Below, one piece after another: positions 1 to 64,000 of a stretch of DNA of 64,000 nucleotides. Origin of the DNA: Gemmatimonadaceae bacterium (GTDB lineage Bacteria > Gemmatimonadota > Gemmatimonadetes > Gemmatimonadales > Gemmatimonadaceae); assembly GCA_016742275.1 (NCBI GenBank), contig JACVCD010000011.1, positions 62,001 to 126,000 on the forward strand, in the 5' to 3' direction. Made by a program: the position numbers and the translations under genes. The notes beneath the pieces are model-generated. The model saw nothing but the letters and a program-made list of their open reading frames with translations, was not told where the DNA came from and did no database searches. Within the stretch, counting starts at the first letter, position 1. Each line of letters opens with the position of its first letter.

Positions 1-8
1 CCAAGGCC

Positions 9-746
9 TTGCGTTCAGCCGAACATGTTTGCGTCCTGACCGGCGCTGGCATCTCGGCTGAAAGCGGAATTCCTACGTTTCGTGAGGCGCAAACTGGCCT
101 TTGGGCCCAGTATTCGCCTCAGGAACTGGCAACGGCTGCGGCCTTCGCTTCGCACCCGGCGCGTGTCTGGCAGTGGTATGCGGCCAGACGCGCCTCCGTA
201 CGCGTCGCACAGCCCAACCCCGCACATCTCGCGCTGGCCACGCTGGCGCAGCGGGTTTCGCACTGCTCGCTCATCACGCAGAACGTGGATGACCTGCACG
301 AACGTGCCGGATCCCGTGACGTGATTCGGCTGCATGGCTCACTCATGCATGCGCGGTGCAGCAACGGCTGCGCGGGCTCGGTACTACCTACGGATGAGCA
401 GCACGGTGATCCGCCGCCGTGCCCGACGTGCGGCGCGCTGATGCGGCCGGATGTCGTTTGGTTCGGCGAGCCGCTGCCTATGGGACCGTTCGAGGCCGCG
501 CGCAACGCCGCTGTGGCCTGTGACGTGTTTCTCTCGATTGGTACGTCCAATCTGGTCGAACCGGCGGCGTCTCTTCCGTGGATCTCTGCCACGCATGGCG
601 CGACCGTGATCGTGGTCAATCAGTCGATGGAAGGACAGCGCAAGGGGCCCAGCATTCTGCCGCTCGAGGGTCCGGCTGGTGTGTTGTTGCCGCGACTGAT
701 CGCTGAGGCTTTTGCCGGTCGGCGTCCGCGACGTCAGGCGGAATAG
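9..746 (+). CDS. cobB: Sir2-family NAD-dependent protein deacylase
   Basis: Class III sirtuin of about 245 residues that removes acyl groups from lysines using NAD+, acting in the cytoplasm. Visible motifs in order: the NAD-binding GAGISAESGIPTFR stretch near residue 12, TQNVDDLHERAG, the catalytic LHGS histidine, four zinc-site cysteines (C..C and CPTC), and the RPDVVWFGE signature. A Y57-x-x-R60 pair is present, which in SIRT5-like enzymes favours negatively charged acyl groups such as succinyl, so desuccinylase activity is plausible. The start used is TTG at position 9; the frame stays open to the window edge, so the true start may lie upstream and the gene may be cut by the window. It converges on the histidine kinase with a 22-bp gap. 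Confidence 0.9.
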   Translation: MRSAEHVCVLTGAGISAESGIPTFREAQTGLWAQYSPQELATAAAFASHPARVWQWYAARRASVRVAQPNPAHLALATLAQRVSHCSLITQNVDDLHERAGSRDVIRLHGSLMHARCSNGCAGSVLPTDEQHGDPPPCPTCGALMRPDVVWFGEPLPMGPFEAARNAAVACDVFLSIGTSNLVEPAASLPWISATHGATVIVVNQSMEGQRKGPSILPLEGPAGVLLPRLIAEAFAGRRPRRQAE

Positions 747-768
747 TCGAACTCAGGCGAGTCGGCCG

Positions 769-2187
769 TCAGTCCGAATCTTCGTCTATTGATGCACCAG
801 ATGGCGGTGTGGGGAACCAGGCAGCAATGGTGGTCCCTACGCCGACGGTGCTCTCCGCCTTGACTCGTCCGCCGTGTGTTTCGGTCAGGTGGCGCACGAT
901 GGCAAGACCGAGACCGGTGCCGCCGGCTTCCCGTGAACGACCCGGGTCCGCGCGATAGAAGCGTTCGAAAATGCGGGGCAGATGTTCTGCCGCGATGCCG
1001 CTTCCCGTATCGCGTACGCCAATCCACGTACCCTCGCCCTCAGTCTGCGAAAACAGCTCGACCTTGCCGGCGGTTGTGTGGCGCAACGCGTTTTCGGCGA
1101 GGTTGCTGAGGATCTGTCTTACGGCCGTCTGGTCACCAAAGACCCAGCGCACACCAATTTCCGTGCGCAACTGCACGCCCTTCAGTTTCGCGCGCTCCTG
1201 AAGAGGTGCCAGCACCTCACCGGCGGTCAACGCCAGATCGAGCGGTTCAGGATCAGGAACCCATCCACCTGATTCAATGCGAGACAGATCGAGCAGATCA
1301 TCCACGATGCGCTGCATGCGCAGCACATTGGATGCAGCCATGCCAAGGAACTGCCGTCGAAGCGGAGGCGGCAGTTCTTCATCCTGCAATGTTTCGACGA
1401 AACCGCTGATGATCGTGAGCGGTGTACGCAGTTCGTGCGACACATTGGCCACGAAGTCACTTCGTACGGTTTCGAGTCGGCGAATGGGCGTCAGGTCGAG
1501 CAATGCAAGCACCGCACCGCCGCCACGCAACGGCCGTACTGTCAGTACGAGCGTGCGCTCATCGATGCGCAGTTCACGCACGATGGTTTGTGAACCCGAC
1601 AGCACCAACTGCAGCGAATCCTGCAGCCCACTCTCCATGGGCAGTTCACTCGAAGGGAAGGGCAGTGCCTGCCGCAGCCCCAGCATCTGTCGTCCACGTT
1701 CATTGATACGGACGACGCGCTTGCGCGCATCCACGGCGATGACGCCTTCGTTCAGCGATTCGGTGAGCGCCACGAGCAACGCTTCTTCCGACTGCAGTTC
1801 CCAAAGACGCGTTTCGAGCTGTTCGCTCATGCGGCGCAGCGCGTCAGCCAAGTCGCCCACTTCACCACCGGTAATCGTGCGCGACGGGCGACGCGACAGA
1901 TCACCGGCGGCCAGGCTGCGCGCGATGTCGCGCAATTCTTCGATAGGTCGGGCAACGGGGCGCGCGAGTGCACGCGCAAGGACAACGCCAATGAGCAGCG
2001 TCGCGATACCGGCAATGCCGATGTCGCGACGAATCTGACTCAGTAGCACATCGTCATTGGCCGCTGCCGAGACACCCTCGGCGCGAACATGGTGTCGTAC
2101 GCGCCACTCTACGGCGGCGAGCACGAGCGCCATGAGCAGCGCAATGATGAGGAAACTGTTGAATGCCAGCCGTTGAGTGAGACGCAC
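769..2187 (-). CDS. PhoR-like sensor histidine kinase
   Basis: Membrane sensor kinase, 472 residues. Two hydrophobic segments (about residues 11-27 and 55-73) flank a very short periplasmic loop, so sensing is probably intramembrane or through a partner. A HAMP linker follows, then a PAS-type domain (residues about 135-235), the HisKA dimerisation domain with phospho-acceptor motif NVSHELRTPL near residue 250, and a HATPase domain with N box (NLAENALRHT), DTGSGI and GTGLGLAIV. The start codon is GTG. It lies 49 bp downstream of the response regulator on the same strand and is its obvious partner. Overall architecture matches phosphate sensor PhoR, but no pho genes are near, so the signal is not established. 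Confidence 0.9.
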   Translation of the reverse strand: MRLTQRLAFNSFLIIALLMALVLAAVEWRVRHHVRAEGVSAAANDDVLLSQIRRDIGIAGIATLLIGVVLARALARPVARPIEELRDIARSLAAGDLSRRPSRTITGGEVGDLADALRRMSEQLETRLWELQSEEALLVALTESLNEGVIAVDARKRVVRINERGRQMLGLRQALPFPSSELPMESGLQDSLQLVLSGSQTIVRELRIDERTLVLTVRPLRGGGAVLALLDLTPIRRLETVRSDFVANVSHELRTPLTIISGFVETLQDEELPPPLRRQFLGMAASNVLRMQRIVDDLLDLSRIESGGWVPDPEPLDLALTAGEVLAPLQERAKLKGVQLRTEIGVRWVFGDQTAVRQILSNLAENALRHTTAGKVELFSQTEGEGTWIGVRDTGSGIAAEHLPRIFERFYRADPGRSREAGGTGLGLAIVRHLTETHGGRVKAESTVGVGTTIAAWFPTPPSGASIDEDSD

Positions 2188-2236
2188 GTCCTGCGAAATC
2201 TAGTGGCGAAATCGAGAGGCGAACACGAGATGTGCG

Positions 2237-2956
2237 TCAGACGGCGCGTGGTGCAGAGGCACGGAGGCGATATCCGAATCCTCGCACGGTTTCGATCAAT
2301 TCACCGGCGCCGCCCAGTTTGGTGCGCAGACGCTGCACGTGCATGTCCACCGTGCGCGTCTGAATGTCAGGTGCCGCTTCCCACACGGTCTCGAGCAAGT
2401 GCCCGCGACCCTGCACGCGTCCACGGCGTTCGGCGAGCGTCAGCAACAGCTTGAATTCCGTCGGCGTGAGCTCCACGGCTTCGCCTTCCACCCGCACGGT
2501 CATGGCAGCGCGGTCGATCTGCAGCGGACCGATCACCAGTGCATCGGCACTGGTGGGCACCGTGTTGCCTGTGCGCCGGAGAATGGCGGCCACACGCAGC
2601 ACCAGTTCGGCCGGCGAGAACGGCTTGGTGAGATAGTCATCGGCGCCGAGCGAGAGTCCACGAATGCGATCCGGCTCTTCGCGGCGTGCGGTCAACATGA
2701 GCACGGCCATGTCGCGCACGGAATCATCGGCGCGGAGTTGTTCCAGTACGTCGAAGCCGGACATGCCGGGCAACATGAGATCCAGTACGATCAACGACGG
2801 GCGATCCCGCCGTGCGAGTTCTAGGGCATCCTGTCCGGAGGAGGCCGTCGACACCCGATATCCCGACTTGGCGAGATGATAGGCAACGAGGGCAACGATT
2901 TCCGGTTCGTCGTCGACGACCAGAATGCGATCGGGATTACTCGGAGCAGGATTCAT
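2237..2956 (-). CDS. OmpR/PhoB-family response regulator
   Basis: DNA-binding response regulator of 239 residues. The receiver domain (about 9-125) carries the acidic pair DDE, the phospho-acceptor Asp59 in VLDLMLPG, the conserved Thr in LMLTAR and the Lys in LTKPF. The C-terminal winged helix (about 140-235) has LTPTEFKLL and ends in the typical ETVRGFGYRL hairpin. It is placed between uridine kinase (7 bp upstream) and the histidine kinase (49 bp downstream) on the same strand, which suggests one transcript. PhoB is the closest recognisable relative, but pathway assignment is inference. Confidence 0.9.
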   Translation of the reverse strand: MNPAPSNPDRILVVDDEPEIVALVAYHLAKSGYRVSTASSGQDALELARRDRPSLIVLDLMLPGMSGFDVLEQLRADDSVRDMAVLMLTARREEPDRIRGLSLGADDYLTKPFSPAELVLRVAAILRRTGNTVPTSADALVIGPLQIDRAAMTVRVEGEAVELTPTEFKLLLTLAERRGRVQGRGHLLETVWEAAPDIQTRTVDMHVQRLRTKLGGAGELIETVRGFGYRLRASAPRAV

Positions 2957-2963
2957 CGAAAGG

Positions 2964-3641
2964 TCAGGTCGGTCCTGTGTCCGCTGGCACGGTTATCGTG
3001 GACAGCGGGGTCGGCGTCGGCAAACGGGTGCCGAGTCGCCGCTGGATCTTGGCTACGATCATTTCGATCGCGACCGTGTTCTTGCCGCCGCGTGGCACGA
3101 TCACATCGGCGTACCGCTTACTGGGTTCAACGAACTGCAGGTGCATCGGCTGCACCGTCGTGAGATACTGATCGAGCACGGACTCGAGCGTCCGTCCGCG
3201 CACGGCCGTGTCGCGACGAATGCGTCGCACAAGGCGGATGTCGGCGTCGGCATCCACGAACACCTTCACATCGCACAGGGCCCGCAATCCGGCATCTGCG
3301 AGCAGCAGAATGCCGTCCAACACCACAACATCGGCTGGCTCGATGCGACGGGTACGTGCGCTCCGCGAGTGTGACGCGAACTCGTAGATCGGCATCTCCA
3401 CCGCCTCACCACGCGAGAGGGCCTCCAGGTGCTCGGCCAACAGTTCCACGTCGAAGGCGTCTGGGTGATCCCAGTTGACGAGGTGCAGCTGATCGAGCGA
3501 GAGATGCCGGAAATCCCGGTAGTACGCGTCCATCTCGAGAAACGCCACGGAGGCATCAGGGAGCGCTTCTGCCACGTTTCGGGCAACAGTTGACTTCCCC
3601 GAGCCGGTTCCGCCCGCGATGCCAATGATGAGCGGTTTCAT
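2964..3641 (-). CDS. udk: uridine kinase
   Basis: Phosphorylates uridine and cytidine to UMP and CMP using ATP or GTP (pyrimidine salvage, cytoplasm). The protein of 225 residues begins with IIGIAGGTGSGKST, the Walker A loop, followed by the MDAYYRD substrate motif, NWDHPDAFD, DVVVLDGILLL (Walker B region) and the RRIRRDTAVRGR lid. I place the start at the ATG at 3641 because the P-loop normally sits within the first 15 residues; the open frame continues 74 codons upstream without similarity. It is the first gene of a probable operon with the two-component pair and is divergent from the nucleotidase gene. Confidence 0.9.
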   Translation of the reverse strand: MKPLIIGIAGGTGSGKSTVARNVAEALPDASVAFLEMDAYYRDFRHLSLDQLHLVNWDHPDAFDVELLAEHLEALSRGEAVEMPIYEFASHSRSARTRRIEPADVVVLDGILLLADAGLRALCDVKVFVDADADIRLVRRIRRDTAVRGRTLESVLDQYLTTVQPMHLQFVEPSKRYADVIVPRGGKNTVAIEMIVAKIQRRLGTRLPTPTPLSTITVPADTGPT

Positions 3642-3869
3642 GAGCGGAAGTTCCGGTTCGTCCACGACACGATCACCAACCTCAGGGGGTGTCGTGTCTG
3701 GTCCGCCACGACGGTGTAACGACTTCGTATCGGCGGCCAGGGACCGATGGGCTCTGTAACGGGAAGTTCGCGGGCCGGTGAAGGGCGGGCAAGCGCGGCC
3801 GTCCCCCTCCCAATGACGTTTTCCGGTCCGGGCCTCCACCGTCCTGCCGGGACCGACTAGCATTCCCCC
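3642..3869. promoter_or_regulatory. divergent intergenic region udk / nucleotidase
   Basis: This 228-bp gap separates two divergent transcripts and must carry both promoters. A hairpin is visible close to udk: CACGACAC at 3663-3670 pairs with GTGTCGTG at 3689-3696. A weak -10-like TAGCAT lies 8 bp before the nucleotidase ATG, with no convincing -35 element, so promoter positions are not resolved. Confidence 0.3.
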
Positions 3870-6800
3870 ATGGGACGCTCACTCTCCGCAGCAGGTCGGG
3901 CGCCGGGCGCCACGACCGGGTATTTCGCCCGATTGGGTGGTACCACATTGGCCCTTCTGACGGCCTCGGCTCTTGCCTCAGCGTTTGTTACCCCGCTCCA
4001 AGCCCAATCACGTACCGATGTCGTGATTGCGGCGACGACCGACGTGCACGGTCGCCTGCGCGGTTGGGACTACTACGGAAACAAGGCCGATCCGGCGTAT
4101 TCGTTGGCGGCAGCGGCCACCATTGTGGACTCGTTGCGGCGCGCTAATCCCGACGGTGTGGTGCTCGTGGAAGGTGGCGACATCCTGCAGGGCAATCCGC
4201 TCACGTATGTCGCTGCGCGCGTAAAGCCTACGCCGGTGCATCCGGTGATCGCGGCCATGAATGTGATGCGCTACGACGCGGCGGTGCTGGGCAATCACGA
4301 GTTCAATTACGGTGTGCCGCTGCTGCGTCGCGCCATCTCGCAAGCGGGATTCCCGTTCCTGGCCGCCAATGTGCAGGACGCACGCGGCAAGAACTTCGTC
4401 GCGCCGTGGACCATGGTCACGCGTCGCGGTGTGCGCGTTGCCATCGTGGGTGGCACGACGCCCGGGTCGATGGTGTGGGATCGCGACAATCTCAAGGCGG
4501 CGCAGCTCACCGTCAGTGACATCGTTCCAGCGGTGCGCGCCAGTGTGGCTGCGGCTCGCAAACAGAAAGCCGATGTAGTGGTCGCGCTCGTGCATTCCGG
4601 ATTGAGCGGTGAGGCCAGCTACGACACGGTTGCCACCGGGCTGCCGTCAGAGAATGTGGCCGCCCGTCTGCCGCGCGAAATCGAAGGCATCGATGTGGTA
4701 GTGCTGGGCCACTCGCATCGCGAAGTCGTGGACAGCGTCATCAACGGTGCACGCATCGTGCAGCCGCGCAATTGGGCCGGCTCGGTTGGCATTGCCACAC
4801 TGTCGCTCGAAAAGCAGAAGGGCCGCTGGCGAGTGGCATCGAGCACGGGCACGTCGGTGCGCGTGACGGGGCATGCCGAACGTGCCGATGTACTGGCAGC
4901 GGCTGCGGCGTCGCATCAGTCCACACTGGCGTGGGTGAACTCGCCGGTTGGTCGGACGACAGTGGCGTGGTCGGCCGACAGCGCGCGCGTGGCCGATGTG
5001 CCCATCACCGACTTCGTGAATGAAGTCATGCGCCGGAATTCCGGCGCACAGCTGGCTGCCACGGCCGCCTTCTCGCTCGATGCAGGACTCGATACGGGTG
5101 CAATCACGCTGGCTGAGTTGTCGCGGCTGTATCCGTACGACAACACGCTACGCGCTGTGAAGGTCAGTGGTGCGCAACTGCGTGCTTTCCTCGAACACTC
5201 GGCGCGCTATTACCGATCGCTTGGCCCGAATGGAGAGGTCCCGTCCGGTGGTATCGTCGATCCGTCGGTGCCGGGATTCAATTTCGATGTCGTGTCGGGT
5301 GCGGAGTACACACTCGATCTGCGGAAGCCGTTGGGGCAGCGTGTCACGCGCCTCGAGTTTGGTGGCAAGACCGTGCAGCCTACGGACAGCTTCACGTTGG
5401 CGCTCAACAACTATCGGCAGGGCGGAGGAGGCGGATACGCCATGCTGGCCGGTGCACCACTGGTGCACAATCGCGATCTCGATATTCGGCAGTTGCTGAT
5501 TGAAGAAGTGCAGAAGGTCGGCACGCTGGATCCGAGCAAGTATGCGACCACCAATTGGTCGCTCGAACCGGCCAGTGCTCGTTCCGCGGCCTTTGCCGAG
5601 CAGCGTCGCAATCGTGTTGCCGAGCAGGGTGGGCGAGCAGTGGGACCAACCAACGGTGCACCGCCCGCTGGTCAGCGTACGGTGCGCGTCATTGCCATGA
5701 GCGACTTTCACGCCGCGCTGCGTCCGTCGTTTGATCAGAGCAACAATCCGGTTGGCGGCGCCGTGGCGCTCTCGGCGGCCATTCGCAAGGCGCAGAGCGA
5801 GTGTGTGGCGCCGGCGTGTGAAAGCGTAGTGATCGATGCCGGCGACATGTTCACCGGCACCCCGGCTTCCGATTGGGCTGGCGGACGACCCACTGTCGAT
5901 GTAATGAACCGACTCGATGTGGCAGCCGGTGCCCTTGGGAATCACGAGTTCGATTTCGGACAGGACACGTTGCGTCAGCGCATCCGCGATCTGCGCCATG
6001 CCGTGTTGGGCGCCAATGTGCGAGGTCCCGATGGACAGCGTCCAGCATGGTTGCGCGCCGATACGATTGTGCAACGTGGTGGTGTGTGGATCGGCATCGT
6101 CGGAGCGGCCGGAACACATACACCGGAAACGGCCAGTCGTCGGAAGGTCGGGACGCTGACATTCCTTGATCCGCTTCCGATTTTTGTCGAACGCACGCGC
6201 GCATTGCGGGCGGCCGGCGCACAAGTCGTTGTGGCGGTAATTCACGACGGTGGTCGATGCGAGCGCGATCGTCCCGATGTGTGCAGTGGAACGGGTATTG
6301 ATCTCGGTCGTCGACTCGGCGCACTTACGGCTGACCGCCCGGATCTCTACGTCATGGGCCACGCGCATGTGAATGTCACACTCGATTTCAACGGCTTGAC
6401 GGGCGTGGAGCCGACATCGAGTGGTCGCGGTATCGTAGTGGTTGATCTCCCGGTTGGTGGTGGTACGGCAAGAGCCGAAGTGCGTCCGGTACGTGGTACC
6501 GAAGTCGCTGGCGCGCAGCCGCAGATCGACTCGATTGTGAATGTGTCGGTCGCGCGCGTGCAGGAGCGGCTTACGCAGCCGGTTGGTACTGTGGCTGAAG
6601 CGATGCGCCGTACGGGCAGCCAGTACGGTCTGGGCAATTTGCTGGCCGATGCCATGCGGGTGATGGGCAGTGGCGACATCGGGCTCTGGAACAACGGCGG
6701 TATTCGTGCCGACGTTCCGGCCGGACCACTCAACTACGGCGGTGTTCACTACGTGACACCGTTCGGCAATCTGCTGGCACGTACACGTGTTCGTGGGCGC

Positions 6801-7145
6801 GATCTCGCGTTCGTGATGGAGACGGCGCTGAACGCACGAGGTGCTGACGCGCATGTCAGTGGGCTTATCATCACATTCGACACCAGCAAGCCCGCCGGTC
6901 AGCGCGTGGTACGCGTGACGGACAGCGTGGGTAAGGCGATCGAGCCGGATCGCATCTACACCATCGTGATGAATGACTTCATGGTGGAGAATGATTTCCG
7001 CGAGCCGTTGGCGCGCGCCGTTTCCACCGAGTTCACCACGATTCGCGATATCGACATGTTCGCTGAGTATCTGCGGAAGTTGCCGCAGCCCATTCGGGCT
7101 GATGCCACGCCGCGATTCCGGCCTTTGACGAACGGAGGCAACTGA
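3870..7145 (+). CDS. tandem CpdB/UshA-type nucleotide phosphoesterase
   Basis: Exported protein of 1091 residues built from two complete metallophosphoesterase-nucleotidase units. A signal peptide (about 1-46) ends in LQAQ. Unit 1 (about 48-580) has TTDVHGR, GGDILQGNP, GNHEFNYG and GHSHRE plus a C-terminal domain with LYPYDNTLRAV, as in 2',3'-cyclic nucleotide 2'-phosphodiesterase CpdB. Unit 2 (about 605-1085) has MSDFHAA, DAGDMFTG, GNHEFDFG and GHAHVNV plus the NNGGIRAD substrate loop of 5'-nucleotidase UshA. The fusion resembles the trifunctional YfkN enzyme of Bacillus. It should turn RNA breakdown products and nucleotides into nucleosides in the periplasm. Its TGA overlaps the next ATG by one base, and adenosine deaminase and PNP follow, giving a salvage route. 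Confidence 0.9.
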   Translation: MGRSLSAAGRAPGATTGYFARLGGTTLALLTASALASAFVTPLQAQSRTDVVIAATTDVHGRLRGWDYYGNKADPAYSLAAAATIVDSLRRANPDGVVLVEGGDILQGNPLTYVAARVKPTPVHPVIAAMNVMRYDAAVLGNHEFNYGVPLLRRAISQAGFPFLAANVQDARGKNFVAPWTMVTRRGVRVAIVGGTTPGSMVWDRDNLKAAQLTVSDIVPAVRASVAAARKQKADVVVALVHSGLSGEASYDTVATGLPSENVAARLPREIEGIDVVVLGHSHREVVDSVINGARIVQPRNWAGSVGIATLSLEKQKGRWRVASSTGTSVRVTGHAERADVLAAAAASHQSTLAWVNSPVGRTTVAWSADSARVADVPITDFVNEVMRRNSGAQLAATAAFSLDAGLDTGAITLAELSRLYPYDNTLRAVKVSGAQLRAFLEHSARYYRSLGPNGEVPSGGIVDPSVPGFNFDVVSGAEYTLDLRKPLGQRVTRLEFGGKTVQPTDSFTLALNNYRQGGGGGYAMLAGAPLVHNRDLDIRQLLIEEVQKVGTLDPSKYATTNWSLEPASARSAAFAEQRRNRVAEQGGRAVGPTNGAPPAGQRTVRVIAMSDFHAALRPSFDQSNNPVGGAVALSAAIRKAQSECVAPACESVVIDAGDMFTGTPASDWAGGRPTVDVMNRLDVAAGALGNHEFDFGQDTLRQRIRDLRHAVLGANVRGPDGQRPAWLRADTIVQRGGVWIGIVGAAGTHTPETASRRKVGTLTFLDPLPIFVERTRALRAAGAQVVVAVIHDGGRCERDRPDVCSGTGIDLGRRLGALTADRPDLYVMGHAHVNVTLDFNGLTGVEPTSSGRGIVVVDLPVGGGTARAEVRPVRGTEVAGAQPQIDSIVNVSVARVQERLTQPVGTVAEAMRRTGSQYGLGNLLADAMRVMGSGDIGLWNNGGIRADVPAGPLNYGGVHYVTPFGNLLARTRVRGRDLAFVMETALNARGADAHVSGLIITFDTSKPAGQRVVRVTDSVGKAIEPDRIYTIVMNDFMVENDFREPLARAVSTEFTTIRDIDMFAEYLRKLPQPIRADATPRFRPLTNGGN

Positions 7146-7384
7146 TGACGGCAACGACGGTGCGGGTGTTTGTGAATGAGCAGGGTGTGAGCATTCCGGC
7201 GGGAGGGACTGCGCTCGACGCGGTGCGCGCGCTTTTCCCCGAGGATGCCAGCGGCATCGAAGCCGGGACGCTCAAGCTGACCGACAGTCGCGGACTGCCG
7301 GTCTCGCATGATGTGGTGCCGCCGAGCGGCGCCATCTTCCGCGTAGTTGCCCATCGCGAGCGCTTGCCGCTGGAGTCCGCATGA
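7145..7384 (+). CDS. small beta-grasp-like protein of unknown function
   Basis: A 79-residue protein translated in an overlapping chain: its ATG shares a base with the nucleotidase stop, and its own TGA overlaps the add start (ATGA). The sequence pattern resembles the ubiquitin-like beta-grasp fold (ThiS, MoaD, TGS): a VRVFVNEQGVSIPAGGTALD opening, a central helix ending in LFPED, and a DSRGLPVSHDV hairpin. It lacks the C-terminal Gly-Gly needed for sulfur transfer or conjugation, so a binding or regulatory role is more likely than sulfur carriage. I do not recognise a named family; the reading frame is supported by tight coupling on both sides. Confidence 0.7.
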   Translation: MTATTVRVFVNEQGVSIPAGGTALDAVRALFPEDASGIEAGTLKLTDSRGLPVSHDVVPPSGAIFRVVAHRERLPLESA

Positions 7385-8463
7385 CGGTGAGCCCCGACAT
7401 GATGTCGCCAGCAATCGCCGAGATCGTGCAGCGCATGCCGAAGGCCGAACTGCACTGCCACCTCGACGGATCATTGCGCGCTGCTACTCTTCTCGAGCTG
7501 TCGAAAGCACGCGGCCTCACGTTACCGCATCACAACGTGGTGGATCTGGCGCGTTGGATGCGCGCGGACGAAACCGTGAACCTCGAAGACTACCTGGCGC
7601 GGTTCACCACCACACTGGCGGTCATGCAAACCGCGGCAGAACTCGAGCGTATCGCCCATGAGCTTGTGCTCGATGCGGCACTCGATGGTGTCCGCTATAT
7701 CGAGGTGCGGTTCTGTCCGGCGTTGAACAATCGAGAAGGATTGTCTCTTCCTGATGTGATGGACGCCGTACTCAAGGGCCTCGTGCGTGGGGAACGCGAA
7801 ACGGGCACGTTGGCCCGTGTGATTGTGTGCGCGCTCCGAAGCTTCCCCTGGCCACACGCCATGGAGATGGCAGAACTTGCGGTGAGCTACAAGGATCGTG
7901 GTGTTGTGGCGTTCGATCTTGCTGGCGGCGAACTCGGTAACGCGGCTTCGGTGCATGCGGCGGCGTTCGACTTTGCGCGCGCGAATAATCTCGCGGTCAC
8001 CGTGCATGCGGGTGAGGGCGATGGTGCTGCATCCATTCACGAAGCCGTGCATCGCTGTGGCGCCATCCGCATTGGACATGGCACCCGCCTCCAGGAAGAT
8101 CCCGATCTCGAGCGCTGGGTTGTTGATCGACAGATCCCATTGGAAGTGTGTCCCACAAGCAATGTGCAGACGCGGGTGACAGACACTTTTGCCACGCATC
8201 CGCTGGCGCGCTACGTGGCGCTCGGTGCGGTGGTCACGATCAACACCGACAATCGACTCATCAGCGGTGTCACGTTGAGCGACGAGTATCTGGGGTGCGC
8301 TCGTCATCTCGGCTATGACCTGACGCAGCTGGGCAAGCTCGCGGTAGCGTCTTTTGGTGCGGCGTTCCTGCCGCTGGCCGAACGGCATCGATTGCAGCAT
8401 GCCGCCGAACGCGAGATCGCGCTCCTGATCGCGAACGCGCCAACGGTGGAGCATCAGTCGTGA
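7381..8463 (+). CDS. add: adenosine deaminase
   Basis: Hydrolytic deamination of adenosine to inosine (or of a close purine analogue) in the cytoplasm. The 360-residue sequence shows the metal site motif KAELHCHLDGS near residue 22, VTVHAGEGD, RIGHGTRL and CPTSNVQT, and the TIN-TDN segment with the metal-binding aspartate. Length is normal for the family. It is coupled by ATGA overlap to the small beta-grasp gene before it and by GTGA overlap to PNP after it, so product inosine would pass directly to the phosphorylase. Adenine deaminase specificity within the same superfamily cannot be excluded by eye. Confidence 0.92.
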   Translation: MTVSPDMMSPAIAEIVQRMPKAELHCHLDGSLRAATLLELSKARGLTLPHHNVVDLARWMRADETVNLEDYLARFTTTLAVMQTAAELERIAHELVLDAALDGVRYIEVRFCPALNNREGLSLPDVMDAVLKGLVRGERETGTLARVIVCALRSFPWPHAMEMAELAVSYKDRGVVAFDLAGGELGNAASVHAAAFDFARANNLAVTVHAGEGDGAASIHEAVHRCGAIRIGHGTRLQEDPDLERWVVDRQIPLEVCPTSNVQTRVTDTFATHPLARYVALGAVVTINTDNRLISGVTLSDEYLGCARHLGYDLTQLGKLAVASFGAAFLPLAERHRLQHAAEREIALLIANAPTVEHQS

Positions 8464-9317
8464 GCGCGCCCCATATGGAGGATCTCGCATCGTACGGCGC
8501 CGAAGCAGCGCGCGCTGCAGCCGCCTACATCAAGCAGCGTGTCGGCGCGGCGTGGCAGACACCTGTTGCTGGTATCGTGCTCGGTTCAGGACTTGGCGGT
8601 CTGGCCGATCGCATTGAATCGGCTGTTCGCATTCCGTTCTCACATGTCCCTGGTTTTCCTGTGGCGACGGTGGCCGGTCATGCTGGACAGTTGCTGGTCG
8701 GAATGTTGGGTGGTCGACCGGTGGTGGCGCTCGCAGGCCGCTTTCACATGTACGAAGGGCATGATGCGGCACTCGCCGCATTTCCGGTGCGTGTACTCCA
8801 TGCGCTTGGTGCGCCGGTATACATCGCCTCTAACGCCGCGGGCGGGGTGCGTCGCACCTTTTCTCCGGGCAATCTCATGATCATTGCGGATCACATGAAT
8901 CTCATGTTCCGTAATCCGCTGATTGGGGCGAGCGAGCCGGGCGATGAACGTTTCCCGGACATGTCGGATCCCTACGATCGCGAGTTGCGCACGTTGCTGC
9001 ACCAGTGTGCCACGAGCATCAACGTGTCCGTGCAGGAAGGTGTGTACTGCGGTCTTCTCGGGCCTACGTACGAGACACCGTCCGAAGTGCGCATGCTGGA
9101 GCGTCTTGGTGTGGATGCCGTAGGCATGTCCACCGTTCCTGAAGTGATCGTGGCGCGAGCGCTCGGCATGCGCGTAGCCGCTGTGTCGTGCATTACAAAC
9201 AAGGCGGCCGGCCTTTCACCGGAGAAGCTGGACCACTCCGAAGTGATGGAAGCCGGCCGCGCGGTTGCTGCGCAGTTTGAATCGCTGATTACTGCCTTCG
9301 TACAACGTCTGCCCTGA
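8460..9317 (+). CDS. purine nucleoside phosphorylase (class I, trimeric)
   Basis: Phosphorolysis of inosine and guanosine to the base and ribose-1-phosphate. The 285-residue protein has GSGLGGLAD (phosphate loop), AGHAGQLL, GRFHMYEGHD, SNAAGG, LGPTYETPSEV and SCITNKAAG. The glutamate in TYETPSE and the asparagine in ITNKA correspond to the residues that select 6-oxopurines in trimeric PNPs, which fits inosine made by the upstream deaminase. The start is GTG, overlapping the add stop by four bases. It ends the operon; the next gene converges at 24 bp distance. Confidence 0.92.
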   Translation: MSAPHMEDLASYGAEAARAAAAYIKQRVGAAWQTPVAGIVLGSGLGGLADRIESAVRIPFSHVPGFPVATVAGHAGQLLVGMLGGRPVVALAGRFHMYEGHDAALAAFPVRVLHALGAPVYIASNAAGGVRRTFSPGNLMIIADHMNLMFRNPLIGASEPGDERFPDMSDPYDRELRTLLHQCATSINVSVQEGVYCGLLGPTYETPSEVRMLERLGVDAVGMSTVPEVIVARALGMRVAAVSCITNKAAGLSPEKLDHSEVMEAGRAVAAQFESLITAFVQRLP

Positions 9318-9341
9318 TTTGGAAGCGGATGCCCTCGCGGG

Positions 9342-10190
9342 TTAGCGCGAACGGACCGTTGAACGGGGAAGACTGGCAAGTCGGCGCTTGAACGCCTGAA
9401 ACGACGGCGAGTCGCGCGTGAGCGAGCTGAGGATGACCGGGTCGATCTTGGCGATTTCCGCTTCGGTCGTCCGCACGCGCGATTCCTCAACCGGGTGCGA
9501 AGCGAACCACGCTTCGACACCACCGGGATTACGCTCGCGTTCCTGCAGCAGAATGCGGAACATGGAGGGCATGCCACGCGGATCGATACCGGCTCGCGTG
9601 ACATACTTTACGCCAAACCGATCTGATTCGGTTTCATCATCGCGGCTGAACTTGGCGAAACCGAGTTGTGCTACCGCAGATACGCCGGTGCCGGCGATGC
9701 CCTGACAGGCGGCTGGAGCGAGAATACAGCCGAGGCTAAGCCCGACATTGGCGCGCTGGGCGGCCGCCATCTGCTTCATGCTGTGACGCTGCGTGACGTG
9801 CGCGATCTCATGTCCGAGTACACCAGCCAGCTCCGACATATTGGTGGTGCGTTCGATGAGACCGCGATTCACGTAGATGTGTCCGCCCGGTACTGCGAAG
9901 GCGTTGATCTCGGCTTCATCCACTACACTGAAGCGCCACGTCAAATCGCGCTCGTCCACCACGCGGGCAATGCTATCGCCAAGCACGTTGATGTAGCGGA
10001 CGATCTCCGGATCGCGCACCATGGGAAGCTGGCGCTCGATCTGCTGGGCATAGTCATTGCCCATTGCGACCTCTTCCTGCGTGTTGGGTACGCAGGCGGT
10101 TAGGCTGCCGGCAAGCGCAATGAGCGCTGCCAGTGTCAGAGAACGTGCGGAGGTGCTGTACTCTCGGATTCTATCTATGGAATTGCGCAT
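9342..10190 (-). CDS. M48-family metalloprotease lipoprotein
   Basis: Zinc-dependent endopeptidase of the M48 (HtpX/BepA/LoiP-like) group, about 282 residues. The N terminus has a signal sequence ending in a lipobox (LTAC), so it should be anchored to the inner face of the outer membrane or to the inner membrane. The catalytic motif is GHEIAHVTQRH, with the third ligand expected in the DETESDRFGVKY segment. Such enzymes participate in outer-membrane protein quality control. I chose the ATG at 10190; an in-frame ATG five codons upstream is an alternative. It is divergent from the TrmH-family gene. Confidence 0.87.
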   Translation of the reverse strand: MRNSIDRIREYSTSARSLTLAALIALAGSLTACVPNTQEEVAMGNDYAQQIERQLPMVRDPEIVRYINVLGDSIARVVDERDLTWRFSVVDEAEINAFAVPGGHIYVNRGLIERTTNMSELAGVLGHEIAHVTQRHSMKQMAAAQRANVGLSLGCILAPAACQGIAGTGVSAVAQLGFAKFSRDDETESDRFGVKYVTRAGIDPRGMPSMFRILLQERERNPGGVEAWFASHPVEESRVRTTEAEIAKIDPVILSSLTRDSPSFQAFKRRLASLPRSTVRSR

Positions 10191-10296
10191 GGCTGTCGGG
10201 CGCATATTGTGTGCGATGGTAACCGGAAGCCGCCTGAACTGTCGGGATGCTGCCCCGGATGATACCCCTCAAGGTTCCTGGTGGCACGTGGAGCCT

Positions 10297-11136
10297 GTGC
10301 GGAACTCGTGTCGCCAACCCCTTGAAGCCGTGAAGCTACTGACGCTCGCCCGGGACCTGCAGAGGCGAAAGGCCCGTGAACGCCATCGGTTATTTGTCGC
10401 GGAAGGCGTGCGGACAGTGGAGACGCTGCTCTCGAGCGCGCTACCGATCGAGGGGCTGTTGGTCTCGGCAGGATTCGGAAACGCCAACGTAGACCGACCA
10501 CGTGAAAGTGATCGTGAGCGTGCGCTCATCGAGACGGCTGCCACGAGACGGATTCCGGTGACCACCGTCACCGAGAGCGAGTTGGAGAGCGCAGCCGATA
10601 CGGAAACCCCGCAGGGGGTGCTGGCCATAGCTCCTATTCCGTCATGGCCATCGCCGGTTCCCAAGCCTGTAGGTGCACGCTTCCTCGTGTTGGATGCGCT
10701 GCAGGACCCGGGAAATGTTGGCACCGTGATACGCACCGCAGCGGCGCTGGGCGTACAGGCCACCTTTGCCTTACCGGGTACGGTGGACGTCTGGAACGCC
10801 AAGGTGGTGCGAGGCAGCATGGGTGCGCTATTCGTGCATCCGGTGCTTCAGCTGGACTGGACGGATGTCGCCGGATTTCTCGCTCAGCACGCCGTCGGTG
10901 TATGGGCTGCCGATATGGACGGTGCGCCCCTGCAATCGGCGCCCCTGGCCGCGGAACGTGCACCTCTGGCACTGGTGGTGAGCAACGAAGGGGCGGGGCT
11001 GTCGCCGGCGGTTGCCGCTTCGGTGACACGCACGGTGACCATTCCCATGGCGCCCGATGTGGAGTCACTCAATGTCGGTGTAGCGGCCGGCATTCTCCTC
11101 TATGCCATGCGCTATCAGGAGCCCACGCCGTCCTAG
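10297..11136 (+). CDS. TrmH/SpoU-family RNA 2'-O-ribose methyltransferase
   Basis: SPOUT methyltransferase that modifies ribose in rRNA or tRNA with S-adenosylmethionine. An N-terminal substrate-binding domain (RKARERHRLFVAEG, about residues 17-30) precedes the knotted catalytic domain with LDALQDPGNVGTVIRTAAAL, VVSNEGAGLS and the C-terminal IPMAPDVESLNVGVAAGI knot signature. Start is uncertain: the open frame extends to 10057, overlapping the divergent M48 gene; I use GTG at 10297, preceded by GGAG, which gives a protein of 279 residues matching the family start. ATG 10216 and GTG 10330 are alternatives. The exact RNA position cannot be told. Confidence 0.85.
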   Translation: MRNSCRQPLEAVKLLTLARDLQRRKARERHRLFVAEGVRTVETLLSSALPIEGLLVSAGFGNANVDRPRESDRERALIETAATRRIPVTTVTESELESAADTETPQGVLAIAPIPSWPSPVPKPVGARFLVLDALQDPGNVGTVIRTAAALGVQATFALPGTVDVWNAKVVRGSMGALFVHPVLQLDWTDVAGFLAQHAVGVWAADMDGAPLQSAPLAAERAPLALVVSNEGAGLSPAVAASVTRTVTIPMAPDVESLNVGVAAGILLYAMRYQEPTPS

Positions 11137-11183
11137 GCCGCCCTGAACCGTGGCTTGGTCCCCCATTGAATCGTCCTGTGGAC

Positions 11184-12074
11184 ATGCTCTCCGCTCTTTT
11201 TGGCTCGTCGCCGCTTATTGATCCATCCGCGCCCTGGTACTCACCGGCCATGGTGTGGATGGTGCTGCTCGTGGCATTCGTCGTGGGCGCCTCGATTGGC
11301 TCGTTCCTCAACGTATGTATCTCGCGATGGCCGGAAGATCTGAGTGTGGTTTCGCCGCGCTCACGATGCCCGAGGTGCAGCAGACCCATCGCCTGGCACG
11401 AGAATATTCCACTGGTCAGCTGGCTGTTGCTGCGCGGCAAGTGCCGCGGCTGTGCGCTGCCCATTTCGATTCAGTATCCACTCGTGGAACTGGTCGTGGC
11501 ACTTGGCTGGGTGGCGGCGGTGGTGGCGTTCGGCGTCACATTCGAAGCGCTTCGTGTGTCGATTTTCGGCACCATCCTGTTTGGCATCGCCATTACCGAC
11601 TTCAAGCACTACCTCATTCCGGATGGGTTCACCATCACGGGTCTTGTGCTGGTGCTGAGCTTTTCGTTCGCCAACCTGTTCGTAGGCGAGACGACCCGTT
11701 TTGCGGCGGCCTGGCCGGCAATCCTCGGCGCATGTGTTGGTGCCGGTGCGATCACGATCATTGGCTGGCTGGCGGAAGTGATCATGAAGCGCGAGGCCAT
11801 GGGGTTTGGCGATACGACCCTAATGGCGGTGGTTGGTGCGGCAGTTGGTGCAGAACGTTCGCTCTTGACCATCGTGGCTGGCGCTTTCGTTGGCGCGGTG
11901 GTGTTTCTGCTTATCGTTGGCCCTCTGGTGAAAATTCGGGCGAGCCGACGTGGTGAGGATTTTGAGTTCCCCGACGTTCCCTTCGGTGTTTTCCTTGCGC
12001 CAGCTGCTCTCATGGTCTTGCTTTGGGGGGATGCGCTGATCGCGTGGTATTTGCAACGCGTGCTTCCCGCCTGA
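11184..12074 (+). CDS. pilD: type IV prepilin peptidase / N-methyltransferase
   Basis: Inner-membrane aspartic protease of about 296 residues that cleaves prepilin-like leader peptides and usually N-methylates the new end. The N-terminal half has the GASIGSFLNVCISRWP motif and two CxxC pairs (CPRC and CRGC) that bind zinc in the methylase domain. The peptidase half has ITDFKHYLIPD and the GFGD motif carrying the catalytic aspartates, with about eight membrane segments in total. ATG 11184 is chosen; the longer open frame before it is out-of-frame reading of trmH. No pilin genes are in this window, so the enzyme probably serves pili or type II secretion encoded elsewhere. Confidence 0.9.
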   Translation: MLSALFGSSPLIDPSAPWYSPAMVWMVLLVAFVVGASIGSFLNVCISRWPEDLSVVSPRSRCPRCSRPIAWHENIPLVSWLLLRGKCRGCALPISIQYPLVELVVALGWVAAVVAFGVTFEALRVSIFGTILFGIAITDFKHYLIPDGFTITGLVLVLSFSFANLFVGETTRFAAAWPAILGACVGAGAITIIGWLAEVIMKREAMGFGDTTLMAVVGAAVGAERSLLTIVAGAFVGAVVFLLIVGPLVKIRASRRGEDFEFPDVPFGVFLAPAALMVLLWGDALIAWYLQRVLPA

Positions 12075-12084
12075 CCCACTCGCC

Positions 12085-13431
12085 ATGAAGTCATTGCCTC
12101 ATGCGCTGCGGCCGCTGATGCGCCCGATGAGCGCAGTCGCCTCTGCTGTCGCCGTTGTTGCTGTCTCGATCGGAGTTGCGGCCTGCGGCGAAAAGCCGGC
12201 CGTCGGTGACGGCCCGTATGCCGAACTCGTCGCCGAGTTCGTGCCCCGGATCGAGAAAGAACTGGGGCTTCCGTTCAAGACGCCACCCAAGGTGGAGCGG
12301 CGTTCGCGCGAGGAAGTGGGCAAGTTCGTCCGGCACCAGCTCGAGAGTGAGCGCGGCAAGGCACAGGTGATCGGGCAGGAAATCGTGTATCGGATGCTTG
12401 GGCAGATCCCCGATACCATGCAACTCGCGCCATTGCTTCAGAAGTTGCTGGAGGAGCAGATCGTTGGTTACTACGATCCGGCGACCGATGTGCTCTATGT
12501 CGTGGACGGCGCGCCCGAGGCGCTACTGCGCCAGACGGTGGCGCACGAACTCGTGCATGCCCTGCAGGATCAATACGTGGCCATCGATAGCATTCAGGCG
12601 CGTGTTGATGACGCAGATCGTCAGGTGGCCGCGCAGGCTGTGCTCGAAGGGCAAGCGGTTTACATGCAGCTCCGCATCGATCCCAATTCGGCATCGGCGC
12701 TGCGTATGCCCGGTGGCTGGGATCGCATTCGCGACATGATTCGTGATGGCTCCGTTGGCATGCCGGTCTTTGGTTCGGCACCACGCACCATTCGTGAAGG
12801 TCTGCTGTTCCCCTATCTCGGTGGTGCGGACTTCGTACGACGCTTCATCGAACGTCGCCCGGAGAAGGAGCTGCTGACGGATCTGCCGACATCGACGCGG
12901 CAGATTCTCAGCAACGAAGCCTACTTTACCGATTCGGCGGGCTCGCGCTTCACCCCGAAAGTGGTGACCCTGCCCGCGCCACGTGCGGGCTCGGTGTTCT
13001 TCACCAACACCTTCGGCGAATTCGAAACGCGGCTGACGCTTGTGCAGCACCTCAAGAACGATGGCCTCGCTGTTCGCGCGGCAACTGGCTGGGCAGGCGA
13101 TCATTTCGCGGTCATTCGCAATGGCAACGCGGAGTCGCTGGTGTGGGCCACCGTGTGGGATTCTCCGATCGAAGCGGCAGACTTCCTCGATCTGATGGGT
13201 GACGCGGCTCGTCGACGCTATATCATTGGCAAGCAGAACATCCCGGCTGGCGCCACCACGCGCCGCTACGATGTGTCGGCCAGTAAGACCTATGGCGCGC
13301 GTACCGTCACGCTGGCTTTGGAACAGATCAGCGGGAAGCCCGTAGTGATTTACATGGACTATCCCGCTGGCAGCACGCCTCCTATCGATACTCGCGGCAT
13401 CACGGTTAGCGACGCCGCCGGAACGCGCTGA
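12085..13431 (+). CDS. lipoprotein with HExxH metalloprotease-like domain
   Basis: Exported lipoprotein of 448 residues: a long signal region ends in GVAACGE, a lipobox. The mature protein has an alpha-helical first part and a central VAHELVHALQDQ motif near residue 153, which has the HExxH form of zinc peptidases; a conserved EGQAVYMQ about 45 residues later could supply a third ligand (glutamate). The C-terminal half resembles beta-rich domains seen in gluzincin-like proteins of soil bacteria. I do not recognise a characterised homologue. It lies 10 bp after pilD and 3 bp before the DUF445 gene, so the three may be co-transcribed. Confidence 0.8.
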   Translation: MKSLPHALRPLMRPMSAVASAVAVVAVSIGVAACGEKPAVGDGPYAELVAEFVPRIEKELGLPFKTPPKVERRSREEVGKFVRHQLESERGKAQVIGQEIVYRMLGQIPDTMQLAPLLQKLLEEQIVGYYDPATDVLYVVDGAPEALLRQTVAHELVHALQDQYVAIDSIQARVDDADRQVAAQAVLEGQAVYMQLRIDPNSASALRMPGGWDRIRDMIRDGSVGMPVFGSAPRTIREGLLFPYLGGADFVRRFIERRPEKELLTDLPTSTRQILSNEAYFTDSAGSRFTPKVVTLPAPRAGSVFFTNTFGEFETRLTLVQHLKNDGLAVRAATGWAGDHFAVIRNGNAESLVWATVWDSPIEAADFLDLMGDAARRRYIIGKQNIPAGATTRRYDVSASKTYGARTVTLALEQISGKPVVIYMDYPAGSTPPIDTRGITVSDAAGTR

Positions 13432-13434
13432 CGC

Positions 13435-14736
13435 GTGTCGGCGCCCTTGGTGACTGCCGCCGAGTCTCTACCGGCGGCTCTGCGCATCACACCGGACGAT
13501 GAGGTTCGTCGCGTTCGGTTGATTCAGATGAAGCGGGTCGCGACCGCCATGCTGGTGGTTGTGGCCATTGTCTTCATCGTGTCGCGCATGTTTGAATCGC
13601 AGTATCCGTGGTTGGGATACGTGCGCGCGTTTGCCGAAGCCGCCATGGTGGGTGGCATTGCCGACTGGTTTGCCGTGACGGCGCTATTCCGTCATCCGCT
13701 TGGCTTGCCGATTCCGCATACAGCGATCGTGCCGGCGCGCAAGGATCGCATTGGCACGGCACTTGGCAATTTCGTGCAGCGCAACTTTCTCACGCGCGAA
13801 GTCGTGCAAGACAAGCTTGCGGCCATGAAGTTGGGTGAGCGCGCGGCGCAGTGGTTGTCGCGTCCCGAGAACAGTCGCAAGCTAGCGTCTGCGGCCGCGC
13901 ATGGATTGGCCGGTGCTGTGAATGTCATGCGTGACGAAGATGTGCAGGCCATGGTCGATCGCGGCATCGTGTCGCGTTTGCGCAGCATGCAGGCCGCTCC
14001 TCTCGTTGCCAAAGCGTTTGAACTGCTTACTGCGGGTGGCCGTCATCAGGCGTTGCTCGACGATGCCATGCGACTCGCGGCGCGTTTTCTCGAAGAGAAC
14101 GAAGAACTCATTCGCGAACGCATCCGAAAGGAAAGCCCGTGGTGGGTCCCCGGTGCAGTCGAAGATCGATTGGGTGACAAGATCGTGAGCGGCGTGGAGA
14201 AAACGCTGGTCGCTGTTGCCGCTGATCCAGAGCATCCACTGCGTCGTCGTTACGACGAGGCGGTTGATCGGTTTGTGGCCAATCTGCGTGACAATCCGGA
14301 AACCATGGCGCGCGCCGAGCAGATCAAGCTCGATGTGCTAAATCATCCGGGTGTCGCAGATTTCTCCCGCGAAGTGTGGACTGACGTGAAGGGGCGTCTA
14401 TCCACGTACGCTGGGAGACTCGCCGATGACGCCGAGCGAGAGCCCGATCAGATCGAGCGTTGGCTCACGGGTCTTGGACAGAAAGTGCTGGAAGATCCCA
14501 TACTGGCCGAGAAGGTGAACGGCTGGATCGTGGAGCTTGTGACGTATTCAGTCGAGCAGGCGCGCGAAGAAGTGGCGCGCCTCATTGCCAGCACCGTAGC
14601 GGCGTGGGATGCCAACGCGACATCCCGTAAAATCGAACTGCAGATCGGTCGAGATCTGCAGTTCATCCGCATCAATGGGACGCTGGTGGGCGGCTTGGTT
14701 GGCGTTTTGCTGCACGTGGCGGCTCAACTGTTCTGA
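13435..14736 (+). CDS. DUF445 family membrane protein (YjiN-like)
   Basis: Protein of 433 residues with a membrane segment near residues 35-55 followed by the family hallmark GGIADWFAVTALFRHPLG, then a long, mostly helical soluble region, and a C-terminal hydrophobic segment (GTLVGGLVGVLLHVAAQL). The family is widespread and of unknown biochemical role. The start is GTG, three bases after the stop of the upstream lipoprotein gene. Its last 65 bases overlap the 3' end of lon on the opposite strand, so the two convergent genes share coding DNA at their ends. Confidence 0.87.
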   Translation: MSAPLVTAAESLPAALRITPDDEVRRVRLIQMKRVATAMLVVVAIVFIVSRMFESQYPWLGYVRAFAEAAMVGGIADWFAVTALFRHPLGLPIPHTAIVPARKDRIGTALGNFVQRNFLTREVVQDKLAAMKLGERAAQWLSRPENSRKLASAAAHGLAGAVNVMRDEDVQAMVDRGIVSRLRSMQAAPLVAKAFELLTAGGRHQALLDDAMRLAARFLEENEELIRERIRKESPWWVPGAVEDRLGDKIVSGVEKTLVAVAADPEHPLRRRYDEAVDRFVANLRDNPETMARAEQIKLDVLNHPGVADFSREVWTDVKGRLSTYAGRLADDAEREPDQIERWLTGLGQKVLEDPILAEKVNGWIVELVTYSVEQAREEVARLIASTVAAWDANATSRKIELQIGRDLQFIRINGTLVGGLVGVLLHVAAQLF

Positions 14737-17164
14737 GCGGCACCTCGTGTTCGGCTGTCGCCGCCTCGATGGGCGGCGCATCAGCGGGATGCAATGCAGC
14801 ATGCGGCAACAGCGCCAGATGCAGCACTTCGTCCATCGTGCTGGCAAACGTGAACGCCATCTTGTCCCGCACCTCCTGAGGCACGTCGCGCACGTCCTTT
14901 TCATTCCCCTTGGGAATGATCACTTCGCGCAGCCCGGCCCGATACGCGGCGAGCACCTTTTCCTTCACGCCGCCAATCTCAAGCACCTTGCCACGCAAGG
15001 TCACTTCGCCAGTGAGTGCGAGATCGCGACGCACCGGGCGCCGTGACAACGCACTGGCCAGCGCCAGTGTGACGGCGATACCGGCTGACGGACCGTCCTT
15101 GGGAATGGATCCGGCAGGGAAGTGCAGGTGCAGATCCGCTTCGCGGAACTCCATCTCCTCGATACCGATTGTTGCCGCACGTGAACGCACGAACGAGTAC
15201 GCGGCATCAACGGACTCGCGCATCACATCACCCAACTGACCGGTGACGGTGAGCTTGCCATTGCCGGGCATGCGCAGCGCTTCGATGGTGAGCAGTTCGC
15301 CGCCCGTGTTGGTCCACGCGAGACCAGTCACCGCACCAACTTCCGGTTCCTTCTCCGCCTCTTCCATCGAGAAGCGCGGCGCGCCGAGAATTTCCTCGAC
15401 ACGACCGACACCGATTTCCCAGGTACTGTCGTCACCATCGGCCTTGGCACGGGCGCGCTTCCGCATGACGGACGCAATGCAGCGCTCGAATGTGCGAAGA
15501 CCGGCCTCACGCGAATAGCGCGACGTGATGAAGCCCAGCACCGACTCACTGATGTGCAGATCTTCCGGCGTCAGACCGTGATCATCGAGCAGACGCGGAA
15601 TGAGATAGCGCTGCGCGATCTCCACCTTCTCTTCGATCGTGTATCCGGCAATGCGGATGACCTCCATGCGATCGCGCAGCGGCCCCGGAATGTCGAAGAG
15701 ATTGTTGGCGGTGCAGATGAACAGTGTGCTCGAAAGATCGAACGGCAGATTGAGATAGTGATCGACAAACGTCGTGTTCTGCGACGGGTCGAGCACTTCG
15801 AGCATGGCCGCCGTTGGATCACCGCTCGGGCCACCGGACGACATCTTGTCGATCTCGTCGATCATGATGACCGGATCGCGCACTTCCACGCGACGCAGCG
15901 CCTGGATGAGCAGACCGGGCATGGCGCCCACATACGTGCGACGATGCCCGCGGATCTCGGCTTCATCACGCACGCCACCAACCGAGATACGATAGAACGC
16001 GCGCCCAATGCTCTTGGCGATGGCTTCGCCGAGTGAGGTCTTACCGGTACCTGGCGGACCAACGAAACAGAGAATCGGTCCCGTGGGATCACCACCGCGC
16101 AGTTTGCGCACGGCGAGGTACTCGATGATGCGCTCCTTCGCTTCATCGAGACCGTAGTGCCGCTCTTCGAGCGCCTCTTCAACCAGCGCCAGCGCAATGT
16201 CGCGATCATTGCCGCTGCGAGCATGCCATGGCAGCGCCAACACCCAGTCGAGATAGGTGCGAAGCACCTGATACTCACTCGATGCCGGAGAGAGCATACG
16301 CAGACGCTCCGTCTCACGGCGCGCTTCCGACGCCACCTTCTCGGGCAGCTGTGCTTCTTCGATGCGGCGCAGCAGATCCACCGATTCCTTTTCGTTGGGG
16401 TCGGCCTCACCCAACTCGGACTGGATCGCGCGCAACTGCTGACGGAGATAGAACTCGCGCTGATGCTGCTCGATCTTGATCTCGGTCTGCTTCTTTACGT
16501 CTTCCATCACGCGAGCACGCGCTACTTCGCGCTCGAGTCGTGACAGAATGAATCGAATGCGCTGACCGATATCGAGGCGCTGCAGCACCTCTTCTTTGTC
16601 GGCAATGCGCAGATTCATGTTGGTGGCCGCGAGATCCGCAAAACGCCCCGGGTCGGAGACGTTCATCTTGAGGATCTGTGGCACCTCATTCGGAATACGA
16701 TCCACCAATTCGGCCAGCGTTTCCGCCGCTGTCACCGTGCGAGCCACCAATTCATCGAGTTCAGCGGGATCGGCCGGTGACTCCTTGGCGCCCTGAATGG
16801 CTGCTACGGCGAACGGATCGAGCTGCTCGATGGAATCGATGGTGATGCGGCGCAGGCCCTGCAGGGTGATCTGCACCGTGTCGCCCGGCAGATTGATGCG
16901 CTCATGTACGCGAGCTGCAACACCAACCTTTCCGACAAAGCGGTTAGGATCGATGGCGTCATCGCCGTCGCCGGATGCCACTACCAGCGCCACCACCAGC
17001 CCCGGTTCCTCGTGCGCACGCAGCAGCGCGAGATTTTCCGGAGCACCCATTTGCACGGCGATCGTACCCAGTGGGTACACAATCGTCGAACGCAAAGCCA
17101 TCAAGGGCAGTGTGGGCGGCAGTTCCGCGCGAAGGATCTCTTCCTTCCGCTGGCCGCGGGGCAT
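14672..17164 (-). CDS. lon: ATP-dependent Lon protease
   Basis: Cytoplasmic AAA+ serine protease of about 830 residues degrading misfolded and regulatory proteins. The N-terminal LON substrate domain begins with LPLMALRSTIVYPLGTIAVQ; then Walker A GPPGTGKTSLGEAI, Walker B VIMIDEIDKM, sensor segment and the protease domain with the catalytic Ser in KDGPSAGIAV and the Lys in GGVKEKVLAAYRAG. ATG 17164 gives the usual spacing to the N domain; an upstream in-frame ATG at 17353 adds 63 residues without family character. The proline/alanine-rich C-terminal tail is encoded in the stretch that overlaps the DUF445 gene. Heat-shock control is expected for the family, but no CIRCE element is visible. Confidence 0.93.
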   Translation of the reverse strand: MPRGQRKEEILRAELPPTLPLMALRSTIVYPLGTIAVQMGAPENLALLRAHEEPGLVVALVVASGDGDDAIDPNRFVGKVGVAARVHERINLPGDTVQITLQGLRRITIDSIEQLDPFAVAAIQGAKESPADPAELDELVARTVTAAETLAELVDRIPNEVPQILKMNVSDPGRFADLAATNMNLRIADKEEVLQRLDIGQRIRFILSRLEREVARARVMEDVKKQTEIKIEQHQREFYLRQQLRAIQSELGEADPNEKESVDLLRRIEEAQLPEKVASEARRETERLRMLSPASSEYQVLRTYLDWVLALPWHARSGNDRDIALALVEEALEERHYGLDEAKERIIEYLAVRKLRGGDPTGPILCFVGPPGTGKTSLGEAIAKSIGRAFYRISVGGVRDEAEIRGHRRTYVGAMPGLLIQALRRVEVRDPVIMIDEIDKMSSGGPSGDPTAAMLEVLDPSQNTTFVDHYLNLPFDLSSTLFICTANNLFDIPGPLRDRMEVIRIAGYTIEEKVEIAQRYLIPRLLDDHGLTPEDLHISESVLGFITSRYSREAGLRTFERCIASVMRKRARAKADGDDSTWEIGVGRVEEILGAPRFSMEEAEKEPEVGAVTGLAWTNTGGELLTIEALRMPGNGKLTVTGQLGDVMRESVDAAYSFVRSRAATIGIEEMEFREADLHLHFPAGSIPKDGPSAGIAVTLALASALSRRPVRRDLALTGEVTLRGKVLEIGGVKEKVLAAYRAGLREVIIPKGNEKDVRDVPQEVRDKMAFTFASTMDEVLHLALLPHAALHPADAPPIEAATAEHEVPLRTVEPPRAAKRQPSRPPASH

Positions 17165-17464
17165 TTGGACGGAAGGGTATCGTTGGCTGGATCGGGACAC
17201 GAGACTGGCCGGAGGTGTGACAGCGTGACGCAATGCTGGCCAATGTACGGGCCTGGCAGGGACGGGCAACGCGTGATTCCGACGCAAGTTAAGCACTGAC
17301 GGGAACAATCTGTCACCCGGGGGGCCCCTCCGGAACATGGAGATAGGGACCAATGGGAATCCCCGTCACCTACGCTATCAAATCGGGACTGCGCGCACCG
17401 AGCGGAGCCGTGTCCCACAGCGCCTCCAGTAGCACTTCCCAGGCGACTGTGTCAGCTTGTGAGG
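17165..17464. other. divergent intergenic region lon / ffh
   Basis: This 300-bp gap holds no supported gene. It must carry promoters for lon (leftward) and ffh (rightward). The sequence CTACGCTATCAAATCGG near 17371-17387 is AT-rich compared with its surroundings and could include a -10 element for ffh, but no good -35 partner is present. No 4.5S RNA-like sequence was found near ffh. Confidence 0.3.
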
Positions 17465-18823
17465 ATGTTCGATGAACTGACAGACAAACTCGGCAACGTC
17501 TTCGCCAAGCTGCGGGGACGTGGTGTTCTCACCGAAGCCGATATCAAGGAAGGGATGCGCGAGGTCCGCCGCGTCCTGCTCGAAGCCGACGTCAACTTTG
17601 CCCTGACCCGCGAGTTCCTCGAACGGGTCGAGAAGAAGGCAGTCGGGGTGCTGCAGCTCAAGACGGTGCAGCCGGCACAGCAACTTGTGAAGATCGTGCA
17701 CGACGAGCTCACGTCGATGCTCGGCGAGCAGCGCGAAGGCCTCAAGATGAGCTCCGTGCCGCCCACCGTCGTCATGATGGTGGGTCTCCAGGGTTCGGGT
17801 AAGACGACCACGGCCGGCAAGTTGGCGCGTCGCCTCAAGCTCGAAAACAAGACCACGCGCCTCGTCGCGGCCGACGTGTATCGCCCTGCCGCCATCGATC
17901 AGCTCGAAACGCTGGGCAAGTCGCTCGACGTGCCCGTGTATGCCGATCGCACCACGCAGGATGTGGTGAAGATCGCCAAAGCCGGTATTGATCAGGGCCA
18001 GCGTAATCGCGATCGGGTGGTCATCGTCGACACCGCGGGTCGTTTGCAGATCGACGCCGATATGATGGACGAGCTCAAGCGGCTCAAGGCAGCGATCAAG
18101 CCGGACGAAATCCTGTTCGTCGCCGACGGCATGACCGGTCAGGAAGCGGTCAAGATTGCGCAGGGCTTCAACGAGGCACTCGATATCACCGGTGTGATTC
18201 TCACCAAGCTCGATGGCGATGCGCGTGGTGGTGCGGCGCTGTCGATCTACGGTGTGCTCAAGAAGCCGATCAAGTACATCGGCGTCGGTGAAAAGACGGA
18301 CGCGCTCGAAGAGTTCTACCCGGAGCGTATGGCCGGTCGCATTCTCCAGATGGGTGACGTGGTGTCGCTCGTGGAGAAGGCGCAGGAAGCATTCGACGCC
18401 GATGAGGCGAAGAAGCTCGAGAAGAAGGTCCGCAAGGAAGGCATGGACCTGGAGGACTTCCTGAGCGCCATGCGACAGATGCAGAAGCTCGGTCCCTTCG
18501 AGAATCTGCTCAAGATGCTGCCGGGCGTGAATCCGAAGATGCTCAAGGACGTGAAGATGGACCCGAAGCGCATGAAGCACATCGAGGCCATCGTGTTGTC
18601 CATGACACCGCAGGAACGCAAGAAGCCCGAGATCCTGAACGGTTCGCGCCGTGCGCGTATTGCCAAGGGCTGCGGACGTCCGGTGAGCGAAGTGAATCGT
18701 TTGCTCGAGCAGTTCCGCGAAATGCAGAAGATGATGAAGAAGATGGGCGGCATGGCTGGCGGTGGTAAAGGCGGCATGCCGCGTCTGCCGTTTGGTGGCG
18801 GTGGCATGTTCGGCATGCGCTAA
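17465..18823 (+). CDS. ffh: signal recognition particle protein Ffh
   Basis: GTPase that, with SRP RNA, recognises signal sequences on ribosomes and targets them to FtsY at the membrane. The 452-residue protein starts MFDELTDKLG (N domain), has G-domain motifs GLQGSGKTTTAGKLA, DVYRPAAIDQL, VDTAGRLQ and TKLDGDARGG, and ends with a methionine-rich M domain (about 320-452) including the RIAKGCGRPVSEVN RNA-binding helix and a glycine/methionine tail. The start is ATG 17465; a GTG two codons earlier is in frame. A strong hairpin follows the gene. Confidence 0.95.
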   Translation: MFDELTDKLGNVFAKLRGRGVLTEADIKEGMREVRRVLLEADVNFALTREFLERVEKKAVGVLQLKTVQPAQQLVKIVHDELTSMLGEQREGLKMSSVPPTVVMMVGLQGSGKTTTAGKLARRLKLENKTTRLVAADVYRPAAIDQLETLGKSLDVPVYADRTTQDVVKIAKAGIDQGQRNRDRVVIVDTAGRLQIDADMMDELKRLKAAIKPDEILFVADGMTGQEAVKIAQGFNEALDITGVILTKLDGDARGGAALSIYGVLKKPIKYIGVGEKTDALEEFYPERMAGRILQMGDVVSLVEKAQEAFDADEAKKLEKKVRKEGMDLEDFLSAMRQMQKLGPFENLLKMLPGVNPKMLKDVKMDPKRMKHIEAIVLSMTPQERKKPEILNGSRRARIAKGCGRPVSEVNRLLEQFREMQKMMKKMGGMAGGGKGGMPRLPFGGGGMFGMR

Positions 18824-18838
18824 GCCGCAGAACCATCA

Positions 18839-18900
18839 GACACAAAAGCAGAGCGGGGCATCGCGATCATGATTCGCGATGCCCCGCTCTTATTTGTGTC
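18839..18900. terminator. bidirectional terminator hairpin after ffh
   Basis: A perfect 17-bp stem (18850-18866 with 18874-18890, loop of 7) is rich in G and C and is flanked by a further 8-bp repeat (GACACAAA at 18839-18846 with TTTGTGTC at 18893-18900). T-rich tracts follow the stem in both directions. It lies between the ends of two convergent genes and should terminate both. Confidence 0.85.
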
Positions 18901-18916
18901 GCTTTGTTCGTATGCG

Positions 18917-19399
18917 TTAGTCAGCCGCAGGAATCACTGAGTCCAGTCCCGGCCACGCACCGAGGTTGTACACCACGAGCGTGCGCAGATAGTGACGTCC
19001 CGCATCGGCGTGAGCCGCAATCACCGCAGCGGCACCAGCCGCCACCTGCTCGGCCGTCGCGTACGGCGCTTCGAGATCCTCGGGGATGACACCGTTTTCG
19101 TGCTTCACTCCAGCGGCATCAAGGAACGTGACCTGATACTGCGGCTCCAGATCGACGTACAACAACTGCAGCAGTTCGAGCTCATCCTGCGCCTGCAGCG
19201 CGCCGAGTCGGAGCACTTCGCGACCGAGCTTGTCGGGTGCCCAAGATGCCAACGTGGCGGCGCGGAATCCGCCGCCACGAGCGGCAATGCGCTGTGCGTA
19301 TATCGTGCGAGCGCCCTTGTGACGGGCGAGTGCTTCCAGCACTAACGCCTGCCGACGTTCCATCGGCAGGGACTTGAACGGAGAAAGGGCTTTTGCCAT
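18917..19399 (-). CDS. conserved-looking hypothetical protein, 160 aa
   Basis: I do not recognise this family. The protein of 160 residues is soluble, without signal peptide or membrane segment. The first part (about 1-45) is basic and helical (RRQALVLEALARHKGAR), followed by an acidic, leucine-rich stretch with repeated ELLQLL and DLE words, and an alanine-rich helical segment near residues 115-135. Its start is ATG 19399, nine bases after the stop of the carbonic anhydrase gene on the same strand, so it is probably the last gene of the SulP-carbonic anhydrase transcript. Codon use looks like that of its neighbours, which supports a real gene. Confidence 0.65.
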   Translation of the reverse strand: MAKALSPFKSLPMERRQALVLEALARHKGARTIYAQRIAARGGGFRAATLASWAPDKLGREVLRLGALQAQDELELLQLLYVDLEPQYQVTFLDAAGVKHENGVIPEDLEAPYATAEQVAAGAAAVIAAHADAGRHYLRTLVVYNLGAWPGLDSVIPAAD

Positions 19400-19408
19400 G
19401 CCCGAAGG

Positions 19409-20197
19409 TTACTTCGACTTGATCGGAACACCAACGGTGGCGAGTCGATCGAGTACCCGCTTGGCGATGGCGTCGGCCAGTTCGCCCGACGTGACGTCGA
19501 GGGCGGGCATGGTCTGAGGCGCCTGGAGCTTGCCAGCCACTGGCGGCGGACCAGCGGGGACACCGGACAGACGGCGTGTGGCCAATTGGTCGGCGGCCTT
19601 CTGGCTGTTCACATCCGTCGCGATCTCGCGCAGCAGGCCGGTCTTGAGGTCGTAGACGAAACCGTGCAAATGCGGACGTCCACCCTTGGCCCACGCATTC
19701 TGGATGATGGGTGTTTCCGACAAGTGATAGATCTGCTCGAGCACATTGAGCTCGACCACACGATCGAAACGCGACTGCTCGTCTGGCAGCTGATTGAGCT
19801 CTTCTTCGTTCCAGCGCACCACATTGCGGATGGGCTGCAGCCAATGATCGACCAGACCATGCTGCGCGCTGCCCATGGCGGCCTTCACGCCACCGCAGCC
19901 GTAGTGACCCGTTACGATGACGTGCTTCACATCGAGTACTTCCACGGCGTACTGCAGCACGCACATCGCATTCAGGTCGCTCGGCAGCACGACGTTGGCG
20001 ATGTTGCGATGCACAAACATTTCGCCGGGCTCCGTGCCTGTCACCACATTGGCAGGTACACGGCTATCGGCACAGCCGATGTACAGGAACGTGGGCTCCT
20101 GCTTGGCGGCACGCTTTTCAAAGTACTGCGGATCGGCAGCGACCATGGCGGCCGCCCACTCACGATTGTGCTGCAGAATGCGACGATAGTCTTCCAT
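19409..20197 (-). CDS. can: beta-class carbonic anhydrase
   Basis: Zinc enzyme interconverting CO2 and bicarbonate. The 262-residue sequence has all catalytic features: Cys42, Asp44 and Arg46 in CADSRVPAN, and His98 and Cys101 in HYGCGGV. The N terminus MEDYRRILQHNREWA is typical of the cytoplasmic enzyme. After about residue 200 there is a C-terminal extension (residues about 215-262) rich in proline and alanine that is longer than in most relatives and ends in a helical VLDRLATVGVPIKSK-like tail. It lies 21 bp downstream of a SulP transporter gene on the same strand, which suggests coupled bicarbonate uptake and hydration balance. Confidence 0.92.
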   Translation of the reverse strand: MEDYRRILQHNREWAAAMVAADPQYFEKRAAKQEPTFLYIGCADSRVPANVVTGTEPGEMFVHRNIANVVLPSDLNAMCVLQYAVEVLDVKHVIVTGHYGCGGVKAAMGSAQHGLVDHWLQPIRNVVRWNEEELNQLPDEQSRFDRVVELNVLEQIYHLSETPIIQNAWAKGGRPHLHGFVYDLKTGLLREIATDVNSQKAADQLATRRLSGVPAGPPPVAGKLQAPQTMPALDVTSGELADAIAKRVLDRLATVGVPIKSK

Positions 20198-20218
20198 GAT
20201 GCTGGACTCGGCTCTTGG

Positions 20219-21850
20219 TCAATGAAGCGGTGTGATGTCCGACGTGGGAACTCCCACGAGGCGATAATCGATCTTCCGTCCCTTGGCGGTCTCGCGGAAC
20301 TCGTTCAGGATTTCAAGCACGTCCTGATCGTAGCTCGTAGTGCGACGACCATCGATTTCCACGCGCATGCCTTCCGTGAACGACTCGAGTACCCGTGAGA
20401 TGCTCGCCTTGCTGAGGAAGGTGACCTGGTCGGGCAGCAAATAACGCGTAAGAATGGCGCCCGGCGGACTCACGAGTACGAGTGCTGGACGTCGCATGTG
20501 CTCGACGAGGATGAACGCGATGCCGACGAAGAGACCAACACCGATGCCCTTGAGCAGGTCGGTGAAGAGAATCGCCACGATCGTGACCGCGAACGGAATG
20601 AACTGCGCCCAGCCGAGGTCCCACACATTCTTCCACAGCGCGGGCGTGGTGAGCTTGAAACCTGTTACAAGCAGCACCGCGGCCAGAGCTGCCAGCGGAA
20701 TACGATTGAGGATGGTGGCCAGTGCGAGAACGGCTACCAACAGCATGAAACCGTGCACGATGCCCGAGAGGCGCGTGCGCGCACCAGCATCGATGTTGGC
20801 GGAAGAGCGCACGATGACACCAGTCACCGGCAGACCACCGAGCAGACCTGATGTGAGATTGCCGAGACCCTGCGCAAACAATTCGCGGTTAGCCGGCGCT
20901 TCACGCTTCCACGGATCGAGCTTGTTGGTGGCTTCGAGACTCAGCAGCGACTCGAGACTGGCGACGATGCCGATCGTGAGAGCCAGAATCCACACGCTCT
21001 GCTGATTCAGCACGCTCCAATCCGGACGCGTGACCTGCGCGGCAATGCCCTCCAGACCCGTCGTCGGCAGCGATACCAGATGGGTGCCGCGAATGGCGAG
21101 ATCCGGATTGATGAGGCGCAAAACCTCGTTGACCATCACACCAACAAAAACTGCTGCCAACGGTGCAGGCAGCAGCTTGATCTTCTTGAGCGGGGTGCGC
21201 GGCCAGATGATCATCAGCGCCACGCCAATCAACGACACGATCACCGCGCCAAGCTGAATGTTGTCGAGGGCCGAGCCAAGCGCACCGAACGTCGTCTCAC
21301 CCGTCGGCGACACAAACGAGAAGTCGCCTTCGAAATCCTCGTCGTAGCCAACAGCATGCGGCAGCTGCTTGAGAATCAGCGTGAGGCCGATGGCTGCCAG
21401 CATGCCCTTGATGACGGACGACGGGAAGTAGTAGCCGATGACACCGGCGCGTGCGACGCCGAGCATCATCTGGATGGCGCCGCCAATGATGACTGCAGGC
21501 AGGAACTGCGGAAATCCACCGACCTGTGCGATACCGGAAATCACAATGGCGGTAAGACCGGCAGCCGGCCCACTGACCATGAGCTGTGAACCGGACACCG
21601 CACCGACGACGATACCGCCCACCACGCCGGCAATGACACCCGAGAGCAGAGGCGCACCTGAGGCGAGGGCAATGCCGAGGCAGAGCGGCAGCGCCACCAG
21701 AAACACAACCAGAGATGCGGGCAGGTCTTCTCGCCAATAGGCGAACAAGCTCGACGCGCTCGAATCCGCAGATGCGGAAGGGGCTGGTGTGGGAGGCACG
21801 GGAGAAGGAACCGGTGAGGGGCGCGGCGGCGCCGGTGCTGATGCCGTCAT
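20219..21850 (-). CDS. SulP-family anion transporter
   Basis: Inner-membrane transporter of 543 residues. After a proline/alanine/serine-rich cytoplasmic N terminus (about 1-32) come roughly 12-14 hydrophobic segments beginning with LPASLVVFLVALPLCLGIAL, including the family segment GSQLMVSGPAAGLTA. The C-terminal cytoplasmic part (about 470-543) is a short STAS-like domain. SulP proteins carry sulfate, bicarbonate or other anions; the immediate downstream carbonic anhydrase favours bicarbonate, as in BicA-type systems, but this is inference from neighbourhood. The gene is divergent from the VPS10-type protein gene with a 213-bp gap. Confidence 0.88.
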   Translation of the reverse strand: MTASAPAPPRPSPVPSPVPPTPAPSASADSSASSLFAYWREDLPASLVVFLVALPLCLGIALASGAPLLSGVIAGVVGGIVVGAVSGSQLMVSGPAAGLTAIVISGIAQVGGFPQFLPAVIIGGAIQMMLGVARAGVIGYYFPSSVIKGMLAAIGLTLILKQLPHAVGYDEDFEGDFSFVSPTGETTFGALGSALDNIQLGAVIVSLIGVALMIIWPRTPLKKIKLLPAPLAAVFVGVMVNEVLRLINPDLAIRGTHLVSLPTTGLEGIAAQVTRPDWSVLNQQSVWILALTIGIVASLESLLSLEATNKLDPWKREAPANRELFAQGLGNLTSGLLGGLPVTGVIVRSSANIDAGARTRLSGIVHGFMLLVAVLALATILNRIPLAALAAVLLVTGFKLTTPALWKNVWDLGWAQFIPFAVTIVAILFTDLLKGIGVGLFVGIAFILVEHMRRPALVLVSPPGAILTRYLLPDQVTFLSKASISRVLESFTEGMRVEIDGRRTTSYDQDVLEILNEFRETAKGRKIDYRLVGVPTSDITPLH

Positions 21851-22063
21851 GCAGTGACCGAATATGGTGGCTGGAGGTTCCGCGCTTCTACCTACGGGAA
21901 ACTTGAATGATCCGCTGGGATTTGCCTGAGCCTAATATTCGGAACGTGGATCTGCTACAGCCCAGCAGACCCAATAATAAATGCAGCATGAACGGTTTGG
22001 ATTCCGTAAGTTGGAGCATGGCCGGACCATCTGGCCATTCTCTACCAACCCTCCGTTCCAGAC
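21851..22063. promoter_or_regulatory. divergent intergenic region SulP / VPS10-like gene
   Basis: The 213-bp gap must hold both promoters. It contains two AT-rich islands, CCTAATATTCGG near 21929-21940 and CCCAATAATAAATG near 21970-21983, that stand out from the GC-rich background and may include -10 elements; no -35 box at the usual distance is convincing. Confidence 0.3.
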
Positions 22064-25000
22064 ATGATGCGCCGCTCCACCCTGGCCACCCTGTCCCTAA
22101 GCGCGGCAACCCTCGCCTGGGTTCCCGAGCTTCCAGCACAGCAGACTGCGACGCCCCGATCACCGGCTGCATCGCGATCCGTACAACCTGCCACCGCCAG
22201 GCCTGCACCTCGCTCCTCGGCCCCCCAGATGGCGTCAGCCGACCCGGCACTGTTTCGGGGGCTTTCCTACCGTCTGGTCGGACATTCCCGCGGAGGACGT
22301 GTCACCGCCGTAGCGGGCGTGCCCAGCCAGCCGCGCACCTTCTATATGGGTGTCGCCAGCGGTGGACTTTTCCGCACGACAGATGGTGGTGAAAGCTGGG
22401 AGGCAATAACGGACCACAAGGTGCCCGTTGCGTCAATGGGTGCTATTACGGTGGCCGACAGCGATCCCAACGTCATCTGGCTGGGTACGGGCTCCGATGG
22501 TGTGCGCTCCAATGTGTCCACGGGCCGCGGTGTCTATCGCACCAGCGACGGGGGCAAGACCTGGGAGTTCAAGGGTCTCTATAACGCCGGACAGATCGGT
22601 GCCGTGCGGGTGCACCCCACGAATCCGGACATCGCCTGGGTTGCGGCCTACGGCGACATCTTCAAGCCCAATAACGAACGCGGTGTCTTCAAGACCGTCG
22701 ACGGCGGCAAGACGTGGAAGAAGACGCTCTACGTCAGCGACAGCACCGGCGCCATGGATGTCGAGCTTCAGCCGGGTAATCCGAACGTCGTGTACGCGTG
22801 GATGAATCGTATCGAACGCAAGCCGTGGACGATCATCTCTGGTTCGCGCGAAGGTGGCTTCTACAAGAGCACCGATGGTGGTGAAACCTGGAAACAGATT
22901 CGCGGTGGTCTTCCCACGGAGCTGATCGGCAAGGGCAATGTGGCGGTGACGCCGGCCAATCCACAGCGCCTGTATGCGCTGGTGGAAGCGCTGCCGGGTG
23001 GTGGTCTCTATCGGAGCGAAAACGCCGGTGAGACCTGGCAATTGGTGAACAGCACGCCGGGACTCATTACCCGTCCGTTCTATTACACGTCGCTCAATGC
23101 CGATCCGACCAACGCCGATGTCGTGTATGGCGGCGCAGAGACGCTCTACAAGAGCACCGACGGTGGAAAGACCGTGACGCCGTTCCGCACACCGCACGGC
23201 GACAATCACGATCTGTGGATCAACCCGAATAACGCCAACACCATGGTGCAGTCGAATGACGGCGGCGCCAATGTGTCCTTTGATGGCGGTCGTACGTGGA
23301 GTTCGCAGGATGTGCAGCCGACGGCCGAGTTCTACGGCGTGTGGCTCGACAACGCGTTCCCGTACAACCTGTACATGGCGCAGCAGGACAACAGCACGTA
23401 CATCGTGCCCAGCACGAACCCGCCGTTCAACATGAGTGCGGTGAAGACGGGCCCGGGCTGTGAAACGGGACCCATCATCCCGCATCCGACGGATGCCAAC
23501 ATCGTTTACGGCAATTGCAAGGGACAGTTCTTCGTCCGAAACGTCGCGGCCAATGTAACCAAGTCCTACTGGATCGGCGCACAGTCGCTGTACGGCAACG
23601 ACGGTGGCGATCTGATCTACCGCATGCAGCGCACGACGCCCATGGCCACGTCGCCGCATGATCCGAAGGTGGTGTATTACGGCTCGCAATATCTGCACCG
23701 CACGCGCGATATGGGTGTCACGTGGGACCGCATTTCGCCCGACCTCACGGCGTTCCCCGAGTGCTGTCAGGGCGGCAGCGGCGCGCCTATCACGCGCGAC
23801 GTGACCGGCGAAGAGTTCTACAGCACGCTGTACGCGATCAGCGAGTCACCACTCGAAAAAGGTGTGATCTGGACGGGTTCGAACGACGGCCCGTACTCGG
23901 TCACGCGTGATGATGGCAAGACGTGGGCGCGTGTTACGCCGAAGGACCTGCCCGACGGTGGTCGTGTGGCGTGGATCGATGCGTCACCACATCGCAAGGG
24001 CTCGGCCTACTTCGCGACCTATCGTTATCTGCTGGGCGACTATCAGCCGTACATCTATCGCACCGACGACTACGGCAAGACGTGGAAGCGTCTCACGGAC
24101 GGCACCAACGGCATCCCGAAGGATGTGCCGACCCGTGTGGTGCGCGAGGACCCGGTGCGTGAAGGCCTGCTGTATGCCGGCACCGAATTCGGTCTCTACA
24201 TCTCGTTCGACAATGGCGCACACTGGCAGCCGTTCAACCTGAACATGCCAATTCTGCCCATCAACGACATTCGCGTACACAACAACGACCTCGTGATTGC
24301 CACACAGGGTCGTGCGGCGTGGATTCTCGACAACATCACGCCCCTGCAGCAGTTGACGACGCAGACGGCGTCGTCCGCTTTCACAGTGTTCAAGCCGCGT
24401 GATGGTTATCGCACCAACGTGGCGCAGGGGCTGCTGGGTCCCACGGTGGACTACTATCTGCCCAGCGCACCTTCGGACACGGTGCGCATTGAGATCCTCG
24501 ATGCGAAAGGCGAAGTGGTGAACAGCTTCAAGAGCGGCGTGACGCCGCCAGCGCCGCCGCGTCGTCGCGCGGCCGATGATGACGATCCTGATGCGGCCAT
24601 GATGGAGGGCCGTCCCGGTACGGGCACGCTCGAAGCGCCCACGCTCAACCTCGTGACCGCCAAGGCCGGCGTGAACCGCTTTGTGTGGAACGTGCAGCAC
24701 CGCAACGGGCTGGGCGCGCCGCCGGGCGAGTACTCGCTGCGCCTTACGGTGAGCGGTACCACGCAGAATGTGCCGCTGCGTGTGCGCATCGATCCGCGTC
24801 TGGCGCTCGACGGTACGACCGAAGCCGACCTGCAGGCGCAGTTCGCGCACAATGTGAAGATGCGCGGCATGACGGCTGAGGTGAACGCGCTGGTGACGCG
24901 CGTGCGCGCGGCCGAACAGAAGTACCGTAGCGCTACGGGTGCGGCGGCCGACACCGCGGCCAAGGTCAAGGCGGTGAGCGAGATTGTGAACACCCAGCCC

Positions 25001-25174
25001 ATTCGCTACGGCAAGCCGGGCCTCCAGGCCCACATCACCTATCTGGCCGGCATGACGGTCCGCGCCGATCAGAAGGTGGGTCGTGACGCGTTCGATCGTT
25101 ACGCGGTATTGCGCAAGGAACTGGATAAGGCCCAGGCCATGCTCGACGCGGCCATTGGTCGGATCCTGCAGTAG
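22064..25174 (+). CDS. exported VPS10/sortilin-type BNR beta-propeller protein
   Basis: Protein of 1036 residues with a signal peptide (about 1-29, ending in PAQQ). The bulk (about 60-760) is a beta-propeller with many Asp-box repeats of the S-x-D-x-G-x-T/S-W form (TTDGGESWE, TSDGGKTWE, STDGGETWK, RTDDYGKTWKR), as in sortilin/VPS10 and BNR-repeat glycosidases. The C-terminal 240 residues have a FlgD-like beta domain (EYSLRLTVSG) and a helical end. Such giant exported propellers are abundant in Gemmatimonadota and Acidobacteriota; ligands and activity are unknown, and no sialidase catalytic set is evident. ATG at 22064 or 22067 are both possible. A strong terminator follows. Confidence 0.85.
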   Translation: MMRRSTLATLSLSAATLAWVPELPAQQTATPRSPAASRSVQPATARPAPRSSAPQMASADPALFRGLSYRLVGHSRGGRVTAVAGVPSQPRTFYMGVASGGLFRTTDGGESWEAITDHKVPVASMGAITVADSDPNVIWLGTGSDGVRSNVSTGRGVYRTSDGGKTWEFKGLYNAGQIGAVRVHPTNPDIAWVAAYGDIFKPNNERGVFKTVDGGKTWKKTLYVSDSTGAMDVELQPGNPNVVYAWMNRIERKPWTIISGSREGGFYKSTDGGETWKQIRGGLPTELIGKGNVAVTPANPQRLYALVEALPGGGLYRSENAGETWQLVNSTPGLITRPFYYTSLNADPTNADVVYGGAETLYKSTDGGKTVTPFRTPHGDNHDLWINPNNANTMVQSNDGGANVSFDGGRTWSSQDVQPTAEFYGVWLDNAFPYNLYMAQQDNSTYIVPSTNPPFNMSAVKTGPGCETGPIIPHPTDANIVYGNCKGQFFVRNVAANVTKSYWIGAQSLYGNDGGDLIYRMQRTTPMATSPHDPKVVYYGSQYLHRTRDMGVTWDRISPDLTAFPECCQGGSGAPITRDVTGEEFYSTLYAISESPLEKGVIWTGSNDGPYSVTRDDGKTWARVTPKDLPDGGRVAWIDASPHRKGSAYFATYRYLLGDYQPYIYRTDDYGKTWKRLTDGTNGIPKDVPTRVVREDPVREGLLYAGTEFGLYISFDNGAHWQPFNLNMPILPINDIRVHNNDLVIATQGRAAWILDNITPLQQLTTQTASSAFTVFKPRDGYRTNVAQGLLGPTVDYYLPSAPSDTVRIEILDAKGEVVNSFKSGVTPPAPPRRRAADDDDPDAAMMEGRPGTGTLEAPTLNLVTAKAGVNRFVWNVQHRNGLGAPPGEYSLRLTVSGTTQNVPLRVRIDPRLALDGTTEADLQAQFAHNVKMRGMTAEVNALVTRVRAAEQKYRSATGAAADTAAKVKAVSEIVNTQPIRYGKPGLQAHITYLAGMTVRADQKVGRDAFDRYAVLRKELDKAQAMLDAAIGRILQ

Positions 25175-25235
25175 CCGCTATCTGCGGGGCACGAGCGGCT
25201 CCGCGGAACCACTGCACGTTCTCCGGTGATAAAAT

Positions 25236-25272
25236 TCGGGCGGCAATCGGATGATTGCCGCCCGATCTTTTT
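25236..25272 (+). terminator. Rho-independent terminator after VPS10-like gene
   Basis: A perfect 13-bp GC-rich stem (25236-25248 with 25253-25265) with a GGAT loop is followed by TCTTTTTCC. It ends the propeller transcript and sits 34 bp before the DUF2911 start, which rules out the earlier in-frame ATG at 25251 as the usual start of that gene. Confidence 0.88.
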
Positions 25273-25298
25273 CCTTCCTTCTTTTCCTTCCTGTCCTC

Positions 25299-25865
25299 AT
25301 GTCGATTTCCCGCACGCTGGTTCGCGGCGCTACTGGCTTTGCCTATGCGCTTGCTGCCGTGTCTGTTCTCTCTGTTTCTGCTTCCGCGCAGGCCGCGCCG
25401 CGTCAGGCGCCTGCTTCACCGCGTGACTCCTTGTCGGCCTCCATCGGCGGCGCTGACATCAAGGTCAACTACGGTCGCCCGTCCAAGCGCGGCCGCGTGA
25501 TCTTTGGTGGCCTCAATGACATGAAGTGGGGCATGGTGTGGCGCACGGGCGCCAACGAAGCCACACACTTCACCACCAGCAAGACGCTCGATTTTGGTGG
25601 CAAGGTCGTGCCGGCCGGCACCTACACGCTGTTCACGCAGCTCGAAGAGAACGGCAAGTGGGAACTGATCGTGAACAAGCAGACGAAGCAGTGGGGCACC
25701 GCCTACGACAAGGCGCAGGACCTCGTCCGCATTCCGATGACGGTGACGAGCAATAATGCCGTCGTGGAAATGATGCAGATCACCGTGACGCCGGCCGGCA
25801 AGGGCGGCGAGATCACGGTGGCGTGGGATAACTACAAGGCCGTGGCGGGGTTTACGGTCAAGTGA
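25299..25865 (+). CDS. exported DUF2911 family protein
   Basis: Small exported protein of 188 residues with a signal peptide (about 1-30, ASAQA cleavage region). The mature part carries the DUF2911 pattern: KVNYGRPSKRGRVIFG near the beginning, WRTGANEATHF, VPAGTYTLFT and IVNKQTKQWGTAYD, ending in a beta strand. The family is common in Bacteroidota and Gemmatimonadota; its role is unknown. The start at 25299 is chosen because it gives a normal signal peptide and lies just after the terminator of the upstream gene. It converges on ggt across an inverted-repeat element. Confidence 0.87.
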   Translation: MSISRTLVRGATGFAYALAAVSVLSVSASAQAAPRQAPASPRDSLSASIGGADIKVNYGRPSKRGRVIFGGLNDMKWGMVWRTGANEATHFTTSKTLDFGGKVVPAGTYTLFTQLEENGKWELIVNKQTKQWGTAYDKAQDLVRIPMTVTSNNAVVEMMQITVTPAGKGGEITVAWDNYKAVAGFTVK

Positions 25866-25880
25866 TCTGAGACTCGAGTC

Positions 25881-25978
25881 GACTTACGACTCGACACTTT
25901 CACTCAAAACTCAAAGCTGACCGAATCCTGAGGATCGGTCAGCTTTGAGTTTTGAGTAGAAGTGTCGAGTTCTAAGTC
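25881..25978. repeat. inverted-repeat element A (GGTCAGCTTTGAG family)
   Basis: Almost the whole gap between DUF2911 and ggt is one long inverted repeat. The main arms are 25889-25924 and 25935-25970 (34 of 36 positions pair), with an outer repeat GACTTA at 25881-25886 and TAAGTC at 25973-25978. The right arm matches the left arm of element B near 59.5 kb at about 38 of 45 positions, so both derive from a common unit. Here the two units start near the centre and point outward. The unit contains the iterated word ACTCAAA with 8-bp spacing. Confidence 0.85.
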
Positions 25979-25981
25979 TCC

Positions 25982-27766
25982 CTAGTTGCCCCGCGCGCCC
26001 GCATCCCGGTCTCTCGGATCCGGCGCACCAAGTCGCTCGCCGGTCTTGGCATCAATGGCAATCGAATGTGCAGTGCCTTGCTGACCACCCACGCGCACAT
26101 CGTGGCCCATCGCACGCAGCGCTTCGAGCGTCGAAGGTTCAAATCCTTCACGCTCCACCGTGAGTCGATTCGGCAACCACTGATGATGAATGCGTCCGGC
26201 ATTCACGGCCTGCTGCACCGGCATGTCGAATGCAATGATGTTGAGCACCACCTGCATCACGGTGTTGATGATGGTGCGACCGCCTGGACTGCCCACCACC
26301 GCAACCAGCTTGCCATCACGCGCCACGATGGCTGGCGTCATGCTCGACAACATGCGCTTGCCGGGCTGCGCGATGTTCGGTGCCGTGCCAATCAGTCCAG
26401 TGCTGTCGGTGAGACCAGGCTTGCCGTTGAAGTCGCCCATCTCGTTGTTGAGCAGGAAGCCGGCACCTTCCACCACCGCACCGAGTCCGTAGCCGGCTTC
26501 GAGGGTGTACGTCACTGACACGGCGAGACCATCCTTGTCCACCACCGAGTAGTGCGTGGTCTCGTCGCTTTCGTAGCCCTGTGTCACGTCTGCCGGCGAC
26601 GATGGCGATGCCTTGTCCGCGGCAATTGTCGCACGAAGCGAATTCGCGTAAGGCTTGCTCATTAGACGATCAATCGGCGGCTTCGAGAAATCCGGATCGC
26701 CGAGATACATGGCACGGTCGCGGAACGCGCGGCGCATGCTTTCCGCCAGCCAATGCACATACTTCGGTGAATTGTGGCCGGCTTCCTTGAGCGGAAACCC
26801 TTCGAGGATATTCAGCATCTCGATCATGGCCACACCGCCTGAACTCGGTGGCGGCATGGAGATCACTTCGTAGCCATTGAACGTGCCGCGCACGGCGGCG
26901 CGCTCCTTCGCTTCGTATTCCGCGAGATCCTTCTCGGTGATCAGACCACCGTGCTTCCGCATTTCGGCTGCGAGCAGCGAAGCCGTCGTACCCTTGTAGA
27001 AACCATCGCGGCCACCATCGCGAATACGGCCCAGCGTACGACCGAGGTCTGCGAGGATCAGACGTTCACCGGCAGCATAAGGCGAACCGTCGACCTTGTA
27101 GTATGCGGCTCTTGATGCGGCGTATTGCTGGAGCTTGGTGCGCGCACCGGTCAGGGACGAGGCCAAACCCGTTGGCACCATGAAGCCGGTGTCCGCGAGC
27201 GCTGCGGCCGGCGAAACCAGATTTTTCCAGCCCGCCTTGCCGTACTTCCGATGCGCGAGCTCAAACCCCGCCACGGTACCCGGCACGCCAACCGACACAT
27301 GCGAGTTGTGATGAATGCGCGAGGAGTATGTCCCCGTGCTATCGGTGAACATCGTGGGCGATGAAGCCCCTGGTGCCCGCTCGCGGAAGTCGATGGTCGT
27401 GGTCCGCCCATTGGGGAAGCGCACCACCATGAACCCACCTCCGCCAATGTTGCCGGCTGTGGGGTACGTGACCGCCAGGGCGAAACCGGTCGCGATCGCG
27501 GCATCGATGGCGTTTCCACCGGATGCCAGCACCTGACTGCCCACCTGACTGGCGATATCGCTGGCCGACACGACCATGCCGGATCGGGCCCGGATAGCCT
27601 CTGTGGGTCTCGGCGGCATGGCAGCACCAGCGGCCTGGGCATCGAGCGACCCGGGTGCGGACAGGGCCAGGAGGCCAGCCAAAGCCGGAACGGTCAGAAC
27701 CGAGTGGCGCTGAACCGAGTGGCGCTGAACCTGTCGACGGGGCAGGGGCGAGGGCGCGATGGGCAT
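25982..27766 (-). CDS. ggt: gamma-glutamyltransferase
   Basis: Exported, self-processing N-terminal nucleophile hydrolase of about 594 residues that cleaves gamma-glutamyl bonds such as in glutathione. A basic N terminus and hydrophobic segment ending in SLDAQA form the signal peptide. Family motifs: GGNAIDAAIATGFALAVTYP, GNIGGGGFMVV, FRERAPG, the autocleavage site DETTHYSVVD whose second threonine becomes the nucleophile, and GSPGGRTIINTVMQV. The start ATG at 27766 follows from the signal peptide; the open frame reaches further. The leader contains a tandem QRHSV duplication (27699-27728 at DNA level). It could supply cysteinylglycine and glutamate to salvage. Confidence 0.92.
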   Translation of the reverse strand: MPIAPSPLPRRQVQRHSVQRHSVLTVPALAGLLALSAPGSLDAQAAGAAMPPRPTEAIRARSGMVVSASDIASQVGSQVLASGGNAIDAAIATGFALAVTYPTAGNIGGGGFMVVRFPNGRTTTIDFRERAPGASSPTMFTDSTGTYSSRIHHNSHVSVGVPGTVAGFELAHRKYGKAGWKNLVSPAAALADTGFMVPTGLASSLTGARTKLQQYAASRAAYYKVDGSPYAAGERLILADLGRTLGRIRDGGRDGFYKGTTASLLAAEMRKHGGLITEKDLAEYEAKERAAVRGTFNGYEVISMPPPSSGGVAMIEMLNILEGFPLKEAGHNSPKYVHWLAESMRRAFRDRAMYLGDPDFSKPPIDRLMSKPYANSLRATIAADKASPSSPADVTQGYESDETTHYSVVDKDGLAVSVTYTLEAGYGLGAVVEGAGFLLNNEMGDFNGKPGLTDSTGLIGTAPNIAQPGKRMLSSMTPAIVARDGKLVAVVGSPGGRTIINTVMQVVLNIIAFDMPVQQAVNAGRIHHQWLPNRLTVEREGFEPSTLEALRAMGHDVRVGGQQGTAHSIAIDAKTGERLGAPDPRDRDAGARGN

Positions 27767-27943
27767 GAACTGGGCGGGAAGACGGGTTGAACGGATGGAC
27801 CGGGGTAGGTTAGCTTCAAAGGCTGCCCGGTAACGGGCAACCCGGGTGCATGCCGGAAGTGCCGGCAATGCGAGGAGCCCGGTGGTGGGCCGACCTGATT
27901 CCAACGTCGCCCCCGCAACAAGCTAACTGCCTGAGAGATCCCC
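27767..27943. promoter_or_regulatory. divergent region ggt / rpsP with leader hairpin
   Basis: The 177-bp gap carries the promoter of the ribosomal operon. A possible sigma-70 pair is TTGAAC at 27787-27792 and TTAGCT at 27810-27815 with a 17-bp spacer, although the -10 match is weak. Just downstream is a small stem, TGCCCG-GTAA-CGGGCA (about 27824-27839), in what would be the 5' leader. Both are suggestions from sequence only. Confidence 0.35.
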
Positions 27944-28258
27944 ATGGCCGTCAAGATTCGTCTCCGCCGCGAAGGCCGGAAGAAGACCCCGATGTTCCGT
28001 ATCGTCGTTGCCGATTCGCGCGCCCCGCGCGATGGCCGTTTCATCGAGATCCTCGGGCAGTATCAGCCGCGTGGTGGCGAGAACGCCATCGCGCTCAAGC
28101 AGGATCGTGTGAACCATTGGCTCGACGTGGGCGCGCAGCCCACGGACACGGTGCGTTCGCTCCTGCGTCGTGCCGGCATGCTCAAGGCGCGTCACGAAGC
28201 CCGTCTTGCGGCCAAGTTGCAGGCGGCCGCCGTCAAGCTCCCCTCGGCCGAGGCCTGA
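27944..28258 (+). CDS. rpsP: 30S ribosomal protein S16
   Basis: Small-subunit protein of 104 residues. It begins [20 protein letters not shown] and contains [21 protein letters not shown], both signatures of S16, and an alanine-rich C-terminal helix that is somewhat longer than the common 80-90 residue form. It is the first gene of the rpsP-rimM-trmD block, an order conserved in many bacteria. Confidence 0.96.
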
Positions 28259-28259
28259 G

Positions 28260-28793
28260 CTGGGCGAGTACATCGTCGTTGGCCGGGTGCGTCGCGCGCA
28301 TGGAGTGCGCGGCGCCTGGGCCGTCGAAAGCCTGAATGATGCGCCGGACGTGCTCTTCGCGTCCGGCGCCGTGCTTTTTGCGGGCGATCGCGAAGGTGCT
28401 GTCGCGCTGAAGGATGGCGCGGTGCAGGCCCTGCACATCGAAGACGGCCGCCGGATGAATCGCGAATGGCTTGTGCGTGTGCGCGAACTCACGGATCGCG
28501 ATATCGCCGACAGCTGGCGCGGTCGCTACCTGCTGGCGGACTCCGACACGCTTCCCCCGCCTGACGAAGAAGAGGTCTACATCGGAGACCTCATCGGCAT
28601 GAGCGTGACCGTGGAAGGGCAGGGCCCCGTTGGACATGTGCGTGATGTCTACGATGCGCCGCAGGGGTACATTCTCGAGGTCGAAACGGCCAAGGGACGT
28701 TCGCTCGTGCCGTGGCACGATGATCTCGTGCTCGACGTGGACGACGAGGCCCGCATCATCACGCTCGCGCCGCTCGACGGATTGCTGGACTGA
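28260..28793 (+). CDS. rimM: ribosome maturation factor RimM
   Basis: Assembly factor for the 30S head that binds S19. RimM similarity begins immediately after the rpsP stop (GEYIVVGRVRRAHGVRGAW), then a beta-barrel domain and the C-terminal PRC-barrel with DLIGMSVTVEGQG and LVPWHDDLVLDVD. No ATG, GTG or TTG lies at the expected position: candidates are ATG 28170 and TTG 28206, both deep within rpsP in another frame, or CTG 28260 preceded by GAGG six bases upstream. I set the start at the CTG because it fits the family length (177 residues) and spacing; gene callers will probably choose an upstream codon. Confidence 0.85.
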   Translation: MGEYIVVGRVRRAHGVRGAWAVESLNDAPDVLFASGAVLFAGDREGAVALKDGAVQALHIEDGRRMNREWLVRVRELTDRDIADSWRGRYLLADSDTLPPPDEEEVYIGDLIGMSVTVEGQGPVGHVRDVYDAPQGYILEVETAKGRSLVPWHDDLVLDVDDEARIITLAPLDGLLD

Positions 28794-28842
28794 TCGCGCG
28801 TCGCGTTCAGTCAACGCACGACACGCGCATACACTGGTTGGC

Positions 28843-29703
28843 ATGCTGACCATCAACATCGTCACGATCTTCCCCGAGTTTTTTGCAGGGCCACTGGGAC
28901 TCAGTATTCCCGCCAAGGCCGCTGCCGCCGGAGGCGTGACGTACCGATTGATCGATCTGCGCGACTTTACGCATGATCGTCATCGCACGGTGGACGACTA
29001 CCCGTTTGGTGGTGGTCCCGGCATGGTCATGAAACCCGGTCCGTTCTTCGAAGCCGTGGAGTCCATCGGCGCTACGTCGCCAATTGTGTTGCTGTCGCCG
29101 CGAGGACGCCGGTTTGCACACGCCGATGCCATGCGTTTTGCTGCCGGGAGTGAGCTCACGCTGCTGTGCGGGCACTACAAGGACATCGACGAGCGCGTCG
29201 CGTCGAATCTCGCCACCGAAGAACTGTCGCTCGGTGATTTCGTGTTGAGCGGGGGTGAGCCGGCAGCGCTGGCCATCGTCGACGCGACCGTGCGGTTGCT
29301 GCCCGGCGCGATGAGTGATCTCGAGAGTGCGCGCACCGATTCGTTTTTTGATCGTGGTATCAGTGCGCCGAGCTATACCCGTCCGGCCGAGTATCGCGGC
29401 GCGCGAGTACCGGATGTGCTGCTTGGTGGGGATCACACAAAGGTGGCGGCATGGCGTGATGCAGAGAGTCTCGCGCGGACGCGTGAAGCCGAGGCGCGAG
29501 ATCGATCGGATTGGCATGCGCGCGAGGCGGTCATTGCTGCGCGCGAGAGTGCGCTTGCGGCCATTGAAGCAGCGGCGGCAGAAAAGGCTGCGAAAAAGGC
29601 GCGTGCGAAAGCAGGGCGGGCCAGGGCACGTCAGCGCGAGCAACAGCGTGAACTTCAGCGCGAATCTCTACGTGATGCCGAGCATCGCGAGGAACCGACA
29701 TGA
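28843..29703 (+). CDS. trmD: tRNA (guanine-N1)-methyltransferase
   Basis: Knotted SPOUT enzyme that methylates G37 of tRNA and prevents frameshifting. The 286-residue sequence has INIVTIFPEFF at the N terminus, DDYPFGGGPGMVMKP, LLCGHYKDIDERV and DFVLSGGEPAALAIVDA of the SAM knot. After about residue 215 there is a charged, alanine/arginine/glutamate-rich helical tail of some 60 residues beyond the usual end, likely a coiled coil or RNA-contacting extension. It follows rimM by 49 bp; its TGA overlaps the ATG of the next gene by four bases. Confidence 0.94.
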   Translation: MLTINIVTIFPEFFAGPLGLSIPAKAAAAGGVTYRLIDLRDFTHDRHRTVDDYPFGGGPGMVMKPGPFFEAVESIGATSPIVLLSPRGRRFAHADAMRFAAGSELTLLCGHYKDIDERVASNLATEELSLGDFVLSGGEPAALAIVDATVRLLPGAMSDLESARTDSFFDRGISAPSYTRPAEYRGARVPDVLLGGDHTKVAAWRDAESLARTREAEARDRSDWHAREAVIAARESALAAIEAAAAEKAAKKARAKAGRARARQREQQRELQRESLRDAEHREEPT

Positions 29704-30197
29704 GTCTCAGAATCCTCGTCACCGGTGGCACCTTCGACAAGGAATACAACGAGCTCAATGGCACGTTGCATTTCCGTGAAACGCATTTGCCGGAGATGCT
29801 GCGGCGTGGGCGCAGTGCGCTCGACGTGCCGGTGGAAGTGCTGATGATGATCGATTCGCTCGAAATGACGGCGGCACATCGGGCCGAGATCGTGCACGCA
29901 TGTGCAACATGTGAAGAGGACCGTCTGGTCATCACGCATGGAACCGATACTATGGTGGATACGGCGCAGGTGCTGGATGCCGCGCAGCTCCCGAAGACCA
30001 TTGTACTCACCGGTGCCATGGTACCGTACGCTTTTGGCAGTTCCGATGGACTGTTCAACCTCGGCAGCGCGCTGAGTTTTGCGCAGGCCCTGCCGCATGG
30101 CGTGTACGTGGCAATGAACGGGCGCTACTTCGCCGCTGCCAATGTCGTGAAGAACCGCACCGCCGGGGTCTTTGAGGAACGGCACCACGGGGCGTGA
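29700..30197 (+). CDS. half-length asparaginase-like protein
   Basis: Protein of 165 residues matching only the N-terminal domain of type I/II asparaginases (about 330 residues): the catalytic threonine motif VTGGTFDKEY near residue 7, the second threonine motif THGTDTM near residue 79, and the TGAMVP segment. The C-terminal domain that completes the active site in the classical dimer is absent. Short stand-alone members of this kind exist in several phyla and are not proven asparaginases. It is translationally coupled to trmD (ATGA), in the position usually held by rplS. The coding sequence looks intact, so it is not treated as a remnant. Confidence 0.82.
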   Translation: MSLRILVTGGTFDKEYNELNGTLHFRETHLPEMLRRGRSALDVPVEVLMMIDSLEMTAAHRAEIVHACATCEEDRLVITHGTDTMVDTAQVLDAAQLPKTIVLTGAMVPYAFGSSDGLFNLGSALSFAQALPHGVYVAMNGRYFAAANVVKNRTAGVFEERHHGA

Positions 30198-30345
30198 ATT
30201 GAGGGCCTGAATGGGATGGGCGGTCGGGCATGGCGTCCGACGTGCACGCTGTCCATCTTGCTAGGGCTGAGACATTTCCTGAGGGCAGCCGCCGGTGTGT
30301 TGGCGGTCTTGTCGTCCCCCACCGACCCACCCGGCACACCTGCAG

Positions 30346-31563
30346 ATGGCAAAGATCAAGGTTGTGAACCCCGTCGTCGAGATGGACGGCGACGAGATGA
30401 CGCGCATCATTTGGCAGTTCATCAAGGACAAGCTCATCCTGCCGTATCTCGACGTTCAGCTCGATTACTACGACCTGGGCATCGAACATCGCGACGCGAC
30501 CAGCGACCAGGTCACGATCGATTCGGCGGAAGCGACCAAGAAGCACGGCGTGGCCGTGAAGTGTGCCACCATCACGCCCGATGAAGCGCGCGTGAAGGAG
30601 TTCGGGCTCAAGAAGATGTGGAAGAGCCCCAACGGCACCATCCGCAACATCCTCGGCGGCGTAATCTTCCGCGAGCCGATCATCATTTCGAACATCCCGC
30701 GCCTCGTGCCGCATTGGACCAAGCCCATCGTGGTGGGCCGTCATGCGCATGGCGATCAGTACAAGGCCACGGACTTCAAGGTGAATGGCCCGGGCACCGT
30801 GACCATCACGTACACGCCGGCCGATGGCAGTGCACCCATGCAGTTCGACGTCGCCAAGTTCGGTGAAGACGGCGGCGTGGCGATGGGCATGTACAATTTC
30901 AACGACTCCATCAAGGACTTTGCGCGCGCCAGCTTCCGTTATGGTCTGCAGCGCAACTATCCGGTGTACCTGAGCACGAAGAACACCATCCTCAAGGCCT
31001 ACGATGGCCAGTTCAAGGATCTGTTCGAAGACGTGTTCAACGCCGAGTTCAAGGCCGACTTCGAAAAGGCCGGCATCACCTACGAGCATCGCCTCATCGA
31101 CGATATGGTGGCGTCGGCGCTCAAGTGGGAAGGTGGCTACGTATGGGCGTGCAAGAACTACGACGGCGACGTGCAGTCGGACATCGTGGCGCAGGGCTTC
31201 GGTTCGCTGGGTCTCATGACCAGCGTGCTGCTCACGCCCGATGGCAAGACCATGGAAGCCGAAGCGGCACACGGCACGGTCACACGCCACTATCGTGAAC
31301 ATCAGAAGGGCAACCAGACGTCCACGAATCCGATTGCCAGCATCTTCGCGTGGACGCGTGGTCTCATGCACCGTGGCAAGCTCGATGGCACGCCTGATGT
31401 CGTGAAGTTCGCTGAAACACTCGAAGCGGTGTGTATCGAAGCGGTGGAAGCCGGCGAGATGACCAAGGACTTGGCCATTCTCATTTCGAAGAACACGCCG
31501 TACTTGAATACCGAGGCGTTCCTCGACGCCATCGATCGTCGTCTCCAGGCCAAGATGGCCTGA
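30346..31563 (+). CDS. icd: NADP-dependent isocitrate dehydrogenase (eukaryote-type)
   Basis: Oxidative decarboxylation of isocitrate to 2-oxoglutarate with NADP+, TCA cycle, cytoplasm. The 405-residue protein is of the homodimeric eukaryote-like type: [20 protein letters not shown], the substrate-binding [28 protein letters not shown], and [12 protein letters not shown] near the nucleotide site. Start ATG 30346 matches the family start; the open frame extends 17 codons upstream. The 148-bp gap before it probably contains its promoter. Length is normal. Confidence 0.95.
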
Positions 31564-31579
31564 TCCAGGGAGTTACATC

Positions 31580-32542
31580 ATGACCGAAACGGCGGGTGAT
31601 GCCAAAACGGTGTCATCTGCCGTTTCTGGTTCTACGGGTGTGAATGGCACATGGCTCATCGTGGCAGCCGCGTTTCAGTGGGCCATGCTTGGCCCCATGG
31701 CGCGTGTTGCATTCGCCGAGGGCGTGCCGTCGCTGACGGTGGCTTTCTGGCGTGCCACGCTGGCGGCGCTGCTCTTTGCGGCGCATTCCGCGTTCACGCG
31801 CGCACCGGCATTGCATCGAACCGATAGGCCACGAGCGATTCTACTTGGCGTATTGGGGATGGCGTTGTTGTATGTCGCCTACTTCAACAGCGTGCAACAT
31901 GGAGGCGCGGCACTCGCGGCCATTCTGTTGTATTCCGCGCCGATCTGGGTGGCTGTTGGGGCACACACTTTGCTCGGCGAGCGCGTTTCGCGTACAGAAG
32001 TCGGTGCGCTGTCACTGACCCTGATTGGTGTCGTGCTGGTTGCTTTGTCATCTGGCGACGCATCGGGCGAATCCTCAGGCTCATCATCAGGCGTTTCGTA
32101 TCTGGCACTGATGTGGGGCGTGCTCTCCGGTCTGTCCTACGCAGGTTATTTCCTGCTCGGTCGCCCACTCTTTGCGCGCAATACACCATCGCGCGTGCTG
32201 ACATGGGTTCTAATTGTCACGGCGCTTGTGCTGTTGCCATTCGCCGAGTGGCAGTTCTTCAGTCTCAAGGCGTGGGGCGCGCTGGCATTTCTCGCCGCTA
32301 TCGGAACATTTGGCGCCTACCTGTGCAACGCCACTGGATTGCGCACCGTGCCGACTGCACGCGCAGCAACCATTGCCACACTCGAGCCCGTGCTCGCCGT
32401 TGGTGCGGCGTACTTGGTGTGGGGAGAAACATTGGCGCCGCTCGGATTGTTTGGCGGCGCATTGGTAGTACTGGGTGTCGTGCTGTCAGCGCGCGGGAGC
32501 CGTGGCGGCGCAAACGTGCGCGAGCGCGACGTCCGCGAGTGA
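31580..32542 (+). CDS. EamA-family (DMT superfamily) transporter
   Basis: Inner-membrane protein of 320 residues with about ten hydrophobic segments in two repeated EamA domains. The first begins around residue 22 (WLIVAAAFQWAMLGPMARVAF) and the second around residue 170 (LMWGVLSGLSYAGYFLL), with the typical LEPVLAVGAAYLVWGETL near the end. Such carriers export amino acids, metabolites or drugs; substrate cannot be inferred. It starts 16 bp after icd and its last 57 bases overlap the end of the convergent adhesin-E-like gene. Confidence 0.88.
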   Translation: MTETAGDAKTVSSAVSGSTGVNGTWLIVAAAFQWAMLGPMARVAFAEGVPSLTVAFWRATLAALLFAAHSAFTRAPALHRTDRPRAILLGVLGMALLYVAYFNSVQHGGAALAAILLYSAPIWVAVGAHTLLGERVSRTEVGALSLTLIGVVLVALSSGDASGESSGSSSGVSYLALMWGVLSGLSYAGYFLLGRPLFARNTPSRVLTWVLIVTALVLLPFAEWQFFSLKAWGALAFLAAIGTFGAYLCNATGLRTVPTARAATIATLEPVLAVGAAYLVWGETLAPLGLFGGALVVLGVVLSARGSRGGANVRERDVRE

Positions 32543-32914
32543 ACCCTTGAACGCCGGGCCAAAACCCGGCTTCGCCACCACCCGATGCATGCCTTCTTTT
32601 TTCATGGCCGCATCGTGGTAGTACCAGCTTTCCCTGGTGGCTGCGGTCTGACGCGCGCAATCGAACATGCTGATGGTGCGTGACGCGACGAGCTCCCCGT
32701 TGGTGTGCTTGAGCGGTGGGGAAAGTGCCACGCGTACGATGGCTGTGACCACTGTGCCGCTGCGTGAGACCGACGCTGTCTCCAGCATGACCGGTGTACC
32801 GACTGACGTCTTGCCAATCTCCTTCAGGGTTGCGCGAGGTGCTGCGCCCTGAGCATGCAGCACTGTTCCCGCCAGAAGAACTGCAACGGGAAGCGAAGAC
32901 CGGAAACGCATCAT
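32486..32914 (-). CDS. small exported protein, surface-adhesin E-like
   Basis: Protein of 142 residues with a signal peptide (about 1-22, cleavage near LHAQG). The mature part has the beta-strand pattern of the adhesin E-like domain: VSRSGTVVTAIVRVAL, a central FDCAR with conserved cysteine, WYYHD, and a second cysteine in AHVCA near the end that may form a disulfide. The start at 32914 is supported by the signal peptide. It shares its last 57 bases with the EamA gene on the other strand and lies 3 bp downstream of the plug/TonB gene stop. Family assignment is tentative. Confidence 0.65.
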   Translation of the reverse strand: MMRFRSSLPVAVLLAGTVLHAQGAAPRATLKEIGKTSVGTPVMLETASVSRSGTVVTAIVRVALSPPLKHTNGELVASRTISMFDCARQTAATRESWYYHDAAMKKEGMHRVVAKPGFGPAFKGSLADVALAHVCAATAPAR

Positions 32915-32917
32915 GAC

Positions 32918-34075
32918 TTACTCTCTGCGACGAGCGGTGGAATCGGGAATGAAGTCGAAGGGCAGGTGAAGAACCTGCATCACGAAGCCTCCCTTGCGCA
33001 CGGCCGGCTGAAATTGCTGCTCGCGCACCGCGCGTCGCACCGGTTCAACGAACATACGATGTGTGTAGGTGATGGCGCTAAACGTGTCCATGATGGCTCG
33101 ACCATTCGTATCCACCACGAACTCGGCGATGACGCGTCCACCTACGATTTCTTCGAACAACGAATCGGGATAGACTGGGCGAACGAGCATCCCGGAATCC
33201 GGGAAGGCACCACGATCGACTTCGGTGTGCACGTGCGCTTTCCCTTCTTCGAGCATCTTGGCAATGCGTTCGGTCGGTGTCGGATCGTTCTTCTTGGGCT
33301 TCTTCGGACGCGGCTCACCATGCCGGGACCAGAGCACGATCGTCCCACAGGCAGAGCTCATGCGCTGGTTGCCCATGAATTCCACCGGAACGCTCGCCGC
33401 ACCGCTATACACCTCGATGCCTTCGAATGACCGCGGGTCGAATGCGTCAAGATCTACTTCCGCTGCGAACAATGGCTGTCCATCGAGCCATACCAGTGGC
33501 GCACAGCGACTGTTGCGGATGCGTACATAGTTGATCATGCCACGCGATTCGATGCGCACGCCGGGAAGGGTGCGCAGCAGGTCCGTCATGTTCGACGCAT
33601 TGCGGCGTTCTATCTCGGCCAGCGTGAAGTAGCGGCCGCCGATGCCCTGTCCCATGCGACGATAGAAGCCAGCCATCGAACCCGTGAGTTCGCGGCGTCC
33701 GTTCACTTGAACGGCGCCGAGTTGCTGCGGCAGTCGCTGCAACGTGACCGTGGTTCGTAGCTCGCCTGATGCCGGCATGGTGAGTAGCACGGAGTCTGGT
33801 CTGAAGCCGATGCGCCGAGCGTAGAGCCAGACCTGTCCCTGCGGGAGACCCGCAAAGGTGAATACGCCGGCATCGTCGCTTTCTGCTGCATTGACGTTTC
33901 GAAGCGGCGCGCTGAATCGCAGCTGTGCACCACTCAGCGTGGTGCCCATTTCGGTGAGGACAGTGCCACGCAGGGTCGAACTACCCTGGCTGAGGGCAGG
34001 GGCTGGCAACGCCAACAACGCGATCGCCGTAGTTACTGCAATGGCCGCTTGGGGCAGCACAGATGGGGTGCGCAT
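32918..34075 (-). CDS. barrel-less TonB-receptor plug fused to TonB C-terminal domain
   Basis: Exported protein of 385 residues with signal peptide (cleavage near ALSQG). It has three parts: a carboxypeptidase-regulatory-like beta sandwich (about 28-110, GTVLTEMGTTLSGAQLRF), a TonB-receptor plug-like domain (about 120-240: LLRTLPGVRIESRG, plus CAPLVWLDGQPLFAAEVDL and EVYSGAA), and a TonB C-terminal domain (about 295-385: GGRVIAEFVVDTNGRA, VRRAVREQQFQPAVRKGG). There is no outer-membrane barrel, and the TonB part lacks an N-terminal anchor other than the signal peptide. It is likely a periplasmic protein that binds partners of the TonB system. Start ATG 34075 gives a normal signal peptide. Confidence 0.82.
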   Translation of the reverse strand: MRTPSVLPQAAIAVTTAIALLALPAPALSQGSSTLRGTVLTEMGTTLSGAQLRFSAPLRNVNAAESDDAGVFTFAGLPQGQVWLYARRIGFRPDSVLLTMPASGELRTTVTLQRLPQQLGAVQVNGRRELTGSMAGFYRRMGQGIGGRYFTLAEIERRNASNMTDLLRTLPGVRIESRGMINYVRIRNSRCAPLVWLDGQPLFAAEVDLDAFDPRSFEGIEVYSGAASVPVEFMGNQRMSSACGTIVLWSRHGEPRPKKPKKNDPTPTERIAKMLEEGKAHVHTEVDRGAFPDSGMLVRPVYPDSLFEEIVGGRVIAEFVVDTNGRAIMDTFSAITYTHRMFVEPVRRAVREQQFQPAVRKGGFVMQVLHLPFDFIPDSTARRRE

Positions 34076-34227
34076 GGCAACGCAAAGGGTGGGTGTCGCC
34101 CCGCCATCATGACTGGTGATAACGCAGCCCGTGCGGTTGTCGACACGTGTATCATGTGAGAACCTTCGTCTGACGGCAAGGTCGCGCCGCAGCTCCCTCC
34201 TCGGTCCCACACCTCCCTCCGCTCGAC
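34076..34227. promoter_or_regulatory. divergent region plug/TonB gene / tricorn-like gene
   Basis: The gap holds both promoters. The palindrome ACACGTGT at 34143-34150 is directly followed by TATCAT (34150-34155), a fair -10 hexamer for the rightward gene 73 bp before its ATG, but without a clear -35. The palindrome could be an operator. These are sequence impressions only. Confidence 0.3.
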
Positions 34228-37200
34228 ATGACTCGCTCTTCTCCGCGTTCTCTGGCGACGGCACCGCTGTTCGTCCCACTTCTCCTGCTGTCTGCAACAG
34301 TCAGTGATGCGCAAAGCAGTACGCGATTGCTGCGCACACCAAGTGTGAGTGGTCAGCACATCGCCTTCGCGTACGCGAACAACGTCTGGGTGGTGGAGCG
34401 CGCCGGCGGCAATGCGCGACGACTCACCAGTTTTCAGGGACAGACGTCGAACCCCAAGCTCTCGCCCGATGGCAAGCTCGTGGCGTTCAGTGCGGAGTAC
34501 GCCGGCAACACTGATGTCTATGTCGTTCCGGTGGAAGGCGGTCAGCCGCGTCGACTGACGTGGCATCCCGGCAACGATGTCGTGCAGGGGTGGACGCCCG
34601 ATGGCAAGTCGGTGATGTTCGCGTCGCCGCGCGCAACATGGGCGCCGAGTGGCGCTCCGCGTTTTTGGACAGTGCCAGTGGAAGGTGGTGTAGAGTCGGC
34701 GCTGCCGATGCCGCGCGCGTATCAGGGCAAGCTCTCACCCGATGGCAAGCGTGTGGCTTATCGCATGCCCAGTTCGTGGGATGAGGAGCGCCGCAATTAT
34801 CGCGGTGGACAGAACAAGCCGATCTGGATTCTTGATCTGCAGACGTTCGCGCTTGATACCACACCGTTCACCGGAACCAAGGAAATGGATCCGGTCTGGG
34901 TTGGTGATGCCGTCTACTTCCTTTCGGACCGTGATGGTGTGTCGAACGTGTGGAGCTATGACACCCGCGGCAAGGCACTCAAGCAGGTCACGCGTTTCAC
35001 GGATTTCGATGTGAAGGCGCTGGATGCCTCAGGCAACAGCGTGGTGTTTGAACAAGCGGGCAATGTGCATCTGCTCGATGTGGCGTCAGGGCGTGCGCAG
35101 GTCGTGAACATCACGGCTGCCGGCGACTTCCCGTGGATGATGCCGCAGTGGAAGGATGTGTCGGGACGTGTGACGAGCCTGGCGCTTTCTGCCACGGGCA
35201 AGCGTGCTGCAGTCGAGGCGCGCGGCGAAGTGTTCACGATTCCCGCCGAGAAGGGCGATGTGCGCAACATGAGCAACTCGAGCGCCAGCGCCGAGATTGC
35301 TCCAGTGTGGTCGCCTGATGGTCGTTCGTTGGCCTACTTCAGTGATGCATCGGGTGAGTATCAGTTGGTGATTGCTCCGCAGGATGGACTGGGCGCCAAG
35401 CGCAGCATTGTGCTGCCCGAGCCGAGCCGTCCGTATGTGCCGAGCTGGTCACCGGACGGTCGTACGATTGCATTTCAGGATTCGCACTTCCGCGTGTGGC
35501 TCGTGGACGTTGCGGCTGGACGCGCGAAGGTGGCGGACAACGACCCGTACTTCATGATGGATCGCAGCATTGTGCCGGTGTGGAGCCCCGACTCGCGCTA
35601 TCTCGCGTATCCCAAGCGTCTCAAGTCGCTGCTGCGTGCGATCTACGTGTACGATGTGGCCGCTGGTACGTCGCGTCAGGTCACCGATGGTATGGCCGAT
35701 GCCTCGAGCCCCACGTGGGACGCTGGCGGCAAGTACCTGTGGTTCTTTGCGAGCACGAATTTCGCGCTCAACTCGTCGTTGCTCGACATGTCGAAGTACG
35801 ATCGCCCGGAAACCAAGGCGCTCTATCTCGCCGTGTTGTCCAAGAGCGATCCATCGCCACTCTTGCCGGAGAGCGATGAAGAAGCGGCGCGCTCCAATCG
35901 TGAATCACGTGATTCGAGCAGCACACCTGCCGCGGCAAGTGCAGCGGCAGCTCCTGCGCCGACGCGCTCCACGGGCGACGCCATGCCTTCCGCACCGCGC
36001 CAGGTCCGCATCGACTTCGACGGATTGCAGCAGCGGGTGATTCCGGTGACCGGACTCATCGAGCGTGACTACAGCGCTCTCATGGCAGGACCGGCAGGTA
36101 CGGTGTTCTTCCTCGAACCCATGCCAGCAAGCGGCACCGGTGGTGGTCCGGGTGCGGGTGGTGGTGGTAACACGTTGCATCGCTATCAGCTGTCCACACG
36201 TCGTGCGGCGCCATTTGCGAATGGTGTGGCGCAGTACACGGTCAGCGCGGATGGCAAGAAGTTGCTGTATCGCACGGGTGGTGGAAATGGCGGTCTGTTC
36301 CTCGTAGACGCCGACAAGGCAGCGCCGCAGGCCGGCACGGGTCGACTGGCGGCAACACTGCGTGCGTACATCGATCCGCGTGAGGAATTCCGTCAGATCT
36401 TCAACGAGGGTTGGCGCAATCAGCGCAACAACTTCTACGTGAAAAATCTGCATGGCACCGATTGGCCGGCCATCAAGCGCATGTACGAGCCGTTGCTCGA
36501 GCATGTGAATCACCGAGCCGATCTCAATTACCTGATCGACAACATGGGCGCGGAAACCGCCATCGGACACAGCTATGTGCGCGGTGGTGACATGCCCGAA
36601 ACGCCGAATGGCACCGGTGGTCTGCTTGGCGCAGACTTCACGATCGAAGGTGGCCGCTATCGTATTGCCCGCATCTACGACAGCGAGAGCTGGAATCCTG
36701 AGCTGCGTGCGCCGCTGGCGATGCCGGGACTCAATGTGGCGCGTGGCGACTACGTGCTGGCCATCAACGGCATCGAACTGCGTGCACCGGACAATATCTA
36801 TCGTCTGCTCGATGGCACAGCCAATCGTCAGACTGTGCTCACGATCAACAGCCGTCCGGAAATGCAGGGCGCGCGTCAGGTGACCGTGATGCCGGTGGCG
36901 AATGAGCAGGGCCTCCGCACACGCGCCTGGGTCGAGGCCAATCGTCGCTATGTCGATTCGGTGTCGGGTGGCAAGCTGGCGTATGTGTATCTCCCCAACA
37001 CGGGACAGCCGGGGTACACGAGCTTCAATCGCTACTATTTCGCGCAGCAGGATCGTCTGGGCGTGGTGGTCGACGAGCGATTCAATGGCGGCGGATCGGC
37101 GGCCGACTACATCGTGGATCTGCTTGGGCGTGACTACGACGGCTACTTCAACAATCCCGTTGGCGATCGCTACCCGTACACCAGCCCGGCCAACGGTATC

Positions 37201-37593
37201 TGGGGTCCCAAGGTCATGATCATCAACGAAATGGCCGGCTCGGGTGGTGACCTCATGCCGTTCATGTTCAAGCGACGGAAGCTCGGACCGCTCGTTGGCT
37301 CGCGCACGTGGGGCGGACTGGTTGCCACCACCGACACGCCACCGTTTGTGGACGGCGGTAGCATGATCGCGCCGCGTTTTGGATTCTTCTCACGCGACAA
37401 CAAGTTCGCCGTGGAGAACGAAGGTGTGGGACCGGACATCGATGTCGAGAACTTCCCGCGTGAAGTCATCGGCGGACGTGATCCGCAACTCGAGCGGGCG
37501 ACGCAGGAAGCCATGCGATTGCTGCAGAGCTATCGCAACGATCGCGCTAACCAGGAACCCACGCCGCCGGTGTGGGGCAAGCGGGGCAATTGA
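34228..37593 (+). CDS. exported tricorn-like S41 protease with beta-propeller
   Basis: Protein of 1121 residues with signal peptide (about 1-29, SDAQS). The N-terminal half is a WD/PD40-type beta-propeller with repeats of LSPDGKLVAF and WSPDGRSLAY kind (about 40-540), then a low-complexity linker rich in Ser, Ala and Pro (about 550-590), a second propeller-like part, helices (about 715-770), a PDZ domain (about 830-910) and the S41 peptidase core. The nucleophile is Ser1005 in NEMAGSGGDLMP; a histidine in AIGHSYVRGG matches the tricorn active site region. The product of such enzymes is peptides from larger fragments. It is coupled by TGATG to the next gene. Confidence 0.88.
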   Translation: MTRSSPRSLATAPLFVPLLLLSATVSDAQSSTRLLRTPSVSGQHIAFAYANNVWVVERAGGNARRLTSFQGQTSNPKLSPDGKLVAFSAEYAGNTDVYVVPVEGGQPRRLTWHPGNDVVQGWTPDGKSVMFASPRATWAPSGAPRFWTVPVEGGVESALPMPRAYQGKLSPDGKRVAYRMPSSWDEERRNYRGGQNKPIWILDLQTFALDTTPFTGTKEMDPVWVGDAVYFLSDRDGVSNVWSYDTRGKALKQVTRFTDFDVKALDASGNSVVFEQAGNVHLLDVASGRAQVVNITAAGDFPWMMPQWKDVSGRVTSLALSATGKRAAVEARGEVFTIPAEKGDVRNMSNSSASAEIAPVWSPDGRSLAYFSDASGEYQLVIAPQDGLGAKRSIVLPEPSRPYVPSWSPDGRTIAFQDSHFRVWLVDVAAGRAKVADNDPYFMMDRSIVPVWSPDSRYLAYPKRLKSLLRAIYVYDVAAGTSRQVTDGMADASSPTWDAGGKYLWFFASTNFALNSSLLDMSKYDRPETKALYLAVLSKSDPSPLLPESDEEAARSNRESRDSSSTPAAASAAAAPAPTRSTGDAMPSAPRQVRIDFDGLQQRVIPVTGLIERDYSALMAGPAGTVFFLEPMPASGTGGGPGAGGGGNTLHRYQLSTRRAAPFANGVAQYTVSADGKKLLYRTGGGNGGLFLVDADKAAPQAGTGRLAATLRAYIDPREEFRQIFNEGWRNQRNNFYVKNLHGTDWPAIKRMYEPLLEHVNHRADLNYLIDNMGAETAIGHSYVRGGDMPETPNGTGGLLGADFTIEGGRYRIARIYDSESWNPELRAPLAMPGLNVARGDYVLAINGIELRAPDNIYRLLDGTANRQTVLTINSRPEMQGARQVTVMPVANEQGLRTRAWVEANRRYVDSVSGGKLAYVYLPNTGQPGYTSFNRYYFAQQDRLGVVVDERFNGGGSAADYIVDLLGRDYDGYFNNPVGDRYPYTSPANGIWGPKVMIINEMAGSGGDLMPFMFKRRKLGPLVGSRTWGGLVATTDTPPFVDGGSMIAPRFGFFSRDNKFAVENEGVGPDIDVENFPREVIGGRDPQLERATQEAMRLLQSYRNDRANQEPTPPVWGKRGN

Positions 37594-38123
37594 TGACGAA
37601 GGATAAGGACGGCCCGAATTTCCGCATTCTCAATCGCAAGCTGCATCGCTGGGGCTCCATTGCCGTCGCGCTGCCGTTTCTGGTGGTCATCGTCTCGGGG
37701 CTCCTGCTTCAGGTGAAGAAGCAGGTGCCCTGGGTGCAGCCACCGGAACAGCGCACGGAAAACAAGATCCCGCAGGTGACGATGGAGCAGGTGATTGCGC
37801 TCGCGCAGTCGGTGCCGGAAGCACAGGTGAAGGAGTGGTCGGACATCGATCGGCTCGATGTCCGACCCTCCAAGGGATTGCTCAAGGTCATCACCACGTC
37901 GAATTGGGAACTGCAGGTCGATCTCAAGACTGGTGCGTTGCTTCAGTCCACGTATCGTCGCTCGGACATCATCGAGACCCTGCACGATGGCTCATGGTTT
38001 CATGACAACGTGAAGCTCTACGTGTTTCTTCCGGTAGCGGTCATCGTGTTCGGCCTGTGGGTCACCGGTATCTATCTGTTCTTCCTGCCGTACTGGGTGA
38101 AAGCGAATCGGCGCCGCGCCTGA
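37593..38123 (+). CDS. PepSY-associated membrane protein
   Basis: Inner-membrane protein of 176 residues with an N-terminal helix (RKLHRWGSIAVALPFLVVIVSGLLL), a periplasmic domain of about 85 residues that looks like a PepSY fold (VTMEQVIALAQSV, DVRPSKGLLKV, ELQVDLKTGALL), and a C-terminal membrane helix (YVFLPVAVIVFGLWVTGIYL). The RILNRKLHRW start and HDGSWFHDN motif fit the PepSY-TM group, some of which act in iron reduction. The ATG overlaps the stop of the protease gene, suggesting coordinated production. Function is unknown. Confidence 0.8.
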   Translation: MTKDKDGPNFRILNRKLHRWGSIAVALPFLVVIVSGLLLQVKKQVPWVQPPEQRTENKIPQVTMEQVIALAQSVPEAQVKEWSDIDRLDVRPSKGLLKVITTSNWELQVDLKTGALLQSTYRRSDIIETLHDGSWFHDNVKLYVFLPVAVIVFGLWVTGIYLFFLPYWVKANRRRA

Positions 38124-38171
38124 GCAAGAAGCTCGGACGCGACGCCGATCGAGAAGTTCACCGTCTGACGA

Positions 38172-39638
38172 TCAACCTGGTGGACGCTCGTACTCGGCGG
38201 TGGGCAGGACAAACGCCTTGGCCAACGCCGGGTCACCGGCGATACCGACGACGCGCTGCGCGACATAGTCGCCAACGACCGGGCCAAACTTGAATCCTTC
38301 CGCCTGTCCGACGCCGGCAATCCAGGCATTGCCGGCGCCGGGCACGTGGTCGACAATGAAGTTGCCATTGACGCTCGACTCGTAGTGACACGCGCGTGTT
38401 TCGAGCAGTGGCGCGTTGGCGAGAATGGGGAAGCGTGCCGCAAGAAAACGGCGGGCACCATCCACACGATCCTGATTGGTCCAGCGTGAGCTGAGATCCG
38501 GATCCTGCAGCGTAGGGTCCGGCGCGGCGGCGGGAGCCGGGGCCGGCGCGGGTGTGCCAGCCGGCGGTGGCGCCGCAGCAATCGCACCGCGCACGCGGAA
38601 GCCGCGACTGTCGACCGGCAACATCGCCCAGCCGGTTACACCAGGAAAGTTGTAGCTCGGCAGATTGGGGAACGTGAATCGCGTGTCGCCCATGGGCACA
38701 CCGAAATACAGCGCATGACCAATGGGAATGCGCATGCGATTCTCCATGTACGGGAAAATCTTTCTGAGCCACGGACCGCAGGCGAACACATAGGCATCAC
38801 CGCGGATGACCGTGCCGTTGTCGAGCACCACACCGTCCATTTGCCCATTCACGATTGGTCCGGGCTTTACCCGACCGACGACCAACTCGGCGCCCATCTT
38901 TTGCGCGGCGCTGGCCACGGCCTGCGTGGCGGCGCGGCATCGCACGACTCCGGCATCGGGTTCGTAAATTGCCACGGTGATGTCGTCGGCCTTGATGACG
39001 GGCCAGCGCTTGCGGGCTTCGTCACCGGACAGCACCTCGTGTCGCACGTTGTTCTTCGTCCACAGGTCGATCGTGCGCGTGATGAAGGGCTCACGCGTGG
39101 CGCGCATGATCACATCACCTGTTTCATGCCAGAACTGCGTGCGGAAGGCAGGACCCCATTCCTTCTCGAAAATCTTCCAGCGATCGATCGCTGTGCGAGC
39201 CCATGGCGTCCACAATTCACCAGTGGCACGATCGCCGTAGGACGAACGAATACCACGCGTTTCATCGCCACTGGTGGAGCGTGAGTTGCCAGGGCCGTAC
39301 TGATCGATGAGGGTGACTTTGACGCCGCGCGCGCGCAGGTGGTACGCCGTCCAGCCGCCCCACGCACCGGCGCCGATGACCACCACATGCGTGGACGAGG
39401 AGGCTGTCCCTCGTCCCTTGGCGATACCGGGAACGGGCGCTGCGGAGAAGGGAGCGGCAGGCGCGCACCCGGCGAGAAAGAGGCCGGCACCGGCGCCGGC
39501 GACTTTCAGAAAATCACGTCGAGCAACCTGGGGATCTCCCAGGGCATCCCCCTGGCTATCCGCTGGGGCGTCCGACATGGTATCCGACCTTGCGGATAAA
39601 TCGAGGGCGGACGTGTCGTCCGGGGTGTTGTGATTCAT
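38172..39638 (-). CDS. Tat-exported FAD-dependent amine oxidase-like protein (DAO family)
   Basis: Flavoprotein of about 488 residues of the sarcosine oxidase/D-amino-acid oxidase family. The N terminus has a twin-arginine motif, RRDFLKVAGAGAGLFLAGC, whose last cysteine is in lipobox position, so it is probably a Tat-secreted lipoprotein. FAD-binding VIGAGAWGGWTAYHLRARG follows, then GDETRGIRSSYGDRA typical of monomeric sarcosine oxidases, and near the end RACHYES (the cysteine that covalently binds flavin in that family) and GQAEGFKFGPVVGD. A Pro/Ala-rich insert interrupts the substrate domain. Substrate is unknown. Start ATG 39638; ATG 39578 is an alternative. It is divergent from a cytochrome c gene. 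Confidence 0.87.
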   Translation of the reverse strand: MNHNTPDDTSALDLSARSDTMSDAPADSQGDALGDPQVARRDFLKVAGAGAGLFLAGCAPAAPFSAAPVPGIAKGRGTASSSTHVVVIGAGAWGGWTAYHLRARGVKVTLIDQYGPGNSRSTSGDETRGIRSSYGDRATGELWTPWARTAIDRWKIFEKEWGPAFRTQFWHETGDVIMRATREPFITRTIDLWTKNNVRHEVLSGDEARKRWPVIKADDITVAIYEPDAGVVRCRAATQAVASAAQKMGAELVVGRVKPGPIVNGQMDGVVLDNGTVIRGDAYVFACGPWLRKIFPYMENRMRIPIGHALYFGVPMGDTRFTFPNLPSYNFPGVTGWAMLPVDSRGFRVRGAIAAAPPPAGTPAPAPAPAAAPDPTLQDPDLSSRWTNQDRVDGARRFLAARFPILANAPLLETRACHYESSVNGNFIVDHVPGAGNAWIAGVGQAEGFKFGPVVGDYVAQRVVGIAGDPALAKAFVLPTAEYERPPG

Positions 39639-39746
39639 CGGCCGAAAATGTCGGTGGACACCTGAGGCCGCAATTGGGGGTATCAGCAATCGCCATGGCC
39701 GCTGGTGCCTTGCCAGCGAATGCCGGCCTCCACACGTTCAACTCAC

Positions 39747-40244
39747 ATGCATCGGACAACTTTCTTTCAGAGCGCGTTTCTCGCTGCCGTGGTTGGCGCG
39801 AGTGTCATTGCTGGCTCGAGCATGACGGCGCAGCACCCGGCCGCACCGATCACGGTGTGGGGACTGGCACAGGGGCAGGACACCGTGCCGAAGGTGTACA
39901 CCGATTCGCAGGCCACCGCTGGTCAGGCCGTGTGGACCAAGAACTGCACGGAGTGCCACGAAACCAGCGATGTGACCGGTGCGGACTTCCGCACCAAGTG
40001 GGTGGGACAGTCGCTGTTCTCGTTATACGAAACAATTCGCACCACGATGCCGGACGGAAATCCGGGCACGTTGTCGACCGATGAATATGCATCGACTGTG
40101 GCGTACATCCTGAAATTGAACGGCCTGCCATCAGGAGATGTGCGACTCGCCACCGATTCCGTGACACTGTCTGCGATCACGTTCCGTCTCCCTGCGGCGA
40201 GCGGCACTGAAAACACACAAAATTCGTCGGCATCTCACTATTGA
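39747..40244 (+). CDS. exported c-type cytochrome
   Basis: Monoheme cytochrome c of 165 residues with signal peptide (about 1-28). The heme site is NCTECHE near residue 70, and the sixth ligand methionine is likely in TTMPDGNPG. The rest (LSTDEYASTVAYILKLNGLP) closely resembles the C-terminal cytochrome domain of the HupE fusion at 55-57 kb. It lies 108 bp from the divergent Tat-exported flavoprotein and could accept its electrons; this pairing is inference. Start ATG 39747 gives a good signal peptide. Confidence 0.88.
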   Translation: MHRTTFFQSAFLAAVVGASVIAGSSMTAQHPAAPITVWGLAQGQDTVPKVYTDSQATAGQAVWTKNCTECHETSDVTGADFRTKWVGQSLFSLYETIRTTMPDGNPGTLSTDEYASTVAYILKLNGLPSGDVRLATDSVTLSAITFRLPAASGTENTQNSSASHY

Positions 40245-40803
40245 CAGTGAACGCTCTGAGCCGTAGCGTCTGCCGCCGTACCACTCGTGGATTGGAACGG
40301 TTTCGGTACGCGCTGCCGCTTGTGCGCGCGACGGTGAAACAATCCACGGTGCCGACAGTCCCAATCGCATAAGGGACGGTGATTCGGCACGGTGCCCCGG
40401 CACTTCGGTGCTTTGCACCTATTCGGTATTCCGCGCCATGTGACGCCGCGCGCCACCTTGCTGTTGCAAGGGATGGTGCGCGGCGCGCTGCGATGGAGGC
40501 AGGTTCCGCAGCACCAGTAGTCCCCCGGTAGTTCCTCTCCCTGTACTGCCTGTGCGTTCGAAATCGGTGCCAACCGGTTCGTCACACAGGATCCCGCCAC
40601 ACGGAACATGCGCGCCTCCCCGGCTGCGATCCTGTTCCTCGTTCGACAAAGCACCTCAAACTTCCCGGGAGCTTGTCTCCCGTGCATGCAGTGACGAAGC
40701 GCCAGACGCCGGTCGCGACGACGCACCGGGCCCTAGGCGCATTCGTCATTCGCCGTCCACATCTGGGTGGTCGGCAAGTGATCCTGATCTGGGGAGTCAC
40801 GAG
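40245..40803 (+). promoter_or_regulatory. long susC upstream region with hairpins
   Basis: No gene is supported in these 559 bp: open frames here lack family features, and the in-frame extension of susC has no signal peptide logic. A two-tier hairpin is visible at 40444-40485 (inner CTTGC-TGTT-GCAAG at 40457-40470, outer GC-rich arms with a bulge), and a smaller GGGAG/CTCCC stem at 40667-40681. The length and folding suggest a structured leader or promoter-distal control of susCD. I compared it with the cobalamin riboswitch pattern and found no match. Confidence 0.35.
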
Positions 40804-43800
40804 ATGCGATTGTTCGTACCCGCCGCGTTCACACGTGGAGAGCGAAGCTGTTCTCCACCGGTCACCACAAAACCGCAAGGATTGCGGCGTCGGCTGACCA
40901 CCACACTGCTTGCCCTGACGGCGAGCTTCGGGTTGCTAGCGCCGCCCCCGGCGACGGCGCAAGGCACGGGTGGGACCGTGACAGGCCTCATCACGGACGG
41001 CGCCACGGGACAGCCCATCCAACAGGCGCGTGTGCTGGTTGCCGGCACACAGGTAGGCACCCTCACGGGTGAGAACGGCCGTTACACGCTTCGCGTACCC
41101 AACACGGGTGCCATCACGCTTGAAATCAGCCGTATCGGTTACGAAGCGCAGAAGTTGACGGTGACCGTCGGTAGCGGCGCACCGGCCGTGCAGGATGTGA
41201 AGCTCACGCAGGCGGCCTTCTCGCTCGCCGCCGTTGTCACCACAGTGACCGGTCAGCAGCGTAAGGTCGAACTGGCCAACGCCACCTCCACGGTGAATGT
41301 GGCCGAAAAGATCGCCGAACTCCCGGTCGCCAACATGGGCTCGCTCATGTCCGGCCGTTCCTCCAGCGTGCAGGTCGTGCAGACGGGTGCTTCGGGCACC
41401 GGTTCGCGCGTCCGTATCCGCGGTCAGAACTCGTTCTCGCTCACCAACGACCCCATCGTCGTTATCGACGGTGTGCGTGCGTCGGGTGCGACCAACAACA
41501 CCTCGATCGGTGTCGGTGGTTCGGGTCCGTCCCGCCTCGACGACATCAATCCGAATGAGATCGAGACTCTCGAAATCATCAAGGGCCCCTCGGCCGCCAC
41601 GCTCTACGGCACGGAAGCGGCCAACGGCGTAATCGTCATCACGACCAAGCGCGGTAAGTCCGGCAAGACCACGTGGAATTTCGGCCTCGAAAATGGCCGC
41701 TTGGAAAACACGGCGGAGTTCCCGGACCTCTGGACGCTTTGGGGCCGCACCACGGCCGCACCGACCGTGTCCAATCCCTGCCTCCTCACGGCGATTGCCA
41801 CCGGCTCCTGCACCACCATCGACTCGCTTTCGCGCGGCAACGTGCTGAACGACTCGGAACTGACACCGATCACGACCGGCATGCGCCAGCAGTACAATGG
41901 CCAGGTGTCGGGTGGTAACGACAAGGTGCAGTTCTTCGTGTCGGGCCAGACGGAGTCGGAAAACGGTATCTACAAGATGCCGGACTCCGAAGTCACACGC
42001 CTCAAGACGCAGCGCAATGTGAGCGAACTCCCGGGCGACATCATGCGTCCGAACGCACTCACCCGTAACAGCTTCCGCGCCAATGTGAACGCGGAACTGC
42101 GCCCGAATCTCTTCGTGCAGGTGTCGTCGGGTTACGTCAATTCCGACACGCGTCTGCCGCAGAACGAAGACAACGCCAACGGCCTCATGGTGGCTGCGCT
42201 TGGCGGCCCATGGCGCGGCGACCAGCGTGACGCGCAGGGTAATCTGCTGCGCGGCTATCGCTCGTTCATGATGGGTGATGTGCTGTCGCAGACTACCACC
42301 TACGGCATCAATCGCTTCATCAACAGCGTGTCGGCGCAGTGGAACCCGACCACGTGGCTCAATGCGCGTGCCGCGATCGGTTCCGACGTCACGAACCGCG
42401 ACGAACTGTACATCGCCAAGCTTGGGGAAGGCCCGGCTACTGGTACGGTGCGCACGGGTAACATCACGAGCAACAAGCACCAGATGAATCAGCAGACGGC
42501 GGATTACGGTGCCACCGGCACGTTCCAGCTGACTGACTGGCTCAACAGCAAGACGTCCGTCGGTATGCAGTATATCCGTCTGGCCAACGAGTTCACGCAG
42601 GGTACCGGCATCGGTCTGCCGCCCGGTGGTGTGATCGTGTCCACGGCTGCTACGCGTTCCTCCACGCAGGGTATCGAAGAGCGTCGTACCCTCGGCTACT
42701 ACGTCGAACAGCAGATGGCCATTCGCGATCGCCTGTTCCTGACGGGTGGTCTGCGTCGTGACGCCGCCAGCGCCTTTGGTACGAACACGCGTGCCGTGTT
42801 CTATCCCAAGTTCGGTGCTTCGTGGCTCATCTCCGACGAGTCGTTCTTCCCGTCGCAGGATTGGCTGAACAGCCTGCGTCTGCGTGGTACATACGGTGCC
42901 TCGGGGCAGATCCCGGGCGCCACGGACGCCATCCGCTATTACAGCGCAGTGCCGCTCACGATCAGCAACGGTGACGCGCCGGGTGCGGCCATCGGCTCGC
43001 TGGGTAACGTGAACCTCAAGCCGGAATACTCGGCCGAAACCGAATTCGGCTTTGACCTCACCCTGTTCTCCGGCAAGAGCAACATCGAAGTCACGCACTA
43101 CACCAAGTCCACTACCGACGCGCTGATTCGCCGTGAAATCGCGCCGTCGCTGTCGGGTCTTGATGAGCAGTACGTGAACATCGGTAACATCAAGAACTCG
43201 GGTCTTGAGCTCACGTACAACCAGCGTCTCATCGACAACGAAAAGATGGCGCTCTCGTGGGCCCTCACGGGTTCGACGAACAAGAACCGCATGGAGAAGC
43301 TGGGCGAAGGCATTCTGTCGGTACCTTCAGGCAACCGTAACACGCAGCGTAACCTCCCGGGCTATCCGCTGTTCGGTTTGTGGGATCGCAACATCAACCC
43401 GGTGGATGCCAACAACGATGGTATCATCGTTGCCTCGGAACTCGGTCTCGGCGACACGGCCGTGTACCAGGGCGCCACGTTCCCGACGCGCGAAGTGGCC
43501 TTCACGCCGTCACTCGAACTGTTCAACAAGAAGCTCCGCATCACCACGCAGTTCGACAGCAAGTGGGGCTTCAAGAAGTTCAACAACACGCTGCGTCACC
43601 AGTGCATGAACGGTGTCACGTGCCGTGGTCGCTATGATAAGAGCGTATCGCTCCAGGAGCAGGCCAACGCGCTGGCTTCAGCGTCGGCCGTGTACACGGG
43701 CTTCTTCGAAGACGGTGCCTTCACGCGCTGGCGTGAACTGTCGGTGGCCTACGAGCTGCCGACGGTGTGGGCCAACAAGTTGCGTGCGTCGCGCTGGAAC

Positions 43801-43956
43801 GTGGTGCTCACGGGCCGCAACCTGGCCGTGTGGACCAACTACACCGGTGTCGATCCGGAAGCCGCTGCGTCCAACAATGACCAGCGTGGTAACGAGGAGT
43901 ACTTCTCCACGCCGCCGCTGCGTGTCATGACGCTCCGTATGAACTTCTCCTTCTGA
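40804..43956 (+). CDS. susC: SusC/RagA-family TonB-linked outer-membrane transporter
   Basis: Outer-membrane receptor of 1050 residues that imports a ligand delivered by SusD with TonB energy. After a signal sequence (about 1-50, PPPATAQG) comes a carboxypeptidase-regulatory-like domain (GTVTGLITDGATGQPIQQAR), the plug with SGRSSSVQVVQTG, RVRIRGQNSFSLTNDPIVV, IDGVRASG and LYGTEAANGVIVITTKRG, and a beta-barrel to the C terminus ending in RMNFSF, a terminal aromatic as needed for BAM insertion. ATG 40804 is preceded by GGGGAG at suitable spacing. It forms the classical pair with susD 13 bp downstream. Substrate is unknown; no glycosidases are adjacent, so peptides or other compounds are as likely as glycans. 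Confidence 0.93.
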   Translation: MRLFVPAAFTRGERSCSPPVTTKPQGLRRRLTTTLLALTASFGLLAPPPATAQGTGGTVTGLITDGATGQPIQQARVLVAGTQVGTLTGENGRYTLRVPNTGAITLEISRIGYEAQKLTVTVGSGAPAVQDVKLTQAAFSLAAVVTTVTGQQRKVELANATSTVNVAEKIAELPVANMGSLMSGRSSSVQVVQTGASGTGSRVRIRGQNSFSLTNDPIVVIDGVRASGATNNTSIGVGGSGPSRLDDINPNEIETLEIIKGPSAATLYGTEAANGVIVITTKRGKSGKTTWNFGLENGRLENTAEFPDLWTLWGRTTAAPTVSNPCLLTAIATGSCTTIDSLSRGNVLNDSELTPITTGMRQQYNGQVSGGNDKVQFFVSGQTESENGIYKMPDSEVTRLKTQRNVSELPGDIMRPNALTRNSFRANVNAELRPNLFVQVSSGYVNSDTRLPQNEDNANGLMVAALGGPWRGDQRDAQGNLLRGYRSFMMGDVLSQTTTYGINRFINSVSAQWNPTTWLNARAAIGSDVTNRDELYIAKLGEGPATGTVRTGNITSNKHQMNQQTADYGATGTFQLTDWLNSKTSVGMQYIRLANEFTQGTGIGLPPGGVIVSTAATRSSTQGIEERRTLGYYVEQQMAIRDRLFLTGGLRRDAASAFGTNTRAVFYPKFGASWLISDESFFPSQDWLNSLRLRGTYGASGQIPGATDAIRYYSAVPLTISNGDAPGAAIGSLGNVNLKPEYSAETEFGFDLTLFSGKSNIEVTHYTKSTTDALIRREIAPSLSGLDEQYVNIGNIKNSGLELTYNQRLIDNEKMALSWALTGSTNKNRMEKLGEGILSVPSGNRNTQRNLPGYPLFGLWDRNINPVDANNDGIIVASELGLGDTAVYQGATFPTREVAFTPSLELFNKKLRITTQFDSKWGFKKFNNTLRHQCMNGVTCRGRYDKSVSLQEQANALASASAVYTGFFEDGAFTRWRELSVAYELPTVWANKLRASRWNVVLTGRNLAVWTNYTGVDPEAAASNNDQRGNEEYFSTPPLRVMTLRMNFSF

Positions 43957-43969
43957 CCACAACCACTCC

Positions 43970-45340
43970 ATGCGATTCTACGACTACGCACGACGGGTGG
44001 TGCGCCCAACGGGTACTCTGGCTGTGGCACTTGCCGCAGCCGGTTGCACCACCGACCTGCTGAATGTCTCCACGCCCAACGTGCTGGCAGACAACGCAGT
44101 CACGGGTGTGCTGGGCGCCACGACCATCCGGAACGGTGCCTTACGCTCGTTTGCAACGGCATTCTCGGGTTCCCAGGACGGCTTCCTTGTCGTCTCCGGT
44201 AACTTGGCTGACGAAATCCAGACTACGGATACTTTTGCCGATCGCTACAACACGGATGCTCGTGTGGCGACGGAAAACCTCGGTGGTGCGCTCAACACCA
44301 CGTACTCGAATCTGCAGCTGGCGCGGTCCGGTCTGGCCAGTGCGATCGAGAAGTGGCGCGCGTCAGCCAAGCCGGACGCCGCGGCTGTAAAGGACACGCT
44401 CTCCGAGATGTACGCCCTGCGCGCCATTTCGGAAACGTTCTTCGCCGAGGGCTACTGCTCCGGCGTACCGTTCAGCAGCGTGGCCGACAACGGGGACTTC
44501 ATCTATGGTGATCCCCAGACCACGGCGCAGATCCTGACGCGTGCGAGCGCGTCGGCTGACAGCGCCTTGAGCAACGCCACAGGTACGGCCTACCGCAGCC
44601 TGGCGCAGATTGCCAAGGGCCGCGTGTTGCTGAACCAGGGTCAGTTTGCTCAGGCCGCAACGGCAGTGGCGGGTGTGGCGACGTCCTATCGTCATCAGAT
44701 CTTCCACTCCATTGCCACGACCGGTCAGAACAACGGTGTGTGGCAGGGTACGTTTGTCTCGGGCTCGCGCTACAACGTGGGCACGCGTGAAGGCACCAAC
44801 GGCATCGACTACCTCGTGACGCCGGTCGATCCGCGTGTACCCTGGGTAGCCAGCACGCGTACGGGCTTTGACGGCACCAGCCGCAATCTTCCCACGCAGC
44901 AGAAGTACACGGCGCAGTCGGCTCCGGCCACGCTCGCCGACGGCATCGAAGCCCGCCTGATCGAAGCCGAAGCGCTGCTTAACCGCACGCAGGGTGGTTC
45001 GCAGGCTGATCGTGACGCGATGTTCGCGGCGCTCAATACGCTGCGTGCAACTGGCTTGGCGGCGGCGATCGCCCCACTGCCTGCCTCACCGACCACGCAG
45101 GCTGAGGCGGTGGACATGCTCTTCAAGGAGCGCGCCTACTGGCTGTGGCTGACTGGTCACCGTCTTGGCGACATGCGCCGCCTGATCCGTCAGTACGGCC
45201 GTGCGGCCAACACGGTGTTCCCGGTGGGTGCGATCCTGTACCGCCCGGGCAACACCTACGGCAGCGATGTGAACATGGTGATCCCCATCCGCGAGAAGAA
45301 CAATCCAAAGTTCCAGGGTTGCATCGATCGGAACCCGTAA
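43970..45340 (+). CDS. susD: SusD/RagB-family surface lipoprotein
   Basis: Lipoprotein of 456 residues that captures substrate over the SusC barrel. The N terminus ends in a lipobox (LAAAGCTTD). The protein is mostly helical with TPR-like hairpins: LRAISETFFAEGYCSGVPF, a segment of RLIEAEALLNR (about 325-335) and the family end LFKERAYWLWLTGHRLGDMRRLIRQY. It follows susC after 13 bp and ends in a hairpin terminator. Length is slightly shorter than Bacteroidota SusD, as is usual for Gemmatimonadota members. Confidence 0.92.
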   Translation: MRFYDYARRVVRPTGTLAVALAAAGCTTDLLNVSTPNVLADNAVTGVLGATTIRNGALRSFATAFSGSQDGFLVVSGNLADEIQTTDTFADRYNTDARVATENLGGALNTTYSNLQLARSGLASAIEKWRASAKPDAAAVKDTLSEMYALRAISETFFAEGYCSGVPFSSVADNGDFIYGDPQTTAQILTRASASADSALSNATGTAYRSLAQIAKGRVLLNQGQFAQAATAVAGVATSYRHQIFHSIATTGQNNGVWQGTFVSGSRYNVGTREGTNGIDYLVTPVDPRVPWVASTRTGFDGTSRNLPTQQKYTAQSAPATLADGIEARLIEAEALLNRTQGGSQADRDAMFAALNTLRATGLAAAIAPLPASPTTQAEAVDMLFKERAYWLWLTGHRLGDMRRLIRQYGRAANTVFPVGAILYRPGNTYGSDVNMVIPIREKNNPKFQGCIDRNP

Positions 45341-45364
45341 GGGTTAGCGCTGGGTAAACAACGA

Positions 45365-45400
45365 GGGCCGTCGGACATTGTCCGGCGGCCCTTCTTGTTG
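45365..45400 (+). terminator. terminator after susD
   Basis: An 11-bp stem (45365-45375 with 45381-45391, one G-T pair) with a short loop is followed by the T-rich TTCTTGTTGTTT. It ends the susCD transcript. The inverted-repeat element C begins 30 bp later. Confidence 0.8.
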
Positions 45401-45420
45401 TTTGGTGTTGCTCTGTCGGT

Positions 45421-45590
45421 TGGTTTGAACAGCGCACGCAGAGCCGCGGAGGAACTGCAGAGAGCAGAGGGAGGACATCCGCGTACGAGCGGAATGCCGC
45501 TCAAATGAAAAACGCAGAGGGCTGGCAGCACTCGCCAATCCCTCTGCGTCTCTTTGTTTCTCTGCGCCTCTGCGTGCGCAGTTCAAACCA
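45421..45590. repeat. inverted-repeat element C (GGTTTGAAC...GCAGAG family)
   Basis: Outer arms 45421-45452 and 45559-45590 form an inverted repeat starting GGTTTGAAC and running through GCGCACGCAGAG. Inside are an ACGCAGAGGG / CCCTCTGCGT hairpin (45512-45521 with 45540-45549) and a smaller AGCGG/CCGCT stem (45488-45501). The right half is built from the word CTCTGCG at 45542, 45560 and 45568 and the variant CTCTTTG at 45550. The same outer 22 bp are found in element D near 53.0 kb. It fills the space between the convergent susD and aldolase genes. Confidence 0.83.
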
Positions 45591-45611
45591 GCTAGCGGTG
45601 CAACAACGGTA

Positions 45612-46604
45612 TCAGCGCTTGGCCGCCGCGCGTCCCAATTCAACCGCCTTGAACCCCGGCTCGCCCCAACCAATCACGAACACGCTGAAGCCCTGCTTCA
45701 TGCGCATTTCGATATCGGCAGCACCGGCCGGATAGCCGCACGGCACGTTGAATTCCTTGCAGGCCGCCAGCACCGACTGAATGGCCGCTTCCCACGCCGC
45801 TTCGTCGAATTTGCGCGCGCCGCTTGCATCGGTCGTCGTGAACACGCCACGCAGCGTACCAGCGCCCGGGAAGAGCACACCCACACCCGGCACGGCCGCG
45901 ATCTCACGAATCTTGGACAGGCCTTCCTTGCTCTCCACGATCGTGAACGTCACCAGTTCACCCTTGGGATTGAGCGGCCACAGGTCGGCGCGCTGCTTGT
46001 ACTCGGCGGGCGTCATGCCCCAACGGGCCGGCGCCTGACCCACGTCATCACTGCGGGTGCCACCGTTCGACTTGAAGCGCAGCGCGGCGATACCCTTCTT
46101 GAGTTCATCCGCACTCAGCACGTCGACAAACACGATGCCGCTCACACCTTCATTGAGCTGCTTGCCGATGCGCGCCGTTGCCACCGCCGGATCCGGAGCG
46201 ATCTCGGGGGTCTTCACGAACACCGGGTGCGTAAAGCGCGGCGACTTGCCCTTCTGCAGCGAACCGCCGGCATCGATGGCCGCGGCAAATGGCTGAAACT
46301 GGGGGAAGGTCTGGTCGAAGTTGTACTCCATGGTGCCTTCGAACAGGTAGTCCGCCCGCTTGTAGGCCAGCGCCTCCTGAGCGAGCTGCGCCATGGTCTT
46401 GACCGAGTCAGGCGGCAGGGCAGGGGCGCCCGGGCGCGCCCGGCGGTTGGCCGGCGCATAGAGCCCGAACACCGGCTGCTTGGCAGCCAGCAGATCAATG
46501 ACAGGGTTGAGTCGTCCTGAAGCAGGGGCCTGTGCGTGTACAGGAGTGGTAGGCAGGGCAAGCGTTACGGCAGCACCAGCTGCCGCGATCCAGCGCTTTC
46601 GCAC
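45612..46604 (-). CDS. exported HpcH/HpaI aldolase-family protein
   Basis: Protein of 330 residues with a signal peptide (about 1-24, PVHAQ) placed in front of an HpcH/HpaI (citrate lyase beta-like) TIM barrel. The VTFTIVESKEGLSKI segment matches the family helix with the metal-binding glutamate. In the next motif the usual G-P-A-D-L, whose aspartate is the second metal ligand, reads FPGAGTLRG, with no aspartate at the aligned position. Export and this change make a classical aldolase role doubtful. The start is GTG 46604, preceded by GGAGG at short spacing. It is divergent from the DUF1592 operon. Confidence 0.8.
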   Translation of the reverse strand: MRKRWIAAAGAAVTLALPTTPVHAQAPASGRLNPVIDLLAAKQPVFGLYAPANRRARPGAPALPPDSVKTMAQLAQEALAYKRADYLFEGTMEYNFDQTFPQFQPFAAAIDAGGSLQKGKSPRFTHPVFVKTPEIAPDPAVATARIGKQLNEGVSGIVFVDVLSADELKKGIAALRFKSNGGTRSDDVGQAPARWGMTPAEYKQRADLWPLNPKGELVTFTIVESKEGLSKIREIAAVPGVGVLFPGAGTLRGVFTTTDASGARKFDEAAWEAAIQSVLAACKEFNVPCGYPAGAADIEMRMKQGFSVFVIGWGEPGFKAVELGRAAAKR

Positions 46605-46855
46605 GGGGCCTCCGAGGCGGGATGAGGAGGTGAAGAACGGTGGGGGAACAGCCGAGAACAGACGCGGACCGCGCCTATATGACCATCAACGTCCAAGAGG
46701 GCAAGTTCGCTGCTGGATAAGGAGTTTTACTGTCTTCGAGCACCTGAACGCTTTTAGATTGGTATACGTAATCTCAGTAGATTGTTTTCCCGGTGGTGCG
46801 ATCCCTCCTGCACCCCCGCGCCAGACCACACCCGCCTGAGCCTGGAGGTTCGGGA
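46605..46855. promoter_or_regulatory. divergent region aldolase / DUF1592 operon with AGATT half-sites
   Basis: The 251-bp gap contains an AT-rich stretch at 46755-46784 with TAGATTG twice (46755-46761 and 46778-46784) and, between them, AATCT (46770-46774), so AGATT and AATCT form an inverted pair around GTATAC. It looks like an operator placed about 70-100 bp before the operon ATG. The operon start has a good ribosome-binding site, GGAGG at 46843-46847. Confidence 0.4.
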
Positions 46856-49489
46856 ATGAAGTCGCTGGTTGCTGCTGGTTCCGGTTGTCTGGTCTTGCTC
46901 GCGGTAGCATCGCTCGATCGCCCCGATATGGCGACGACCGATGTGGCGCGTGGCACGCCCAACACCGCGATGCCGGCATCGTACGATCTTTCGTTTGTTG
47001 ACGGGCGCGTCTCTGCGACGCCGCCGCGGACGCCGGTGCGTCCAAGTCGTGGTGGTGGTCATCCGGTGCTGCACTCCAAGGCACCGACCACGGCCATGAC
47101 TTCTGCTGCGCTCGGTGAAGTCGTCAAGAAGTCCTGTGCCGGTTGCCACAGCGATCAGCGTCGCCAGGGCAATCTGTCGCTGCAGAACTTCGACCTCGCC
47201 ACCATCGGCCAGACGGCGCCGGAAGTGGCAGAAAAGATGATCAACAAGTTGCGCACTGGCATGATGCCGCCTCCGGGTCGCGCCAAGCCGGGTGGTGACA
47301 CACTCGATGTGCTGCTCAACACACTCGAGCGCACAATGGACGCACAGTTTGCCGCCAAGCCCAACGCGGGCTCACGCGCATTTCAGCGCCTGAATCGCGC
47401 CGAGTACGAGCGCGCGGTGCGTGATTTGTTGTCGATCGACGTGAAGGCCGGTACCTGGCTGCCACTCGACACCAAGAGCTCGAACTTCGACAACATCGCC
47501 GACGTGCAGTTGCCTTCGGCCACGGTGCTTGATTCCTATCTCGACGCCGCGAGCGAAATCAGCCGTCTTGCTGTTGGTGATCCGAAGGCCAGTGTCTCCA
47601 CCAGCACGTACAAGATCGCGCGACTCGCGTCGCAGCTTGAGCAGGTGGAGGGCGCACCGTCCGGCACGCGTGGCGGCACATCAGTGACGCACACGTTCCC
47701 CGCCGATGGTGAGTACGTGTTCACGGTCACGCTGCATGCCATTCCGACTGGTCAGTTGTTTGCGTCCACCGCGCCATTCGATGAAAAGATCGAAGTGTCC
47801 GTGAACGGCGAGCGTGTGGCGATCATGGATATCGATCGCGGCATGTCGCAGGCCGATCCGCAGGGCATGGAGATGCGCACCAAGCCGGTGCCAGTGAAGG
47901 CTGGCCCGAATCGCATCTCGGCCACGTTCATCCGCACGTTCGAAGGACCGGTGAACGACAACATCGTGCCGCTCGGTCACTCGATTGCCGATACGCAGAT
48001 CGGTGCGCAGGCCGGTATCACGGTGCAGGCGCACATGCAGAACTTTGCGGTGACCGGCCCGTACAACCCGACCGGTGTGTCGGATACGCCGAGCCGTCGT
48101 CGCATCTTCAGCTGCCGTCCGACGTCGGCGCTGGAAGCGCGTCCGTGCGCCGAGAAGATCATCGGCCGCCTTGGCACGCAGGCGTATCGTCGTCCGATGC
48201 AGGCGAACGATGTGAAGGCGCTCATGACGTTCTATGACGCCGGTTCGAAGGATGGTGGCTTCGAAGTGGGCATTCGCACGGCCATCGAAGCACTGCTGGC
48301 GAGCCCGCACTTCATCTTCCGCATCGAAGAAGTGCCGGCCACTGCCGCGGCCAAGGGTCGCGTTGCGGTTGCCGGACTCGATCTTGCTTCGCGTCTGTCG
48401 TTCTTCATCTGGGGCGCGCCGCCTGACTCGCAGCTCGTAGCCCTGGGCCGCAGCGGTCGTCTGCAGGACACCACGGTGCTGGTGCAGCAGACGCGTCGTC
48501 TGCTGGCCGACAAGCGCAGTGAAGCGCTGTCCACGCGCTTTGCCTCGCAGTGGTTGCGTCTCCAGGACGTCGAGCTGGTGCACCCCGATGCCAACCAGTA
48601 CCCCGACTTCCGTGAGCAGCTTGCGGATGACATGCGCCACGAGACGGAGTTGTTCTTCAACAACATCGTGCGTGAGAATCGCAGCATGCTCGATCTGTTC
48701 ACGGCGAACTACACGTTTGTGAACGAAGCGCTGGCGCAGCACTATGAAATTCCCGGCGTGGTTGGCCCGCAGTTCCGCAAGGTGAACTATCCTGCCGGCT
48801 CGCCGCGCAGCGGCATTCTCGGTCATGGCAGCGTGCTCACGTTGACGTCGCATGCCAATCGCACCTCGCCGGTGTTGCGTGGCAAGTGGGTCATGGAAGT
48901 GCTCATGGGCTCACCGCCGCCGCCGCCGCCGCCCGATGTGCCGGATCTCGAGAAGACCGGTGAAGCCAAGGAAGGACGTCTGCTGACCACGCGCGAGCGC
49001 ATGGAAATGCACCGCGCCGCTGCCACCTGCAAGTCGTGCCATCAGTTCATCGATCCCATCGGTCTCGCGCTCGACAACTTCGACGTGATGGGTCGCTGGC
49101 GTATCCGTGAAAACGGTGAAGCCCTCGATACGCGTGGTGACTTCTACGATGGCACCAAGGTGTCGAGCCCGTCCGAACTGCAGCAGGCACTGCTCAAGCG
49201 CCCGGTGCCGCTCATGCGCTCGTTCACGCAGAACCTGATGGCGTATGCACTGGGACGTCGTGTCGAGTTCTATGACGCGCCGACTGTCCGCAAGATCGAA
49301 GTTGCCGCTCGCGCCAACAATTACCGCATCAACGACTTCATCGTCGGTGTGGTGAAGAGCGACGCCTTCCGTTATCGCAGCATCGTGGCGCAGGGCCCCG
49401 CGGCCGCGCCCGCCAAGACAACCGCTCCGGGCCAGTCCAGTGGCGCGGCGCCCGCAACTAATTCCTCGGCTGGCAGCCGCGGACACTGA
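46856..49489 (+). CDS. exported DUF1592/1588/1587/1595/1585 cytochrome-like protein
   Basis: Protein of 877 residues, first of a three-gene operon. A signal peptide (about 1-25) is followed by a heme c site KKSCAGCHSDQ near residue 99 and then by the multi-domain arrangement known from planctomycetes and acidobacteria: DUF1587 (FQRLNRAEYERAVRDLL), DUF1595 (LGTQAYRRPM), DUF1592 (DLASRLSFFIWGAPPDSQL), DUF1588 (RSGILGHGSVLTLTSHANRT) with a second heme c motif CKSCHQFIDPIG, and DUF1585 (FTQNLMAYALGRRVEFYD). A run of nine prolines follows the DUF1588 start (VLMGSPPPPP). The family is thought to be involved in extracellular redox or polymer oxidation, but no function is proven. Confidence 0.9.
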   Translation: MKSLVAAGSGCLVLLAVASLDRPDMATTDVARGTPNTAMPASYDLSFVDGRVSATPPRTPVRPSRGGGHPVLHSKAPTTAMTSAALGEVVKKSCAGCHSDQRRQGNLSLQNFDLATIGQTAPEVAEKMINKLRTGMMPPPGRAKPGGDTLDVLLNTLERTMDAQFAAKPNAGSRAFQRLNRAEYERAVRDLLSIDVKAGTWLPLDTKSSNFDNIADVQLPSATVLDSYLDAASEISRLAVGDPKASVSTSTYKIARLASQLEQVEGAPSGTRGGTSVTHTFPADGEYVFTVTLHAIPTGQLFASTAPFDEKIEVSVNGERVAIMDIDRGMSQADPQGMEMRTKPVPVKAGPNRISATFIRTFEGPVNDNIVPLGHSIADTQIGAQAGITVQAHMQNFAVTGPYNPTGVSDTPSRRRIFSCRPTSALEARPCAEKIIGRLGTQAYRRPMQANDVKALMTFYDAGSKDGGFEVGIRTAIEALLASPHFIFRIEEVPATAAAKGRVAVAGLDLASRLSFFIWGAPPDSQLVALGRSGRLQDTTVLVQQTRRLLADKRSEALSTRFASQWLRLQDVELVHPDANQYPDFREQLADDMRHETELFFNNIVRENRSMLDLFTANYTFVNEALAQHYEIPGVVGPQFRKVNYPAGSPRSGILGHGSVLTLTSHANRTSPVLRGKWVMEVLMGSPPPPPPPDVPDLEKTGEAKEGRLLTTRERMEMHRAAATCKSCHQFIDPIGLALDNFDVMGRWRIRENGEALDTRGDFYDGTKVSSPSELQQALLKRPVPLMRSFTQNLMAYALGRRVEFYDAPTVRKIEVAARANNYRINDFIVGVVKSDAFRYRSIVAQGPAAAPAKTTAPGQSSGAAPATNSSAGSRGH

Positions 49490-49520
49490 CCACCGCTCGA
49501 CCAACACAGGAGACCAGTCC

Positions 49521-50915
49521 ATGTATTTCTTGAGCGGAAAGGCGATGCCCCGTCGCCAGTTCCTGCAGGGCATGAGCGCCACGATTGCGCTGCCGTACCT
49601 CGATGCGATGATCCCGGTGGGTCGTCGTGGCGGCCCGTTCGATGCCAAGCAGGCGCCGCGTCTCGTGGCCATCGAAATGGTGCACGGTGCAGCCGGCTGT
49701 AACGAGTGGGGTGCGAAGAACCACCTGTGGGCGCCTTCGGCCACGGGCAAGCAGTTCGATCTGGCGCCGACCGCGCTCAACTCGCTCGATGCCTATCGTG
49801 ATTACCTCACGATCATCAGCAACACCGACGTGCGCGAAGCGGAGCCCACCTCGCCGAATGAAATCGGCGGTGACCATTTCCGTTCCAGCGCCGTGTTTCT
49901 CACGCACATGCATCCGAAGCAGACGGAAGGTTCGGATGTGAAGGTCGGCACGTCGCTCGACCAGATGTATGCGCAGAAGTTCGGTCAGGAAACGCCGATC
50001 CCGTCGATGCAGCTCTGCATCGAGAACGTGGACCAGGCCGGTGGTTGTGCGTATGGTTATGCCTGCGTGTACACCGACTCCATCAGCTGGGCGTCGCCGA
50101 ACGAGCCGCTTCCCGTCATCCGCGATCCGCGCGTGGCGTTCGAGAAGCTGTTCGGTGTCGGTGGCACGAGCGCCGAGCGCGCCGAACGTCGTCGCACGCG
50201 CCGCAGCATCCTCGACTTCGTGTCGGGTGAAATGTCATCGCTCGCGGCCGCGCTTGGACCGGAAGACAAGATCCGTCTCGATCGCTACATGACGGACATC
50301 CGTGAAGTCGAGCGTCGTATTCAGCGCGTCGAAGCGCGCAACATGAGCGGTGAAGTGCGCGAGTTGCCGGAAGCGCCGGCTGGCGTGCCCGACTCGTTCG
50401 CCGAACACGTCAAGCTGATGTTCGACATTCAGGCGCTCGCGTTTGCGGCCGACATCACGCGTGTGTTCAGCTTCAAGATGGGTCGCGACGGCTCAAGCCG
50501 CACGTATCCGGAAAGCGGCACCGACAAGCCGTTCCACCCGGCTTCGCACCACGGCGGCACGGAGCGTGGCGTGAAGGACTTCCAGATGATCAACAAGTAC
50601 CACGTGTCGATGCTGCCGTACTTCCTCGACAAGCTCAAGAGCATCCAGGAAGGCGAGTCGAACATGCTGGACAAGACGATGATCATCTACGGCTCGCCGA
50701 TGGGTGACTCGAACTTGCACAACCATCGCCGTTGCCCGCTGATCGTGATGGGCAAGGCGGAGAATCGCCTCGCCGGCAACCTGCACATCAAGGCGGCCGA
50801 TGGTACGCCGATGGCGAACGCGATGCTGAGCATGATGCACACGCTCGGCATGGAGAACATGACGTCCTTCGGCGACAGCAACGGTGTTCTCAACCTCAAT
50901 TCCGCCAATGCCTGA
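49521..50915 (+). CDS. DUF1552 family protein with Tat-like leader
   Basis: Protein of 464 residues. The N terminus PRRQFLQGMSATIALPYLD is a twin-arginine-type leader. The rest is the DUF1552 pattern: VAIEMVHGAAGCNEWGAKNH, GGDHFRSSAVFLTHMHPK, LDQMYAQKFG, a long helical region (RYMTDIREVERRIQ) and the C-terminal IYGSPMGDSNLHNHRRCPLI, which resembles alkaline-phosphatase or sulfatase-like DUF1501 folds. DUF1552 genes almost always accompany DUF1592 genes, as here (31-bp gap). ATG 49521 has GGAG upstream. Its stop overlaps the ankyrin gene start. Biochemical activity unknown. Confidence 0.9.
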   Translation: MYFLSGKAMPRRQFLQGMSATIALPYLDAMIPVGRRGGPFDAKQAPRLVAIEMVHGAAGCNEWGAKNHLWAPSATGKQFDLAPTALNSLDAYRDYLTIISNTDVREAEPTSPNEIGGDHFRSSAVFLTHMHPKQTEGSDVKVGTSLDQMYAQKFGQETPIPSMQLCIENVDQAGGCAYGYACVYTDSISWASPNEPLPVIRDPRVAFEKLFGVGGTSAERAERRRTRRSILDFVSGEMSSLAAALGPEDKIRLDRYMTDIREVERRIQRVEARNMSGEVRELPEAPAGVPDSFAEHVKLMFDIQALAFAADITRVFSFKMGRDGSSRTYPESGTDKPFHPASHHGGTERGVKDFQMINKYHVSMLPYFLDKLKSIQEGESNMLDKTMIIYGSPMGDSNLHNHRRCPLIVMGKAENRLAGNLHIKAADGTPMANAMLSMMHTLGMENMTSFGDSNGVLNLNSANA

Positions 50916-52929
50916 TCGCACGGCACTTCCGAAGGGGACTATCCCCAAACGGGTGCGCGCGAACCTTGGTTCGCGCCGCCCGGCGCGTGTCGCCCTCGGT
51001 ATCGTGGCCTGTGCGGCCACGCTGCTGCTGGGTGCGGCGCGTTTCAATCCGGCTGAATCACCGGTAGCTGATGCGGTGATGCGCGGTGACACCTCGCAGG
51101 TAAGGCTGCTGATCAAGGCCGGCAACGATGTGAACGCGTCGCAGGCGGACGGCATGACGGCGCTGCATTGGGCAGCGCGTCGTGGCGATCTGTCGTCGGC
51201 GCAGGTACTCATCTACGCGGGTGCGCGTGTCGATGCGGTCACACGCAACGGCAACTACACGCCACTGCATCTGGCCGCGCGTGAAGGTCGTGCGGCCGTT
51301 GTGAAGGCGTTGCTCGCGAGCGGTGCGAATCCGTTGGCTGAGACGAACACGGGCGGTGCAACGGCGTTGCACTTCGCTGCGGGCTACGGCGATGCGCCGA
51401 CGATCTCGGCGTTGCTCGATGCCAAGACCCCAGTGGATGTGCGTGAGACGGCGTGGGGACAGACGCCGCTCATGTGGGCGGCGGCGTATGGGCGTCTCGA
51501 TGCCATCGATGTGTTGCTCAAGCGTGGTGCCGGCATCGAAGCCGCATCGCGTATCGAGGACATCCCGAAGCAGGAGCGTGAAATTCGCACGCTGCTGACG
51601 GCACGTGCACGTCGTGTAGCGGCGCTCAAGGCTGCTGAAGGTGGACCAGCGGCACCTGCGGGGCCGGGTGGTGGATTTGGGGCAGGGGCGGCACCAGCGG
51701 CACCTGCAGCACAGCAAACTGCGGCAGCACCGACGGCGGCAGCGCCGAACGCGGCAGCACCGAGTGCGGGAGCACAGGGAGCGGGACGTGGTGCACAAGC
51801 GGCTGCTACGGCTGCGGCTCCAGCTGGTCGCGGTGCAGCTCCGGCAGCCGGTGCACCTGGCGCACCGGGTGGTCGTGCAGCCGGTGATTCGGCGCGTCCG
51901 GCGACTGGCTTCCAGCAGCGCGGCCCGTCGTACGGCGAACTGATTGGCAACAAGGGCGGTCTGACACCGTTGCTGTTCGCCATTCGCGAAGGCCATGATG
52001 GCGCGGTGGCGAAGCTGCTCGCTGCTGGTGCCAACGTGAACCATGTGAGCGAGGGCGATCATACGAGCCCGCTGCTCATGGCATTGATCAATGGCCGTTT
52101 CGATATGGCCAACGGTCTGATGGACAAGGGCGCTGATGTGAAGTTGGCAAACGATGCCAATGCCACACCGCTCTACGCCGTCATCAACACGCAGTGGGCA
52201 CCCAAGTCGCTCTATCCGCAGCCCACGGCGCAGTACCAGCAGAAGGTCACACACCTCGAGCTCATGGAGCGCATGCTCAAGGCCGGGGCGGACCCGAACG
52301 TGCGACTGTCGAAGCACCTGTGGTTCATGTCGTACAATTTCGATCTGCTGGGTGTGAACACGGTTGGTGCCACTGCGTTCTGGCGTGCCGCGTACGGACT
52401 TGATGTACCGGCCATGAAGCTGCTGGTGCAGTACAAGGCCGATCCCACCATCCCGACCATCAAGCCGATCGGCCGCCTGCCTGGCGAAGATGGACCGGAA
52501 GAAGGCGCGACCGGTGGCGCGGATCCGAGCGGCCTGCCGCCGGTTCCTGACAATGGTCCAGGCGTGTATCCCATCCATGCGGCTTCCGGTGTTGGATACG
52601 GTGAAGGCTTTGCCGCCAACTCGCACCGTCATGCACCGGATGCATGGATCCCAGCGGTCAAGTATCTGATCGAAACGATCGGTGCCGATCCCAACTCGCG
52701 TGACTTCAACGGTTACAACCCGTTGCACCATGCGGCCGCGCGCGGTGACAACGAGTTGATCGAATACCTCATGACCAAGGGCACCGATGTGAAGGCGATT
52801 TCGCGTCGCGGGCAGACCACGGCCGATATGGCCAACGGTCCGGTGCAGCGCATTCCGCCCTTCATCGAAACGGTGGACCTGCTGGTCAAGCTCGGGTCGA
52901 AGAACAGCAACAAGTGCAAATCTTGCTGA
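50908..52929 (+). CDS. exported ankyrin-repeat protein
   Basis: Protein of 673 residues, third gene of the operon; its ATG overlaps the DUF1552 stop by eight bases. The N terminus has a membrane anchor or signal segment (about 22-45, GIVACAATLLLGAARF). Ankyrin repeats of about 33 residues fill the rest (DGMTALHWAARRGDLSSAQVL, NYTPLHLAAREGRAAVVKAL, NPLHHAAARGDNELIEYL), interrupted by an 80-residue low-complexity Ala/Pro/Gly linker (about 238-330). It ends KCKSC, two cysteines that could form a disulfide or be lipid-like anchors. It probably provides a protein-binding platform for its operon partners in the periplasm. Confidence 0.88.
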   Translation: MPDRTALPKGTIPKRVRANLGSRRPARVALGIVACAATLLLGAARFNPAESPVADAVMRGDTSQVRLLIKAGNDVNASQADGMTALHWAARRGDLSSAQVLIYAGARVDAVTRNGNYTPLHLAAREGRAAVVKALLASGANPLAETNTGGATALHFAAGYGDAPTISALLDAKTPVDVRETAWGQTPLMWAAAYGRLDAIDVLLKRGAGIEAASRIEDIPKQEREIRTLLTARARRVAALKAAEGGPAAPAGPGGGFGAGAAPAAPAAQQTAAAPTAAAPNAAAPSAGAQGAGRGAQAAATAAAPAGRGAAPAAGAPGAPGGRAAGDSARPATGFQQRGPSYGELIGNKGGLTPLLFAIREGHDGAVAKLLAAGANVNHVSEGDHTSPLLMALINGRFDMANGLMDKGADVKLANDANATPLYAVINTQWAPKSLYPQPTAQYQQKVTHLELMERMLKAGADPNVRLSKHLWFMSYNFDLLGVNTVGATAFWRAAYGLDVPAMKLLVQYKADPTIPTIKPIGRLPGEDGPEEGATGGADPSGLPPVPDNGPGVYPIHAASGVGYGEGFAANSHRHAPDAWIPAVKYLIETIGADPNSRDFNGYNPLHHAAARGDNELIEYLMTKGTDVKAISRRGQTTADMANGPVQRIPPFIETVDLLVKLGSKNSNKCKSC

Positions 52930-52935
52930 GTTTGT

Positions 52936-52970
52936 GAGCCGCAGAGTGGCTGGCCGCGGCTCTTACTTGG
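52936..52970 (+). terminator. terminator after ankyrin gene
   Basis: GAGCCGC (52936-52942) pairs with GCGGCTC (52956-52962) and is followed by TTACTTGGTTT. It lies seven bases behind the stop codon. The first bases of element D overlap its T-rich tail. Confidence 0.6.
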
Positions 52971-53087
52971 TTTGAACTGCTCACGCAGAGAAAAAGAGAA
53001 CGCGGAGTCGCAGAGAACTGCAATCCAGTTGGATTTGCTTCTCTGCGACTCCGCGTTCTCTTTTTCTCTGCGTGAGCAGTTTGGACC
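52969..53087. repeat. inverted-repeat element D (GGTTTGAAC...GCAGAG family)
   Basis: Arms 52969-53017 and 53039-53087 pair at 46 of 49 positions, including 43 uninterrupted base pairs; the 21-base centre contains a further imperfect AATCCA/TGGATT stem. The only mismatches are near the outer ends. Outer sequences match those of element C (GGTTTGAACTGC, CACGCAGAG), but the inner sequence differs. The word GCAGAG or GCGGAG occurs three times in each arm. Located between convergent ankyrin and FmdB genes; a further CCTCTGCGTCTCTG copy follows at 53094. Confidence 0.9.
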
Positions 53088-53109
53088 GACTCGCCTCTGC
53101 GTCTCTGAT

Positions 53110-53355
53110 TTAATCGTCGTGATTCAACTCATACTGCCTTTGCGTGTACTCACGCTCCGCGCCTTGTATCTTGTCACGACGCTTGGCCGCCGCCATCGCC
53201 TGACCATGTGTGGATGACGTCTTGATGGCCGGCAGCGTCAACTGCTTCTCCAGCGCCTCACTCCCACACGCAGGACAGGCGGGAACCTGACTGCCGCGCA
53301 CCAGTACTTCAAAAGTGTGCTGACAGGACGTGCAGACGAAGTCGAATATCGGCAT
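53110..53355 (-). CDS. FmdB-type zinc-ribbon protein
   Basis: Small protein of 81 residues. It begins MPIFDFVCTSCQHTFEVLV and has a second pair CPACGSEALEKQ, giving the four-cysteine zinc ribbon of the FmdB/YhaP-like regulatory family. The remaining half is a basic, polar helix (QAMAAAKRRDKIQGAER). The gene is alone on the minus strand with a GGAG-like element upstream and is divergent from ridA with a 56-bp gap. The role of the family is not established. Confidence 0.85.
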   Translation of the reverse strand: MPIFDFVCTSCQHTFEVLVRGSQVPACPACGSEALEKQLTLPAIKTSSTHGQAMAAAKRRDKIQGAEREYTQRQYELNHDD

Positions 53356-53411
53356 ATTGGCCGTCTCCTGTTGAATTCCCTGAACCTATCGTCCTGGACT
53401 GGAGGAAAGCG

Positions 53412-53882
53412 ATGCTTCTTACGCGACGTTCCCCCCGAACGCTGCTCTCTCTTGCTGCTACCCTGTGTGCTGCCCTGACGGCCACGGCCTCGGAGGCTTC
53501 GGCACAGGCCGCGGCACAGCGCCAGGTGGTCGTTGGCGAAGGGCAGCGTGTCAGTGCTACGCTCTCCCCCGGTATCCGCGTTGGCAATATGCTGTTTGCC
53601 TCGGGTCAGCTGGGGACAAGCCCCACGGACACGACAATTGCCGGTCAGACGCAACGGTCGCTCGAGAACACGGAGAAAGTCTTCAAGGCGGCCGGCACCA
53701 CGCTGGCCAACGCCGTGAAGTGCACGGTCTTCCTGACCGATGTGAAAGACTTCCGCGCCATGAACGAAGCCTACGCGAAGTTCTTCCCCACCAACCCGCC
53801 GGCGCGATCCACGGTGGTTGTGGCGGCGCTGGTGGTGCCGAATGCGAAGGTGGAGATCGAGTGTCAGGGGCTTATTCCCTGA
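53412..53882 (+). CDS. exported RidA-family protein
   Basis: Protein of 156 residues: a signal peptide (about 1-31, EASAQA) followed by a complete RidA/YjgF domain (about 40-156). The conserved FASGQLGTSP, VFKAAGTTLANAVKCTVFLTD and NPPARSTVVVAALV segments are present; the arginine in PPARS is the residue that holds the imine substrate in RidA, and the last glutamate in VEIECQG is kept. Cytoplasmic RidA hydrolyses reactive 2-aminoacrylate-type imines; an exported version would act on periplasmic imines, perhaps from flavoprotein amine oxidases. Start ATG 53412 gives a standard signal peptide. Confidence 0.87.
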   Translation: MLLTRRSPRTLLSLAATLCAALTATASEASAQAAAQRQVVVGEGQRVSATLSPGIRVGNMLFASGQLGTSPTDTTIAGQTQRSLENTEKVFKAAGTTLANAVKCTVFLTDVKDFRAMNEAYAKFFPTNPPARSTVVVAALVVPNAKVEIECQGLIP

Positions 53883-53898
53883 ACTGAACGGTAAACAG

Positions 53899-54012
53899 CG
53901 GAAGCCAAACGGGCGGAAGCGAGTTGACGGAAGCAAGAGAGCGGAAGCGAGGAGTCGACCCCTCGCTTCCGCTCTTTCGCTTCCGACCCTCTGCTTCCGC
54001 TTCAGGCTGCCG
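53899..54012. repeat. inverted-repeat element E (GCTTCCG, 14-bp period)
   Basis: The gap between ridA and the NHL gene is an inverted repeat in which the heptamer CGGAAGC recurs at 53899, 53914, 53928 and 53942 (spacing 15, 14, 14) and its complement GCTTCCG at 53965, 53979 and 53993, with a degenerate copy at 54006. The inner part (GCGGAAGCGAG / CTCGCTTCCGC, 53941-53951 with 53962-53972) pairs perfectly. Outermost AAACAGCGG pairs with CCGCTGTTT. A related one-sided block lies at 57194. Confidence 0.85.
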
Positions 54013-54021
54013 CTGTTTGCT

Positions 54022-55203
54022 TTATCGTCTCGCCGGCCACAGCACTCCCTGTGCTCCCGGCTTCACCGCTCCTACGCCCAGATAGCGGAACTTCTGCACG
54101 CGCTTTCCTTCGTAGGTCTCGGTGGTATACACGTTGCCCTTGGAGTCGCTGGCGATGCTGTGCACGGCAAAGAACTGTCCGGGCTGACGTCCACCGTCGC
54201 CGAACCAGGTGAGAATCTCGAGCTTCTCGCGGTCCATGACATACACGCGCTCATTCTTGCCGTCGGCGAGATAGAGGTACTTCTGTGCCGCGTCGCGTGA
54301 GAACGCGATGTCCCACACCGAGCCGTCGCCGCGCGTCATGGGCGCGACCCGCACTTCCTTCACGTACTGACCGTTCTTGCGGAACACCTGAATGCGATCA
54401 TTCGGGCGGTCGCACACGTACACGAGGCCATCGGTAGTAGGTTCGGCGCAGTGCACCGGATTCCGGAACTGCTGCGCGAGAGGCGCTGACGGGTCGTACG
54501 GGGGCATGCGCGCGTCGTCTGGCGCGTTGCCGTATGCACCCCAGAACCGCTTGACCTTGCCGCTGGTCATGTCGACCACGGCCACCCGCTTGTTGCCGTA
54601 ACCGTCGGCGACATAGGCCTCATTGGCCTTGTCATCGAATGTGATCTTGGCCACGCGCCCGAAGTGCGTGCTATCGAGACTGTTGGTTGTCTCGTTTGGT
54701 GTGCCAAACTGCTGCAGGAACTTGCCGTCGTGGCTGAACTTGAGAATGTGCGAATCACGCGCGCCATTGCCGCCGATCCACACATTGTCCTTGGCGTCCA
54801 CGGCAATGCCGTGATTGGACGATGGCCATACATAACCTTCGCCTGGACCGCCCCACGCCTTCACCAGATTGCCGTCCGGATCGAACTCCAGTACCGGTGG
54901 CGCCGACTGGCAGCATTCCGCGATTGGCGGATTGGCCTTCATGCCGACTTCGGTGCGCTGATTGAGCGTGGAATCGCCGCGATGGATGATGAACACGTGA
55001 TCGCGGCTGTCCACGCCCACGCCGATCACGGAGCCCAGCAGCCAGTGATTGGGGAGCGGCTTGGGCCACATCGGGTCAACCTCGAACCGTGGTGCCTGGA
55101 CCGTCTGACCATTGTCGGCGTCGAGGGCGGTGTAGGCCGTGCCCAGTCCGGCAATGGCAACGGCGAGGGCGGTCCAGCGAGTGGACGGACGAAACGTCGG
55201 CAT
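54022..55203 (-). CDS. exported NHL-type beta-propeller protein
   Basis: Protein of 393 residues with signal peptide (about 1-25). The mature part is a six-bladed NHL/peptidyl-hydroxyglycine lyase-like propeller: VIGVGVDSRDHVFIIHRGD, DPDGNLVKAWGG, NHGIAVDAKDNVWIGGNG, KITFDDKANEAYVADGYGN, RVAPMTRGDGSVWDIAFS and VHSIASDSKGNVYTTE. A CC pair (AECCQS) is in the first blade. Ligands of such propellers are varied and unknown here. The start at 55203 is supported by the signal peptide. It is divergent from the HupE fusion gene (148-bp gap) and converges on ridA through element E. Confidence 0.85.
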   Translation of the reverse strand: MPTFRPSTRWTALAVAIAGLGTAYTALDADNGQTVQAPRFEVDPMWPKPLPNHWLLGSVIGVGVDSRDHVFIIHRGDSTLNQRTEVGMKANPPIAECCQSAPPVLEFDPDGNLVKAWGGPGEGYVWPSSNHGIAVDAKDNVWIGGNGARDSHILKFSHDGKFLQQFGTPNETTNSLDSTHFGRVAKITFDDKANEAYVADGYGNKRVAVVDMTSGKVKRFWGAYGNAPDDARMPPYDPSAPLAQQFRNPVHCAEPTTDGLVYVCDRPNDRIQVFRKNGQYVKEVRVAPMTRGDGSVWDIAFSRDAAQKYLYLADGKNERVYVMDREKLEILTWFGDGGRQPGQFFAVHSIASDSKGNVYTTETYEGKRVQKFRYLGVGAVKPGAQGVLWPARR

Positions 55204-55351
55204 GGTGGGAGAGTACCGAGGAAGGCAGGCGGAAACCCGTAGGCAACAGGGGGTTCCCGTGGTAATTTCGTGCGTCTGGAGCCGTGCGAAGTGTGCGGAT
55301 CCAATCCCGCCACATTCGTCAGCGCGTTTCTGCGATGTTACAAGACGCGCG

Positions 55352-57181
55352 ATGAAGGTACTCTCCCGCCTGAATCTGTCCAGAGAATCGTTGCGGATTC
55401 CGCATCGCCTGCCCGTCATCGTGATGACTGTGCTGGCGCTCCTTTGCTCGTGTACGCTTCTCGCGCCGCTGCTCCAGGCGCATGAAGTGCCGCGACATGT
55501 GGGCGTGCGCACCTTCGTTGCGACACTTCCCGATCGTGTGCGATTGCTCGTCCAGATTCCCGTGGACGCCGTACGCGATGTGGACTTGCCGCTCACCGCA
55601 CGAGATGCGCTGGACGCGCAGCGCGCGGCCCCATTCCTTCGTGACGCGGCGCGCCTGTGGGTGGCGGATGGTATCGATGTGCGTGACGGTTCACGCGACC
55701 TTGGACGACCCACGATCATCGGTGTCCGTGCGGCTCTGCCGAGTGATCGGGCTTTTGAGGACTACGCGTCGGCCATGCGTGCCATTCAGTCGGCGCCATA
55801 TGACTCTACCATCGACGTTCCGCATGGACAGCTGCGTCTCGATGTGTGGCTCGAATGGCCGGTCACCACGCCGGTCACCGACCTCGTGCTCGACCCGCAG
55901 TGGGCGCATCTCGGTGTTCGCACAACGACGCTGATGCAATTGGTGCTGCCCGATGGACAGGTGCGGCCCTACGCCTTCGAAGGTGATCCGGGAACGGTGC
56001 GGCTCGATCCCCGGTGGTGGCATGCTGCATGGCACTTCGTGGTTGATGGCATGGCGCACATGCTCGGCGGGCTCGACCACCTGTTGTTTGTGCTGTGCCT
56101 GATTCTGCCGTTTCGTCAGTTGCGTCCGCTCATCGGGCTGGTGACGGCATTCACCGTGGCGCATTCACTGACACTGGTGGCCTCCGCATTTGGCTGGGCG
56201 CCACAAGCCGGATGGTTTTCGCCACTCGTTGAAGTGTTGATCGCGGCCTCGATCGTATTTATGGCGGTCGAGAACATGCTTGGCGCGAATCTCGAACGTC
56301 GGTGGCGTATCGCGTTTGCGTTTGGGCTCGTGCACGGCTTCGGTTTTTCCTCTGCGTTGCAGGACTCGTTGCAGCTGGCGGGCAGTCATATGCTCGTGTC
56401 ATTGGCTGCGTTCAATCTCGGTGTCGAACTCGCTCAGGTGCTCGTGTTGATAGTCGCCGTTCCGCTCGTTGATCGTGTGTTCACTCGTGCTGTTCCGGAG
56501 CGCGCCGGTATTCTGATTGCTTCGGCGTTCATCGCGCACGAAGCGTGGCACTGGATGGGGGATCGTGCGACGGATTTGCGTGCGCAGCCCTTCAGCTGGC
56601 CGGTGCTCGATACCGCGTTCCTGCTGGTCGTGATTCGTTGGAGTATGGCGTTGCTGGTGGTGTTGGGCTTGTCGTGGTTGATGGACGCCTTCATGACGCG
56701 TTGGGTGCGTCCAAACACGCCCGGTGCAGCGTCGCGCGCACAGGGTGTTGCAAAGGCCGCGGTGACCGCGTTGCTCCTGGCTGGTGTGTTGATTGCACCA
56801 ACGCAATCGATCTCCGCTCAAGCGGCACCACGCACCACCAAAGCCGGCGCCTACACTGCGGAGCAGGCCACCAAGGGCCGTGAAGTCTTCAACAGCATGT
56901 GCCTCGGCTGTCATACGACGGCATCGCACATGGGCGCTGCGTTTGAACTCAAATGGTTCGGCCGCCCGCTGTTTGATCTCTACGACTATCTCAGCCAAGC
57001 CATGCCCAAGACCGCACCGGGCACGCTCACGGAAGACGAATACGTCTGGGTGACGGCGTATATCCTGAGGCTGAATGGCATGCCTCCTGGGAAAGTCGAA
57101 CTATCGCCCGAACCCGCGTGGCTCAAGGCTGTGCGAGTGGACACCACACTGCGCGGTGTTGGCGGCAAGAGCACGCCCTAA
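55352..57181 (+). CDS. HupE/UreJ-like membrane protein fused to cytochrome c
   Basis: Protein of 609 residues. After a signal/anchor (about 1-45, LLAPLLQAHE) there is an exported beta-rich domain (about 45-225), then a membrane domain of the HupE/UreJ_2 type (about 225-455) with GMAHMLGGLDHLLFVLCLIL, PFRQLRPLIGLVTAFTVAHS, LVHGFGFSSALQ and EAWHWMGD, histidine-rich in the membrane segments as for metal carriers. After one more helix (TALLLAGVLIA) a periplasmic cytochrome c domain carries CLGCH (about 523) and a possible methionine ligand in QAMPKTAPG. The metal-carrier plus cytochrome fusion is unusual. The next gene, a PQQ-type dehydrogenase, follows after 104 bp. Confidence 0.85.
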   Translation: MKVLSRLNLSRESLRIPHRLPVIVMTVLALLCSCTLLAPLLQAHEVPRHVGVRTFVATLPDRVRLLVQIPVDAVRDVDLPLTARDALDAQRAAPFLRDAARLWVADGIDVRDGSRDLGRPTIIGVRAALPSDRAFEDYASAMRAIQSAPYDSTIDVPHGQLRLDVWLEWPVTTPVTDLVLDPQWAHLGVRTTTLMQLVLPDGQVRPYAFEGDPGTVRLDPRWWHAAWHFVVDGMAHMLGGLDHLLFVLCLILPFRQLRPLIGLVTAFTVAHSLTLVASAFGWAPQAGWFSPLVEVLIAASIVFMAVENMLGANLERRWRIAFAFGLVHGFGFSSALQDSLQLAGSHMLVSLAAFNLGVELAQVLVLIVAVPLVDRVFTRAVPERAGILIASAFIAHEAWHWMGDRATDLRAQPFSWPVLDTAFLLVVIRWSMALLVVLGLSWLMDAFMTRWVRPNTPGAASRAQGVAKAAVTALLLAGVLIAPTQSISAQAAPRTTKAGAYTAEQATKGREVFNSMCLGCHTTASHMGAAFELKWFGRPLFDLYDYLSQAMPKTAPGTLTEDEYVWVTAYILRLNGMPPGKVELSPEPAWLKAVRVDTTLRGVGGKSTP

Positions 57182-57193
57182 CCTTCCGTCAGT

Positions 57194-57243
57194 TCGCTTC
57201 CGCTGTTTCGCATCCGTTTTTTCGCCTCCGCTTTTCGCTTCCG
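57194..57243 (+). repeat. tandem TCGCNTCCG words (one-sided E-type repeat)
   Basis: The nonamer TCGCNTCCG occurs four times at 57194, 57208, 57222 and 57235, spaced 14, 14 and 13 bp, the period of element E. There is no inverted partner arm, and the flanking genes are co-directional, unlike the other elements. It lies in the leader of the PQQ-type dehydrogenase gene. Confidence 0.75.
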
Positions 57244-57285
57244 CCGTCAATCGCTTTCCCCCTCCTCTCTCCTCCCGGAGACCAC

Positions 57286-59475
57286 ATGACAAGAAGCGGC
57301 ATCACGAAATTCGCTGCATTGGCCGCCATCAGCGCCACACTCGGTGGTGTGTTGCTGACGCAGGTGTCCTCGTCACGCGCACAACCCGGCAAGCCGCTCG
57401 TGCGTGGCAATGCCCACGGGGAATGGCGGCACTGGGGCGCGGATCAGTGGAGCACGCGCTACTCGCCGCTCGATCAGATCAACGCGTCCAACTTCGACTC
57501 GCTTCAGGTCGCGTGGGAGTGGAAGGGCGGAGCATTCGGAAAGGACGAGTACTATCGCACGACGCCGCTCTATGCGAACGGTCGGATCTTCACGGTCGCG
57601 AGCACACGTCGTGTGGCGGCAGCGCTCGATCCGTCGACCGGCGAAACACTGTGGATGTACCGACTGGACGAGGGCATTCGCTGGCAGAAGGCGCCGCGTC
57701 AGTTTGCCGGTCGTGGTCTTTCGTATTGGACCGATGGCGTCAAGGAGCGCATCCTGCTCGTGACGCCGGGCTATCATCTCGTCTCACTTGACGCGAAGAC
57801 CGGCAAGCCCGACGCCGCATTCGGCAAGACCGGTGTGGTCGATCTGATGGAAGGTCTCGGATACCCGATGGTGAAGCTTGCCGTCGATGACTCGGGTCCG
57901 CTCATCATCTCCGATGCCGCGCCGTATCGCGAAGCCAAGCCCGGCGAAACCTGGGATCCCGTAAAGAAGATCGGCGCCGACGGCAGCGTTGGCATCGCGT
58001 CGCAGATCGCCGCGAGTTCGCCGGCCATGGTGGTGGGCAATGTGCTCATCGTCGGCAACTCGTCGATTCACGGCTACTACCCGATTCGCGCGACCAATCC
58101 CATTGGCACCGTGCGCGGGTTTGATATCGCAACGGGTCGCCTGCTGTGGAAGTTCAACCTCGTGCCGCAGCCCGGCGAATATGGCGCGGAGACATGGAAA
58201 AATGGCTCCAAGCAGGGCACCAAGGGTGTCGGCAAAACCGATGCGTGGGCGCCATTTGCCGCCGACGAAGCACTGGGCCTCGTGTACATCCCCGTCGGCA
58301 TGCCGCTCATGGATGAATACGGCGGACATCGCCCGGGCAACAATCTGTTCGGCAATTCACTTGTCGCACTCGACGCCAAGACAGGCAAGCGGAAGTGGCA
58401 CTTCCAGATGGTGCACCATGACATCTGGGACTACGACACACCGATGGCGCCCAATATCATGGACGTCACCATCGATGGCCGCGCGCGCAAGATCGTGGCG
58501 CAGCCGACGAAGCAAGGCTGGCTCTACGTGTTCGATCGTGTCACCGGCGAACCGATCTGGCCGATCGAAGAAAAGCCTGTACTGGCGAGTGGTGTGCCGG
58601 GTGAGCAGTCCTCACCGACGCAGCCCATTCCGAGCAAGCCCGCGCCGTACTCGCAGCAGGGGCTCGTCGAATCCGATCTGATCGACTTCACGCCGGCCAT
58701 CAAGGATTCGGCGTTGGCGTTGGCCAAGAAGTGCCGCATGGGACCGTACTACATTCCGCCCGCTGCCGCCGACGGCAAGGACAGCAGTGGATTCCGTTGT
58801 GCGTGGTATGCACCGGGCGCGAGCGGTGGTGTAAACATCGATGGTGGCGCCACACACGATCCCGAGACGGGCATGATCTACGTCGCCAGCATCACGGGAC
58901 TCAGCACCACCACGCTGCTCAACGATCCGTGCTCGGAGTTTGCCTACAGCTCACCGGCCAGTAACTGCGGTTTGATCGGCGCACTGCCAACCCCCGCTGG
59001 ATACAAGAAGCCGGAGAACGTCGGCTTTGGTGGACGTGCATCGGGTTCAATGATCGGTGGTATCTCGATCGCCAAGCCCAAGGAGTATGGTGGCATCACA
59101 GCGTACAGCATGAAGACCGGCGACAAGGCGTGGTGGATGCCCAACGCGGGATTCATCCGTCAGACCAGCCGCGATCCGCTCTTCGCTGGTGTGAACATTC
59201 CGCCGCTTCCCGGACGTGGACAGGCGCAGGCCATCACCACCAAGACACTCGTGATTTATGGCACTGGTCGTTCCGGCGGTCTGCCGGGTGAACCGCCCAA
59301 GCTGTTCGCGCTCGACAAGGCAACCGGAAAGCAGGTTGGCGCACTGCAGATCTCGGCCAAGACAACGGCCGTGCCAATGACATTCCTGCACAAGGGTCAG
59401 CAGTACATCGTGTTCGCGACAGGCGCGGAAGAGAATACGAGTTTGGTGGCGCTCAGGTTGCCGGTGAAGAAGTAG
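57286..59475 (+). CDS. PQQ-dependent dehydrogenase (quinoprotein)
   Basis: Exported quinoprotein of 729 residues, resembling glucose/quinate/alcohol dehydrogenases with an eight-bladed propeller. A signal peptide (about 1-32) precedes EWRHWGADQWSTRYSPLDQI, the family N-terminal motif. The active-site HHDIWDYDTPMAPN segment, with the catalytic aspartate, and the tryptophan-docking repeats LDAKTGKRKWHFQ and DRVTGEPIWPIEE are visible; the C-terminal half has PGRGQAQAITTKTLVIYGTG. It oxidises a sugar or alcohol in the periplasm and passes electrons to a cytochrome or quinone; the cytochrome domain of the preceding gene is the likely partner. ATG 57286 has GGAG upstream. Substrate unknown. Confidence 0.88.
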   Translation: MTRSGITKFAALAAISATLGGVLLTQVSSSRAQPGKPLVRGNAHGEWRHWGADQWSTRYSPLDQINASNFDSLQVAWEWKGGAFGKDEYYRTTPLYANGRIFTVASTRRVAAALDPSTGETLWMYRLDEGIRWQKAPRQFAGRGLSYWTDGVKERILLVTPGYHLVSLDAKTGKPDAAFGKTGVVDLMEGLGYPMVKLAVDDSGPLIISDAAPYREAKPGETWDPVKKIGADGSVGIASQIAASSPAMVVGNVLIVGNSSIHGYYPIRATNPIGTVRGFDIATGRLLWKFNLVPQPGEYGAETWKNGSKQGTKGVGKTDAWAPFAADEALGLVYIPVGMPLMDEYGGHRPGNNLFGNSLVALDAKTGKRKWHFQMVHHDIWDYDTPMAPNIMDVTIDGRARKIVAQPTKQGWLYVFDRVTGEPIWPIEEKPVLASGVPGEQSSPTQPIPSKPAPYSQQGLVESDLIDFTPAIKDSALALAKKCRMGPYYIPPAAADGKDSSGFRCAWYAPGASGGVNIDGGATHDPETGMIYVASITGLSTTTLLNDPCSEFAYSSPASNCGLIGALPTPAGYKKPENVGFGGRASGSMIGGISIAKPKEYGGITAYSMKTGDKAWWMPNAGFIRQTSRDPLFAGVNIPPLPGRGQAQAITTKTLVIYGTGRSGGLPGEPPKLFALDKATGKQVGALQISAKTTAVPMTFLHKGQQYIVFATGAEENTSLVALRLPVKK

Positions 59476-59486
59476 TCAGGCCGACA

Positions 59487-59583
59487 GATCGGTCAGCTTT
59501 GAGCTTTGAGTAAAAGTGGGGAGTTGCGAGTACGGTTGACTCGCAACTCCCCACTTTTACTCAGGACTCAAAGCTCACCGAAT
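59487..59583. repeat. inverted-repeat element B (GGTCAGCTTTGAG family)
   Basis: Arms 59490-59531 and 59539-59580 form an inverted repeat with about five mismatches and a 7-base centre. The left arm begins CGGTCAGCTTTGAG and continues to AACTC-type words, matching the right arm of element A at about 38 of 45 positions. In element B the units start at the outer ends and point inward, the opposite of A. It fills the gap between convergent PQQ-dehydrogenase and NHL genes. Confidence 0.85.
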
Positions 59584-59602
59584 ATCGAGGAACACATGCG
59601 AG

Positions 59603-60655
59603 CTATTTCCTTTCGTATCTCTTGAGCGCCTTATCTCCAACTTCCGCCCCATAAATATTCCCGGCCGCATCAACCGCCACTCCCTCGGCGCTGCTGGTGC
59701 TGGGCGGCTTGGGAGCCGGATCGGGAATGAATGCCGTCACCTGACCCGTACGCGCACTGCCAATGCGAATACCGCGCTTCCACGCACTGTGCGGCGGGCT
59801 CACTGAGCCTGATTCGGAGTCCGCCGCGTACAGCACATCATTCTTGTCGATCCAGAGTCCGCTGATGCGGCTGAACTGATACCACGTCGCCTGCACGGCA
59901 AACGTATTGGGATCAACAATCAGCAATCGATCGTTGCCACGATCCGCGATGAACAGGCGTCCGCGTGAGTCAAATGCGAGCGCGTGCGGCTGATCGAGCT
60001 GCCCATCGCCCTTGCCCCAGCTGCCCCATGTGCGCTTGAGCTTTCCACTCTTGTCGAACACCAGAATGCGCGCCGTGGCGCCTGCGCGCGATGAGTGGCC
60101 CTCGGCAACATAGATATCGCCATTGGCCGCGGTGATCACCGCGTTGGGCTGCCAAAAGAAGCTCGTGTCGCGTCCGCCACCGACACGGCCCAGTGTAAGC
60201 AGCACGTCGCCCTTGGGGCTGAATTTTACGATCTGATGCCCACGCGGCGGTGGGGCCGGCGCATTGGGATCGATGGGGGGTGTGCCGCCGGTGCAACTGC
60301 AGTCCACAACCCAAATGTTGTTGTCGCGATCAACGTGAATGCCGTGCGGTGACATGATCATGCCGGCGCCAAAGCTCGCGACCAATGCACCGCTGGCGTC
60401 GAACTTGAGCACACTCGGCAGCGACGACTGCGCGCAGCTGTTCACGCCGCAGCGTTCAGCCACCCAGATGCTCTTGCCATCCTTATCGATGGCCACGGCA
60501 CTCGTGGAACCCCAGGTGCGTCCGGCGGGCATCTTGGCCCAGCCTTCAACTGTTCGGTAGGGATTGGGAAGATCATTGACCGGCGCCATGTCGGCCGTCG
60601 ATTGCGCGGCGAGCGGCGAGACTGACACCGCCAGCAGAAGGGCAAGGGTGCGCAT
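59603..60655 (-). CDS. exported NHL-type beta-propeller protein, second copy
   Basis: Protein of 350 residues with a signal peptide (about 1-18, PLAAQ). The propeller resembles that of the NHL protein at 54 kb: AVAIDKDGKSIWVAERCG, SPHGIHVDRDNNIWVVDCSC, ANGDIYVAEGHSS, QLDQPHALAFDSRGRLFIAD and AEGVAVDAAGNIYGAEVG. Cysteines in the first blades may form disulfides. Start ATG 60655 gives the signal peptide; a hairpin (60685-60702) lies just upstream. Both propellers surround the quinoprotein genes and converge on or diverge from them, so a supporting role in the same periplasmic process is possible. Confidence 0.85.
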   Translation of the reverse strand: MRTLALLLAVSVSPLAAQSTADMAPVNDLPNPYRTVEGWAKMPAGRTWGSTSAVAIDKDGKSIWVAERCGVNSCAQSSLPSVLKFDASGALVASFGAGMIMSPHGIHVDRDNNIWVVDCSCTGGTPPIDPNAPAPPPRGHQIVKFSPKGDVLLTLGRVGGGRDTSFFWQPNAVITAANGDIYVAEGHSSRAGATARILVFDKSGKLKRTWGSWGKGDGQLDQPHALAFDSRGRLFIADRGNDRLLIVDPNTFAVQATWYQFSRISGLWIDKNDVLYAADSESGSVSPPHSAWKRGIRIGSARTGQVTAFIPDPAPKPPSTSSAEGVAVDAAGNIYGAEVGDKALKRYERK

Positions 60656-60794
60656 GCGGAATGGGAGGAGGCGGGAGGTAGGAGGCAGCTTGGAAAAGCT
60701 GCGCGTTTGCACGCCGCAGGGCAAATGCACCGGAAAACCTGGATGAAAATCTGATTGGAGTTGCGATGCGTCCCTCGTCTGGCGAGCGTTCGCC
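60656..60794. promoter_or_regulatory. divergent region NHL / small lipoprotein gene
   Basis: A 139-bp gap with two hairpins: GCAGCTT (60685-60691) pairs with AAGCTGC (60696-60702), and GCGTTTGC pairs with GCAAATGC across the next 10 bases (about 60703-60728). Promoters for both genes must lie here; none is clear. Confidence 0.3.
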
Positions 60795-61364
60795 ATGCGT
60801 CATGACTCATCGCACCGAAATTCGCACCGTATGCGGGCCGCCACCATTGCTGTGTTGGCCTTGGTCGCGTCCGGATGCGGCAAAACGACCGACGCCACGC
60901 CCCGTGATGTGGCCATGCAGTTCTATGTGACGCTCGAGGCGGCGGGCGTCCGTGGCATCCCCGAGGCGCGCGCCATGCCCGCGCTCGAGCCCTACCTCAC
61001 CAGCGAACTCACGACGCGGCTCAAGGAAGCGGCCGCGTCGGCCGATCCACAGCGCAGCATCTTCAGTGGCTTGTACGAGGGCTACTCCACCTACTATGTG
61101 CAGGACACGCGTCTGCTTGGCGATACAGCTCTGGTGATCATGGGCTTCTCCAACATGACACAGAAACCGGCCGTGAAGTGGAGCGACACCCTCGTCGTCA
61201 TCAAGGGACCGCCGTCATGGCGTGTTGCCGATCTGCGTTATGGCGGCAACTGGGACTTCGGCTATCGCGGTACGCTGACGGGCGTGCTCACACGCGCTGC
61301 TTCTTCCACGTCCCACGACGGAACATCAGCCACGCCACCAGCGCCAGCAACGAATACGCGCTGA
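60795..61364 (+). CDS. small lipoprotein of unknown function
   Basis: Exported lipoprotein of at most 189 residues, with lipobox in ALVASGCGK. The start could be ATG 60795 or ATG 60831 (MRAATIAVLAL); the latter gives a more typical signal peptide. The mature part is alpha/beta with a first half VAMQFYVTLEAAGVRG, TSELTTRLKEAAASAD and a second half ending in VADLRYGGNWDFGYRG, resembling small exported domains of the DUF3828 or lumazine-binding sort, but I cannot assign a family. Its last 77 bases overlap the end of the convergent MATE gene. Confidence 0.75.
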   Translation: MRHDSSHRNSHRMRAATIAVLALVASGCGKTTDATPRDVAMQFYVTLEAAGVRGIPEARAMPALEPYLTSELTTRLKEAAASADPQRSIFSGLYEGYSTYYVQDTRLLGDTALVIMGFSNMTQKPAVKWSDTLVVIKGPPSWRVADLRYGGNWDFGYRGTLTGVLTRAASSTSHDGTSATPPAPATNTR

Positions 61365-62733
61365 GTACTGCCATGAAAATGCCGTTCGCGCCAATGGCAT
61401 CGGATCGCGTGAGCACGAACGCCAACGGAATCTCGAACAACCAGAACACCGCAATGTTCATGCGGGTTGGCGTCTTGGTGTCTCCGGCTCCATTGAAGGC
61501 CTGCATCAGCACCATGCCGAACGCATAGAGCGGAAAGCCCAGTGCCATGAGACGTAGTCCGCGCACGGCTACCCGACTGACATCCGGATCGTTCGTGAAG
61601 ACTCCGACAATCGGACCGGTGAGAAACACGAATACCACACCGACCAAGCCGAGAAATACCACGTTGTAGCGCGCCGCGGTCCATACGGCCTGTTCGGCGC
61701 GATCGGGCTGACGTGAGCCAAGCGACTGACCGACCATCGTGGCTGCGGCGTTACTCACACCCCATGCTGGCAGGAGCGCAAACATCACCAGCCGTACGGC
61801 AATGGTGTAACCCGCCATCGCGGCACTGCCAAATCCGGCGATAATGCGAATGAGCACCATCCAGGTGAGGCTGCCCACCATGACCTGCACGGTGGCATTG
61901 GTCGCCATCTGCAGAATTCTTCGCATGATGCCGAAATCGAGTGCGACATGTTCACGTCGCACCTGCAAGTGGCCTGATCCACGAGACAAGTGCCACAGCG
62001 CAAACAACACACCAACACCGCGTCCAGTCGTTGTGGCAATTGCTGCTCCGGTCACGCCAAGAGTTGGCAGTGGGCCAGGGCCAAAAATCAGCAACGGACC
62101 GAGCACGATGTTGATGCCGTTCGCCAACCACAGCACGCGCATGGAAATGGCCGCGTCACCGGCACCGCGGAACACGGCATTGATCACGAAGAGCAGAAAC
62201 GCCGTGCAACTCCCGCCGAGCATGATGCGCGCGAAGGTCGTGCCGGTGCTTAATACATCAGGCGTCGCGCCCATGAGTCCCAGCAGCGTCGGCGCGAGCG
62301 CCACGCCAATGACGCCCAATGTGAGCGAGACCATCGCGCCAAGTGCGATGACCTGCACGGCGGCGCGGGCAGCTTCATCGGGGGATTTTTCACCCACGCG
62401 GCGCGCGACAAGTGCGGTACCGCCGATGGCCAGGCCCATGGCAATGGTATAGACCACCACCATGAGTGATTCGGTGAGGCCGACGGTTGCAACGGCGCTT
62501 GCGCCGAGACGGGCAACAAAAAACACATCGGAGAGTGCAAAGAGACTCTCCATCAACATTTCGAGCACCATCGGAATGGCCAGCAGGAACGTGGCACGTC
62601 CGATGGAGCCCGATGTGTAGTCGTGCCGCGTACCGCGAACGGCCGCGCGCACGTCCTGCCACCAATGCGGCCTGTCCGGAGGAACGGTGGCGGAGTGTGT
62701 CATGCTGTCGGTGTTACGGGACTGCTCCGCCAT
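61288..62733 (-). CDS. MATE-family multidrug/metabolite exporter
   Basis: Inner-membrane antiporter of 481 residues with about 12 membrane helices in two homologous halves. The N-terminal half starts with ATFLLAIPMVLEMLMESLFALSDVFFVARLG, and the family segments VGTALVARRVGEKSPDEAA and GTTFARIMLGG are present; in the second half GVSNAAATMVGQSLGSRQPDRA is the corresponding motif. It expels cationic drugs or metabolites with sodium or proton gradients; substrate unknown. Start ATG 62733. It lies 22 bp downstream of the DUF4097 gene, so they may be co-transcribed. Confidence 0.9.
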   Translation of the reverse strand: MAEQSRNTDSMTHSATVPPDRPHWWQDVRAAVRGTRHDYTSGSIGRATFLLAIPMVLEMLMESLFALSDVFFVARLGASAVATVGLTESLMVVVYTIAMGLAIGGTALVARRVGEKSPDEAARAAVQVIALGAMVSLTLGVIGVALAPTLLGLMGATPDVLSTGTTFARIMLGGSCTAFLLFVINAVFRGAGDAAISMRVLWLANGINIVLGPLLIFGPGPLPTLGVTGAAIATTTGRGVGVLFALWHLSRGSGHLQVRREHVALDFGIMRRILQMATNATVQVMVGSLTWMVLIRIIAGFGSAAMAGYTIAVRLVMFALLPAWGVSNAAATMVGQSLGSRQPDRAEQAVWTAARYNVVFLGLVGVVFVFLTGPIVGVFTNDPDVSRVAVRGLRLMALGFPLYAFGMVLMQAFNGAGDTKTPTRMNIAVFWLFEIPLAFVLTRSDAIGANGIFMAVLSAYSLLALVAWLMFRRGTWKKQRV

Positions 62734-62755
62734 CGTTGCCTCAGATCAGGTCATG

Positions 62756-63868
62756 TCAGGGTCTCCGCTTCAAGCGCACTGAGCCGGATCCTGTTTCAAT
62801 CGAAATGCGACCAGCGCCATCGCCGATGGTGCCGCGCAGAGAGTTGCGCTCCACCCGATTGGTTCGGATGGGAAAATCCGTGGTGATACCGCCGCTGCCA
62901 GTTTCGATGTCGAGCGTGGCGTTCACGTTGTCCGGGAGAGAAAGTGTAACACCACCCGAGCCACTTTCTACACTCACCGAACGTGGTGACGACGTGAGAT
63001 CGAGCGAGACGCCGCCGCTTCCCACGTCGACCGATACGGTGCTGAACGACGCGTTGGTGAAACGTACGCCACCCGATCCGGAATCCGCGCTAAGATCAGC
63101 ACAGGAAACGTTGGTGCCGGTCACCGTTCCCGAACCAGTATCGAGGGTGCAGCGATCACTCCGCACATCCTCGAGCGTGATACCGCCTGAGCCGACATCC
63201 ACATCGAGCAGCGGACCACGAATATCCCGCAGGGTCACACCGCCTGAACCGGCGTCCACGTTCAGTACTCCCGTGATCCGCTCGGCCGTCACACGGGCAG
63301 CGGATCCATCGAGACGCACATCACCGCGCACCCCATTGGCCGACAAGCTACCGACCATGAGGAATGCGTCCACGGCACGTCCATCGGGGACACGTACTAC
63401 GATATCCGCCCACGCCTCGAGACCACTACCCGAGCCTTTGACCTTGATGCGTCGGTAGTCGCTCCAGTTCCGACGCGACTGACTGCCTTCAATCGAACCC
63501 CACGTGCCGTCTTCGCGAATACGGGAATCGGTGGATCCCCAGCGCGAACGCTCGTTGTCCCGATAGACGATCTCGTCTTCCGGGTAGTCGATGACCAACG
63601 TTGGCAGCCCGCGTACCGTACGGGTATCAATGCGCAGACGTTTGGCGTCGGCGCCACGCATGGTGACACTGACTTCAACATCACGACCGCTACCCGGCTC
63701 GAGACGAACCTCGCCGACAATGTTGTAGATGGCCACATGCTCACCGGAGAGCGTGCGACGCTCGGTCTGTGCTTCGGCGGTTGAGCTCAGCGTGAGGGCG
63801 AGCAGGGCCGTGGTGCACAGCGCGGTCGAACCAGAGCTTTTTACCGATCGAAGCTGGCGAATGAACAT
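62756..63868 (-). CDS. exported DUF4097 beta-repeat protein
   Basis: Protein of 370 residues with signal peptide (about 1-33, AEAQT). The first half is a beta-rich domain (GEHVAIYNIVGEVRLEPGSG, IVYRDNERSRWGS). The second half is a stack of short beta-helix turns: eight repeats centred on [D/E]xGSGG/T/S-V/I occur every 17-20 residues (DAGSGGVTL, DVGSGGITL, DTGSGTVTG, DSGSGGVRF, DVGSGGVSL, ESGSGGVTL, ETGSGGITT, ETGSGSVRL). Related DUF4097 proteins are often linked to anti-sigma or adhesin functions; the role here is unknown. Start ATG 63868. Operon partner: MATE exporter. Confidence 0.87.
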   Translation of the reverse strand: MFIRQLRSVKSSGSTALCTTALLALTLSSTAEAQTERRTLSGEHVAIYNIVGEVRLEPGSGRDVEVSVTMRGADAKRLRIDTRTVRGLPTLVIDYPEDEIVYRDNERSRWGSTDSRIREDGTWGSIEGSQSRRNWSDYRRIKVKGSGSGLEAWADIVVRVPDGRAVDAFLMVGSLSANGVRGDVRLDGSAARVTAERITGVLNVDAGSGGVTLRDIRGPLLDVDVGSGGITLEDVRSDRCTLDTGSGTVTGTNVSCADLSADSGSGGVRFTNASFSTVSVDVGSGGVSLDLTSSPRSVSVESGSGGVTLSLPDNVNATLDIETGSGGITTDFPIRTNRVERNSLRGTIGDGAGRISIETGSGSVRLKRRP

Positions 63869-64000
63869 GGCAACCCGAAATTGAATGGGGGGCAGGTGCA
63901 GCGGGCGTGACCTTTGTGCACCTTTGGATGGCTGTACGCTGCACAGGGTTTGAATGCTCCTGCCGGATCCCTCCCTCCATCGCTCCGACCATGCTGCTCA
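63869..64000. promoter_or_regulatory. upstream region of the DUF4097 gene, cut by the window
   Basis: The last 132 bases contain no supported gene; the open frame read here on the minus strand (about 63741-63992) is a shadow. The promoter of the DUF4097-MATE unit should be in or beyond this stretch. Confidence 0.3.

Follow-up and report, generated by a model that had tools for sequence, protein, structure and literature searches.

Where repeat families lie at the ends of bacterial genes, transposition mediated by RAYT enzymes is the usual explanation. In all bacteria studied, convergent gaps are the preferred place of stem-loops (PMC1590033); REPs favour convergent and tandem gaps and have GTAG/CGTC tags and short stems of 5-13 bp (PMC3733652). 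Bidirectional terminators, in which one hairpin near both stop codons is shared, have been described as 4A/4T structures in firmicutes (PMC1590033) and as gene-end inverted repeats in E. coli (PMC6060812). Convergent-gap stem-loops, REPs and bidirectional terminators as such are known already. The window analysed here, a stretch of 64,000 nucleotides, is part of a 4.57-Mb Gemmatimonadaceae genome (G000) and holds two long inverted repeats, elements A and B, that resemble each of these systems in part.

Elements A and B have in common with REP/BIME/REPIN sequences and their RAYTs that short inverted units lie outside genes in both polarities, are enriched at convergent 3′ ends, and form species-specific families and arrays, but here the arms are 43-60 bp long, GTAG/CGTC tags and RAYT are absent and pairs are almost never split. 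Bidirectional intrinsic terminators of low-GC firmicutes and E. coli are likewise A-rich on the 5′ side and T-rich on the 3′ side, whereas here the stems are several-fold longer, a clean outside T-tract is missing and the repeated words recur at different loci. Paired DNA uptake sequences of Pasteurellaceae and Neisseria are also species-specific words that form intergenic stem-loops as inverted pairs; however, they number about 1000 copies (PMC1590033) and are scattered, genes included, while GTCAGCTTTGAG has 5 copies in the 4.57-Mb genome and the strong hairpins described below are all intergenic and use several unrelated vocabularies in this one genome. MITEs and RAYT-associated families with long TIRs have conserved inverted arms, a variable centre and lineage-specific bursts in common with the present elements, which unlike them are bound to gene 3′ ends; neither a target-site duplication, looked for by eye at copies in genome G020, nor a related transposase was seen. 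The present elements depart from known ones in the length of the stem, the lack of tag and RAYT, and replacement at the same site by unrelated families. Literature searches found nothing on these Gemmatimonas hairpin families.

Structure and position of elements A and B

Direct reading of positions 25933-25977 (GATCGGTCAGCTTTGAGTTTTGAGTAGAAGTGTCGAGTTCTAAGT) against 59487-59531 (GATCGGTCAGCTTTGAGCTTTGAGTAAAAGTGGGGAGTTGCGAGT) gives 7 mismatches in 45 positions, and the 38/45 identity between the right arm of A and the left arm of B claimed by the sequence-only reading is thereby confirmed; a repeat finder lists these stretches as a direct repeat of 39 nt (90%). Chance is excluded as the source of this likeness, since A as query matches B (E 3e-8) and about ten further sites in the genome, and the further copies anticipated from the letters do exist, among them a second B-type element at G000:C13:177517-177596. 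The unit starts with GATCGGTC, ends in AAGTC/GAGT and pairs over approximately 43 bp. The opposite polarity first noticed was also borne out: in A the unit reads from the centre towards the outside, and in B from the two outer ends towards the middle.

Both elements are inverted repeats with 91% complementarity between the arms, which enclose loops of 10 nt in A and 7 nt in B (in the latter with arms 59489-59531 and 59539-59581). RNA folding of both strands of A and B yielded −70 to −73 kcal/mol (z −13.7 to −15.0), and none of 200 shuffles (0/200) folded as well as A or B. Searching the window with Rfam 15 gave 0 matches above gathering score. Element A takes up nearly all of a 116-nt convergent gap (25866-25981, stops at 25865 and 25982) and B lies within one of 127 nt (stops at 59475 and 59603). 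This convergent position, and the membership of both elements in a genome-wide set with several unrelated vocabularies, had been absent from the initial interpretation. The features of the window are collected in Table 1.

Table 1. Hairpins and neighbouring genes in the window, by position in the window
Feature	Position	Strand	Basis and remarks
Convergent-gap hairpin, terminator-like GC core with outer arms	18839..18900		gap C21:80824-80916
DUF2911 protein gene	25299..25865	+	PF11138, E 7e-45; stop codon 15 nt upstream of A
Element A, long inverted repeat, units outward, convergent gene ends	25881..25978		repeat finder, folding
Left unit of A (reverse complement of the unit)	25881..25924	-	repeat finder
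Loop of A (ATCCTGAGGA)	25925..25934		unit begins at 25933 in the sequence-only reading
Right unit of A	25935..25978	+	repeat finder; 38/45 identity with left unit of B
Gamma-glutamyltranspeptidase gene, start uncertain	25982..27904	-	PF01019, E 7e-159; convergent, end 3 nt past A
Convergent-gap hairpin, CGCAGAG vocabulary	45406..45605		repeat finder; arm word 24x in this genome
Convergent-gap hairpin, CGCAGAG vocabulary, perfect 43-bp arms	52967..53089		repeat finder, census
Convergent-gap hairpin, CGGAAGC vocabulary	53890..54021		repeat finder, census
PQQ-type dehydrogenase gene, start uncertain	57118..59475	+	PF01011; end 11 nt ahead of B
Element B, long inverted repeat, units inward, convergent gene ends	59487..59583		repeat finder, folding
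Left unit of B	59487..59531	+	repeat finder
Loop of B	59532..59538		repeat finder
Right unit of B	59539..59583	-	repeat finder
NHL-repeat protein gene, start uncertain	59603..60796	-	PF01436; convergent, end 19 nt past B

Long hairpins at gene ends across the genome

A census was made in 1.49 Mb of G000, about one third of the genome, with home-made gene calls from a simple hexamer model; gaps of 40-400 nt were folded and a hairpin with z<-5 was taken as strong. Counting hairpins that are not independent when they belong to one family, strong hairpins were present in 50/81 convergent, 27/386 tandem and 2/128 divergent gaps (Fisher, convergent share: 4e-24 against divergent and 2e-26 against tandem). 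All strong ungapped hairpins in the same sample were intergenic (34/34; 19 convergent, 15 tandem, 0 divergent), and shuffled sequence contained 0. For convergent hairpins the median distance between stem and stop codon is 11 nt on one side and 6.5 nt on the other, and 15/17 tandem hairpins begin at most 31 nt from the upstream stop.

With the same handling, 10/18 convergent gaps of E. coli had z<-5, a share similar to that of G000 and expected of terminators, but stems of at least 25 bp occupied only 2/18 there compared to 36/81 in G000 (p 0.008). A hairpin in a convergent gap is thus ordinary and it is the length of the stem that is unusual. The genome examined from another family of Gemmatimonadota had such stems in 0/13 convergent gaps (p 0.001 against 36/81).

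The hairpins are made of short iterated words with variable spacers, and several such vocabularies coexist in this genome: ACTC/ACTCAAA (A and B), GAGGAT, CGGAAGC, CGCAGAG, CGTAAAG, CACGGA, CTGTGGGC and CAGTG-type words. The convergent gap at G000:C21:149758-149830 consists of about five perfect 14-nt copies of GCTACTCGGTAGTC, each partly palindromic, and the AT-rich gap at G000:C26:46275-46546 differs from the other vocabularies in its repeated CCGCCATATACGG and CCACAGGA words.

Composition bears on what these hairpins may do. An A-rich 5′ arm with a T-rich 3′ arm was found in 41 hairpins versus 13 with the reverse bias (p 1.8e-4; 10 versus 1 in genome G020), a bias that weakens when each family is counted once and from which the left arm of B, itself T-rich, departs. 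A strict terminator scan returned nothing at A or B because a clean T-run beyond the whole stem is missing. A looser scan detected a two-strand core in 8/36 hairpins including A and B, a share only slightly higher than the 12.8% at which hairpins with shuffled arms pass, and for that reason a canonical core in A and B is not claimed as proof of termination. The genome has an ordinary Rho gene, so termination need not depend on hairpins.

It must also be noted that the genome encodes a second Rho-like protein of about 690 aa (G000:C15:183416-185482; L095:3416-5482) with Rho_RNA_bind and ATPase domains and a long Arg/Pro/Asn-rich N-terminus. This protein was also found in G001, G020 and G022 and not in G031, the genome without long convergent hairpins.

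The proximity to stop codons on both sides, the avoidance of divergent gaps and the A-rich 5′ and T-rich 3′ arms point to bidirectional 3′-end hairpins, and a role in bidirectional termination or at the 3′ end is most likely, judged by position and composition. Elements A and B would belong to a genome-wide class of such long hairpins. Transcripts from either convergent gene would form the same long stem few nucleotides past the stop codon, and this stem would most likely end or pause transcription from both sides and most likely cap or protect the 3′ ends of both mRNAs. At some loci, most clearly lpd, a GC-rich terminator-like core lies inside outer inverted arms.

Replacement between species and evolution of the arms

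The position of the hairpin recurs in relatives and its words are replaced wholesale between species, as shown at three orthologous sites. The gap of A, in a comparison in which the neighbouring gene of some species is not the same ortholog, holds two AACTGATCAGTT hairpins in G001 and G022, a ACCCGAAACTCCCC hairpin in G004, a CACAGAG hairpin in G021 and B-like GAGTGAAAGTGGCGAGT hairpins in G014 and G019, and in other species has short hairpins or measures 34-46 nt. The gap of B contains long, near-perfect and mutually unrelated hairpins in G020, G021, G004, G006, G009 and G035 and is only 18-21 nt in G005, G008 and G017. At the 3′ end of lpd, a core of the GGCCCGA...TCGGGCC type is common to G000, G001 and G022 and the arms that wrap it differ; wrapped cores were also seen in G002 and G010/G014, and G017 and G020 have only a short GC-rich hairpin. 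G035, which belongs to another family, has an almost perfect hairpin made of AAGTAAGAAGGGAGAAG words behind its PQQ dehydrogenase ortholog (L179), and the phenomenon thus extends beyond the genus.

Homogenisation of the arms by template switching, or strong compensatory selection, predicts higher complementarity within than between elements. This was not seen, as the values were 0.725 within and 0.724 between for Y elements and 0.882 and 0.880 for X elements. Variation in the A family falls at fixed positions (5, 10, 23-24 and 29-31 from the centre) and the others hardly vary. In G001 and G022, whose flanks are about 90% identical, the elements are kept at the same places, and in 12 locus pairs the only differences at the level of elements were gains or losses of array units. 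The elements have diverged less than their flanks (112/1857, 6.0%, compared to 2898/34641, 8.4%; p 3e-4), and 33 single changes that break pairs stand against 2 double compensations. Arms without covariation and the excess of pair-breaking changes leave strong selection on each base pair unsupported; the pattern would rather fit a conserved primary sequence or a recent common origin. Slower change at paired (5.0%) than at unpaired sites (9.2%) is not claimed, since only one of the two sequences served for folding and the count is biased by this.

Multiplication of the arms and the likely nature of the elements

The polarity and spacing of units were counted by a mismatch scan across the examined loci of several genomes. 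The outward arrangement of A accounted for 95/107 placements (about 48 pairs in G000, G001 and G022), compared to about three elements of B type (B itself, L214, which is the second copy on C13, and L185) and about two solitary units. The A-type unit is essentially confined to these three genomes, and a pattern scan revealed a Gemmatimonadaceae MAG that bears many. A second family with the core AACTGATCAGTT has 53 outward placements and few inward, one of the latter at the B gap of G001. The third family, ACAGCGGGGGGAACACNGA, is present in 21+21 copies in G020, probably G. aurantiaca T-27, nearly all as plus then minus within about 35-240 nt, with conserved arms and variable centres, and in 0 copies among 40 other genomes. 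Placement counts in the three families thus identify pairs of one polarity as the rule, with B type as the exception in the A/B family. On balance, these numbers do not support the proposal that mobility resides in the unit and not in the pair: the pair is mainly what is multiplied. Of the accompanying expectation of many solitary and paired copies in both polarities, the two polarities were seen, and solitary units were scarce.

A hairpin centre in G020 holds an IS3-type element with two overlapping ORFs, DDE-type by eye (L236:14990-16420; G020:C1:134990-136420), and a second hairpin at C1:3406266-3407678 is probably similar. The near-equal separations of the arms (1394 and 1396 bp) suggest that the IS targets hairpin tips.

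Arrays offer a possible origin of B. Two A-type elements in G001 are 179 nt apart with a Y element in between, and tandem X-Y-X arrays with an array unit of 179 bp are present. B is the inverse pairing of the unit used in A, and its order of arms is the one expected at the junction of neighbouring A elements, where a right arm is followed by the next left arm; we only infer this derivation, since a direct A-A dimer was not seen. Arrays appear to grow by tandem duplication. Of two species compared, one has the 179-bp X+Y unit in duplicate and the other only once (G001:C42, L116, versus the MAG locus L195), and L200 and L286 differ by one 86-bp Y unit.

One may ask whether the elements are MITE-like or otherwise selfish inverted repeats that preferentially insert next to the 3′ ends of genes and do not benefit the host, their terminator traits being incidental. 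The species-specific burst of 42 arms in fixed polarity in G020, with its conserved arms and variable centres, and the unrelated families at the gaps of A and B would agree with this. We nevertheless consider it unlikely, since no target-site duplication was seen by eye at the G020 copies, no empty site occurred in the 12 locus pairs of G001 and G022, elements diverge less than flanks, and a single insertion cannot produce an lpd core wrapped on both sides.

In another reading the half-unit is what moves: a single arm would be copied onto one flank or the other of a hairpin or terminator already in place, and the polarity would come out A-like or B-like accordingly. The older lpd core, wrapped on both sides by arms that differ between species, both polarities in two families, and arms of one element that are no closer to each other than to those of different elements leave room for such movement of half-units. 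The idea is distinctly doubtful given the great rarity of solitary units, the 95 to about 5 split in polarity and the nearly invariable polarity of the G020 arms, and we know of no enzyme for copying of this kind. Finally, the view that a RAYT (Y1) transposase mobilises the unit as a REP, with pairs formed in both polarities, is very improbable and largely refuted for this genome: the likeness to BIMEs holds in that the units are dispersed, extragenic near convergent 3′ ends, reused both ways and arranged in X and Y arrays, but PF01797 (Y1/RAYT) had 0 matches in G000, G001, G022 and G020 while E. coli and control genomes were positive, a RAYT profile search of the genome and 40 relatives found none wherever the unit is common, the ends of the arms lack GTAG or CGTC and their stems are far above the 5-13 bp of tagged REPs (PMC3733652), and about 48 A-type pairs face about two solitary units.

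The reading that we hold to be probable is that A and B are bidirectional 3′-end or terminator hairpins with outer arms that consist of lineage-specific repeats independent of RAYT. What the hairpins look like and where they lie was observed, as were the two polarities, the species-specific families, replacement at three orthologous sites and the absence of Y1/RAYT; termination, protection of 3′ ends, how the arms spread and where B came from are inferred. The arms are lineage-specific interspersed families of short words that succeeded each other at shared sites in different species, and they would have multiplied as inverted pairs by means other than RAYT.

One may further speculate, and only tentatively, that Gemmatimonas species maintain an unrecognised RAYT-independent process by which terminators at gene ends become enclosed in inverted arms of species-specific words, the entire set being exchanged from time to time. 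Position and hairpin would then be inherited and the sequence would not, and each species would have a dialect, possibly read by a dedicated factor such as the second Rho-like protein.

A similar outcome to that of RAYT transposition, namely species-specific inverted repeats at convergent gene ends in both polarities, is thus encountered without RAYT and with stems several-fold longer. Unrelated long hairpins at one orthologous gap in sister species provide a natural series on how terminator-associated repeats spread, and on whether selection keeps the structure irrespective of sequence.
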